A stretch of DNA of 42,613 nucleotides. It comes from Nitrospira lenta (GTDB taxonomy: Bacteria; Nitrospirota; Nitrospiria; Nitrospirales; Nitrospiraceae). The first letter of the stretch is position 1. Each line of letters begins with the position of its first letter. The position numbers were made by a program, and so were the translations under genes. The notes below the pieces were generated by a model. The model was not told the DNA's origin and did not search any database. It saw only the letters and a program-made list of their open reading frames with translations. Location of the stretch: positions 1 to 42,613 of the forward strand of contig CAMDPZ010000014.1 of assembly GCA_945905765.1 (NCBI GenBank). Reading direction: 5' to 3'. Of this stretch, positions 1-42,613 are shown in pieces.

Positions 1-1295
1 AAGGCCCCTTGATTCTCTTCCAACATCTGACGAGCCGACCGGCCCATTCGCTCCCGTTCCTCGTGATTGGCAAAGAGGCCGATGACTTGTTGCGTGAGAT
101 CCTCCGCCGTGGACACGCGGCGCCCCCCTCCCGCCTGGATCAAGAGGTCTGCAATCTCCGCACAGTGATCGGTGTAGGGACCGAACAGGACCGGCTTCGC
201 CCACTGAGCCGGCTCCAGCAAATTATGTCCTCCCACCGGAACGAGCGTGCCTCCGACGAACGCCACCACCGCTTCCCGGTAGATCGTAGCCAACTCGCCT
301 CGCGAATCGAGCAGCAACACGCGGGGACCGATAGGCCTCAGCACGCCTGCCCGCCCAATCGTACTGCATCGCTGCACCGCCAGCCCCTTTGCCAGAACCA
401 TCGCCTCCACCGACTCAGCCCGCTCAATATGCCGAGGAGCCAGCAATAACACCGCTGAGGGATAGCGGGCCGCAAGCGCATGATAGCAGTCCACCAGAAT
501 CTCTTCCTCTACCGGATGGGTGCTGCCTGCGACAAACAACTGTTCCGTCTCTTGCAGACCCAAACGGACCCTCGTCGATCCATCCTCCAGCACAACCGGT
601 ATCGGCTGATCGAACTTGATATTCCCCGTCCGCCTCACACGCGATACCTCCGCTCCCAAGGCTACAATCCGCTCGACATCCCGATCTGACTGCATCAAAC
701 AGAAACTAAGCCCCTGCAACATCGTCCGATAGAACGATCGCACCGGCGCCCATTGCTGCCTGGCAAAAGACCTGGTCGAGAGCCGCCCATTCACGAGGAC
801 CGTCGGTGTTCCACGACGACGCAGTTGCCACAAGAGATTCGGCCAGAGTTCTGTCTCGACAAAAAGATAGAGGCGAGGTTGCAGTCGTTCGATAAAGCGG
901 GAGACGACCCAGGGGAAATCGAGCGGCGCGTAACAATGGTCGGCCACGCCGGCCAACCGCTGCTCTACAGCTTCCCGTCCCGTCTCGGTCACAGTCGAAA
1001 CCACTAAACGGCAGTCGGGATGGCGGCGAGACAGTTCCTTCACGAGCGGTGTGACCGCCACCACTTCCCCGAGAGAAACCGCGTGGATCCAGATGACTGG
1101 TTTATCTGGTCTGTCCGGTTCGTTTGGTCTGTCTGGTTGACCCGATCGACCAGATAGACCAGAAAAACCGGATAGACCTCTCCCCCACCCGAGCCTTTCC
1201 AGCAATCCTCGGCGACACCGCTGTTTCGCCAGCAGGACCGCCAGGATGGCCGGAGACAGGAGCAGGAGCACAATATTATAAAAGAGACGCCACAT
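1..1295 (-). CDS. waaA: 3-deoxy-D-manno-octulosonic acid transferase (Kdo transferase), 3' end beyond window
   Basis: Transfers Kdo from CMP-Kdo to lipid IVA at the inner-membrane cytoplasmic face (GT30 family). The frame is open from ATG 1295 to the window edge, so the C-terminus is missing. Visible: an N-terminal hydrophobic anchor (about residues 5-23), the HAVSLGE block whose Glu (about residue 77) matches the family catalytic base, ETELWPNL, the NGRLS motif, and the nucleotide-binding GGTLVPVGGHNLLEP block with FGPYTDHC. Residues about 39-66, between the anchor and HAVSLGE, are a tripeptide-repeat insertion encoded by a 9-bp array (1097-1178); E. coli WaaA has a shorter loop there. Last readable gene of the envelope operon. 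The start lacks a clear Shine-Dalgarno. Family assignment is secure. Confidence 0.95.
   Translation of the reverse strand, partial: MWRLFYNIVLLLLSPAILAVLLAKQRCRRGLLERLGWGRGLSGFSGLSGRSGQPDRPNEPDRPDKPVIWIHAVSLGEVVAVTPLVKELSRRHPDCRLVVSTVTETGREAVEQRLAGVADHCYAPLDFPWVVSRFIERLQPRLYLFVETELWPNLLWQLRRRGTPTVLVNGRLSTRSFARQQWAPVRSFYRTMLQGLSFCLMQSDRDVERIVALGAEVSRVRRTGNIKFDQPIPVVLEDGSTRVRLGLQETEQLFVAGSTHPVEEEILVDCYHALAARYPSAVLLLAPRHIERAESVEAMVLAKGLAVQRCSTIGRAGVLRPIGPRVLLLDSRGELATIYREAVVAFVGGTLVPVGGHNLLEPAQWAKPVLFGPYTDHCAEIADLLIQAGGGRRVSTAEDLTQQVIGLFANHEERERMGRSARQMLEENQGA
1097..1178. repeat. Inverted array of 9-bp GGTCTGTC-like units inside waaA
   Basis: On the plus strand, TGGTCTGTC-type 9-mers run from 1097 to 1140 and their reverse complement (GGTCTATCC-type) from 1147 to 1178. 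The period is exactly 9, so the waaA frame is kept. Read on the minus strand the first arm gives four Gly-x-Ser tripeptides and the second gives Gly-Gln-Pro followed by Asp/Asn-x-Pro tripeptides. The same unit recurs at 9286-9381 and 21605-21755. Confidence 0.9.
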
Positions 1296-1370
1296 ATGAT
1301 GAGCTATCAGCAGTCAGCCCTGGATCAGGGCGCATGAAATGCGAAACAAGCGAGAAATGCGCAACTCACA

Positions 1371-1424
1371 GTTCGAAGTTCTGGGTTCGACGTTTGAAAA
1401 ACCTCGAACTTCGGACCTCGAACT
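1371..1424. repeat. GTTCGAAG-type inverted repeat at the acyltransferase/waaA junction
   Basis: Two imperfect inverted arms of about 24 nt built of GTTCGA(A/G)G-like units flank a ~4-nt loop (gaaa). It overlaps the stop of the frame-restored acyltransferase (1423) and lies 76 bp upstream of the waaA ATG. It would form a long imperfect hairpin in the operon mRNA. No U-run follows it. Confidence 0.75.
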
Positions 1425-2132
1425 ATCCCCCATCTCGCCCGGCCACGGCCTCCTCCGCCTGATCCGTCAGTCGATTCAGGACCGTTTCAAGCTCGAGCCG
1501 TGCCGATTCCAACGTCTGGTCGTCGGCGTCGCGCGGGACCCAGATGGGGGCGCCCCAGAGATAGAGGCCGCGAGACCAGGGGAATGGGACCATGAACCGA
1601 TCCCAGCTCGCGAAGAGTTTTTTTTTGAGCAGCAAAAGGCTAACGGCACAATCGGCAGGCCCGTGGCTTTTGCTAGCTGCACCACCCCGAGCTTGACCAC
1701 CTGCCGAGGCCCCTTGGGTCCATCGGGAGTCACCACCAGATCCGCACCGGATCGCCCAAGCCTGATTAATTCTCGCAGCGCCAACGCTCCACCCCTGGTG
1801 CTCGATCCGCGAACCGCCCTGTGGCCGAATCGGGAAATGATGCGCGCGATGATCCCGCCATCCTGATGTTGGCTAATCAACACATCGACCTCGATCCCGC
1901 GATGTTCCAGCTCTAACGCGACCATGAGCTGCTGCGCATGCCAGAACGAGAGAATGAAATGACCCCCCTGGCGACGCAACGCCTCCACCGGCTCATAGCC
2001 CTGCGCATCGATCGTCATCGTCCGCCCCAGCCCTCGAATCACCGCAGCCCCGATTGGAGGGAGCACGGAGAGCTTCAGCCACTGTTCAACTCGTTTTTTC
2101 ACGCGGACTCCAATTCGACGCTCATCACTCAT
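1423..2132 (-). CDS. Lysophospholipid acyltransferase-like protein (DUF374), frame broken at an A9 run
   Basis: DUF374 proteins resemble the lauroyl/lysophospholipid acyltransferase superfamily and are often found among lipid A genes; the substrate is unknown. Visible: FILSFWHAQ near residue 58, VLISQHQDGGIIARI, GSSTRGGALALREL and TPDGPKGPR. After residue ~170 the frame is lost at nine A (coding strand, 1618-1626). The unshifted frame runs on nonsensically to 1476, while the -1 frame continues as a convincing family C-terminus (FASWDRFMVPFPWSRGLYLWGAP) to a stop at 1423. One extra A, or a -1 shift on A AAA AAC, restores a protein of about 236 residues. ATG 2132 lies inside a GTGATG-type array; GTG 2102, preceded by GGAG, is a good alternative start. 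Confidence 0.8.
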
Positions 2133-2150
2133 CGCCGATCACCCATCACA
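2118..2150. repeat. GTGATGAG-type array at the msbA/acyltransferase junction
   Basis: Read on the minus strand it is a run of GTGATGGGTGATCGGCGATG-like units covering nearly all of the 24-bp gap after the msbA stop and the first codons of the next gene. Overlapping TGA and ATG triplets are inherent in the unit. Only one orientation is seen here, unlike the paired arms at 6077-6180 and 7835-7915. Confidence 0.7.
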
Positions 2151-2156
2151 GCAACC

Positions 2157-3902
2157 TTACGCATCGGCCACATCCTGAAACTGCATGGCATGGAGCTTCT
2201 GATACTGTCCTCCTCGACGCAACAGCTCGTCATGCGTTCCCACTTCGACGATCGAGCCTCTGGACAAAACCATGATCCGATCGGCCCGTTGGATCGTGGA
2301 CAAGCGATGGGCGATGACGAGGGTCGTCCGATTCTTCATCAAATTGGCGAGCGCCAGCTGCACGACCCGTTCCGATTCGCTGTCCAGCGCCGACGTGGCT
2401 TCATCGAGGATGAGCAGGGGGGGATCGCGCAGGATCGCGCGGGCAATGGCCAAACGCTGCCGCTCCCCGCCTGACAGCTTCACCCCTTTTTCTCCCACCA
2501 CCGTCTGATAGCCCTGCGGCAGACGGTCGACAAAGTCGTGGGCATAGGCCAGCTGCGCCGCCCGGAGAATCTCTTCGTCGGATGCGTCCTGCCGCCCAAA
2601 GGCGATGTTATTGCGGATGCTGTCGTCGAACAGGACGACATCCTGCGAGACCATCCCGATCTGCGACCGAAGCGAGCGAAGGGTATAGGATTGAATATCG
2701 ACCCCGTCGATGAGAATACGCCCTGCCGTCGGCTCGTAAAAGCGCGGGATGAGATTCACCAACGTGGTCTTGCCGCTGCCACTGCTGCCCACGAGCGCGA
2801 CCATTTCCCCGGCGCGAATCGTCAAATTAATCCCATTGAGCGCCGGCACCACCTGACTCTCATAGTGAAACGTCACGTCCTCGAACGTCACCGACTGGGC
2901 CACCCGCGGCAACTCCAAGCGGCCACGATCCCCATCCTGCTCGGTCTTGATATCCAAGACATCGAACACCCGTTCCGCCGCAGCCAAGGCCTGCTGAATC
3001 GAATTATTCGAGCCGGAGAGCCGGCGAATCGGCGTATAAGCCATGAACATCGCCGTCAGAAACGAGAAAAACTCTCCCGGCGTCATGGAGCCGGCAATCA
3101 CGAGAAAACCGCCATACCAAATAATCGCCGCGACCCCCACGACACCGATCACTTCCATATGCGACGACCCGATGGAAGAAACCTGAATCGCCTTCATCGT
3201 CGTGTTGAGAAACGCGCGATTGCTCTCCTGGAAACGCAGCTCCTCGGTCTCTTCGCGCCCATAGGCCTTCACCATGCGAATGCCGGACAGCGTTTCCTGC
3301 AGCGTGGAGGCCATATCCCCCATCCGCTCCTGGCCGCTGGCCGCCAAAGCCCTCAGCCGTTTCCCCATCCGCACCATCGTAAATACGGACAAGGGAATCA
3401 CAATCACCGAAAGGCCGGCCAGCCGCCAATTCTGATAGAACACCACGCCCATCATGGCCAGGAAGGTGAGGCCCTGCTGGAACACATCCTTCAGCACCCC
3501 GGCCACCGCATTCGCCATCATCGAGACGTCGCTCACCACCCGGGACACCAATCGCCCCGAGGTGTTCACATCGTGATAGGGAACAGGTAAGCGAATGAGT
3601 TTCCCGAACAGCTCCTGCCGCACGTCGGTGATCACCTGATTCCCGACATAGTTCATGAGATAGTTTTGGCCGTAATTGAAGACGCTCTTGCACACCGATA
3701 CAGCGAAGAGGGCGAGCGGGAGAACGACCAGGAGGCTTTCGTTCTTATTGATGAAAATTTCGTCGAGAACCGGCTTGATAAGCCAGGCATAGGCGCCGGA
3801 GAAGGCCGCCACCATCCCCGAACACACGAAAGCCGCCCCCAGGCGAACCTGATAGGGCTTCAGGTAATGGACCAATCGTGTCAAACGATCTAACGTCGAC
3901 AT
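2157..3902 (-). CDS. msbA: Lipid A export ABC transporter, ATP-binding/permease protein MsbA
   Basis: Half-transporter that flips core-lipid A from the inner to the outer leaflet of the inner membrane, working as a homodimer. 581 residues, the usual length. An N-terminal six-helix transmembrane domain (about 1-310) is followed by an ABC domain with Walker A GSSGSGKT (372-379), signature LSGGE (476-480), Walker B LLILDE (496-501) and the switch His 532. The start overlaps the end of lpxB by 13 bp, indicating translational coupling. Other ABC exporters share this architecture, but the position between lpxB and waaA makes MsbA the best call. Confidence 0.95.
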   Translation of the reverse strand: MSTLDRLTRLVHYLKPYQVRLGAAFVCSGMVAAFSGAYAWLIKPVLDEIFINKNESLLVVLPLALFAVSVCKSVFNYGQNYLMNYVGNQVITDVRQELFGKLIRLPVPYHDVNTSGRLVSRVVSDVSMMANAVAGVLKDVFQQGLTFLAMMGVVFYQNWRLAGLSVIVIPLSVFTMVRMGKRLRALAASGQERMGDMASTLQETLSGIRMVKAYGREETEELRFQESNRAFLNTTMKAIQVSSIGSSHMEVIGVVGVAAIIWYGGFLVIAGSMTPGEFFSFLTAMFMAYTPIRRLSGSNNSIQQALAAAERVFDVLDIKTEQDGDRGRLELPRVAQSVTFEDVTFHYESQVVPALNGINLTIRAGEMVALVGSSGSGKTTLVNLIPRFYEPTAGRILIDGVDIQSYTLRSLRSQIGMVSQDVVLFDDSIRNNIAFGRQDASDEEILRAAQLAYAHDFVDRLPQGYQTVVGEKGVKLSGGERQRLAIARAILRDPPLLILDEATSALDSESERVVQLALANLMKNRTTLVIAHRLSTIQRADRIMVLSRGSIVEVGTHDELLRRGGQYQKLHAMQFQDVADA

Positions 3903-5017
3903 TCAGACAATGCCACCTGCGCGGCTCGACGGGACGCACCGGGCTCTCCCAATGATTCCCGAACCTGTCGCAGCCCTTCCTTCATGCCATTATACGCCGA
4001 CGGATCGCGCAAGAGATGCAGCGCCTCCTGACACAACCGCTCGGCCGTCGCCTCATCCTGAATCAGTTCCGGCACGACCGACCGGCCCGCCACCAGATTG
4101 ACGAGCCCGATCCATTTCACATTGATCAGCCACCGCGCCAGCCGATAGGTCACCGGCGTGGTCTTGTACAGAAGGACCATGGGGGTCCCCACCACCGCCG
4201 CCTGCAGGGTCGCGGTCCCGGACGCGATCAACAATACATCAGATAAGGCCATCACCTCGCTGGACTGGTCATGCGCCACGCGCACCGGCACAGGGCTATG
4301 CCGCAACAGGGACTGAAGCAGATTATCGTCGATTGAGGAGGCCTGCGCTAGGATAAATTGCGTCCCAGGCTCCGCGGCGGCCAGTTGTTCCGCCGCCTGA
4401 AGAAGCACCGGCAGGAGCATTTCGACTTCGCCCACGCGACTCCCCGGCAACAACCCGACAACCGGCGCAGACTCGTTCAAGCCGAATTGGCTGCGAAGCT
4501 TCGCGCGATCGTATTGCGGCGCGACGACATCGAGCAGGGGATGGCCGACGAACGTGCAGCGGACGCCGGCGCGGCGATAGAGCTCCGGCTCGAAGGGCAG
4601 GATCACGACGACATGGTCAACCCGGCGCTGAATCCATTTCATCCGTCCTGGCCGCCAGGCCCACACTTGCGGGGCAATATAGTAGAGCACGCGCCGTCCG
4701 GCGGCTTTGGCGACCCGGGCGAAATGAAAGTTCAGCCCTGGATTGTCGATCAACACCACAAGATCCCAGGCTTCCGACTTCAACACCCGCCTGATGGCCA
4801 ACACGCGCTGCACCATGGCACGGATGGCGGACAACCCGATCAAGCCCATCACATCCAGCTGCGGAACGCCCGGCACAAGCTTGACACCAGCGGCGCGCAT
4901 CGCAGCCCCGCCGATCCCCACCAACTCAGCCTGTGGGTCGAGCGCCATCATGGCTTTAGCCAAATTGGCCCCGTGAAGATCCCCCGAGGCTTCGCCCGTC
5001 ACAATTAAAATTCGCAT
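3890..5017 (-). CDS. lpxB: Lipid-A-disaccharide synthase
   Basis: GT19 enzyme joining lipid X to UDP-2,3-diacylglucosamine to form the lipid A disaccharide at the inner membrane. 375 residues, normal length. Visible: MRILIVTGEASGDLHGANLAKAM at the N-terminus (family signature GEASGD), YIAPQVWAW, FVGHPLLDV, LLPGSRVGEVE and the IASGTATLQAA nucleotide-binding block. It works directly after LpxI, whose product it uses, encoded two genes upstream. Its start follows a GGGATAG-type inverted array, and its 3' end overlaps msbA. Confidence 0.97.
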   Translation of the reverse strand: MRILIVTGEASGDLHGANLAKAMMALDPQAELVGIGGAAMRAAGVKLVPGVPQLDVMGLIGLSAIRAMVQRVLAIRRVLKSEAWDLVVLIDNPGLNFHFARVAKAAGRRVLYYIAPQVWAWRPGRMKWIQRRVDHVVVILPFEPELYRRAGVRCTFVGHPLLDVVAPQYDRAKLRSQFGLNESAPVVGLLPGSRVGEVEMLLPVLLQAAEQLAAAEPGTQFILAQASSIDDNLLQSLLRHSPVPVRVAHDQSSEVMALSDVLLIASGTATLQAAVVGTPMVLLYKTTPVTYRLARWLINVKWIGLVNLVAGRSVVPELIQDEATAERLCQEALHLLRDPSAYNGMKEGLRQVRESLGEPGASRRAAQVALSECRR

Positions 5018-5025
5018 AACTTCTT

Positions 5026-5104
5026 GGGAGGGGTATAGGTGTAGAGGGGTAAGGGGGTAAAATCCATGCCTTCCGTCCCACTACCCCGACTATCCCTCTA
5101 TCCC
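5026..5104. repeat. GGGGTA/GGGATAG-type inverted array at the oxidoreductase/lpxB junction
   Basis: Plus-strand GGGGTA-rich units (5026-5060) face TACCCC/TATCCC units (5082-5104) across about 21 nt. On the minus strand the second arm encodes the last residues (Gly-Ile-Glu-Gly) and the TAG stop of the oxidoreductase. The other arm occupies most of the gap before the lpxB ATG. Pairing is imperfect but extended. Confidence 0.75.
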
Positions 5105-6061
5105 GTTTGCCCCTTCTTTATGACGGGCCGCAAAGGCTTCAATGGCCTGCAAGACTTGATGCGCGACCTCCACAGCTGCCGCGCCATCCTCGCCCGACAC
5201 CACCGGCCTCGTGCCGGTGCTGGCTGCGTGAAGAAACGATGCCAGTTGCAGCTTCAACGGTTCTTCATCTCCCCCTTGCAACTGCTCGACCTCGACCGTC
5301 GGCTTCTCCCCTGCCTTGGCGTGGCGTCTCGAAATTGTGCCGTGGCGTGCCTGGAAATCGATCGAGACATAACTGTCCTTTTGGAAGAGACGCAACCGGC
5401 GCATCTTCGTCATCGACACGCGGCTAGAGGTCAGGTTGGCCACACAGCCGCTGGTGAACTGAATGCGGGCGTTGGCGATATCGATCGAGGAGGACAAGAC
5501 GGTCACCCCCGCAGCCCGCACCTCTTCAACGGGACCGGGATTCAAGGAGAGCACGAGGTCCAAATCGTGGATCATTAAGTCTAGGACCACGTCCACATCC
5601 GTGCCCCGTTCACTGAAGCTGCTGAGACGGTGACATTCAATGAACACAGGCCTCCCGATATGGGGCCGCATCAGCGCCATGATCGGATTGAACCGTTCGC
5701 TATGGCCGACTTGCAGGCAACAGCCCTTCTGCTTGGCCAGCTGCACCAATTCCTGCGCCTCTGCCGGCGTAACCGCCAGCGGCTTTTCGACCAGCACATG
5801 TTTGCCGGCTAAGAGACAGGCCTTGGCGACGGCATAATGGCCGGACGTAGGCACAGCCACGCTCACCACATCGACGTGCGGCAAGAGTTCATCAGCCGTA
5901 TGAAAAACCCGTACCCCATGCCGGTCTGCGACGACTTTCGCCCGCTCGATCGACTGGTCCGATCCCCCGACGAGCTGCGCCCCTGGCAAGGAAGCATAGA
6001 GCCGCGCATGGTGCTGCCCCAGATGTCCGACGCCGATGACGCCTGCCCGAATCGACTTCAT
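5090..6061 (-). CDS. Gfo/Idh/MocA-family NAD(P)-dependent oxidoreductase (candidate UDP-GlcNAc 3-oxidase)
   Basis: 323 residues from ATG 6061, chosen because AGGG precedes it and the protein then begins directly with the Rossmann strand MKSIRAGVIGVGHLGQHHARLY. The longer frame upstream is repeat-derived. Visible: GxGxxG, the EKP motif (VEKPLAV) with the family catalytic Lys, and a C-terminal alpha/beta substrate domain with DLMIHDLDLV. Lying between lpxI and lpxB, it may be GnnA-like, oxidising UDP-GlcNAc at C3 so that an aminotransferase (GnnB) can make UDP-GlcNAc3N for amide-linked lipid A. No gnnB is in the window, so the exact substrate is an inference. Other UDP-sugar dehydrogenases of this family are possible. 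Confidence 0.85.
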   Translation of the reverse strand: MKSIRAGVIGVGHLGQHHARLYASLPGAQLVGGSDQSIERAKVVADRHGVRVFHTADELLPHVDVVSVAVPTSGHYAVAKACLLAGKHVLVEKPLAVTPAEAQELVQLAKQKGCCLQVGHSERFNPIMALMRPHIGRPVFIECHRLSSFSERGTDVDVVLDLMIHDLDLVLSLNPGPVEEVRAAGVTVLSSSIDIANARIQFTSGCVANLTSSRVSMTKMRRLRLFQKDSYVSIDFQARHGTISRRHAKAGEKPTVEVEQLQGGDEEPLKLQLASFLHAASTGTRPVVSGEDGAAAVEVAHQVLQAIEAFAARHKEGANGIEG

Positions 6062-6076
6062 AGAATACCCTGAAAA

Positions 6077-6180
6077 TGATGGGTGATGAGTGACGAGTGA
6101 TGAGACGAGATGAAGAAAAGAGGCGCAGTGGCTCGCTTCTTTGCCAGGCACTCGTCACGCATCACGGCTCACCCATCACG
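6077..6180. repeat. GTGATGAG-type inverted array between lpxI and the oxidoreductase
   Basis: Plus-strand arm GATGGGTGATGAGTGACGAG-like (6077-6108) faces its inverted counterpart (6149-6180) across a 40-nt loop. On the minus strand the second arm encodes the last residues of LpxI (Val-Met-Gly-Glu-Pro) and its TGA stop at 6162. Confidence 0.8.
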
Positions 6181-7013
6181 CCGGCCTTGATCCCGACAAT
6201 GGCAATGCGGGCGGACTTGGCTTTCTCCAACATGATCTCGCGGTCCAAGAGAATCGTCCGTCCTGCTTCGATAGCCAACACAGAAGCCTTGACCGACGCC
6301 ATCACCTCAATAGTCCGGGGACCCACGGCCGGGAGATCAAATCGCATGTCCTGCTGCGGCTTCGACCGCTTGACCACCACCGCCCCATCCTTGGCCAAAT
6401 CGCCGCCTCGTTTGATAGCTTCGTCTGTGCCTTCGACCGCCTCGACCGCCACCACCACGCGATCTTTGATCACGACACATTGCCCGATATCCAGACGCCC
6501 GATGGCCTCTGCCACGTCCCATCCGTACCGGATATCTTCCCACTCCTTTTCCGAGGGAGTGCGCGCGGTCAACGATCCTTCTTCCACGAGAATCCCCTCA
6601 AGCCCGAAGGTCGATTCGCAGATGACGATCCCTTCCTGCTCAAGCTCCTTCGCCAATTCGCGCAGAATGTCGTCGTCCTTCCAGAGCGCCAGCCTCGTCG
6701 CCAGGGCCAGAGTGCGAAAATCCGGACGCAGGGTGGTAAAGACATGGGTCTTCTTGATCCCGCCCAGCATCACGGCCTGATGGACTCCGTCTTCCTTGAA
6801 GGCCTTGATCAGCTTGCTGAGCTGGCCGATCTTGACCCAATGGATCCGATCCACATGGCTGGCCAACTCCGGTTCCGTCTCGCCCTCATGCGCCACAGCC
6901 GACACGTGATAGCCGAGCTTCCTGGCATTGTCTGCAAAAATGATCGGGAACCGGCCGTTGCCGGCAATCAGCCCGATCCGCTCTCCATCCACAACCTGAG
7001 GCAGTAATGCCAC
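6162..7013 (-). CDS. lpxI: UDP-2,3-diacylglucosamine pyrophosphatase LpxI
   Basis: Hydrolyses UDP-2,3-diacylglucosamine to lipid X and UMP, the step done by LpxH in E. coli. 283 residues, the usual length of the LpxI (DUF1009) family. Visible: N-terminal IGLIAGNGRFPIIFADNAR, the GGIKKTHVF segment, STFGLEGILVEEG, and the C-terminal domain with VVIKDRVVVAVEAVEGTDEAI, followed by RFDLPAVGPRTIEVM. It starts at GTG 7013, three bases after the lpxA stop, with GAGGAG inside the lpxA end as ribosome binding site. The last few residues come from a GTGATG-type array, so its C-terminus may not be functionally constrained. Confidence 0.95.
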   Translation of the reverse strand: MALLPQVVDGERIGLIAGNGRFPIIFADNARKLGYHVSAVAHEGETEPELASHVDRIHWVKIGQLSKLIKAFKEDGVHQAVMLGGIKKTHVFTTLRPDFRTLALATRLALWKDDDILRELAKELEQEGIVICESTFGLEGILVEEGSLTARTPSEKEWEDIRYGWDVAEAIGRLDIGQCVVIKDRVVVAVEAVEGTDEAIKRGGDLAKDGAVVVKRSKPQQDMRFDLPAVGPRTIEVMASVKASVLAIEAGRTILLDREIMLEKAKSARIAIVGIKAGVMGEP

Positions 7014-7016
7014 GCG

Positions 7017-7823
7017 CTACTCCTCATCCTCTTTATCTTTGCCCACCGACCGGCAGATGCCGCGTTTCGTTCCCTCCAGGAAGGCCACAACCGTCATGAC
7101 ATCCGGCTGGTCGGCGAACTCAAGCTTCGCCAGCTTGGCTGCGTCCGCGGTGCGATGCCCAGAGCGGAAGATCATATCGTAGGCCCGCTTCAGCACTGAG
7201 ATGCGATCGTTCGAAAACCCCTGCCGACGCAACCCCACCGAATTCAAGCCATACATCCTCGCCTGATAGCCACCGGCGGCCCGCATGAAAGGCGGGAGAT
7301 CCTGCCCGAGCGCGCAACAGCCGCCGACCATAGAATAGGGCCCGATCCGCACATGTTGATGGATCCCGGTCAGCCCCCCGATGATGGCATGGTCGCCGAT
7401 GGTGATGTGACCGGCTAAGCTGGAGGCATTGGCCATAACGATATGACTGCCGAGATAACAATCGTGGGCCACGTGGACATAGGCCATCAAGAAGTTTTTG
7501 GAGCCGATGCTGGTCGTCCCGCCGCCTTGCACCGTCGCGCGGTTGACCGTGACATATTCCCGGAAAATATTGTCATCGCCGATCACCACCTTCGTCGGCT
7601 CGCCTTTGTAATTAAGATGTTGGGGCGGGGCGCCGATCGAGACGAAGGGATGCAGCTCGCACCGCGCGCCGATCTCCGTCCAGCCCTCGACGGCGACATG
7701 GGAAACCAGACGGGTCCCAGGCCCAATCGTCACATGCTCGCCGACGACACAAAAGGGGCCCACGACAACATCGTCGGCCAATGTGGCCTTAGGGTGAATG
7801 ACTGCGCTCGCATGAATCTGCAC
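7017..7823 (-). CDS. lpxA: Acyl-ACP--UDP-N-acetylglucosamine O-acyltransferase
   Basis: First step of lipid A synthesis: 3-hydroxyacyl transfer to UDP-GlcNAc in the cytoplasm. 268 residues from GTG 7823. This start has GGAGG seven bases upstream and gives QIHASAVIHPKATL, matching family N-termini; the frame upstream is array DNA. The body is a left-handed beta helix of hexapeptide repeats (about 5-190) with a helical C-terminal domain. The catalytic His lies in YVHVAHDC, as in E. coli HIAHDC. The MVGGC region keeps the Gly that in E. coli (Gly173) permits a long C14 acyl chain, suggesting a similar chain length. Confidence 0.96.
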   Translation of the reverse strand: MQIHASAVIHPKATLADDVVVGPFCVVGEHVTIGPGTRLVSHVAVEGWTEIGARCELHPFVSIGAPPQHLNYKGEPTKVVIGDDNIFREYVTVNRATVQGGGTTSIGSKNFLMAYVHVAHDCYLGSHIVMANASSLAGHITIGDHAIIGGLTGIHQHVRIGPYSMVGGCCALGQDLPPFMRAAGGYQARMYGLNSVGLRRQGFSNDRISVLKRAYDMIFRSGHRTADAAKLAKLEFADQPDVMTVVAFLEGTKRGICRSVGKDKEDEE

Positions 7824-7834
7824 GATTAACCTCC

Positions 7835-7915
7835 GGTGATGAGTGATCGGTGATGAGTGATCGGTTCCGGGCAACTGCTTCCCCATGAAAACTCGTCACA
7901 CATCACGCGTCACCC
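7835..7915. repeat. GTGATGAG-type inverted array between fabZ and lpxA
   Basis: Arm 7835-7866 contains two copies of GGTGATGAGTGATC. The inverted arm 7891-7915 (ACTCGTCACACATCACGCGT-like) lies 24 nt away. On the minus strand the second arm encodes the last residues of FabZ (Lys-Gly-Asp-Ala) and its TGA stop at 7903. The first arm ends beside the GGAGG of lpxA. Confidence 0.8.
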
Positions 7916-8361
7916 TTCGCAGTTTTCTCTTCTGTCACCATAGCCGTCACTTCGGCTTCACAGACCAGTTCATCCTCGACAAAGGCCTTGCCCTGCATCT
8001 TCCAAAACGGCGCCCGCTTCTTCACGACATCGATCTCGAAGCGCAAACGATCGCCTGGCACGACCGGCTTTCGGAACTTCGCGCCATCGATACCGGTCAG
8101 ATACACGACCGGGCGCGTCGCATTCCCCATCGACTTAAACGCCAACAGCGCGCCGACTTGGGCCATGGCTTCAAGAATCAACACCCCCGGCATGACCGGG
8201 CGTCCGGGGAAATGCCCTTGAAAGAAGGGTTCATTGATCGTCACGTTTTTAATCCCGACGATCCGCTTGTCTGGATCCAACTCCTGCACGCGATCGACCA
8301 GAAGAAAGGGATACCGGTGAGGCAAGAGAGCTTGAATTTCGGCTTGTTCCATTACGGACAT
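7903..8361 (-). CDS. fabZ: 3-hydroxyacyl-[acyl-carrier-protein] dehydratase FabZ
   Basis: Dehydrates 3-hydroxyacyl-ACP in fatty acid elongation and competes with LpxA for 3-hydroxyacyl-ACP. 152 residues from ATG 8361, which has GAGGAGGT seven bases upstream; the open frame further upstream is read from a palindromic repeat and is rejected. Hot-dog fold protein with ALLPHRYPFLLVDRV near the N-terminus and the active-site block GHFPGRPVMPGVLILEAMAQ, placing the catalytic His at 50 and Glu at 64. It precedes lpxA in the operon, as in many Gram-negatives, but lpxD is missing upstream. Confidence 0.96.
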   Translation of the reverse strand: MSVMEQAEIQALLPHRYPFLLVDRVQELDPDKRIVGIKNVTINEPFFQGHFPGRPVMPGVLILEAMAQVGALLAFKSMGNATRPVVYLTGIDGAKFRKPVVPGDRLRFEIDVVKKRAPFWKMQGKAFVEDELVCEAEVTAMVTEEKTAKGDA

Positions 8362-8378
8362 CGGCAGAACCTCCTCTA

Positions 8379-8503
8379 TCAGAATGCTGAAAAAGTCTGC
8401 CAGCTTCGTTCTCGCATCGCTCAGAGGCTCAACGTACCGCAAGGGTACGCCTCGCCTCTTCGCTCGCTGCGGCCTTGCTGGACAGCCTTTTTGAGCATCC
8501 TGA
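8379..8503. repeat. ~125-bp palindromic intergenic element, copy 1
   Basis: Terminal inverted repeats TCAGAATGCTGAAAAAG and its partner (TGAGCATCCTGA end) enclose arms with CGTTCTCGCATCGCTCAG and a central GTACCGCAAGGGTAC hairpin. The whole element can fold as one long imperfect hairpin. It lies directly upstream of the fabZ ribosome binding site. Near-identical copies lie at 19015-19133 and, in opposite orientation, at 27401-27521. No transposase is present, so it resembles a REP/MITE-like element. Confidence 0.9.
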
Positions 8504-8621
8504 TGCTTATGTTGACATCAACACCATCAAGAAAGATTTTAATGGCGATGCTTCAAATTCAAGGATGGAGGCTGACGGAGCTTTCACTGCGCGCGTCATC
8601 CCAATTCCACCCTTCACTTCA

Positions 8622-8713
8622 AGGGCAGCCTGGTCGATCCTCGATTGCGCGCGTCGCACGAGCACATTCTTATCGTGCGCGTTCCGCGAGCAGGAGGACG
8701 ACCAGGCTGCCCT
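8622..8713. repeat. 92-bp long hairpin just downstream of skp
   Basis: Arms of about 40 nt: AGGGCAGCCTGGTCG at 8622 pairs exactly with CGACCAGGCTGCCCT ending 8713. The inner part continues imperfectly to a CGCACGA...TCGTGCG stem near the loop. It begins eight bases after the skp stop on the minus strand and has no U-run. The remaining sequence, 8504-8621, shows no gene that I can support; lpxD would normally occupy this place. Confidence 0.8.
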
Positions 8714-8721
8714 CCCCTCTT

Positions 8722-9258
8722 CTACTTGTTCTGCCGATCGAACTCCTTCACCAGCTGATCGGTCACATCCAGCGCAGGCTGATGATAGAGAACAATCTTG
8801 ATCGCCGCCTCGCTTCCCTTATCCAGGATCGCGGCATAGCCGTTCTTTTCCGCCACGGCCTGCGCCGCCGCATGCACTTTCTTCGAATACTCCGCCACCA
8901 TCTCACGCTGTTTCTGCTGAATTTCGCGGTTAAAATCGGCCAGCCGGCGTTGATAGGCCTCCAACTTGGACTGGAACTGATTTTGCTTTTCCTGCCTTGC
9001 GCTATCGGTCAACTTCCCGTCCTGGATCTTCTGTTCCAATTCCTTCAACTCCAGATCGTCGGCATTGATGATCTTCTGCCTGGTCGAGGAATAGGCCTTG
9101 AGCTCTTCCAACGCGCGCTTGCCGGTCTTCGACTGTTCGATCACCGCTTGCTGATCCATCACCCCGACTTTGAAGGCTTCAGCCGACAACCCCGGCAAGA
9201 CCATTGCCAGCCACAGACCCACGGCACCGATCACACCGGCCACTTTTATTCGCTTCAT
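8722..9258 (-). CDS. OmpH/Skp-family periplasmic chaperone
   Basis: Skp-like trimeric chaperone for unfolded outer-membrane proteins on their way to BamA. 178 residues, normal length. A signal peptide (about 1-26, cleavage near LSA/EA) precedes a small beta domain starting FKVGVMDQQAVIEQSKTG. A long charged coiled-coil region (about 50-130, rich in K/E/Q) follows, and then the C-terminal strand region (GYAAILDKG...VTDQLVKEFDRQNK). It is the second of two tandem family members and lacks a lipobox, so it is the soluble one. The start has a purine-rich stretch (GAGGAGG) upstream. Followed at once by a long hairpin. Confidence 0.93.
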   Translation of the reverse strand: MKRIKVAGVIGAVGLWLAMVLPGLSAEAFKVGVMDQQAVIEQSKTGKRALEELKAYSSTRQKIINADDLELKELEQKIQDGKLTDSARQEKQNQFQSKLEAYQRRLADFNREIQQKQREMVAEYSKKVHAAAQAVAEKNGYAAILDKGSEAAIKIVLYHQPALDVTDQLVKEFDRQNK

Positions 9259-9285
9259 CGAAACCTCCTCTTTTTCTCACAACCA

Positions 9286-9381
9286 CGTCTATCTAGTCTG
9301 TTCGGTCTATCCGGTCTGTCTCGTGCAGTGACGATCTCCGAATCAAGCGACAAAACAGACCGAACAGACCAGACAGACGAG
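9286..9381. repeat. Inverted array of 9-bp GGTCTGTC-like units between the two skp genes
   Basis: Arm 9286-9323 carries CGTCTATC/TAGTCTGTT/CGGTCTATC-type units. The inverted arm 9348-9381 carries the complements, separated by 24 nt. It fills most of the 124-bp gap between the two ompH/skp genes and ends two bases before the upstream gene's TAA (9383-9385). Confidence 0.9.
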
Positions 9382-9382
9382 A

Positions 9383-9931
9383 TTACGGATATTCACGATT
9401 GAATTCCTCGATCACGTGGCCGGTGATATCGAGCCCCTCCTCGTTGTATAAGGTAGGGCCGCCCTTCCCCTTATCCATAACGATTTGCAACCCGAGGCGC
9501 TTCGACACTTTCCCCACGACCAGCTCCACCTTTTCACGGAACCCTTCCAGCACGTCCTTTTGCTTCTCCTGAACCTCCCGGTTCATTTCGCCCGCTTTCT
9601 GCTGGTACTCCGCCATCCGGCGCCGAAACAATTCTTCACGCTCACGTTTCGCGGGCGCACTCAAGACACTGGCCTGCCGCCCAAAATCTTCTTCCATCCG
9701 GCGAAGCTCTTTTTCCTCTATCTCAATCAAGGCCTGGCGATTCTTGGAAAACGCGCCCAGGGACTCCTTCGCCTTTTTCCCGGCGTTCGTCTCGCTCAAG
9801 AGACGGGCCGGATCGACAACTCCTACGGTCCCTTGAACCTTCACCCCGCCTGCAGCACAGCCGGCCACGGCCAAGCTCATCACTAGACAGATCGTGGCCA
9901 GCACGGTTTTGAATACATAATCAGCTCGCAT
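9383..9931 (-). CDS. OmpH/Skp-family protein, predicted outer-envelope lipoprotein
   Basis: 182 residues from ATG 9931, preceded by GAGAGGTAGGGG. This start gives a compact signal sequence ending in AVAGC, a lipobox with Cys 25 as predicted lipidation site; the longer frame would place about 31 unlikely residues before it. The mature part shows the OmpH/Skp pattern: VGVVDPARLLSET, a long coiled coil (KRE/EELRRM-rich, about 60-130) and a C-terminal GLQIVMDKGKGGPTLYNEEGLDIT. Classical Skp is soluble; a lipidated paralogue beside BamA could act tethered to a membrane. Forty bases separate it from bamA. Confidence 0.88.
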   Translation of the reverse strand: MRADYVFKTVLATICLVMSLAVAGCAAGGVKVQGTVGVVDPARLLSETNAGKKAKESLGAFSKNRQALIEIEEKELRRMEEDFGRQASVLSAPAKREREELFRRRMAEYQQKAGEMNREVQEKQKDVLEGFREKVELVVGKVSKRLGLQIVMDKGKGGPTLYNEEGLDITGHVIEEFNREYP

Positions 9932-9971
9932 CACACCCCTACCTCTCGCACATAACCATGCCCTGCTCCCC

Positions 9972-12299
9972 CTAGAACAGAGAGCCCATCGTAAACTCGA
10001 ACACCCCTTCACGCTCACCTTCACGCGGACTCAAATTGAGCCCATAGGCTGCCCGCAAGGGGCCGAACGGTGAAATCCATCGTCCTTCGATGCCAGCCGT
10101 TTTCCGTAACTTAAACGACACGGACTCGTTGTCGTCGAAGCCCTTTCCGTAATCAAAAAAGATCACCCCGTTCAACTTCGCCTCGGAGGAAATCGTAAAG
10201 ATGAAATCATTATTAAAAATCAGCTCTTTGGTCGCGCCAAGCAGCGTCTGACCGGTGGTGACAGGCCCCGCCTGCCCGAACACGAACCCGCGCATCGTAT
10301 TGATACCTCCAACGAAATACCGTTCGGTCAGAGGAATCGGCTTCCCATTGATGCCCTCTGCAGCGCCAAAGCGCCCATGGATCGAGAATCGCGTATCAAA
10401 CGGGAGCGGGGTGTACTTGATCACGTCCAGAGTATATTTATAAAAATCGTTGGACCCCCCCAAATAAGGCGTGCCCAGATCGAAGCCAACGGAGGTGCGC
10501 CAGCCGGTACGGGGATCCAAATAATAGTCTCTGGTGTCGCGGGCCAGCGAGGTCCGGAACCCGGTCGTCGTCTGATTTCCGAGCTGCCGGCAGACCATCG
10601 GGAACACATCAGGGCAAATCCCTTCTTGAGGATCGCTGAAGTTCAACTGTTCCGCAAACAAGCTCACGCTGCCCGAGGCATATTCAGAGAGCCATCGAGA
10701 AAACGTCATGCTGGCGCCGGACTTTTTCTCGAAATAGGTCATGTAGTTGGTCATGCTGCGATAGACATCCAGCTGCATCGACGTCAGGGAATCGTTTAAA
10801 TAGGGATTGCGGAAGGTCACCAACCCCAAGGTCCGCTGCTGTCCCAACTGACCACGGATTCGCCCCATCCAGCCGTTCCCGCCGAGGTTGCCCTCTGTAA
10901 TATCGGCAATCGCAACCAACTTGTCCAAGGTGCTGAATCCGCCGCCGACACTGAATTGGCCGGTCGGCTTTTCTTTCACGCGGACGTTGAGATCGACCTT
11001 ATCAGGACCGACCTGCGCGGGAAGGATTTCCACCGTCTCGAAGAAGTTCAGGTTGTTGAGCCGCTGGAAGCTCCGTTTCAACGAGGGAGTATCGATCACG
11101 TCCTGCTCATCGACGCGGACTTCCCGGCGGATCACATTATCTTTGGTCTTGTCGTTCCCATTGATATTGATCTGGCGGATCCGCATCATCTCCCCCTCCT
11201 TGATGGTCAGGGTGATGGTGGCGGTCCGGTCTTCCGGATTCGGAGTCACCGAGGGGGAAGCATCGGCAAAGGAGTACCCCTTGCTTCCGTAGAGATCGTT
11301 CAACCGGGTAATCTCGTCACGGATTTTCTGCCGCTGAAAGATCTCCCCCTCTTTAATCTTGAGCCCCTCGCGCAGCTCCGGATCTTCAAATACTGTGTTC
11401 CCGCGGAACCCGACTTCGGCCACGGTGAACGGTTCTCCCTCCATCACCGTGTAGGTCACGGTAAACCATTTTTTGTCCTCGCTGAGCTCCACCGTCGGCA
11501 ACCCGACCTGGATATTCAGATAGCCTTTGTTGAGCAAGATCTCCTTGATCCGCTCGGCGTCGTTATTCATTTCCTCCCGCTTCAGCACGCCGGCATCCGA
11601 AAGGAACGACGGCAACTTCATCTGTGAAAACGGACCGTGCCAGGGCACCCATTCCCGCGTCGCCATCACCTTGAACAGCTCGTCTTTCGTCGCCGCGAAC
11701 AGGCCGTCAAAGTTGACTTTCTTGACGCGCGCCTTGCTCCCCTCTTTCACGAAAAACGTCAGCCGCTTCCGATCCTCGTCCAAAGTCTGCACGATCGGGG
11801 TCACATGGCAATCGAAGTAGCCGTCTTCCTGATAGGCCAAACGAATCTTTTCCGCGCTTTCTTTGGCCTGAAGCTGATCGAGAAAGGCCTGGCTTTTGAT
11901 CGTGATCTTCTCTTTGAGCTTGTCATCGCTCAGTTCTTGATTCCCGTCGAAGACAATCTCGGTGATAAACGGCTTCTCGCGAACCAGAAAGGCCAGAGCC
12001 ACCCCGCCGGCTCCCGGCTCTGTCTCCAGCTGCACATCTTCAAAGAACCCCGTCTCGTAGAGAATTTTGATTTGGCCCCGGACATTTTCAGGGGTATAGG
12101 GATCGCCCGGCTTCAAGGTCAACCGTCCGGCAATCGCCGGCAACTCGATCCGTTTATTGCCCCGGATCTCGATCGCCGTAACTTTCACCCCGACCTGTTC
12201 CGCTGCGACCACCAGCATCGGCAGAGACCCGCAGAACAAGGCGACAAGTAACAGGACCAGGAACCAACGAGACCCTGAGAAGCCGTGCGTCATCCTCAT
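9972..12299 (-). CDS. bamA: Outer membrane protein assembly factor BamA
   Basis: Omp85 family; central component of the BAM complex that inserts beta-barrel proteins into the outer membrane. 775 residues. Signal peptide about 1-33 (VVAA/EQ), then five POTRA domains (about 36-430; the first begins VTAIEIRGNKRIE), then a 16-strand barrel. The barrel has the conserved MRGF motif of the substrate/lid loop (INTMRGFVFG) and ends in Phe (FEFTMGSLF), the outer-membrane beta signal. First gene of the envelope operon, 173 nt downstream of its predicted transcription start. ATG 12299 overlaps the stop of a possible 37-codon upstream frame. Confidence 0.97.
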   Translation of the reverse strand: MRMTHGFSGSRWFLVLLLVALFCGSLPMLVVAAEQVGVKVTAIEIRGNKRIELPAIAGRLTLKPGDPYTPENVRGQIKILYETGFFEDVQLETEPGAGGVALAFLVREKPFITEIVFDGNQELSDDKLKEKITIKSQAFLDQLQAKESAEKIRLAYQEDGYFDCHVTPIVQTLDEDRKRLTFFVKEGSKARVKKVNFDGLFAATKDELFKVMATREWVPWHGPFSQMKLPSFLSDAGVLKREEMNNDAERIKEILLNKGYLNIQVGLPTVELSEDKKWFTVTYTVMEGEPFTVAEVGFRGNTVFEDPELREGLKIKEGEIFQRQKIRDEITRLNDLYGSKGYSFADASPSVTPNPEDRTATITLTIKEGEMMRIRQININGNDKTKDNVIRREVRVDEQDVIDTPSLKRSFQRLNNLNFFETVEILPAQVGPDKVDLNVRVKEKPTGQFSVGGGFSTLDKLVAIADITEGNLGGNGWMGRIRGQLGQQRTLGLVTFRNPYLNDSLTSMQLDVYRSMTNYMTYFEKKSGASMTFSRWLSEYASGSVSLFAEQLNFSDPQEGICPDVFPMVCRQLGNQTTTGFRTSLARDTRDYYLDPRTGWRTSVGFDLGTPYLGGSNDFYKYTLDVIKYTPLPFDTRFSIHGRFGAAEGINGKPIPLTERYFVGGINTMRGFVFGQAGPVTTGQTLLGATKELIFNNDFIFTISSEAKLNGVIFFDYGKGFDDNESVSFKLRKTAGIEGRWISPFGPLRAAYGLNLSPREGEREGVFEFTMGSLF

Positions 12300-12409
12300 C
12301 GGATCTGAGCCCCGGAGAAAGGAAACGATATTAATAGCATCATGGATAATCCTAATTTTAGCCGTGACGGCACAGCATGGACCAACGTTGGCGTTAGCAC
12401 GGCCTTCAT
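12296..12409 (-). CDS. Possible 37-aa leader peptide overlapping the bamA start
   Basis: In the bamA leader an ATG at 12409 opens a 37-codon frame. Its second half is hydrophobic and signal-like (LGLSMMLLISFPFSGA) and its TGA overlaps the bamA ATG as ATGA. No good Shine-Dalgarno precedes it, and a frame of this length can arise by chance. Marked as a candidate only; I recognise no family. Confidence 0.2.
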   Translation of the reverse strand: MKAVLTPTLVHAVPSRLKLGLSMMLLISFPFSGAQIR

Positions 12410-12478
12410 TGGCGCAAGAGTTCTATTGAGCTCCGCGCAGACCCCACCCCCACCGCGACATGCATGCGAAACTGCCGG

Positions 12479-12507
12479 ATTATATTGGGCAAGTATTTGA
12501 ATGTAAA
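12479..12507 (-). promoter_or_regulatory. Sigma-70 promoter of the bamA-waaA envelope operon
   Basis: Minus strand: -35 TTTACA (12507-12502), 17-bp spacer, -10 TATAAT (12484-12479), 11 of 12 consensus bases. The predicted start near 12472 gives a leader of about 173 nt before bamA. It is back-to-back with the galU promoter, with 26 bp between the two -35 boxes. This 12300-12568 region holds no other gene except the possible leader frame. Confidence 0.8.
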
Positions 12508-12533
12508 GCAGACCCTTTGCGCTCCTGCATTCC

Positions 12534-12562
12534 TTGACATCCCCTACCCCATCACATAGTAT
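12534..12562 (+). promoter_or_regulatory. Sigma-70 promoter of galU, placing transcription start at the ATG
   Basis: -35 TTGACA (12534-12539), 17-bp spacer, -10 TAGTAT (12557-12562). The galU ATG begins at 12569, only six bases after the -10, so the expected transcription start coincides with the start codon and no Shine-Dalgarno can be transcribed. Confidence 0.8.
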
Positions 12563-12568
12563 CGATTC

Positions 12569-13480
12569 ATGTCACGCGTCGAAGTCCGCAAAGCCGTGAT
12601 TCCCGCCGCAGGCCTGGGTACGCGCTTCCTTCCCGCGACGAAAGCGTCTCCGAAAGAAATGCTGCCGCTGGTCGATAAACCGCTCATTCAATATGCAGTG
12701 GAAGAAGCGGTCGCCTCCGGCATCGAAGACATTATCATCATCACAGGACGCGGGAAACGCGCGATCGAAGACCATTTCGACCGCTCCGTCGAACTGGAAG
12801 AAAACCTCAAGGGCAGCGGCAAAGCGCAGCTCCTGAGCCAGATGCGGCACATCTCCACCCTTGCGAACTTCTGTTACGTCCGGCAGCCGGAAGCTCTGGG
12901 ACTCGGCCATGCGGTCCTCTGCGCCCAACGGCTGATCGGCGACGAACCCTTTGCCGTCATTCTCGGCGACGAAATCATCGACGCCCCCGTGCCAGGCCTC
13001 GCGCAACTCATTCATGCCTACAAAAAACGACAGGGCGCAATCCTCGGCGTGCAGGAAGTGCCCCACCATGAAGTCAACCGCTATGGAATCGTGTCGCCCA
13101 GAACCATTGCACCGGGAGTCCATCGAGTCGAGGGCCTCATTGAGAAGCCGTCACCGGACGAAGCCCCCTCGAATCTCGCCGTCATCGGTCGCTACGTCCT
13201 GCCGCCGGAGATTTTCTCCATCCTGAGGAAGACCACACCAGGCAAAAACGGCGAAATCCAATTGACCGACGCCCTCCGGGAATTGGCCAAGCAATCGCCG
13301 ATGTTCGCCCTGGAAATCCAGGGCCAGCGGTACGATGCAGGGGACAAGCTGGGGTTTCTCATTGCCACCGTCGAGTTTGCGCTCAAGAATCCCTCCCTGG
13401 GACCGGACTTCGGCGAGTATCTGAGGAAGCGCCTGACGTCTCTCAAAAAGCGCGGCACAACACGATCACGAAAAACCTAG
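12569..13480 (+). CDS. galU: UTP--glucose-1-phosphate uridylyltransferase
   Basis: Makes UDP-glucose from UTP and glucose-1-phosphate for LPS core, glycogen or other polysaccharides. 303 residues, normal length. Visible: the nucleotidyltransferase signature AAGLGTRFLPATKASPKEMLP (residues 13 on), VDKPLIQY, LGLGHAVLCA, ILGDEII and GLIEKPSP. The start is fixed by the promoter and by homology (MSRVEVRKAVIPAAG). There is no upstream Shine-Dalgarno, so the mRNA is predicted leaderless. It heads a plus-strand run with lon, thiL, DUF2062 and an HD protein. Confidence 0.96.
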   Translation: MSRVEVRKAVIPAAGLGTRFLPATKASPKEMLPLVDKPLIQYAVEEAVASGIEDIIIITGRGKRAIEDHFDRSVELEENLKGSGKAQLLSQMRHISTLANFCYVRQPEALGLGHAVLCAQRLIGDEPFAVILGDEIIDAPVPGLAQLIHAYKKRQGAILGVQEVPHHEVNRYGIVSPRTIAPGVHRVEGLIEKPSPDEAPSNLAVIGRYVLPPEIFSILRKTTPGKNGEIQLTDALRELAKQSPMFALEIQGQRYDAGDKLGFLIATVEFALKNPSLGPDFGEYLRKRLTSLKKRGTTRSRKT

Positions 13481-13525
13481 GCGCGGCGCCGCTCATTCAC
13501 GACTGCACACAACAGGACCACACAG

Positions 13526-16018
13526 ATGAACGACTCGATTGAACAAGACTTACAACCGCCGCAAAACGCTGAGATCCCGGATCACCTTCCCCTGTTGCCC
13601 GTCCGGGACATCGTGGTCTTCCCCTATATGGTCCTCCCCCTGTTCGTCGGACGGGACATGTCGATCAAAGCGATTGAAGCCGCCTTAGCCGGCAATCGAA
13701 TGATCTTCCTTGCCACACAGAAGGCCCTGGACGTCGAAAATCCGACGGCGGACGACATCCATACCGTCGGCACGGTCGGCATCATCATGCGCATGCTGAA
13801 ACTGCCGGACGAACGCATCAAGGTGCTCGTGCAGGGGCTTTCGAAAGCCAAGATCACAGGCTATATCCAGACCGAGCCCTACTATTCCGTGCGGATCAGC
13901 AAGTTCCCCGAACAGAAGTCGGTCGGCGCCGCCCTCGAAACCGAAGCCACCATGCGGACCGTGAAGGAACAGATCGAACGGCTCGTGAGCCTTGGGAAGG
14001 TCCTGATCCCGGACGTGATGGTCGTCATCGAAAATCTCGAAGACCCGGGGCGGCTCGCCGATATGGTGGCCTCCAATCTCGGACTCAAAGTCGAAATCAC
14101 CCAGGCTGTCCTGGAAATCATCGACCCGATCAAGCGTCTCCGGCATGTCAGCGACATCCTCGGCAAAGAGATCGAAGTCCTCTCCATGCAGCAGAAGATT
14201 CAAGCGCAGGCCAAGGGGGAGATGGACAAGACCCAGCGTGAATACTTCCTCCGCGAGCAACTCAAGGCCATTCAAAAAGAACTGGGCGAGCTCGACGAGC
14301 GAGCGGAAGAAATCACCGAATTCCGCAAACGCATCGCCGAATTGAAAATGCCGGAAAAAGTGCTGAAGGAAACTGAAAAGCAGCTCAAGCGCCTGGAGAA
14401 GATGCACCCGGACACAGCCGAATCTGCCACGGTCCGGACCTATATCGAGTGGATCGTGGAACTGCCCTGGTCCAAACGGTCGAAGGACAACCTCGATCTC
14501 AAGGCCGCCTCCAAAGTCCTCAACGAGGACCATTACGATCTGGAGAAGGTAAAGGAGCGCATCCTCGAATATCTCGCCGTGCGGAAGCTCAAAGACAAAA
14601 TGAAGGGCCCGATTCTCTGCTTCGTCGGCCCGCCCGGCGTCGGCAAGACCTCGCTCGGCAAATCGATCGCCCGCGCGCTGGGCCGCGAGTTCGTTCGCAT
14701 CAGTCTCGGCGGCGTCCGCGACGAAGCCGAGATCCGCGGCCATCGCCGCACCTATGTCGGCGCGCTTCCGGGCCGGATCATCCAAGGCATGAAACAAGCC
14801 GGCACTAATAACCCAGTCTTCATGCTGGACGAAGTCGACAAGGTCGGCATGGATTTTCGCGGCGATCCCTCCGCAGCCCTGCTCGAAGTGCTCGACCCGG
14901 AACAGAACAACTCGTTTACGGACCATTACCTGGGCGTGCCCTTCGACCTGACCGACGTGCTCTTCATTGCCACAGCCAACCTGATCGACCCCATCCTGCC
15001 GGCCCTGCGCGATCGGATGGAAGTCATCAGCATCCCCGGCTATACCGAAGAAGAAAAGTTGGGCATCGCCCAGAAATACCTGGTCCCCCGGCAACTGAAC
15101 GAACATGGCATCACCGAGAAACATGTCCGTATCACCGAACCGGCCGTGCGCCAAATCATCAGCAACTATACGCGTGAAGCCGGAGTCCGGAATCTCGAAC
15201 GGGAAATCGCCAACGTCATGCGCAAAGTGGCGAAGAAAGTGGCGGAGGGCAAAGGCGTCGGGTTCCCCGTCAATCCGGCCAACCTGCACAAATATCTCGG
15301 GGTCCCCAAATTCGTGCCGGAAGAGGAATTACAGATAGACGAAATCGGGGTCGCCACAGGCCTGGCCTGGACTGAGTCCGGCGGCGACGTGCTCTATATC
15401 GAAGCCACGGCCATGAAGGGCAAGGGACAATTGACCCTCACAGGCCAGCTAGGCGACGTGATGAAGGAATCGGCGCAGGCCGCCCTGAGCTATGTCCGGT
15501 CGCGCGAACGCACCCTCGGCATCAATCCCGACGTCTTCACCACGCAGGATCTCCATATCCATGTGCCGGCCGGAGCCATTCCCAAGGACGGCCCCTCAGC
15601 TGGCATTACCATGGCTACGGCCATTGCCTCGACCCTGTCGCAAATCCCCGTGCGCCGCGACCTGGCGATGACCGGCGAAATCACGCTCCGGGGCCGGGTG
15701 CTCCCCATCGGGGGATTGAAGGAAAAACTGTTGGCGGCCAAACGGGCCAAGCTCACCACCGTGATCCTGCCGAAGCGGAACAAAAAGGATCTCGACGAGA
15801 TTCCTAAACACATCCTGAAGGGCCTTCACCTCGTTTTTGCCGACACGATGGACGATGTGATGAAGGTGGCGCTCCGACGGGGTCCGAAGCCCAGGCCAGC
15901 CGGCAAGCCCCACAAGGCGCAACCGCCACAGAAGAAACAGGCTGCCCGCGCAAAGACCGGACGGGCCTCTCGCTCACAGCCGGCACAGGCAACCACCAGG
16001 GCCTCGACGCCCCGCTAA
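13526..16018 (+). CDS. lon: ATP-dependent Lon protease with basic C-terminal tail
   Basis: Degrades misfolded and regulatory proteins in the cytoplasm as a homohexamer. 830 residues. N-terminal LAN domain ([23 protein letters not shown], about 20-210), coiled-coil linker, AAA+ domain with Walker A GPPGVGKT (368-375) and Walker B FMLDEVDK, then the Ser-Lys protease domain: catalytic Ser 691 in KDGPSAG and Lys 734 in GGLKEKLL, spaced 43 residues as in E. coli (679/722). The last ~45 residues (from about 785) are a Lys/Arg/Pro/Ala-rich extension beyond the usual end. Forty-five bases after galU, with AGGA before the ATG. Confidence 0.97.
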
Positions 16019-16019
16019 C

Positions 16020-17072
16020 ATGGCGCCCACAGCCCGCTCGAAGTCCCGCAGCGCGATTCACGAATTCGATCTCATTCGCACGCTCCAGCAACGGCATAGT
16101 CGTCACGATCCCTCGGTGATCCGAGGGATCGGCGACGATGCGGCCATCGTGACCTCAGGAGCCGGAAAATGGAGCCTCCTGACCACCGACCTATTAGCGG
16201 AGGGCATCCACTTCGATCTCCGAACCGCCACGATGGCCGACATCGGCTTTCGCGCCGCAGTGGCCAACCTCAGCGACATCGCGGCAATGGGAGGAACGCC
16301 TCAGTATCTGCTCGTGTCCCTGGCCATTCCCCGCACCGGCGCCAACAACCAGGTCCATCAACTCTACCGGGGCATGATGGCAGCCTGCCGCCCGCATCGC
16401 GTCACACTCATCGGCGGGGACACCTCTGCCTCAGCCAACGGATGGTTTATCAACATCACATTGGTCGGAATGGTCCCGCCCCGCAAGGCGCTGCTCCGAA
16501 GCGGTGCGCGAACCGGAGATCTGCTCTACGTGACCGGCACGATCGGCGATGCCTTGGCCGGGTTGATGCTCTTGAATGAACCGCCCAGCAAAAAACGGCC
16601 CTCGCACACTGCGGCAATCTCAACCAGGCACAGACAGTTTCTGGTCGGCAGGCACCTCCATCCGACAGCACGGCTCGCGGAAGGCCAATGGCTCAGTGCC
16701 CACCGCTTCGCAACGTCCGCGATCGATCTCTCAGACGGCCTGTCCGGCGATCTCCGCCATATTTGCGAAGAAAGCCATGTCGGAGTGGAGCTCGATCTAA
16801 GTGCGCTCCCGCTTTCTCCTGCCTGTCGCGCCTATGCGGCATTTAGAAAGCTCGATCCAGCGGCTCTGGCCCTGACGGGAGGAGAAGATTATGAATTACT
16901 CTTTACCCTGCCGCCACGTCGCAAGGCAGAGGTTGAACGGGCCGCCAAACTTCACCGGTTTCGCATAACCTGCATCGGTGCCATTCGTCCGGCTCGACAG
17001 GGTATCCAGGCGATCGGCCAAGACGGGACGACACATCCGCTGCCGAACAGCAGTTACGAACATTTCAAATAA
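16020..17072 (+). CDS. thiL: Thiamine-monophosphate kinase
   Basis: Phosphorylates thiamine monophosphate to the active cofactor thiamine diphosphate. 350 residues, family length. Visible: EFDLIRTL, VIRGIGDDAAIV (Mg/ATP-binding GDDAA), TTDLLAEGIHFDL, AVANLSDIAAMGGTPQY, GGDTSAS, a C-terminal AIDLSDGLSGDL and TGGEDYELLFT. One base separates it from the lon stop, so the two are co-transcribed. It completes the pathway whose thiS, thiG and thiE lie at 26716-28547 on the opposite strand. Confidence 0.95.
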   Translation: MAPTARSKSRSAIHEFDLIRTLQQRHSRHDPSVIRGIGDDAAIVTSGAGKWSLLTTDLLAEGIHFDLRTATMADIGFRAAVANLSDIAAMGGTPQYLLVSLAIPRTGANNQVHQLYRGMMAACRPHRVTLIGGDTSASANGWFINITLVGMVPPRKALLRSGARTGDLLYVTGTIGDALAGLMLLNEPPSKKRPSHTAAISTRHRQFLVGRHLHPTARLAEGQWLSAHRFATSAIDLSDGLSGDLRHICEESHVGVELDLSALPLSPACRAYAAFRKLDPAALALTGGEDYELLFTLPPRRKAEVERAAKLHRFRITCIGAIRPARQGIQAIGQDGTTHPLPNSSYEHFK

Positions 17073-17093
17073 CCGGCTGCAGCAACCACAACT

Positions 17094-17582
17094 ATGGCCT
17101 TGATTCCCTCACTCCGATCTCTGATAAAGCGGGTCCTCCAATTGCGAGAGTCACCGCAACGAACGGCGCTGGCCTTCGCCATGGGGGTCTTCATCGCTTT
17201 TTCCCCGACCTATGGCCTCCATACAGTCATGGTGCTCTTCTGCGCCTGGGCCCTAGGCCTGAACTTTCTTGCCCTCATGGTCGGCGCCTCCCTCAATAAT
17301 CCCTGGACCATCGTCCCGATCCTCGGCGCCACCTATTGGGTGGGCGCGCTCTTGCTCGGCAGATCGGACGGCCCTGCTTTCGATTGGCATGACCTGAGCT
17401 TCGGCGCGATCTACGAACAGGTCATGCCCTATGCCGTGCCATTTTTTCTCGGGGGATTCGTCTTGAGTCTCCTCGGCGCCGCGCTCACCTACCCGCTCGC
17501 CAACTATTTCCTGACCAAACATCGGCAGCCTCACCCCCCGGAACAGGCGAAGCCATTGCCGCCCCCTCAAGATGTAAGCTAA
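17094..17582 (+). CDS. DUF2062 membrane protein
   Basis: 162 residues. Family hallmark at the N-terminus: SPQRTALAFAMGVFIAFSPTYGLHT, then GASLNNPWT and a closing hydrophobic hairpin (FFLGGFVLSLLGAALTYPLANYF), giving about three to four membrane segments. DUF2062 proteins have no settled function and are sometimes fused to glycosyltransferases. The tail is Pro/Gln-rich and polar. It sits 21 bp after thiL and 11 bp before the HD protein, so it belongs to the galU-lon run. No clear Shine-Dalgarno is visible. Confidence 0.85.
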   Translation: MALIPSLRSLIKRVLQLRESPQRTALAFAMGVFIAFSPTYGLHTVMVLFCAWALGLNFLALMVGASLNNPWTIVPILGATYWVGALLLGRSDGPAFDWHDLSFGAIYEQVMPYAVPFFLGGFVLSLLGAALTYPLANYFLTKHRQPHPPEQAKPLPPPQDVS

Positions 17583-17593
17583 GATCGGTCACC

Positions 17594-19012
17594 ATGTCAG
17601 ACGGTCATCAATCCAATGCTCCCTACGATGGATCGGCGCTGATCGCCGATCCGATCCATCAATATGTCTCCTTCACCGTGCCCTTCTCCGCTGCGGACCA
17701 GCATGAACGGACGGAAAAGAACCTGATCGACTCCCCCTGGGTGCAGCGCCTCCGCTACATCTATCAACTGCAAAGCGCCAGGTGGGTCTATCCCTCCGCG
17801 GAACATACCCGCTTCGTCCACTCGCTCGGCACGATGCATGTGGCGGGCCGCTTCGCGCGCCATCTCTATCCATTTCTCAAGAAAACGGTGAAGGACATCC
17901 CCTCCGCGAACTATGTGGAAGAGTTCCTTCGCGTCACCGCCCTCGCGCACGATATCGGGCACGGCCCCTTCTGCCATTTCTTCGACGACAACTATTTGCA
18001 CGCATTCGGCGCAAGCCACGAAAAACTCGGACAGATCATCATCCGCGACCATCTGGGTCCGATCATCCGCAAGATCCGTCGCAGCCCCTCCGGCCTCTTC
18101 GACAAAGGCGAAGAGCTCAATCCGGACCAGATCGCCCATGTGATCCTCAAGGAAAAGGGCAAGGACAACTCCCGCATTCCGCGCTGGATCAATATGCTCC
18201 AGCCGGTCATTTCCGGCAGCTATACCGCGGATAACCTCGACTATGTCCTGCGCGACTCCTATATGTGCGGCGTGGCGGTGGGGCCGGTCGATCTCTCCCG
18301 GCTCATCCACTACACGATCCTCACGGACAAGGGATTCACGATCCATAAGACCGGCCTGCCGGCCCTGCAGATGTTTCTCAACACCCGCATGTATCTCTAT
18401 TCCAATGTCTATTATCACCGGACCACGCGCGCGATCGACATCCACCTCCGCGACATCTTCGGCGAGACCATGAAGCTCCTCTTCCCCCACGATCCCCGCA
18501 AGAAGATGGACGAGTACCTGGCGCTGACCGATTGGTCGCTGCTGGAGCAGGTGCGGGGCTGGAAGACCAGCCGCCATGCCACCGAACGGCGGCTGGGGGC
18601 GGAATGGCAGAGGATTCTCGGACGCGACGTCAAATGGAAGATGGCCTACAGCGCGGTGCTCAAGGAAAAGGGGCAGGAGCGCGGCATGGACTTTCCCAGC
18701 CACCAGCACTTCGAAGAACAGATTAAAAAAGAATTACCGGCAAAGCTGAAAAAAGTGGAGTTCCGCGTGGATATGGCCCCGCTCGACCCGCGGCCTGATC
18801 CGAAAGACCGGCGTGGCAATCCCCTCTACGTCTACGACCCCAGCACCAAAGTCGTTTCAACAGACCCCTTGGAAGAATTCCTCGACCTGCTGCCCACCCG
18901 CTTGGTCCAATTCCGCGTCTATACCCTCGACCATGCCCATGACGAAGCCCTCTCACGAGCCACAGCCACCGTGCTCAACAAGACCCCGTCGAGCCTCGAA
19001 TCGAACGAATAA
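17594..19012 (+). CDS. HD-superfamily phosphohydrolase (SAMHD1/dGTPase-like, COG1078)
   Basis: 472 residues. The metal-binding HD signature is complete: His 76 (TRFVHSLGT), His 119-Asp 120 (ALAHDIGHGPF) and Asp 216 (TADNLDYVLRDSYMCG). The arrangement SPWVQRLRYIYQLQSARWVYPSAEHTRF matches COG1078 proteins related to SAMHD1 and dGTPases, which hydrolyse dNTPs or other phosphorylated nucleotides. The substrate cannot be read from sequence. The C-terminal third (about 340-472) is charged and less conserved. Last gene of the plus-strand run; its TAA is followed two bases later by a palindromic element that probably ends transcription. Confidence 0.88.
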   Translation: MSDGHQSNAPYDGSALIADPIHQYVSFTVPFSAADQHERTEKNLIDSPWVQRLRYIYQLQSARWVYPSAEHTRFVHSLGTMHVAGRFARHLYPFLKKTVKDIPSANYVEEFLRVTALAHDIGHGPFCHFFDDNYLHAFGASHEKLGQIIIRDHLGPIIRKIRRSPSGLFDKGEELNPDQIAHVILKEKGKDNSRIPRWINMLQPVISGSYTADNLDYVLRDSYMCGVAVGPVDLSRLIHYTILTDKGFTIHKTGLPALQMFLNTRMYLYSNVYYHRTTRAIDIHLRDIFGETMKLLFPHDPRKKMDEYLALTDWSLLEQVRGWKTSRHATERRLGAEWQRILGRDVKWKMAYSAVLKEKGQERGMDFPSHQHFEEQIKKELPAKLKKVEFRVDMAPLDPRPDPKDRRGNPLYVYDPSTKVVSTDPLEEFLDLLPTRLVQFRVYTLDHAHDEALSRATATVLNKTPSSLESNE

Positions 19013-19014
19013 TC

Positions 19015-19133
19015 GGCTGCTGAAAAAGTCCGCCAGCTTCGTTCTCGCATCGTTCAGACCCTCAACGTACCCTACGGGTACGCCTCGGCCCTTCACTCGC
19101 TGCGGCCTTGCTGAACGGCCTTTTTGAGCAGCC
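19015..19133. repeat. ~120-bp palindromic intergenic element, copy 2 (between convergent operons)
   Basis: Ends GGCTGCTGAAAAAGTCCGCC and its inverted partner (GGCCTTTTTGAGCAGCC), with a central GTACCCTACGGGTAC hairpin. It lies between the convergent HD-protein stop and M23-peptidase stop (19139). With A-rich and T-rich stretches near both ends it is a good candidate for a bidirectional terminator. Same orientation as copy 1. Confidence 0.9.
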
Positions 19134-19138
19134 TGTGG

Positions 19139-20149
19139 TTATTCCCTGACTGGAAGAGCTTGTGAGGCTGACGCAGGTTCAGAAACGGGAGCTGCTACAG
19201 GGGTAGAAAGCGTTGCACTGCTCTTGAACGGTAGATCCAGCAACGTATAGGGATTCACTCTGGCGCCGTTGAGCTTGACGCCCCAATGGAGATGCGGGCC
19301 GGTGGCGCGGCCGGTGGCTCCCACCTTGCCGATGATTTGCCCGGCTGTGATCAGGTCTCCGTCTTTGACCAGAATCTCAGACAGGTGAAAGTACATCGAG
19401 TAGAAGCCCAGGCCGTGATCGACGAAAACACCCCTGCCGGAGAAGATGTGATCGACGGTGATGCGGACGATTCCGTCATTCGTGGCTGCGACATCGGCTC
19501 CCATCGGCGCGCCGATATCCTCTCCATTATGGGGATTACGCGGCTTGCCGTTCATGATCCGCACGCTGCCAAAAATGCCGGTGCGTTTGCCGTTGACCGG
19601 CTCCACGAAATTGCTGTGCCAGAGTTTCAGGCGTGAATTCTCCGCCAGCGCTTGTTTCACCTGCGCCTGCTCGGCTTTCCAGCGGGCCACAGCCTTCTCG
19701 TCCAGATCGACCTTCTCTTTGGGCAGCTTCAGATGTTCGACGGCGAACTTCTCTTTGGCCACCAAGACATTGAAGCTCAACTGCTTCGCCTGTTCCCCCT
19801 GCTTCACTTCCACGGCCAGTTCATAGGTCCCGGGATCGTCCTGCATATCGATCCCCAACAATCCGACATAGCCAGCCGGCTCCCCTGGCCTGAACTCACG
19901 GAAGAAGGGAATCGTCCGATCGAGGAATGTGCCGGTCACCTCCGTCGCCTGCTCTTCGCCCTTCACCTTGACCACCAGCACCTGCCCCTGCTTGCCGCTA
20001 TATTGTCCATCCAGGCCCTTCGGCGGAGGCGGCGTATTGGGAAACAACTCGACAGGGAAGACGCTGGAGAGCAACACGACGGCCATAATCATCATCCGGT
20101 CCAGTCGCGAGATCCGTAGCTGCGCCTGTTTGAGAGCGGTCATCATCAT
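19139..20149 (-). CDS. M23-family metallopeptidase (LytM domain), coupled to pafA
   Basis: 336 residues. An N-terminal hydrophobic segment (about 19-36) directs it to the periplasm. An Ig-like/beta-rich middle (about 48-130) and a short helical linker precede the LytM domain. The zinc ligands and catalytic His are intact: His 207 and Asp 211 (NPHNGEDIG), His 255 (YFHLS), His 286 and His 288 (GPHLHWG), so an active peptidoglycan endopeptidase is expected, unlike EnvC in this window. The start overlaps the pafA TGA in a repeated ATG run (ATGATGATGA), implying translational coupling. A peptidoglycan enzyme in a proteasome operon is unexpected. Confidence 0.92.
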   Translation of the reverse strand: MMMTALKQAQLRISRLDRMMIMAVVLLSSVFPVELFPNTPPPPKGLDGQYSGKQGQVLVVKVKGEEQATEVTGTFLDRTIPFFREFRPGEPAGYVGLLGIDMQDDPGTYELAVEVKQGEQAKQLSFNVLVAKEKFAVEHLKLPKEKVDLDEKAVARWKAEQAQVKQALAENSRLKLWHSNFVEPVNGKRTGIFGSVRIMNGKPRNPHNGEDIGAPMGADVAATNDGIVRITVDHIFSGRGVFVDHGLGFYSMYFHLSEILVKDGDLITAGQIIGKVGATGRATGPHLHWGVKLNGARVNPYTLLDLPFKSSATLSTPVAAPVSEPASASQALPVRE

Positions 20150-21540
20150 CGGTAGAGCCTCAATCCCGACACCTGAGAGACCAACTCATCCACGCGCCGA
20201 TTCACGGCGCTGAAGGGGTCCATGCAGAGTATCGTTTCTTCCCAATAGCCGTTGAGTTTCAAATAGGTCCAGTCCACCGTATAGGAACGATTCTTCGCGC
20301 GGGCGAACCGGATGAAATCGCCTCGCACCTTCGCCCTCGTGGTCTGAGGCGGAGTTGACATGGCCCGCTGCACCGATTCCTCCGCTGCGACCCGTTCGAT
20401 CATCCCACGGGACTCCATCAGATAATACAACCCACGCGTCCGTTTGACATCATGATATTGCAGATCGAGCAGGAAGACTCGTGGGTCGTCCCAGCCACAG
20501 CCCTTTTTGTCGATATAGGACTGGATGAGATGCCTCTTGGTCACCCAGTCGATTTCGCGCACGAGCTGCATCGGATCGTCTTCCAGCTTATCCAGCACCA
20601 TGGCCCACCGTTTCCACACATCGTCGAGAATCGGATCATGCTCCTGTTGCGCTAAATATTGCTGCGCCCGATCCAAGTAAACCCGCTGCACCTCTACTGC
20701 CGTCAGCTGGCGACCGTCGTCCAGCCTGACTTTCTTCTTCAAGGAAGGATCGCGTGAAATCTCCCTGATCGCTTTCACAGGATCCTCTAACTCCATCCCT
20801 TGAACCACATATCCTTCCTCGATCATCGACAGGACCAGCGACGCCGTGCCGACCTTCAAATAGGTCGCGAACTCCGACATATTGGAATCCCCGACGATGA
20901 TATGGAGCCGCCGGTAGCGCTCCGCGTCGGCATGAGGCTCGTCCCTGGTATTGATGATGCTGCGCGAGGACGTGGTCGAGGACGAGGTCTTTTCGTGAAT
21001 ATGTTGGGCTCGTTGCGAGATGAAATACTGAGGCTTGCCGGAAACTTTCAGCACTTTCCCCGCCCCGCTGTAGACCTGGCGCGTCACGAAAAATGGGGTG
21101 AGCTGCTCCGTGACTTTCCAGAAATCGACATCCCGGCGCATCAGGAAGTTTTCATGGCAGCCGTAGGTATTGCCCAGCGAATCCGTATTGTTCTTGAAAA
21201 TGTAGATTTCCCCGGACAGCCCCTCTTCCCGCAGCCGTTCTTCCGCCGCAGGCAGACAGGCTTCGAGGAGCCGCTCACCGGCTTTATCGTGAATGACGAG
21301 ATCGAGAATGTTGTCGCACTCGGGAGTGGAATACTCGGGATGACAGCCAGTGTCTTGATAGAAGCGCGCGCCGTTCGCGAGAAAGGCGTTGGAGGGCCAG
21401 CTGTTGGGAATGAGTCCTTCGAAGATATAGCCCAGCACCTTCTCCATCGGCAGGTACACACGCCCATTCGGAGAGAAGATGAGCCCGTACTCATTCTCCA
21501 AACCGAAGATCCGTTGTTTCAGAGGACCGGCTTGTAGCAT
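20146..21540 (-). CDS. pafA: Pup--protein ligase (proteasome accessory factor A)
   Basis: Activates the C-terminal Glu of the small modifier with ATP and joins it to substrate lysines, marking them for the proteasome. 464 residues from ATG 21540; actinobacterial PafA is about 450. Visible: QRIFGLENEYGL at the N-terminus, catalytic Asp about 63 in FYQDTGCHPEYSTPECD, IYIFKNNTDSLGNTYGCHEN, INTRDEPHADAERYRRLH, TEIDWV-like REIDWVTKR and DLQYHDVKRTRG. It lacks the long Dop loop, which separates it from dop. The frame continues upstream to 21648 but that part is 9-bp array DNA. The Shine-Dalgarno is weak. Confidence 0.94.
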   Translation of the reverse strand: MLQAGPLKQRIFGLENEYGLIFSPNGRVYLPMEKVLGYIFEGLIPNSWPSNAFLANGARFYQDTGCHPEYSTPECDNILDLVIHDKAGERLLEACLPAAEERLREEGLSGEIYIFKNNTDSLGNTYGCHENFLMRRDVDFWKVTEQLTPFFVTRQVYSGAGKVLKVSGKPQYFISQRAQHIHEKTSSSTTSSRSIINTRDEPHADAERYRRLHIIVGDSNMSEFATYLKVGTASLVLSMIEEGYVVQGMELEDPVKAIREISRDPSLKKKVRLDDGRQLTAVEVQRVYLDRAQQYLAQQEHDPILDDVWKRWAMVLDKLEDDPMQLVREIDWVTKRHLIQSYIDKKGCGWDDPRVFLLDLQYHDVKRTRGLYYLMESRGMIERVAAEESVQRAMSTPPQTTRAKVRGDFIRFARAKNRSYTVDWTYLKLNGYWEETILCMDPFSAVNRRVDELVSQVSGLRLYR

Positions 21541-21604
21541 GTGCGTACAGACAGGATACCAGCCACCCCAGCCTTCTTCAACAGAAGGATCAGATCTGGA
21601 GATG

Positions 21605-21755
21605 CGGTCTATCTGGTCTGTCCGGTCTGTCTGGCTGCTGGGAAGCATGGCGAGACGAGCGGGAAAGGCGGGACTAGTTAGAGTGGTCTTTCTGATCGAT
21701 CAGGCCAGTCTGGTTCAACCAGATAGACGAGATAGACCGAACAGACCAGATAGAC
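21605..21755. repeat. Inverted array of 9-bp GGTCTGTC-like units between prcA and pafA
   Basis: Arm 21605-21634 has three to four (C/T)GGTCT(A/G)TC units. The inverted arm 21719-21755 has four, and the loop is 84 nt. It occupies most of the 236-bp gap between the prcA stop (21777) and the pafA ATG (21540), in which I find no small modifier gene and no convincing promoter. Confidence 0.9.
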
Positions 21756-21776
21756 AAAATGGACCGCAGGGACAAG

Positions 21777-22463
21777 TTATGGAGAGAGAAGCTGTTTCGT
21801 GTCGGCAGCCGATAGGCGTCGGAACCGCCGGCCCTCGCGGGTGCGGTCCAGCACCGCGACTTCCAGACTCTCCAGCGAAAGCTTCTGGCTCCCGATTTGT
21901 TCGAGCGAGGAGATGCAGAGAGAAAGGGCTTCGCGCAGGTCCGGAGGCTTCGTCAGACCCTTCTCTTTTAACAGAGCCTGAATAGCCTCAGCCTTGCCTC
22001 CGATGACCGCAAAGGTGCGCTCGTCGATGATGCTCCCATCGAAGGAAATACGATACATCTCGTTGGCATGGCCGTTGTGCCCGACTTGCACGACCAGAAT
22101 TTCCACCTCCAGAGGCTTCTGCTCCTGGCTGAAAATGGTGCCCACGCTTTGCGAATAGCCGTTCGCCAACGAGCGGGCCGTCACGTCTTCCCTGCTATAC
22201 ATGAAGCCCTTGAGGTCCGCATGTCTGATGCCGGCCTTCCGGAGATTTTCGAACTCGCTATACTTGCCGGCCCCGGCGAAGGCGATACTGTCGTAGATCT
22301 CGGAAATTTTATACAGAGAGGCGCTGGGGTTCTCCGCCACGAGGAGAATCCCGTTCACATATTCGATGGCAATGATGGAACGGCCTTTGGCGATGCCCTT
22401 CTTGGCATACTCCGCCTTGTCCTGCATCATCTGCTCGGGCGAGACGTAATAGGGCAACGGCAT
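21777..22463 (-). CDS. prcA: 20S proteasome subunit alpha
   Basis: Alpha ring subunit that gates the 20S chamber and docks the ARC ATPase. 228 residues. The N-terminus MPLPYYVSPEQMMQDKAEYAKKG is the gating/H0 segment of bacterial PrcA. KGIAKGRSIIAIEYVNGILLVAEN follows, with the fold's conserved GAGKYSEFENLRKAGIRHADLKG. It lacks the catalytic Thr, as expected. Two bases separate it from the prcB stop, with GGAGAG as ribosome binding site. Confidence 0.95.
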   Translation of the reverse strand: MPLPYYVSPEQMMQDKAEYAKKGIAKGRSIIAIEYVNGILLVAENPSASLYKISEIYDSIAFAGAGKYSEFENLRKAGIRHADLKGFMYSREDVTARSLANGYSQSVGTIFSQEQKPLEVEILVVQVGHNGHANEMYRISFDGSIIDERTFAVIGGKAEAIQALLKEKGLTKPPDLREALSLCISSLEQIGSQKLSLESLEVAVLDRTREGRRFRRLSAADTKQLLSP

Positions 22464-22465
22464 GG

Positions 22466-23293
22466 TTAGCTCTCCTTAGAACGGCGGGTCGCGAGCAACC
22501 CGTCATAGATATTGCGAATCTGCTGCTCGGACACGTCGGTGATACCACGCGCATCCACAATCTTTGCCGTGGGGTAAATGCCCCGCACGAGATCCGGCCC
22601 CCCGGTGCCGACATCGTCGTCTGCCGCATTGTAGAGCGCCAACAGGGCCAACTTCAGGGCTTCCGGCTCGGCCAGGCCCTTGAGAAAATGTTCCCGCATC
22701 GTATTGCGCGCATCTTTCCCGCCGGACCCGATGGCATGGTAATCCGACTCTTCGTACCGGCCGCCGGAGAGATCGTACTTAAAAATGCGCCCTTCGGTCC
22801 GTTTCACATCGTATCCGACATAGAGCGGCATGACGACCAACCCTTGAAAGACCATGGGCAAATTGGCCTTCACCATCTGTCCGAGCTTATTGGCCTTCCC
22901 TTCACAAGAAAGCTGCACGCCTTCCAACTTCTCGTAATGCTCCAGCTCGACCTGAAACAGCTTGGCCATTTCGATACAAGGACCGGCCGCGCCGGCAATC
23001 GCCATGGCGGAATAGTCGTCGATCTTAAACACTTTCTCGATCCGCCGTTCGGCGATTTGGAATCCTTCCGTCGCCCGGCGATCTCCGGCAATCACCACCC
23101 CCTGCTGATACTTGATCGCCAGCACCGTGGTGGCATGGGGCACGTTCATCGCGCCCCCCCCTCGCATCGGCTCGCCCGACGCCTGCGCCTGCAAGAAGCC
23201 GCTCCGTCCGGTCGGAGTCAGCGCCGGATGGTGCCGGGTCAAAAAGTCAAAGAAGCTTGAATCGTCATGGTTGGGAAGAAATGGTAATTTCAT
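22466..23293 (-). CDS. prcB: 20S proteasome subunit beta (catalytic, N-terminal Thr protease)
   Basis: 275 residues with a propeptide of 54 residues. The propeptide includes SSFFDFLTRHHPALTP, closely resembling the mycobacterial SSFTDFLRR segment. Autocleavage before Thr 55 (NVPHA/TTVLAIKYQQGVVIAGDRRAT) would expose the nucleophile; Asp 71 and Arg 72 of GDRR and the later Lys (IEKVFKIDDY) fit the family active site. GSGGKDARN near the C-terminal half is the conserved loop. It lies 27 bp downstream of dop, where actinobacteria carry pup; none fits here. Confidence 0.95.
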   Translation of the reverse strand: MKLPFLPNHDDSSFFDFLTRHHPALTPTGRSGFLQAQASGEPMRGGGAMNVPHATTVLAIKYQQGVVIAGDRRATEGFQIAERRIEKVFKIDDYSAMAIAGAAGPCIEMAKLFQVELEHYEKLEGVQLSCEGKANKLGQMVKANLPMVFQGLVVMPLYVGYDVKRTEGRIFKYDLSGGRYEESDYHAIGSGGKDARNTMREHFLKGLAEPEALKLALLALYNAADDDVGTGGPDLVRGIYPTAKIVDARGITDVSEQQIRNIYDGLLATRRSKES

Positions 23294-23320
23294 AATGTTC
23301 GTTGCCAGATTCCTTATGCG

Positions 23321-24820
23321 TCAGGCCTTCAGCTTCTCCAGCAATGCGTCAACCGTCTCAACCTGGTCCAGCAGATCGCTCGTCAATGAAGCCGTCCCTC
23401 GGAGCGGGTCCATCAAGGGCACCCGTTTCACCTGCTTATTGCCGACGTCGAAGAGCACCGAGGTCCAGCTCACCCCGTAGAGCGACTTCGCAAACTGGCT
23501 GACGCAACGTCCGCGGAAATAGGCTCGCGTCCCGGGAGGGGGAGTAAACTCCGCCCGCACAATCTCGGCCTCCTGCACGATGCGCTCGATCAGGTGGCTG
23601 CGCTCAAGCGTAAAGTAGAGGCCCTTGTCCGGGCGGACATCGTGATACTGAAGATCCATCAACCGGATGCGAGGATCGTCCCAGCCGCAGCCCTTCCGCT
23701 CCATATAGGATTCCATGATCTGGCGCTTGGCCACCCAATCCAATTCGCGCGCCAGAAGTCTGGGATCCTGTTCCAACTTATCCAGCACCTCTTCCCAGCG
23801 GACGAGGATATCTTTCGTCACTTGGGAAAGATCCTGACAGGCATAGTATCCCATGGCCACCTTCAAATAAGCTCGCTGAATGGCCACCGCCGTCATCGAT
23901 CGGCCCCCCGACAACTTAAGCGGCTCCTTCATGCCAAAATCGCGCGAGACCTGCTTGATGCCACGAACCGGGTCTTCCAACTCAATCTGCGGCATCTCGA
24001 CTCCTGCATCCAGCAATTCCAGCAGGATGGCCAAAGTGCCAACCTTGAGGTAGGTCGACAGTTCCGCCATGTTGGCATCCCCGGCAATCACATGGAGCCG
24101 CCGGTACTTGGCATGTTCCGCATGGGGCTCATCGCGTGAATTGACAATAGGGCGGCGGACCATCGTATTGAGATCGACGAGACATTCGAAAAAATCCGCG
24201 CGCTGCGAGATCTGATAATCAGCCTGATCAGCCTGATTCTCCGCCCCGACCTTCCCTGCCCCGGCGAAAATAGGCCTCGTCACCAGAAACGGCGCCACCG
24301 CTTTGACGATGCGGCCGAAAGGCACCGCACGAGACATGAGATAGCTTTCATGATAGCCGTAACTATTCCCCTTGCCGTCCGAGTTGTTCTTATACAAAAC
24401 ACACGGATCCCGCCCTGTGGCACGCGCCATCTGTTCGAGACATTGGGCCAGAATATGGGCGCCAGCCCGTTCGAAAGCCACGATTTCACGCGGGTTGGTA
24501 CATTCGGGCGTGGAATATTCAGGGTGGGCGCCATCGACATAGAGTCGGCCACCGTTGGCCAGCACTTTGTTCAACTGGCGGTTGTAATCGGGATTGGGCC
24601 GCTCCCGCTCCCCCGCGACTTCAAACCCACGCGCATCGAGCAGCGGATTTTCATTTTCATAGTCCCAAACTGCCAGAGGAGCCGGAAGACCCGGATAATG
24701 TCCGATAACCGCGATGGAATTGGCGACAGGGTCCGCAGCGGAATGGTCGCGTGACGCGATGCCGAACTCTGTTTCTGTACCCATCACGCGAGATGTCGTT
24801 GGCGAGGTAGATTCCTGCAT
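23321..24820 (-). CDS. dop: Depupylase/deamidase of Pup
   Basis: Removes the modifier from tagged proteins and, where the modifier ends in Gln, deamidates it to Glu. 499 residues, the length of actinobacterial Dop. Visible: RVMGTETEFGI at residue 11, the long Dop-specific loop (about 38-80), catalytic Asp 96 in RLYVDGAHPEYSTPEC, VLYKNNSDGKGNSYGYHE, NSRDEPHAEHAKYRRLH and MDLQYHDVRPDKG. The loop and GTETEFG distinguish it from pafA. A small 9-bp duplication near 24225-24245 adds Gln-Ala-Asp repeats before YQISQRADFFE. It lies 12 bp after the ARC gene. Confidence 0.95.
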   Translation of the reverse strand: MQESTSPTTSRVMGTETEFGIASRDHSAADPVANSIAVIGHYPGLPAPLAVWDYENENPLLDARGFEVAGERERPNPDYNRQLNKVLANGGRLYVDGAHPEYSTPECTNPREIVAFERAGAHILAQCLEQMARATGRDPCVLYKNNSDGKGNSYGYHESYLMSRAVPFGRIVKAVAPFLVTRPIFAGAGKVGAENQADQADYQISQRADFFECLVDLNTMVRRPIVNSRDEPHAEHAKYRRLHVIAGDANMAELSTYLKVGTLAILLELLDAGVEMPQIELEDPVRGIKQVSRDFGMKEPLKLSGGRSMTAVAIQRAYLKVAMGYYACQDLSQVTKDILVRWEEVLDKLEQDPRLLARELDWVAKRQIMESYMERKGCGWDDPRIRLMDLQYHDVRPDKGLYFTLERSHLIERIVQEAEIVRAEFTPPPGTRAYFRGRCVSQFAKSLYGVSWTSVLFDVGNKQVKRVPLMDPLRGTASLTSDLLDQVETVDALLEKLKA

Positions 24821-24832
24821 GGGTATGACGGT

Positions 24833-26602
24833 TTAGAGATAATGCCCGGTCGTGACGGTTTCGATCTGGCGCGACTCGCCAAGGCTCCCGCTGATCGTGC
24901 GAAGATGCACGATCTTTTCGCCCTTCTTCCCGGAGACCTTCGCCCAATCGTCAGGATTGGTCGTATTGGGGAGATCTTCGTGCTCCTTGAACTCCTCACG
25001 AATCGCGCGGATCAAATCCTCGGAACGGAGGCCCCGGCCCTCCTTCGCGATCACCCGCTTCACGGCAAATTTTTTCGCGCGCGACACAATACCCTCAATC
25101 AGCGCCCCGCTCGCGAAATCCTTGAAGTAGAGCACTTCCTTTTCCCCGTTTGCGTAGGTGACTTCGATGAACTTATTTTCTTCCGAGGACGCATACATCG
25201 CCTCGACCGTGAGATCGGCCATCTGCGCGACCAAGGCCTTGGCATCTCCGCCATGGCGTTTCAGGTCCTCCTCGGCAAAGGGCAGGTCGACGCTCAAATA
25301 TTTCGAGAAAATATCCTTGGCCGCCACCGCATCGGGACGTCCCACTTTCACCTTCACATCCAGCCGGCCGGCGCGAAGGACCGCCGGATCGATGAGATCC
25401 TGACGATTGCTGGCGCCGATCACGATCACATTGCGAAGCCGTTCCACCCCGTCGATTTCCGAAAGAAACTGCGGGACGATCGTCGATTCGATATCGGAGG
25501 AGATCCCCGTGCCTCGCGTTCTAAAGAGCGCGTCCATTTCGTCGAAAAACACGATGACGGGATTGCCATCCGCCGCCCGCTCCTTCGCCTTCTTGAACAC
25601 TTCGCGGACTTGGCGCTCGGACTCCCCGACATATTTATTGAGCAACTCCGGTCCCTTCACATGCAAGAAGTAACTCCGCACTTCCTTGCCTGTGAGATGC
25701 CCGAGCTTCTTCGCAATCGAATTCGCGACGGCCTTGGCGATCAAGGTTTTCCCGCAGCCAGGCGGGCCATAGAGCAGGACCCCCTTAGGAGCGCTCAGCT
25801 TATACTCTGAAAAGAGGGTCGGATGAAGGAACGGCAGCTCCACCGCATCACGGACCTGCTCCAATTCGTGCTGCAACCCGCCGATGTGCTCATAATCGAC
25901 ATCGGGCACTTCCTCCAACACCAACTCTTCCGCCTCGGACTTGGGAAGCTTTTCGATGACATAGCCGGAACGGGGGTCGTAGAGGAGGTGGTCGCCGACA
26001 CTTAATCGCTCACCCAGAAGCGGGTCGCCCAGCTCCGCCACCTTTTCTTCATCGAAATGCAGCGTGACCAAGGCGCGGTTGCCTTCCAGCACATCCTTGA
26101 GCCTTACGACTTCACCCTGGATATCGAAGCCCTTCACCTCAATGACGTTCAACGCTTCGTTCAGGACCACTTCCTGCCCCTTGCGCAAAGTCTTGCCATT
26201 GATCGAGGGATGCAGGCTGACCTTCATCTTCCTGCCCGACACATAGACATTGCCGGTTTCATCGGCATTGAGGCTGGAAAAGATGGCGTAGGTCGAGGGA
26301 GGCGCAGTTAGCGTTTCAACTTCGGCGCGCAACGTTTCAATCTGCGCCTTCGCTTCCTGGAGCGTGGCGACGAGCTTGTCGTTCTGTTTGGTGGCCTGGT
26401 CGAGCTGGTAGCGGGATTGGTAGAGCCGACGGATTTCTTCTTCCATCGACTGGATCTGCACGCGAAGCTTTTCCACCTCGCGCGTATGTTCGTCGTTGCG
26501 TGGGGCCACGTCCGTTTCTCCCTCAGTCAACCGCTTCGTGATCTGCGTGACGGAATCTCGGAGAGACCGGAATCGACTCGGACTGTCTTGCTTGCCAGCC
26601 AT
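24833..26602 (-). CDS. arc: Proteasome-associated AAA ATPase (ARC/Mpa)
   Basis: Hexameric unfoldase that recognises tagged proteins with its coiled coil and feeds them to the 20S core. 589 residues from ATG 26602. An N-terminal coiled coil (about 35-100) is followed by two OB domains (about 100-225) and an AAA domain. The AAA domain carries Walker A GPPGCGKT (about 279-286), pore-1 region KYVGESER, and Walker [12 protein letters not shown]. The C-terminal GHYL matches the penultimate-Tyr docking tail (GQYL in mycobacteria) that inserts into alpha-ring pockets. Start alternatives: TTG 26623 adds seven residues and has AAGGGG only two bases away, so ATG is preferred. Confidence 0.94.
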
Positions 26603-26660
26603 GGCGCGACTCGAAGAATCCAAAACCCCTTACGGAATCAGGGAGCCCTTGTCAGGGCGA

Positions 26661-26689
26661 ATTCTATCACCAGCCCCAGGGGTGGTCAA
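26661..26689 (-). promoter_or_regulatory. Sigma-70 promoter of the proteasome operon
   Basis: Minus strand: -35 TTGACC (26689-26684), 17-bp spacer, -10 TAGAAT (26666-26661). The predicted start near 26654 gives a leader of about 50 nt to the ARC ATG. It lies in the 113-bp gap after thiE, so the proteasome genes can be expressed independently of the thi genes. Confidence 0.75.
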
Positions 26690-26715
26690 CCGGACTGAAA
26701 CAGCGGCAACAGCTA

Positions 26716-27348
26716 TCATGGCAGACACATCACAGCATCGAGCAACTCGCGCGTCGCCGACTCCACATCCTCCGCGCCAAGAATCGCCGTAATCACCGCC
26801 ACGCCAAAAGCTCCGGCCTGCCGCATATCGCGGGCGCGAGCCGCGGTGACTCCGCCAATCCCCACAATCGGAATGCGGACAGCCAAACAGGCCTTTTCAA
26901 GCGTCTGGATACCGAGCGGCGCACCGAAGGCCTGTTTGGAGGGGGTCTCATAGATCGGACCAAGAATCACATAGTCTGCGCCCTGGGACTCAGCCTGCAC
27001 CGCTTCCTCGACTCCATGCACGGAAATACCCAGCAGACGATCAGCTCCCAGCAACCGCCGCGCAACCGAAACAGGCAGACTGTTGCTGCGCAGATGGACC
27101 CCGGCTCCCTCCAACGACAACGCCACATCGATCCGATCGTTGATAAGGAGTTGCGATCCGCCAGCATGCGTCAGGGCCTGCACTTCCTGCGCAAGCGCCA
27201 CGAGTTCTCTGACCGGGAGATCGCGCTCACGGAGTTGGATGGCAGGGGCTGCAACCGAAAGCACACGTTGGAGCAAAGGAACGAGAGGCCGCCCCTTCGT
27301 CTGATGGCGATCCGTAACGACAAAAAGTCGGCTGGAGAGTGTCACCAT
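26716..27348 (-). CDS. thiE: Thiamine phosphate synthase
   Basis: Joins the thiazole and pyrimidine (HMP-PP) halves to thiamine monophosphate. 210 residues from ATG 27348 (a TTG two codons earlier is also possible); no strong Shine-Dalgarno. TIM barrel with RLFVVTDR, the pyrophosphate-binding IQLRERDLP, LLINDRIDVALSLEGAGVHLRSNSLPV, LGISVHG, DYVILGPIYETPSKQ and GIGGVTAARA. It follows thiG in the same direction, separated by palindromic element copy 3. Confidence 0.94.
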   Translation of the reverse strand: MVTLSSRLFVVTDRHQTKGRPLVPLLQRVLSVAAPAIQLRERDLPVRELVALAQEVQALTHAGGSQLLINDRIDVALSLEGAGVHLRSNSLPVSVARRLLGADRLLGISVHGVEEAVQAESQGADYVILGPIYETPSKQAFGAPLGIQTLEKACLAVRIPIVGIGGVTAARARDMRQAGAFGVAVITAILGAEDVESATRELLDAVMCLP

Positions 27349-27400
27349 CGGCAACGCAGTAAATCAAAGGTGCTGAGAACTGAGTACTGGATGCTAAGCA

Positions 27401-27521
27401 GGATGCTCAAAACGGCTGTCCAGCAAGGCCGCAGGCGAATCGAAACCGGAGGCGTACCCTCAGGGGTACGTTGAGGATTTCGATGAGCCGAGAACGACGC
27501 TGGCGGCCGTTTTCAGCATCC
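27401..27521. repeat. ~120-bp palindromic intergenic element, copy 3 (opposite orientation)
   Basis: Ends GGATGCTCAAAACGGCTGTC and the inverted partner (GGCCGTTTTCAGCATCC), with a central GTACCCTCAGGGGTAC hairpin. Inverted relative to copies 1 and 2. It lies two bases beyond the thiG stop and upstream of thiE, so it may attenuate or process thi mRNA between the two genes. The bases just outside (27371-27390) also contain a small CTGAGAACTGAGTACTG repeat. Confidence 0.9.
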
Positions 27522-27523
27522 GG

Positions 27524-28297
27524 TTAAAGCATCCCTTCGATCGGGCTACTCGCCGTCGCATACAGCTTTCTCGGGATACGTCCGGCTTTATAGGCCAACC
27601 GCCCGGCATAGACCCCGTATTTCATCGCTTCGGCCATGGCAATGGGATCTTTGGCCCCGGCAATGGCCGTGTTCATGAGGACTGCGTCCGCCCCCAGCTC
27701 CATCGCAAAGGCTGCATCGGAAGCAGTCCCGACTCCGGCATCCACGATGATCGGCACCTTGATCATCTCCATGATGATCTTCAAATTATACGGATTGCGG
27801 ATGCCGAGGCCCGACCCGATCGGCGCGGCCAAGGGCATGACGGCGGGACAGCCGACGTCCACCAGCTTCTGCGCCACGATAGGATCGTCATTCGTATAGG
27901 GCAGGACGATAAAGCCTTCCTTGACGAGAATCCTCGCCGCTTCGATCAAGCCAGCCGTATCGGGAAACAGCGTCCGCTCGTCGCCGAGCACTTCCAGCTT
28001 GATCAAATCTGACACGCCTGCGGCCCTGGCCAAACGGGCGTAGCGCAGCGCATCTTCCACGTTATAACAGCCGGCGGTATTAGGAAGAATGATGTACTTC
28101 TTCGGGTCAAGATAATCGAGCAGGTTCTCTTTGGAGCGATCGGTGATGTTCACGCGCCGCACCGCCACCGTCACCACGTCGGCGCCGGACGCCTCAATGG
28201 CTTTCTTGGTTTCGGCAAAGTCCTTATACTTCCCGGTCCCAACCCACAGCCGGGACGTAAACTCACGACCGGCAATGATCAACGGATCATTCTGCAT
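27524..28297 (-). CDS. thiG: Thiazole synthase
   Basis: Builds the thiazole phosphate of thiamine from deoxyxylulose phosphate, dehydroglycine and the sulfur carried by ThiS thiocarboxylate. 257 residues, family length. Visible: N-terminal [67 protein letters not shown] with the Schiff-base Lys, [15 protein letters not shown], and [37 protein letters not shown] 28297 overlaps the end of thiS by 11 bp, and GGGAGAGGGG inside thiS is its ribosome binding site. Confidence 0.97.
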
Positions 28298-28547
28298 GGA
28301 CGAAACCCCTCTCCCTGACGTGAGAGCCCATCGGCGCGCCGCCGCCGATGAAGCTCAAAATTTCCAATCGATCGCCCGCGTGAAGACTTCGACCATCGAA
28401 ATCTTTGCGATCCAATATTTCCAAGTTCAACTCTACTGCTACGCGTTCAGTCTTGATGGCGAGATCCCGCAGCAGATCCCCGACCGTGGCATCGGCCCGA
28501 CAGGCCCGCGCTTCGCCATTCACCTGAATTTGAATCGTCTCTGCCAT
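28287..28547 (-). CDS. thiS: Sulfur carrier protein ThiS with a C-terminal extension
   Basis: Beta-grasp sulfur carrier; the C-terminal Gly-Gly is normally adenylated and converted to a thiocarboxylate for ThiG. 86 residues, longer than the usual ~66. The body ([12 protein letters not shown]...[15 protein letters not shown]...[13 protein letters not shown]) is typical, but the Gly run (68-70) is followed by 16 more residues ([16 protein letters not shown]) before the stop. The extension DNA also carries the thiG ribosome binding site. Unless processed, the Gly-Gly end would be blocked. The start is ATG 28547, only eight bases from a -10 box. Confidence 0.9.
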
Positions 28548-28555
28548 CGCCGCTC

Positions 28556-28585
28556 ATCCTAGGGGACCAGAAATCTGGTTGTCAA
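28556..28585 (-). promoter_or_regulatory. Promoter of thiSGE with a palindrome in the spacer
   Basis: Minus strand: -35 TTGACA (28585-28580), 18-bp spacer, -10 TAGGAT (28561-28556). The thiS ATG begins eight bases after the -10, so the transcript would have at most a one- to three-base leader and no room for a TPP riboswitch. The spacer contains a perfect 6-2-6 palindrome, ACCAGAAATCTGGT (28566-28579), placed where an operator would block RNA polymerase. Confidence 0.65.
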
Positions 28586-28654
28586 CAAACCCCGTCTTGC
28601 TCCGCCCCTTGCCTCCACCGCCATGACCACGTCACAATACCAGCACCACAGCCT

Positions 28655-29155
28655 ATGATGCCTACCCCGCAACAGAATCAGCAGATCGCCACCATCTTTC
28701 GGTCGATGGCAGAGCGGTTAGCCTCGCAACGGGCGAACCCCTATCGGGTCAGGGCCTACCGAAAGGCAGCCGATACCATCGAAAGCTTGGAGGAAGACAT
28801 TGCAACAGTCGCCGCACGACAGGCGCTGGAAGAACTTGATGGAATAGGCCGTGACCTGGCGGATAAAATTGAAGAGTTTCTCAAAACCGGCAGGATCCAG
28901 GCCTATGAAGCCTTGAGAACGCCACTCCCCGAAACCGTGAAGGCCTGGGCTCAGCTCCCCGGACTGTCCGAATCGCTCGTGGCCTACCTCTACACCAGAC
29001 TCTGCATCACCACTTTGACCGATCTGGAACGGCTGGTACGGTCGCATCTACTGCGCACCGTGCCAGGGTTCTCAGGATCGGAAGAACGGCTGCTGGAGGC
29101 GATTACCGCCTCGCAACAGCCGGTCCCTCTTACGACGCCCGAGGAAGCTCCTTAA
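28655..29155 (+). CDS. Stand-alone Pol beta/PolX N-terminal-like helix-hairpin-helix protein
   Basis: 166 residues. The first ~80 (IATIFRSMAERLASQRANPYRVRAYRKAADTIESLEEDI...LDGIGRDLADKIEEFLKTGRI) match the 8-kDa lyase-like domain and first hairpin of bacterial PolX. The rest has further hairpin-like GL/GF turns (LPGLSESLVAYLY, VPGFSGSEERLLEAI). The polymerase palm and PHP exonuclease domains are absent. Probably binds DNA, perhaps gapped ends; function unknown. No Shine-Dalgarno is seen before ATG 28655. Its 3' end overlaps ctpA by 26 bp tail to tail. Confidence 0.75.
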   Translation: MMPTPQQNQQIATIFRSMAERLASQRANPYRVRAYRKAADTIESLEEDIATVAARQALEELDGIGRDLADKIEEFLKTGRIQAYEALRTPLPETVKAWAQLPGLSESLVAYLYTRLCITTLTDLERLVRSHLLRTVPGFSGSEERLLEAITASQQPVPLTTPEEAP

Positions 29156-30497
29156 AGATCTTCCAGGTCTTCAACATCTCCACCGCCTTCTGCAGCTGGA
29201 CGTCCTGCTCGAGCAGGGGATCGCCCATGGCATCGACGGGAGCAAGCTGAGGCAGAACGCCGCCCTTTGACTGGCCCGCGTCCTGGCCCTTGGCAGCCGC
29301 CGGTTGCTCTTTCCCCGGTGCGACAACAGATTTCGCCTGCTTCGGCTCCCCATCCTTTTCACCGGGGGTCGCCTCGCCGGCCTTCGCAACGGTCACAGGA
29401 GGTTGGGCCTTCACGACAATATCAGGCGTGATACCGGTCGATTGGATTGAGCGCCCTTTCGGGGTGTAGTACTTCGCCGTCGTCAAGCGGAGGCCGGACC
29501 CATCCCCTAGCGGAAGAATCGTTTGCACCGATCCCTTGCCAAACGACGTCGTGCCGACAATCACGGCACGCCCGTAATCTTGTAACGCGCCAGCCACGAT
29601 CTCGGAGGCGCTGGCCGATCCTTCATTGATGAGAATAATCATGGGCGAATCGTCCATCTGATCTTTCCCCTTGGCGATCCATTCGTCCTTTTTGCTCTCG
29701 CGGCCCTTGGTATAGACCACGAGCTTGCCGCCAGGGAGAAACTGCTCGGAGACCTCAACCGACGCGGTCAACAGCCCGCCGGGATTGTTGCGAAGATCCA
29801 GGATCGTCGCCTGGAGCTTGAGCTCTTTGAACTGCTTGAGGACCTTGCCCAGATCCCGTCCAGTCGATTCCTGAAACTGCGTCAGCCGGACGTAGCCGAT
29901 ATTGTCCAGCACCTTCGACTTCACACTCTCGATCTTGATGGTGTCGCGGACCAGCGTAAATTGGAGGGGATCGGGCGTCCCCTCCCGCTGAATCGTCAAA
30001 TTCACCTTCGAGCCCTTGGGACCGCGCATCTTCTGCACCGCATCCATCAACGTGAGGTCTTTGGTCGTTTCGTCGTTCACCTTGGTAATGAAATCGCCCG
30101 CCTTGATCCCGGCTCGATAGGCCGGCGTGCCCTCGATAGGCGCAATTACCGCCAGACGGTTTTCCTTCACGCCGATCTGGATGCCGACGCCTCCGAACTC
30201 CCCCTTCGTCTCCACCTGCATTTCCTTATACATGTCCGGCGTCATGTAGGCCGAATGGGGATCGAGGGTGGAGAGCATCCCGCGGATGGCCCCCTGGACA
30301 AGATCCTTCACCTTCGTTTCATCGACATAGTTCTTTTGAACCTGAGTCAGCACCTCGGAAAATGTTTTCAGCTCTTCATAGGTTTCCGTGGCATGCCCGG
30401 TCCGCTCCCAGCCCTTGCCGAGCATCACACCCAAGACCAAGGCCACCACCACTGTCGGCCCAACCATCCAGAATCGTTTCCGGGGATACTGTTCCAT
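29130..30497 (-). CDS. ctpA: S41-family carboxyl-terminal processing protease
   Basis: Periplasmic serine protease that trims C-termini. 455 residues from ATG 30497, preceded by AAAGGACG; the longer frame is rejected. Membrane anchor/signal 10-27, PDZ domain about 100-175 (GGVGIQIGV...GIKAGDFITKVN), and the catalytic pair Ser 296 (EGSASASEI) and Lys 321 (SFGKGSVQ), spaced 25 residues as in E. coli Prc. A Pro/Ala/Lys-rich linker (about 370-420) precedes a short helical tail. Lying after envC, it may process an envelope hydrolase or divisome factor. Confidence 0.95.
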   Translation of the reverse strand: MEQYPRKRFWMVGPTVVVALVLGVMLGKGWERTGHATETYEELKTFSEVLTQVQKNYVDETKVKDLVQGAIRGMLSTLDPHSAYMTPDMYKEMQVETKGEFGGVGIQIGVKENRLAVIAPIEGTPAYRAGIKAGDFITKVNDETTKDLTLMDAVQKMRGPKGSKVNLTIQREGTPDPLQFTLVRDTIKIESVKSKVLDNIGYVRLTQFQESTGRDLGKVLKQFKELKLQATILDLRNNPGGLLTASVEVSEQFLPGGKLVVYTKGRESKKDEWIAKGKDQMDDSPMIILINEGSASASEIVAGALQDYGRAVIVGTTSFGKGSVQTILPLGDGSGLRLTTAKYYTPKGRSIQSTGITPDIVVKAQPPVTVAKAGEATPGEKDGEPKQAKSVVAPGKEQPAAAKGQDAGQSKGGVLPQLAPVDAMGDPLLEQDVQLQKAVEMLKTWKIFKELPRAS

Positions 30498-30526
30498 AAT
30501 AATAACGTCCTTTCCTCTTCCGTTCC

Positions 30527-31714
30527 CTATCGCCTTGCCAACCATTGGAGAGGATCCAGCGGCTCCGCCCCCTCGCGCAACTCAAAGTATAAAGTATTTT
30601 CACCCGTCATGCCCGTATCGCCCGTTTCGCCGATCGACTGCCCGGCGCCCACCTGCGCCCCCACCGCCGCAAGGATCTTCGACGCATGGGCATAGAGCGA
30701 AAAGAACCCGTTCGCATGATCAAGGATTATAACGAGTCCATAGCCTTTCAACCAGTCCGCATAGACGACAGACCCTGGCATCACCGCATGGATGGCGCTC
30801 CCCTCGACCGCCTTGATCTCAATGCCTCGACGCTGCACATAGGTATTGAAGGTCGGATGTTTCTGGCGCCCGAAGAAGGAAATCACTTTTCCGTCGGCCG
30901 GCCAGGGCAAGCCCCCCTTCACACCCCGCGGGGCAAGCCCTCCGACGGGAGGACGGACCGCGGTCGCGCGGCGGCGCGTCTCCAATTCATGCAACAGACT
31001 ATCGATACGAGAGGCGGACCGCTCCAATTCCTGAAGCGCATGTTCGTAGGATTCTTTTTGCTGGGTGATTTTGGTCAGATAGATGTGCTTTTCCTTCTTG
31101 ACCGACTTGATTTCCCCCAGATGTTTTTCGGTGCTTTGCTTGTACGAAAGCATCCCGATCCGCGCTTCTTCCCTCTGCCGCTCCACCTGCTCCATCCTGG
31201 CCATATCGGCCTTGAACGTGCCCATGAGGGCATAATCCCGCTCGGACACGGCCGAGAGATATTGGAGCCTCCGCTGGAAATCTCCGTACGAGTCGGAGGC
31301 GAGCAGGGTCTTCCAATAGCCGAAGCGCCCTTCCATATATTGGACCCGCAACCGCGCCAGAATCGCATCCTGCCGTTCCCGCACGCTAATGCCCAACCCG
31401 GCAAGCTGCGCATTGATAGATTCGATTTCCTGATCCTTCTTACGCAGCTTACGGCTGATCTCCTGATGCGCTTGCTTGTACTGGAGCAGCCGTTCATCCA
31501 GCGTCTGAATTCCCTGCAGCAGCGACTCGCGCTTCTTCCCTGCCTCATCGGCCTGTTTACGCTTCTCCTCGATCTTATTTTTAAGCTGTTCGAGCGCCTT
31601 CCGCTCTTTTTCGATCTTGTCGGTGATCGGATCGGCGACTGCAGCCATGGGCCAGGAGAGAGCCAGGAGCCCCCAAACCATCACTCCGACCCTGAACCAG
31701 GCCCGACAGGTCAT
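30527..31714 (-). CDS. envC: Murein hydrolase activator EnvC (degenerate LytM domain)
   Basis: Periplasmic partner of FtsEX that activates septal amidases. 395 residues. Signal peptide about 1-27 (AVA/DP), then a long coiled coil (about 30-250, Lys/Glu/Gln-rich) and a C-terminal LytM domain (about 270-390). The LytM active site is lost: the first zinc motif reads RRGIEIKA and the usual HxH is TLYFEL (ENTLYFELREG), so it should activate rather than cut peptidoglycan. The start overlaps the ftsX stop as ATGA, tying its synthesis to FtsX. Confidence 0.93.
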   Translation of the reverse strand: MTCRAWFRVGVMVWGLLALSWPMAAVADPITDKIEKERKALEQLKNKIEEKRKQADEAGKKRESLLQGIQTLDERLLQYKQAHQEISRKLRKKDQEIESINAQLAGLGISVRERQDAILARLRVQYMEGRFGYWKTLLASDSYGDFQRRLQYLSAVSERDYALMGTFKADMARMEQVERQREEARIGMLSYKQSTEKHLGEIKSVKKEKHIYLTKITQQKESYEHALQELERSASRIDSLLHELETRRRATAVRPPVGGLAPRGVKGGLPWPADGKVISFFGRQKHPTFNTYVQRRGIEIKAVEGSAIHAVMPGSVVYADWLKGYGLVIILDHANGFFSLYAHASKILAAVGAQVGAGQSIGETGDTGMTGENTLYFELREGAEPLDPLQWLARR

Positions 31715-32610
31715 GTCCTGGCCTCGCCAAAACGCCTGATCGACACGAAACTGCCGGCAACTCCCAGCCCCATCCCCACTGCGATCAAGGCCAGGCAGGC
31801 GGAGGGGGGAAAGAAGGCGATGAGATTCTCAAGCCCGGCAAATCGCCCCGTCGTGCGCATTTCCTGCCGAAACAGTTCGTACATGAGCTTGAGCATGGCC
31901 AGCGAGAGCGCGCTGCCCAAGGCGCCGAGCACCGCCCCCTCCACCAGATAGGGGATGCGAATGAAGCTGGTCGTGGCCCCGATGAGCCGCAGAATGGCAA
32001 TCTCATCCCGCCGGGCAAACAGGGTCAGGCGAATGGTATTGGCGATAATGGTCACAGCCGCAGCTGAAAGGATCACGCCAATGCCGACGGCCACCAACTC
32101 AATCGACCGAATCACCGTGGCCAGCGCGTCAATCCAGTCCTGGTTATAGTCGACCTTGGAGACGCCGGCGATCCGGCTCACCCGTTCCGCCCATCGCTTG
32201 ACCAAACCAGAAGACCGGAACGATGGACTGAGCGCGACCACGAAGGAAGCCGGTAAGGGATTCTGGCCCAGCCCCTCAAGCAAATGAGATTCAGAAGGAA
32301 ACTGCGCCTTGAACTCTCCCAGCGCCTGCTCTTTCGAGATGAACAGCAGGGAGGCCACGGCATGATCGCTCCGCAGCTGCTGCTCCACCTTCGCAATCGA
32401 ATCGGCGGCGAGCCGATCCTCCAGATACACCATGATCTTTATATCGTCCTGGAGCCATCCGGCCGCCGCCCGCAAATTGACATAGAGGAGCAAGAAGATA
32501 CCGACGCAAGCCAACGTAAAGGCGGTGGTCAGGATCGCAACCACCGTCGTCATCCGGTTGGTCCGCATATTGACCCAGGATTCTCTCAGGAGATAGGACA
32601 GCATCTTCAC
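31711..32610 (-). CDS. ftsX: Cell division protein FtsX (permease-like)
   Basis: 299 residues. Cytoplasmic N-terminus (SYLLRESWVNMRTNRMTT), first transmembrane helix about 25-48, a periplasmic domain (about 50-170) that in the family binds EnvC, then three helices of the FtsX/MacB domain (about 175-295; VGIGVILSAAAVTIIANTIRLTLFARRDEIAILRLIGAT). Four-base overlaps with ftsE upstream and envC downstream make a coupled ftsE-ftsX-envC unit. Confidence 0.95.
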   Translation of the reverse strand: MKMLSYLLRESWVNMRTNRMTTVVAILTTAFTLACVGIFLLLYVNLRAAAGWLQDDIKIMVYLEDRLAADSIAKVEQQLRSDHAVASLLFISKEQALGEFKAQFPSESHLLEGLGQNPLPASFVVALSPSFRSSGLVKRWAERVSRIAGVSKVDYNQDWIDALATVIRSIELVAVGIGVILSAAAVTIIANTIRLTLFARRDEIAILRLIGATTSFIRIPYLVEGAVLGALGSALSLAMLKLMYELFRQEMRTTGRFAGLENLIAFFPPSACLALIAVGMGLGVAGSFVSIRRFGEART

Positions 32611-33275
32611 GACGACACCCCCTGCTCCGGCAACAACCGGCCCTGTGACAGGGTGAGCACCCGCCGATTCGCCTGCGCCATGACCAGAGGATCATGCGTC
32701 GCCACGACAACCGTCGTGCCGCGCGCATTAATGGTTTTGAACAGCTCGATGATCTCAACGGTCAAGGCCGGGTCTAAATTGCCGGTCGGCTCATCGGCCA
32801 GCAAGAGGACCGGGCTGTTTACGATCGCGCGCGCGATGCAGACCCGTTGCTGCTCCCCCGTCGAAAGGCCGGCTGGAAGCTGGTCCCGCTTATGCTCGAT
32901 CCCGACCGCCCGCAAGGCCTCCGTAACTTTCCGGCTGATATCGTCGGCAGACACGCCTTGCACCAGCAAGGGCAGCGCCACATTGTCGAAAACGGATTTC
33001 TTCGGCAAGAGCCGAAAGTCCTGGAACACCGTTCCCACCTTGCGGCGTAAATAGGGAATGTCGGACTGCTTCAGCGTCGTCACGTTTTTCTGATGGACGA
33101 AGACCTGCCCCTCATCGGGCCGTTCCGCCCCGATGAGCAGCCGCAAGAGGGTCGACTTGCCTGCTCCGCTAGGCCCCATGAGCAGAACGAATTCCCCTTT
33201 ACCGATCTCGAGGGTGACGTCGGAGAGCGCCGACCGCTGATCATACCGTTTCGACACATGGATTAATTGAATCAT
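32607..33275 (-). CDS. ftsE: Cell division ATP-binding protein FtsE
   Basis: ABC ATPase that drives conformational signalling through FtsX to EnvC at the septum. 222 residues. Walker A GPSGAGKS (34-41), Q-loop VFQDFRLLP, signature LSTGEQQR, Walker B LLLADEPTGNLD, and switch His in VATHD. It begins eight bases after the yraN stop, so the division genes continue the ffh-rpsP-trmD transcription unit. The overlap ATGA with ftsX fits the normal pair. Confidence 0.96.
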   Translation of the reverse strand: MIQLIHVSKRYDQRSALSDVTLEIGKGEFVLLMGPSGAGKSTLLRLLIGAERPDEGQVFVHQKNVTTLKQSDIPYLRRKVGTVFQDFRLLPKKSVFDNVALPLLVQGVSADDISRKVTEALRAVGIEHKRDQLPAGLSTGEQQRVCIARAIVNSPVLLLADEPTGNLDPALTVEIIELFKTINARGTTVVVATHDPLVMAQANRRVLTLSQGRLLPEQGVSS

Positions 33276-33282
33276 CGTCCCT

Positions 33283-33693
33283 TTACCAGCGGAGATCGTC
33301 CCCCGCTACTTCGAACGCGTTCTGAATATGCTCGATCTTGGAAATGTCGGCATCCGCCCCCTGCAGCAGGACGACATCGAATCGGCAGGGCCGATCCTTG
33401 AGATGGTGCCGGGCCAGATATTGCGCCGCCAGCTGGATCAGCTTCTCCTGCTTCCGCTGATGCACGGCATGGATGGCCCCGCCGAACGCATCGCTACGCC
33501 GCGCCTTCACCTCGACAAACACCAGCACCGGCCCGTCTTCCGCCACCAAGTCCAACTCCCCCACCGACGAGCGCAGATTGCGCGCCACGATTCGGTACCC
33601 CTTGCGGCGCAAATACTGCTCTGCCGCCGTCTCGCCTTCTTGGCCAAAGAGCTTGCGAGGATCGAGGCTGGTCACGGAGTCGTCCCAGGACAT
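33283..33693 (-). CDS. yraN: YraN-family (UPF0102) endonuclease-like protein
   Basis: 136 residues. The restriction-endonuclease-like core is clear: GQEGETAAEQYLRRKGYRIVARNLRSSVGELDLVAEDGPVLVFVEVKAR, with the GELDLV Asp and the E-V-K catalytic-type motif, then KQEKLIQLAAQYL and RFDVVLL. Its function is not settled in the family. It overlaps the end of rnhB by 22 bp, the classical rnhB-yraN order. Confidence 0.93.
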   Translation of the reverse strand: MSWDDSVTSLDPRKLFGQEGETAAEQYLRRKGYRIVARNLRSSVGELDLVAEDGPVLVFVEVKARRSDAFGGAIHAVHQRKQEKLIQLAAQYLARHHLKDRPCRFDVVLLQGADADISKIEHIQNAFEVAGDDLRW

Positions 33694-34334
33694 TCGCCCA
33701 ACCCGCTCAAGAGCTGGGCGACGGGAGCGAAGGTGCGCCGATGAATTGCGCAGGGGCCATGTTGCGCCAGCCGCTGCAAATGTTCTTCCGTCCCGTAGCC
33801 CTTGTGGGCAAGAAAATTATACAGGGGATAGGTCCGATGGTACGCGGCCATCATGCGATCGCGCGTCACTTTGGCGACGATCGACGCGGCCGCAATCGAG
33901 AGGGACAGAGTGTCGCCCTTAATGATCGAGCGTGAGGGAATGGCGAGATTCGACAGGGTGACGGCATCGATCAAGAGGCAATCAGCCGGAGGATTCAGCG
34001 CGGCCAGCGCGCGGCGCATGGCCAGGCGAGTCGCTTCGAGAATATTGAGGCGGTCGATCTCCTGCTCCGTGGCGACCCCCACACCGATCCCGCGAGCCCG
34101 CTCGACAATGACCTCGTAGAGCCGCGCTCGCTCAGATTCTGAGACTTGTTTCGAGTCGTTGACACCGGCTAAGCGGCAACGAGAAGGCAGGACCACCGCC
34201 GCCGCGACGACAGGGCCCGCCAGGGGGCCCCGTCCGGCTTCATCCAGACCGGCGATGCGGCGATAGCCGCGCCGCCGGGCTTCCAATTCAAATTCGTCGG
34301 TCGGTCCCACGATGTGGCCCCGCGATGCGTCCAT
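33672..34334 (-). CDS. rnhB: Ribonuclease HII
   Basis: Removes ribonucleotides from DNA and RNA of RNA-DNA hybrids. 220 residues. Catalytic carboxylates lie in AGLDEAGRGPLAGPVVAAAV (Asp 31, Glu 32) and in the LLIDAVTL and later SIVAKVTRDRMM segments, matching the family pattern, with KGYGTEEHLQRLAQHGPCAIHR at the end. The first ~20 residues precede the conserved core, so the true start could be slightly downstream. It lies 36 bp after rplS. Confidence 0.95.
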   Translation of the reverse strand: MDASRGHIVGPTDEFELEARRRGYRRIAGLDEAGRGPLAGPVVAAAVVLPSRCRLAGVNDSKQVSESERARLYEVIVERARGIGVGVATEQEIDRLNILEATRLAMRRALAALNPPADCLLIDAVTLSNLAIPSRSIIKGDTLSLSIAAASIVAKVTRDRMMAAYHRTYPLYNFLAHKGYGTEEHLQRLAQHGPCAIHRRTFAPVAQLLSGLGECPGTTP

Positions 34335-34370
34335 TGAACGGGCACCCGTCGACGGAACCAGGAAAAACGA

Positions 34371-34793
34371 CTAGGCCTTCGGAGCCGCAGCAGCTTCTGC
34401 CGGCGCTTCGACCTTCCGCGCAACCCCGGCCTTCGCCTTCGGGCTTGCAACGAACTCCCGATCTTCAACCTTGGCGAACTTGCCCTTCTTCCCGCGAAGA
34501 TAATAGAGCTTGGCCCGACGCACTTTACCCTGGCGCATGACCTCGACGCGCGTGACGATCGGCGAATGGATCGGGAAAATTCGCTCCACACCGACGCCGT
34601 AGGAAACCTTGCGCACCGTGAAGGTCTCGGTGTTCAGCAACCCTTTACGGGCGATCACCGCGCCTTCAAACACCTGAATGCGCTCTTTTTCTCCTTCGAC
34701 CACTTTCACATGCACGCGAACGGTGTCGCCGATTTCAAAAACAGGCGCCGCCGGCTTGGTGAAAGACTGTTGTATCCGTTCTAAGCGATTCAT
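34371..34793 (-). CDS. rplS: 50S ribosomal protein L19
   Basis: Located at the 30S-50S interface. 140 residues from ATG 34793, which overlaps the trmD TGA (ATGA) and has GGAGGAAGGGG upstream; the eight-codon extension is rejected. Conserved [31 protein letters not shown], then [13 protein letters not shown] and [14 protein letters not shown]. The last ~25 residues are an Ala/Lys/Glu-rich tail ([13 protein letters not shown]) beyond the usual ~115-residue protein. Confidence 0.97.
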
Positions 34794-35581
34794 GAGACTA
34801 CCCCTTCCTCCCCACATCGAACAGGCGTGCCAGCCACGCCTTCACGAGTAAGTTCGTCTAGCAATTGTTGATCTTCGAGACTCAAGACCCGATCCTGCAA
34901 CAGATCCGGCCGTCTCTGATACGTACTTCGCAAGGACTCTTTCCGACGCCATAGACGAATGACCTCGTGATGTCCTGAAAGCAACACTTCCGGCACGGCC
35001 ATCCCGCGAACCTCCGCCGGCCTCGTATAATGCGGATATTCGAGCAACGAATCCGTAAACGACTCTTCCTCAATCGACTCCGGATCCCCCAACACACCGG
35101 GGACCAAACGGGCTGCGGCATCGATAAGCACCAGCGCCGGCAACTCGCCTCCGGTCAGCACATAATCCCCGACGGAAATTTCCTCCGGCTGCAAGGCCAG
35201 CCGCACACGCTCATCGACGCCTTCGTAATGGCCGCAGAGAATGACCAGCCGGCGGCTGTCCGCCGCCAGATTCTTCGCATAGGCCTGCGTGAACGGGCGA
35301 CCATGCGGAGACGGAAACAACAACCGGATCTCTTCACCGGCCACGGCATACTCGGCCTGAATCTGTTCCACCGCGCGCAAGATGGGCTCCGCCTTCATCA
35401 CCATCCCGGCCCCGCCGCCGTAGGGCACGTCGTCCGCCACTCTGTGGCGATCGAGCGTGTAGTCGCGCAGGTTCCGCACATGAACATGCAGCAAGCCCTT
35501 TTCCTGCGCCCGCTTGAGAATGCTTTGCGCGAGCACCGGCGCCACCATATCGGGGAACAGGGTCAAGATGTCACAGCGCAT
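34790..35581 (-). CDS. trmD: tRNA (guanine-N1)-methyltransferase
   Basis: Methylates G37 of tRNAs reading proline, leucine and arginine codons with S-adenosylmethionine, preventing frameshifting. 263 residues from ATG 35581 (GAGGA upstream), giving [12 protein letters not shown]; the longer frame adds four residues only. SPOUT trefoil-knot motifs are present: [40 protein letters not shown], plus [17 protein letters not shown]. The start lies inside the 3' end of rimM and the stop inside rplS. Confidence 0.97.
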
Positions 35582-36107
35582 GGCGATCCTCAACCAAATC
35601 GTCGATCCCGCGAACCAGCATCCGGCGACGCACCAGATCCACCGACGTCACAAAGCTCTTCGCGGCCGGAATGAGGACTTCCTCCGTCCCCTTGCGAACC
35701 ACGAAGACGTGATTGTCCGGTATCTCCAAAATCGTCTCCACCACGCCGATCTCGTCGCCCCGCTCGTTCTCGACCGTCATCCCGATGAGGTCGCACTCAA
35801 AGTAGACGCCCTCGGCCAGCGTCGCCGCTGGACGTCGCGGCACTTGGATCAATCCCCCGCGCAACGCCACAGCTTCTTCCGGCGTCGTCACACCGACAAA
35901 ACCCATAATGTAGGTCGAGCCGGCGCGTCTGACATGCGCCACCGTCTTCTCGACCACCTGTCCCGTCGGCGCCACCACCTGCACCTGCTTCAGATGGTCC
36001 AACCGGCCAGGCACATCGCTCAACAATCGCACTTTAAATTCGCCGCGCACGCCAAAGTGGCGCTCGATCTTGCCGATCGTCACAAGATCTGCCGGCGCCG
36101 TGGTCAC
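35571..36107 (-). CDS. rimM: Ribosome maturation factor RimM
   Basis: Assists 30S head assembly and binds S19. 178 residues. N-terminal RimM barrel starts VTIGKIERHFGVRGEFKVRLLSD; the C-terminal PRC-barrel is visible as YFECDLIGMTVENERGDEIGVVETILEIPDNHVFVVRKG followed by EVLIPAAKSFV. It begins three bases after the rpsP stop. The KH-domain gene often found between rpsP and rimM is absent. Confidence 0.96.
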   Translation of the reverse strand: MTTAPADLVTIGKIERHFGVRGEFKVRLLSDVPGRLDHLKQVQVVAPTGQVVEKTVAHVRRAGSTYIMGFVGVTTPEEAVALRGGLIQVPRRPAATLAEGVYFECDLIGMTVENERGDEIGVVETILEIPDNHVFVVRKGTEEVLIPAAKSFVTSVDLVRRRMLVRGIDDLVEDRHAL

Positions 36108-36110
36108 GTA

Positions 36111-36407
36111 TTACGCGCCCTTCTTCTTCGCGGCTTTCCCTGCGGCTTTTTCCGCTTCAAACGTCTTCCAGACGCCGCAACGACGGAGCAACGTCTTGAC
36201 CGTGACGGTCGGCTGCGCGCCCTGGCGCAACCAGCTCAACACCCGTTCCTGCTTCAACTCCGGCAGACCCGCTTCCTTCAACGGATCGAAGATCCCCAGA
36301 ATTTCCAGGAACCGCCCATCGCGCGGCTTCCGTGAATCCGCTGCGACAACGCGATACAGCGGTCGTTTATGTCGTCCCGTTCTCGTCAATCTCAAATGAA
36401 CAGCCAC
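36111..36407 (-). CDS. rpsP: 30S ribosomal protein S16
   Basis: 98 residues from GTG 36407, which has AAGGAGGAG four bases upstream and gives the classic N-terminus AVHLRLTRTGRHKRPLYRVVAADSRKPRDGRFLEILG. The upstream frame in the same ORF is not needed. The body ends with a Lys/Ala-rich tail. It follows ffh by 47 bp in the same transcription unit. Confidence 0.97.
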   Translation of the reverse strand: MAVHLRLTRTGRHKRPLYRVVAADSRKPRDGRFLEILGIFDPLKEAGLPELKQERVLSWLRQGAQPTVTVKTLLRRCGVWKTFEAEKAAGKAAKKKGA

Positions 36408-36454
36408 TAGACTCCTCCTTCTATACAACACACCGTGATGATGACTATCGACCC

Positions 36455-37801
36455 TTACATAGATCGCAGAAGTTGCGCCAACTGCCGGCGGCCTCCCGAC
36501 CCTGCCATAACCTTGGCGATTTTCCTCGCCGAGAGAAACTGCTTAATCAACCGATTCACTTCTTCCACCTTCGTTCCGCTGCCCCGGGCAATCCGCTTCT
36601 TCCGGCTTCCGTTGATGAGCGTATGATCACGCCGCTCACGCGCCGTCATCGAGTCGATCATCGCCGTGACCCGCTTCATCTCCCGCTCAGGCACCTGCCC
36701 GTCCATCGCCCCCTTGAGCTTCTGGCCGCCCGGCAGCATCCCCAAAATCTGGTCCAGCGAACCCAGACGACTGACCTGACTCAACTGCGCGCGAAAATCT
36801 TCCAGCGTAAACGTCGTGCTGGTCAGCCGCTTCTGCGCATCCGCCGCCTGCTCGATCGTAAAGGTCTCTTGAGCCTTTTCGATCAGCGAAAGCACGTCGC
36901 CCATGCCGAGGATGCGCGAGGCCATCCGGTCGGGATGAAACAACTCCAGCGCGTCCAACTTCTCGCCCACGCCCAAAAACTTGATCGGCTTGCCGGTCAC
37001 CGCCCGGATCGACAACACCGCCCCGCCCCTGGCATCGCCTTCCACCTTGGTCAGGATAATGCCGGTCAGGCCGATCCGCTGATCGAACTGGCTGGCCATC
37101 GTGACCGCATCCTGCCCCGTCATGGCATCGGCCACCAAGAGCACTTCATGCGGCTGCACGGCAGCCCTCACCGACACCAACTCTCCCATCAACTCATCGT
37201 CGATGTGGAGACGCCCGCCTGTGTCCAGAACGACGAGATCGTACCCCTGCTCCCGTCCCCGCTCCACACCGGCCTGGCAAATGCGGACAACATCCGCATG
37301 GGAAGCCTGGGCCGGATCGACTCGATGCACGTCGATCTCAAGATCGCGCCCCAGACTCGCCAATTGATCGCCGGCTGCCGGCCGCCGAGGATCTGCCGCA
37401 ACCAGAAGCACTCGCTTCCCCTGCGCCTTAAAATACCGACCGAGCTTACCGCAAGTCGTGGTCTTTCCAGCTCCCTGCAGCCCGACCATCATCACGACAG
37501 TGGGGGGATGCGACGCGAGAGCCAACCCGGCCCGCTCGCGGCCCATCATCTCGCAGAGCTCGTCCCACACGACCTTGACCACTTGATGGCCAGGGGTCAA
37601 ACTCTGGAGGACTTCCTGCCCGACTGCCTTGACACGAACCCGCTCGATGAAATCCTTCACGATCTTGAAGTTGACGTCGGCTTCGAGCAGCGCCAGACGA
37701 ACTTCCTTCAAGGCTTCCGCGATGTTCTGTTCTGTCAGGACTCCAGAACCGCGCAGCTTCTTAAAAATCTTCTCAAACTTTTCACTGAGAGAATCGAGCA
37801 T
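36455..37801 (-). CDS. ffh: Signal recognition particle protein Ffh
   Basis: GTPase of the SRP, delivering nascent inner-membrane proteins with FtsY. 448 residues from ATG 37801 (GGCGG upstream), giving MLDSLSEKFEKIFKKLRG. N domain, G domain with G1 GLQGAGKTTT and DPRRPAAGDQL, and M domain with the RNA-binding RIARGSGTKVEEVN. Two conserved GTPase motifs deviate: G3 reads DTGGR rather than DTAGR, and G4 reads TKVEGDARGG rather than TKxDGDARGG, with Glu in place of the guanine-reading Asp. First gene of the long division/translation unit; two promoters lie just upstream. Confidence 0.97.
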   Translation of the reverse strand: MLDSLSEKFEKIFKKLRGSGVLTEQNIAEALKEVRLALLEADVNFKIVKDFIERVRVKAVGQEVLQSLTPGHQVVKVVWDELCEMMGRERAGLALASHPPTVVMMVGLQGAGKTTTCGKLGRYFKAQGKRVLLVAADPRRPAAGDQLASLGRDLEIDVHRVDPAQASHADVVRICQAGVERGREQGYDLVVLDTGGRLHIDDELMGELVSVRAAVQPHEVLLVADAMTGQDAVTMASQFDQRIGLTGIILTKVEGDARGGAVLSIRAVTGKPIKFLGVGEKLDALELFHPDRMASRILGMGDVLSLIEKAQETFTIEQAADAQKRLTSTTFTLEDFRAQLSQVSRLGSLDQILGMLPGGQKLKGAMDGQVPEREMKRVTAMIDSMTARERRDHTLINGSRKKRIARGSGTKVEEVNRLIKQFLSARKIAKVMAGSGGRRQLAQLLRSM

Positions 37802-37861
37802 ACCGCCACATAGCAAAAGGCAATCGAAACCCCTAGCTCCAGATCTCCGATCACCTCGAAA

Positions 37862-37870
37862 ATTCTAGCA
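37862..37870 (-). promoter_or_regulatory. Extended -10 promoter of ffh
   Basis: Minus strand TGCTAGAAT: TGn followed by the -10 TAGAAT (37867-37862). The predicted start is about 54 nt upstream of the ffh ATG. No good -35 is needed for an extended -10 promoter. Confidence 0.55.
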
Positions 37871-37884
37871 AAAGAGCATCGGGG

Positions 37885-37914
37885 AGTCTAAAGGACTAAA
37901 CGGGATGAAGTCAA
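37885..37914 (-). promoter_or_regulatory. Second sigma-70-like promoter of ffh
   Basis: Minus strand: -35 TTGACT (37914-37909), 18-bp spacer, -10 TAGACT (37890-37885), just upstream of the extended -10 promoter. Tandem promoters would fit a unit containing ribosomal protein genes. Confidence 0.5.
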
Positions 37915-37959
37915 GGGAGAGCGGGGCCTTGGAGCGGGCAGTTTAGCCCGTACATTTTA

Positions 37960-37988
37960 TTGACATGTTAGAGGCCTTTCGCTATGGT
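37960..37988 (+). promoter_or_regulatory. Sigma-70 promoter of the DUF4321 gene
   Basis: -35 TTGACA (37960-37965), 17-bp spacer, -10 TATGGT (37983-37988). The expected start near 37995 leaves a leader of about 42 nt before the GTG. It diverges from the ffh promoters. Confidence 0.65.
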
Positions 37989-38036
37989 CCTATCGTTATC
38001 TCCTGAGACTACACAAAGACTTATGAGGCGGTTGCC

Positions 38037-38297
38037 GTGAAGAAATCACCCTTGATTTTGCTCGTGTTTGTGCTCATCGGCGGACTATTAGGCGGAATCC
38101 TGGGAGAAATTCTCCGGGTCATGGCCCCACAGGGCGCGATTCAGGCGATTTTCTCCAGTAATTTCAACCCTGGTATCAGTCCACCGCTGACAATCGATCT
38201 GGTCCTCATCAAGCTCACATTTGGCTTGCTCCTGAAAATCAACCTTCTCAGCCTTCTCGGGATGTTCTTGGGCATCTATCTCTACAAAAACGTCTAG
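38037..38297 (+). CDS. DUF4321 small membrane protein
   Basis: 86 residues from GTG 38037, with GAGGCGG five bases upstream. Two hydrophobic segments (about 5-28 and 58-82) flank a short polar loop (FSSNFNPGISPPLTIDL). The pattern LLGGILGE...NPGISPPLTIDLVLIKLTFG...NLLSLLGMFLGIYLY fits the DUF4321 family, which has no known function. Its stop region forms an inverted repeat with the uvrB stop. Confidence 0.8.
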   Translation: MKKSPLILLVFVLIGGLLGGILGEILRVMAPQGAIQAIFSSNFNPGISPPLTIDLVLIKLTFGLLLKINLLSLLGMFLGIYLYKNV

Positions 38298-38322
38298 CAC
38301 CCCACTGGCAGGCTGCTAGACA
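38293..38322. terminator. Hairpin formed by the two convergent stop codons (DUF4321/uvrB)
   Basis: GTCTAGCA (38293-38300) and TGCTAGAC (38315-38322) are perfect inverted repeats of 8 bp around a 14-nt loop. Each arm contains the TAG stop of one of the converging genes. No U-run follows on either strand, so terminator function is only likely by position. Confidence 0.45.
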
Positions 38323-40319
38323 TCCGACTTCAGCTCTAACTCTCTCAACTTCAGCGCGCGGATCTTGTTTCGGATGGCTGCGGCCCGCTCAAAATCCAAC
38401 TGCTTCGCGGCAGCCTTCATCTCCACTTCCAGCCGCTTGATAACCTGTTCGGTCACTTCCTCCGCTCCATAGAGAGCCGGCGACTCTGCCACCAAGTCCA
38501 ATCGCACGACCGCCGTTTCTTCCGTGGCATAGTCGAGAGACCGCACATCCTTCGTGATGCTCGTGGGCACGATGCCGTGCTTGGCATTGTAGGCTGCCTG
38601 AATCGTACGTCGGCGTCCGGTCTCATCGATCGCCATTTGCATCGACGCCGTAACGGTATCCCCGTACAAAATTACATGGCCCCTCAGATTCCTCGCAGCC
38701 CGCCCGGCCGTCTGGATCAAGGCTCGATAGGACCGCAGATAGCCTTCCTTGTCCGCATCCAGAATCGCCACCAGCGTCACCTCCGGAAGATCCAATCCTT
38801 CACGCAGGAGATTGATCCCCACCAACACGTCGAAGACCCCGCGCCGAAGATCGCGAATGATCTCAGCCCGTTCCAACGTCTTAATGTCGGAATGCAGATA
38901 CCGCACCTTGATCCCGAGATCGTGGTAATACTCGCTCAAATCCTCCGACATGCGCTTGGTCAGGGTGGTGATCAATACCCGCCCGCCCTGCGCCACTCCA
39001 GCCCGCACTTCTCCCAGGAGATCGTCGACCTGCCCCTTGGCCGGTCGCACCTGGATGACCGGATCCATCAGACCGGTCGGACGAATAATCTGCTCAACCA
39101 CTTCTCCTGCCGTGTGCCCCAGCTCATAGGGGCCCGGCGTCGCGGACACATACACCGCCTGCGCGAGACATTGTTCAAACTCGGCAAACTTGAGCGGCCG
39201 GTTATCGACCGCCGACGGCAATCGAAAACCGTACTCGACCAAGGTCCGCTTCCGCGAATAATCCCCCTCGTACATCCCGCCGACCTGGGGAACCGTCGCA
39301 TGAGATTCGTCCACGATCAGCAAAAAGTCTTTGGGGAAATAGTCGATAAGCGTCGGGGGCTGCTCGCCTGGCGCGCGGCCACTGAGATGCCGCGAATAGT
39401 TCTCGATGCCATGGCAATAGCCCATCGCCCGGATCATTTCCAGGTCGAACTTGGTGCGTTGCGCGATCCGCTGGGCTTCCACGAGCTGATTCTGTTTCTT
39501 GAAATAGACGACGCGCTCGTCCAATTCCTCTTCGATGCCCGTAATCGCCCGTTCGTACCGATCCGGCGCAATGAGATAGTGCGTGTTCGGATAGATCGCG
39601 ACTTTCGGCAGCTTCCCGAGCGACTTTCCCGTAAGCGGATCGATTTCATGAATGGCATCGACCACGTCGCCGAACAGTTCGATCCGGACGGAGACCGCGT
39701 CATTCGAAGCGGGAAAAATCTCGATGACGTCACCGCGGGCCCGGAAGGTACCGCGGTGAAAATCCACGTCGCTGCGGGCATATTGAATCTCGACCAGCTT
39801 GGCCAGAATTTTCTCCCGCCTCATCTCCATCCCCTCTTCAAGGAAAATCACCATCTCGTGATAGACCTCTGGCGACCCCAGGCCGTAGATGCAGGAGACC
39901 GACGAGACGATCAGCACGTCGTTCCGTTGAAGCAACGCGGACGTTGCCGCATGCCGCATCTGATCGATCGCATCGTTTACGGAGGCGTCCTTGGCAATAT
40001 AAGTGTTGCTTTGCGGGATATAGGCTTCCGGCTGGTAGTAATCGTAGTAACTGACGAAATACTCCACCGCATTGTGGGGGAAGAACTGTTTAAATTCTTG
40101 ATAGAGCTGACCGGCCAGCGTCTTGTTATGGACCAGCACCAAGGTGGGCTTCTGCACCTGCGCCACCACGTTGGCCATGGTAAAGGTCTTACCGGATCCG
40201 GTGACGCCCAGCAACGTTTGATGCTTTCGGCCAGCCGTAATCCCGGCCACCAACTTGTCGATGGCCTGACCTTGATCTCCGCAGGGCTTGAAGGGGGCTT
40301 CGAGTTGAAACAGCGGCAT
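38316..40319 (-). CDS. uvrB: Excinuclease ABC subunit B
   Basis: Damage-verifying helicase-like subunit of nucleotide excision repair. 667 residues, usual length. Walker A GVTGSGKT (38-45), the DNA-clamping beta-hairpin ([21 protein letters not shown], about 92-112), helicase motifs including DESHAT and the final QTAGRAARN, and the C-terminal UVR motif ([27 protein letters not shown]) that binds UvrC. A TGGTAAGAT extended -10-like box (about 40340-40348) lies just upstream, with AAAGG before the ATG. Confidence 0.97.
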
Positions 40320-40408
40320 GGAACGACCTTTCAGCCGTTATCTTACCATCGAACCAGCATGGCGCACAGCGCGCACAAACCGGAGAGGGGCTGGCCCTCA
40401 ACACACCA

Positions 40409-40428
40409 CCGGCCCCTTGCGGGGCCGG
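40409..40428. terminator. GC-rich hairpin downstream of the DEAD-box helicase gene
   Basis: CCGGCCCC (40409-40416), loop TTGC, GGGGCCGG (40421-40428): a perfect 8-bp stem 16 bp beyond the helicase stop (40444) and upstream of uvrB. No U-run, so intrinsic termination is uncertain. Confidence 0.5.
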
Positions 40429-40443
40429 CAGCAGCTGAGTGTC

Positions 40444-41784
40444 TTAGTAGCGTGAATGCCTGGTCGCGCCGACCGGGGCTCCCGGCCTATGAGCGGAACC
40501 ACGGTTCTCACCCCCGAAGGATCGGCGGCCACCTGGCTCCGAGCTTCGGCGGGGCCGCGCGCGAGGATCCTGATAGTCGCTCGCCGGCATAGGGGCCGGA
40601 GTGGGAAGCGCGGCCAGCACGGGAAGCGCGAGCTTCGTCGTCTCGATCTTCAACTGTCTCACCATGCGAAGATACTCTCGCTCTTCGGACTGCGAAAGAA
40701 TCAGGAAGGTCGATCCTTCCTTCTCCGCGCGGCCGGTCCGGCCGGTCCGGTGGACATACGAATTCGGATTGGTCGGCAACTCATAGTGAATCACCTGCAC
40801 CACATCCTGAATGTCGAGGCCTCTGGCTGCCACATCGGTCGCCACGAGCGAACGGATCTTGCCGGCCCGAAAGGCGCCGAGCGTCCGCTCCCGCTGTGCC
40901 TGGCTATGGTTGCCGGTCAAGGAGCCGATCGAAGCCGGTTCCCCGCCCAAATGGGCCGCCAAACGCCGCACCTTATACTTTTGATCGCAGAACACCATCG
41001 ACCGCTCTCCACCCTTCAACGCATGGAGCAAGGTATGCACGAGCTGCGTGCGCACCTGATCGCTTTGCACCACATAGTAGGCATGCACGATCGTCGTCGG
41101 ACTGTTGATGCCAGGATCGACCGCGATGCGCGCGGGATCGCGCTGCATGCTCTGCGCGAGCGTCTGAATGTCCCCCGAAAAGGTCGCGGAGAACAAGAGC
41201 GTCTGGCGCTCAGCCGGAAGGAGACGGATAATCCGCTGGATGTCGCGCAGGAATCCGCGGTCCAACATCTGATCGGCTTCATCCATCACGAGAAACGTCA
41301 CGCCGCCCAACTTCAAGTGACCGGAGCCGGCCAAATCGAGCAACCGGCCAGGCGTGCCGACCACCACCAAGGGAGGCCGTTGCAACGCGCGGTATTGCCG
41401 CTCGATCGGCGTGCCGCCGTAGACCGACAAGGAGGTCACGGACGCTGGAGCATACTTGCGCAGCTCCATTTCAATTTGAAGCGCCAGCTCGCGCGTCGGC
41501 GCCAGCACGAGAAACTTCGGGCCAGCTGAATGGCTCGGTCCGCCAGACTTGGCATAGGGGCCAGGCGCGGTCGACAAGGCCTCACGCCGCATCACTTGTT
41601 CAATAATCGGTAGCAAGAACGCCAGGGTTTTGCCGCTCCCTGTTTTGGCCTGCGCCATAATATCCCGGCCTTCCAGCGCCACGGGAATGGCAGCCATCTG
41701 CACCGGTGTCGGTGTCGTCAGGCCAGCCTGAATCAGGCGCTGGGCAAGGGAGGGCTGTAGATTCATATCAGCAAACGTAGACAT
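40444..41784 (-). CDS. DEAD-box ATP-dependent RNA helicase
   Basis: 446 residues from ATG 41784, which has AAGGAG four bases upstream; 47 upstream codons in frame are rejected. All core motifs are present: Q motif TPTPVQ, motif I AKTGSGKT (46-53), PTREL, VMDEAD, SATF, ATDVAARGLDI and HRTGRTGRA. The C-terminal tail (about 400-446) is Arg/Gly/Ser/Pro-rich, typical of RNA-binding RhlE-type extensions. It follows an RRM protein gene, and both families are commonly linked to cold adaptation or ribosome assembly. The exact subfamily (RhlE-like) is an inference. Confidence 0.94.
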   Translation of the reverse strand: MSTFADMNLQPSLAQRLIQAGLTTPTPVQMAAIPVALEGRDIMAQAKTGSGKTLAFLLPIIEQVMRREALSTAPGPYAKSGGPSHSAGPKFLVLAPTRELALQIEMELRKYAPASVTSLSVYGGTPIERQYRALQRPPLVVVGTPGRLLDLAGSGHLKLGGVTFLVMDEADQMLDRGFLRDIQRIIRLLPAERQTLLFSATFSGDIQTLAQSMQRDPARIAVDPGINSPTTIVHAYYVVQSDQVRTQLVHTLLHALKGGERSMVFCDQKYKVRRLAAHLGGEPASIGSLTGNHSQAQRERTLGAFRAGKIRSLVATDVAARGLDIQDVVQVIHYELPTNPNSYVHRTGRTGRAEKEGSTFLILSQSEEREYLRMVRQLKIETTKLALPVLAALPTPAPMPASDYQDPRARPRRSSEPGGRRSFGGENRGSAHRPGAPVGATRHSRY

Positions 41785-41887
41785 AGAACTCCTTGTACGG
41801 GGCAAACTTCCTGGGACTGCACGGTCCGACCTCGTCAGAGGGCCGGGAAACGCATCGAAGTGATGGGCAATTCTAGGAAGGAAATAG

Positions 41888-41912
41888 CGGGGCTGCCGGA
41901 TAGGCAGCCCCG
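41888..41912 (-). terminator. Probable terminator of the RRM-protein gene
   Basis: A perfect 10-bp stem (CGGGGCTGCC / GGCAGCCCCG) with a 5-nt loop lies 23 bp beyond the RRM stop. On the minus strand it is followed by CTATTTCCTTCC, a weak pyrimidine-rich tail. Confidence 0.6.
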
Positions 41913-41934
41913 ACGTGAGAAACACTCGCTAGGA

Positions 41935-42231
41935 TTAGTACCGGTCTCCGCCGCGGCCACCGCCGCCGCCGCCAGTGCGTGGCTCTTGCGGACGCGCTTC
42001 GTTGACGGTCAACGTGCGACCACCCAACTCAGTGCCGTTCAGCGCAGTGATCGCTGATTGCGCTTCCGAATCCGAGGACATTTCCACGAATCCGAATCCG
42101 CGGGACTGGCCGGTGAACTTATCCGTGATGATTCTGGATGAGGTCACTGCTCCATGAACAGCAAACAGATCGCTCAGCTGTTGTTCAGTTGTGGAATAAG
42201 GCAAACCGCCGACGTAAATCTTAGAACCCAT
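41935..42231 (-). CDS. RRM-domain RNA-binding protein
   Basis: 98 residues. A single RNA recognition motif with RNP2 IYVGGL (residues 5-10) and RNP1 RGFGFVEM (about 44-51), followed by a Gly/Arg-rich tail (RTGGGGGGRGGDRY). Bacterial proteins of this kind resemble cold-induced Rbp proteins of cyanobacteria and bind RNA; the targets are unknown. An excellent AAAGGAGGAG precedes the ATG. Its position before a DEAD-box helicase suggests joint work on RNA structure, perhaps in the cold. Confidence 0.95.
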   Translation of the reverse strand: MGSKIYVGGLPYSTTEQQLSDLFAVHGAVTSSRIITDKFTGQSRGFGFVEMSSDSEAQSAITALNGTELGGRTLTVNEARPQEPRTGGGGGGRGGDRY

Positions 42232-42613
42232 TGGGCTCCTCCTTTGAAAATATGTGTTGTCTTGGACTGGAGATCAAAGTGAGGAAGGAATGGGCCGAAG
42301 ACGCAAAGACCATGGCGACTCAAGGCTGGCTTCCGATCAAATTCCCACACAAAACCAAAACAACATCTGTCTGAGGCCTTGTCACTCTCTGCAGTATCAC
42401 CACCAGGCCCTTCGCGATGACACACAAACGACACTGTACTCCTCAGTTCCCTCAAATGCAAGCGATGGCGCAATCATGCGCGAGACGGGATCGTTCGCTA
42501 ATAGGCCGCTGGGGCCGATAACGGGCGCTGTGAAAACAAGGGGATGGCATGCAAGCTGTCAAAATCTAAGGAGGTTTCACCTCGAACCAGGAGCCCGACT
42601 TGCCCGATCGCCA
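42232..42613. other. 382-bp region without a confident gene, upstream of the RRM gene
   Basis: No coding frame here looks like a known protein. On the minus strand a weak TTGCAT-N17-TACAGT promoter-like pair lies near 42432-42460, which would give a leader of about 190 nt to the RRM gene. Near 42566-42583 the plus strand has AAGGAGG followed by GAGGTTTCACCTC, a short inverted repeat, but no start codon at the proper distance. Confidence 0.4.

Follow-up and report, generated by a model that had tools for sequence, protein, structure and literature searches.

Short tandemly repeated repetitive (STRR) sequences are dispersed, short-period tandem repeats located between genes. Heptameric repeats with the same properties are found in cyanobacteria, Xanthomonas and Beggiatoaceae (TAACTGA repeats, PMC4679880). 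Dispersed palindromes, which also occur in frame within intact genes, are represented by the palindromic elements of Rickettsia and Wolbachia (RPE and WPE), whose insert is carried at corresponding places by orthologues (PMC3767692, PMC6649704). REP sequences are short palindromes located closely behind stop codons (PMC12306157), and N. moscoviensis is counted by RepRanger among the REP-bearing genomes. The arms of coding inverted repeats in nematomorph mitochondria evolve together, a behavior attributed to template switching (PMC6649704); template switching is also documented as homogenising inverted-repeat arms in yeast coding sequences (PMC8604942), and as acting on RNA stems (PMC8794818).

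The window analysed here, i.e. the whole 42,613 nucleotide stretch from Nitrospira lenta, contains three palindromic clusters of a 9-bp unit, one of which lies in frame within waaA. The relevant features are the following.

3-1295, minus strand: waaA (Kdo transferase), truncated at its 3' end by the contig boundary after 431 codons
1099-1178, minus strand: palindromic 9-bp array, in frame, corresponding to WaaA residues 40-66 (GLSGFSGLSGRSGQPDRPNEPDRPDKP)
1143-1178, minus strand: four GGT-type units encoding Gly-x-Ser, which form the 5' arm on the coding strand
1099-1143, plus strand: 3' arm on the coding strand, read as Gln/Asp/Asn-x-Pro; five GGT-type units on the plus strand
1227-1292, minus strand: WaaA residues 2-23, N-terminal membrane helix in the structure model
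1065-1085, minus strand: HAVSLGE motif, residues 71-77, start of the catalytic domain
9286-9379, unstranded: intergenic array copy, starting about 3 bp past the stop codon of an OmpH-like gene (9383-10024, minus) and before another OmpH-like gene (8722-9258, minus)
21606-21765, unstranded: array copy between prcA (21777-22463, minus) and pafA (ORF 20146-21648, minus)

The waaA array is built from a 9-bp unit, a GGTCTGTCT-like arm being followed by its reverse complement, and is translated in an open frame as nine tripeptides, GLS GFS GLS GRS GQP DRP NEP DRP DKP. The original prediction had described an intergenic-type array in frame inside waaA, its tripeptide reading (Gly-x-Ser, GQP, Asp/Asn-x-Pro) and the presence of the same unit at two intergenic sites. 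The reading proved correct, with residue numbers off by one at most, and the same three clusters were recovered; third-order Markov controls of the window produced 0.2 clusters per window, none of them palindromic. RNA folding of the waaA array gave -46.4 kcal/mol, corresponding to a z of -5.6 against 200 dinucleotide shuffles, while the intergenic copies at 9286-9379 and 21606-21765 gave z values of -4.0 and -7.7. In the pafA ORF neighboring the latter, the match to the PafA profile begins only at residue 45.

The gene product was assigned to WaaA on the basis of its Glycos_transf_N domain (Pfam PF04413, E 1.5e-64), a PDB homologue and the conserved catalytic motifs; it scores below the NCBIfam equivalog cut-offs, since the contig ends within the gene. 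In the AlphaFold2 model (pLDDT 82 overall), residues 40-59 fall below 50 and are flanked by helix 2-23 and by strand 67-71, the first of the glycosyltransferase fold, and the alignment with the Aquifex structure 2xci starts at residue 57 (E 7.6e-36). The low pLDDT and the alignment start thus suggest that the array encodes a variable tether sparing the catalytic domain, a predicted disordered connection to the membrane helix, and so probably free to vary. The proposed location of the array, in a tolerant linker between membrane anchor and catalytic segment of an unbroken gene, is supported, and the length of the linker differs among relatives (12 to 46 residues). Upstream of waaA, at 1370-1430 of the window, a different palindromic repeat was observed (AGTTCGAAGTTC ... 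GAACTTCGGACCTCGAACT), of a type (GTTCGAAGTTCGGGG) which is periodic, at 7 bp, in the relative G002.

A genome search with the 9-mer, suggested together with the original prediction, returned 168 matches at no more than 2 mismatches, some of them not real, and established that the repeat is dispersed. In the Nitrospira lenta stretches examined, 22 palindromic arrays were found, all of them intergenic or at gene edges with the sole exception of the one in waaA; a simple gene finder had set the waaA start behind the array, and this start was corrected by comparison with orthologues. Among the 32 palindromic arrays in 400 kb of G002, a stretch that is 77% coding, 30 are intergenic and the other 2 touch the edges of predicted genes; not one is located within a gene. 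The median distance from an array to a gene 3' end is about 21 bp, compared to 236 bp for random intergenic placement. The GGT-arm precedes the ACC-arm in 54/54 arrays from the Nitrospira lenta genome and G002, and the inter-arm phases of these arrays, nearly all non-coding or at gene edges, are distributed 24/15/15. Five palindromic arrays, including those in waaA and waaF-gmhB, were found in 400 kb of N. moscoviensis. In the literature searched, which comprised few subscription journals, these Nitrospira arrays were not described.

Other repeats were also observed near gene ends. TGATGAG / CTCATCACTCATC heptamers are found in the window at 2118-2150, 6077-6104 and 7834-7865, and TGATGAG-type heptamers form palindromic 7-bp arrays in N. 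moscoviensis. At 3274938-3275009 of the same genome (L289-L306 region), a one-directional 9-bp array of 8 units extends over the predicted 3' end of the long gene 3272490-3275069 and is possibly a coding, C-terminal copy.

WaaA sequences were collected from 23 genus-mates, 40 family members of 19 further genus codes, seven more of g15 and 80 named loci. Both arms were found in 41 of the 116 distinct linkers, one arm in 4 and none in 71; array-bearing linkers range between 21 and 46 residues, array-free ones between 12 and 16 (21 in three genus-mates). The waaA array is present in the complete genome of the isolate N. moscoviensis (NZ_CP011801, L194), which excludes an artefact of metagenome-bin assembly, and absent from N. 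defluvii (FP929003, L241). Site and frame are the same in 41/41 distinct array-bearing linkers, with the 5' arm read as Gly-x-Ser/Phe; the inter-arm phase is 2 mod 3 in all 41, the frame of the 3' arm being as fixed as that of the 5' arm. Loop codons, e.g. RRPD, are common to different genera, and the frame is open in all array-bearing orthologues examined, except one with a later stop. Judging from these sequence comparisons, the array is old and common to many genera of Nitrospiraceae, and is no recent, private insertion in the window. The idea that a repeat had entered the gene harmlessly, giving a new segment, is therefore retained for the harmless entry and abandoned for the newness, since many genera share the array at the same site and frame. 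A segment conserved in both sequence and length, which would have indicated an ancestral linker, did not turn up among the relatives.

Some of the collected loci deserve separate mention. An internal TAA shortly past HAVSLGE in the waaA of L031 (G017:C39:7723-9012) denotes either a broken gene or a sequencing error. L187 and L204, titled Hyphomicrobium sp. and Nitrosospira sp., hold Nitrospira waaA loci and are likely mislabelled or contaminated bins.

A second coding site was identified in many relatives, in a gene lying outside the window, where heptosyltransferase II (WaaF) is fused to the heptose bisphosphate phosphatase GmhB. The fusion gene begins roughly 2 kb downstream of the end of waaA and, like waaA, is an outer-membrane sugar gene. 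The 9-bp array is located in frame at the WaaF-GmhB domain joint in 31/31 distinct array-bearing sequences. Its inter-arm phase is 1 mod 3 (31/31), versus 2 mod 3 in waaA, indicating an insertion separate from the one in waaA. In genomes without the 9-bp array, the joint is often filled by other periodic palindromes, with fold z down to -5.3, some of them forming a weak hairpin or none: GGGGTGAGGGG/CCTCACGCC in L172, GGCGAGG in L178, GGCAGAA in L236. The joint of the Nitrospira lenta genome itself (G000:C58) lacks the 9-bp array and carries ILKSESLKSEDPGRV. In g16, the largest genus sampled, several genomes have 0-2 strict dispersed matches and yet hold whole or partial arrays in the joint (identity matched by coordinates), which suggests that arrays within genes persist longer than the dispersed family. 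Directly 5' of waaF-gmhB, an array at 7670-7773 of L175 is maybe read into the N-terminus (SGWSGLFSSFSSFGLFRSKTPNK...).

On a WaaA tree, built leaving the linker out of the alignment, array presence cannot be explained with fewer than 10 changes, and strongly supported branches force 7 of these; such a scattered presence would mean repeated loss, repeated gain or horizontal exchange. Recurrent insertion, by which hot or permissive linker codons would have received many independent landings of mobile copies, or swaps between lineages by recombination, would account for this scatter, for the different palindrome families occupying the waaF-gmhB slot, even within one genus, and for the pair L193/L212, which is array-bearing inside an array-free clade and divergent around the array. 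However, within each gene all copies read both arms in the same frame, and loop codons cross genera, features better explained by an old resident allele, subject to repeated loss or horizontal spread, than by many landings; we therefore regard recurrent insertion as rather unlikely, while keeping it under serious consideration.

Between the close relatives L193 and L212, identity is 85-88% in the flanks extending some 100 bp from the array in each direction and 96-98% elsewhere in waaA, for which local hypermutation and recombination are candidate causes. A donor for this array was sought by similarity profiles, which displayed local divergence and no donor. A strict coupling of the waaA array with dispersed arrays was also considered; it was good in a first sample and was then broken by G102 (= L202) and G156 (= L204; matched by coordinates), in which dispersed matches are present and waaA is array-free.

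The array units come in two flavours, GGTCTGTCT (C) and GGTTTGTTT (T). Alignment of related WaaA proteins, also suggested at the outset, revealed length steps which are multiples of three residues within each unit type: linker lengths are 0 mod 3 residues in 15/16 C-type linkers and 2 mod 3 in 12/14 T-type ones. The existence of one length class per type implies that, for a given type, linkers gain or lose complete 9-bp units. The flavours of the arms agree in 30/30 tree members with both arms; each arm requires 9 flavour changes on the tree, or about nine joint switches, and in 6/6 independent pairs (starred branches) the change was joint (p 0.031). Intergenic arrays show far less agreement (rho 0.23 and 0.46), so that the agreement in genes may partly reflect peptide selection or shared ancestry. 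Exchange of an entire array for another copy could also produce joint change; waaA loop sequences are almost never found among the intergenic arrays sampled.

Unit type in waaA tracks the genome type (rho 0.77). Genome-wide homogenisation of unit type was considered and dropped, because type correlates with local GC content (rho 0.61-0.71) and mixed genomes exist: L170, L174, L181 and L188 combine a C-type waaA array with a T-type gmhB array. Given these mixed genomes, homogenisation would act within the single array.

The coding arrays were also evaluated for palindromy exceeding the needs of the protein. By a palindrome alignment score, the DNA of waaA arrays is more palindromic than its synonymous recodings, with a median z of 4.5 and p<0.05 in 27/30. 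This score was used in place of folding energy, for which the same comparison yielded no excess (median z -0.28) and is uninformative, because recoding raises GC. Codon choice is equally distinctive: GGT accounts for 91/107 Gly codons in linkers versus 140/823 downstream, and CCA for 124/148 Pro codons versus 42/550. Gly and Pro codons in the linkers follow the repeat, not the gene. This codon usage and the palindromy beyond the protein argue against an ancestral functional linker, selected for its Gly/Ser and Asp/Pro composition and resembling the intergenic repeat by chance or convergence, as do the near-zero chance expectation and the fact that, across genomes, the waaA array is mostly accompanied by dispersed arrays. 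Such a linker would agree with the soluble composition and with the 5' arm being read in the GLS frame in both waaA and waaF-gmhB; taken together, we consider it extremely improbable.

Pairing might instead be selected in the transcript, where a hairpin would slow ribosomes in the first part of waaA and at the WaaF-GmhB domain boundary, tuning expression or co-translational folding. The strong hairpins, the joint arm changes and the palindromy exceeding protein demand are all compatible with this function, and REPs located just behind stop codons are reported to stall E. coli ribosomes (PMC12306157). On the other hand, the 71 waaA linkers without array, versus 41 with it, are short and unrelated, which makes the hairpin not essential; loops and stem lengths vary freely, and the waaF-gmhB slot accepts repeats with weak or no hairpin. 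A selected mRNA hairpin is for these reasons improbable.

The explanation that we favor, and hold to be probably correct, is that a dispersed palindromic array of REP-like type has one of its copies in the coding sequence of waaA. This copy would be tolerated at the linker and held in frame by selection, while slippage and template switching would preserve the palindrome. The array normally resides between genes, mostly right behind stop codons, with coding copies in the anchor-catalytic linker of waaA and, in relatives, also at the waaF-gmhB joint. Slippage in replication would add or drop 9-bp units, i.e. three codons, never shifting the frame; template switching at the hairpin would overwrite one arm with the other, so that the two halves of the linker change jointly; protein selection would ask solely for an open, soluble and flexible linker. 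Joint arms, extra palindromy, repeat codons and within-array homogenisation form the pattern expected from template switching in replication. The position and frame of the array, its stepwise lengths, the joint arm change, the intergenic preference and the predicted disorder rest on observation, while slippage and template switching are the presumed mutational causes; the linker is presumably neutral or mildly useful, and the mode of first arrival is likewise presumed.

A broader proposal is put forward tentatively, as conceivable but somewhat doubtful. Several short-period palindromic families of Nitrospiraceae (9-bp GGTCTGTCT and T-type variants, 7- to 8-bp ones) may have been repeatedly swapped through the same in-frame domain-joint slots, codon-commensurate periods and hairpin-templated copying being a continuing source of flexible linkers, with coding copies outliving the dispersed family.

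The hairpin palindrome, the dispersal in genome and family, the age, the joint arm evolution and the second slot in waaF-gmhB go beyond the original prediction. The interest of the waaA array is in palindrome maintenance and slot re-use, rather than in the novelty of the event. Outside Rickettsiales, and traced across many genera, it exemplifies how a dispersed palindrome of intergenic regions can serve as protein sequence. Two genes, dozens of genomes, array-bearing and array-free alleles and several repeat families per slot are natural replicates, which allow testing whether linker evolution is driven by mutation (slippage, template switching) and not by protein selection. They also carry a warning: joint changes at distant residues, or compensatory hairpin pairs, are possible without selection for interaction or RNA structure.

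Compared to the known systems, the Nitrospira arrays differ from heptameric repeats and STRR sequences, whose period is 7, in having a period of 9, in being palindromic and in being read in frame through two genes. With REP sequences they share the extragenic location (PMC12306157), coding copies being exceptions, and the nature of short repeated palindromes with a common motif, although they are about 60-120 bp long versus 14-40 nt for E. coli REPs; unlike REPs, they are built from tandem 9-bp units and are unlinked to RAYT-type Y1 transposases. The Y1/RAYT family PF01797 is absent from array-bearing genomes, N. moscoviensis and the Nitrospira lenta genome included (G000, G024, G026 and the complete G086), while two Y1 (RAYT) transposases are found in the array-free N. 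defluvii (G048); mobilisation by a RAYT/REP system was discarded for lack of this association. Nematomorph repeats show the same joint arm evolution, but are perfect, up to 284 bp long and mitochondrial, whereas the Nitrospira arrays are degenerate, tandem and bacterial. RPEs, 100-150 bp long and frequent in coding genes, differ from tandem arrays of a 9-bp unit, near-strictly intergenic except for two neighboring genes, and do not change length in codon-sized steps as these do; the two arms of an RPE reportedly become less alike with age (PMC6649704), while the Nitrospira arms stay concordant. One dispersed element is nevertheless found both between genes and in frame within genes, and by analogy the Nitrospira array would work like the Rickettsia palindromic elements, its closest precedent.
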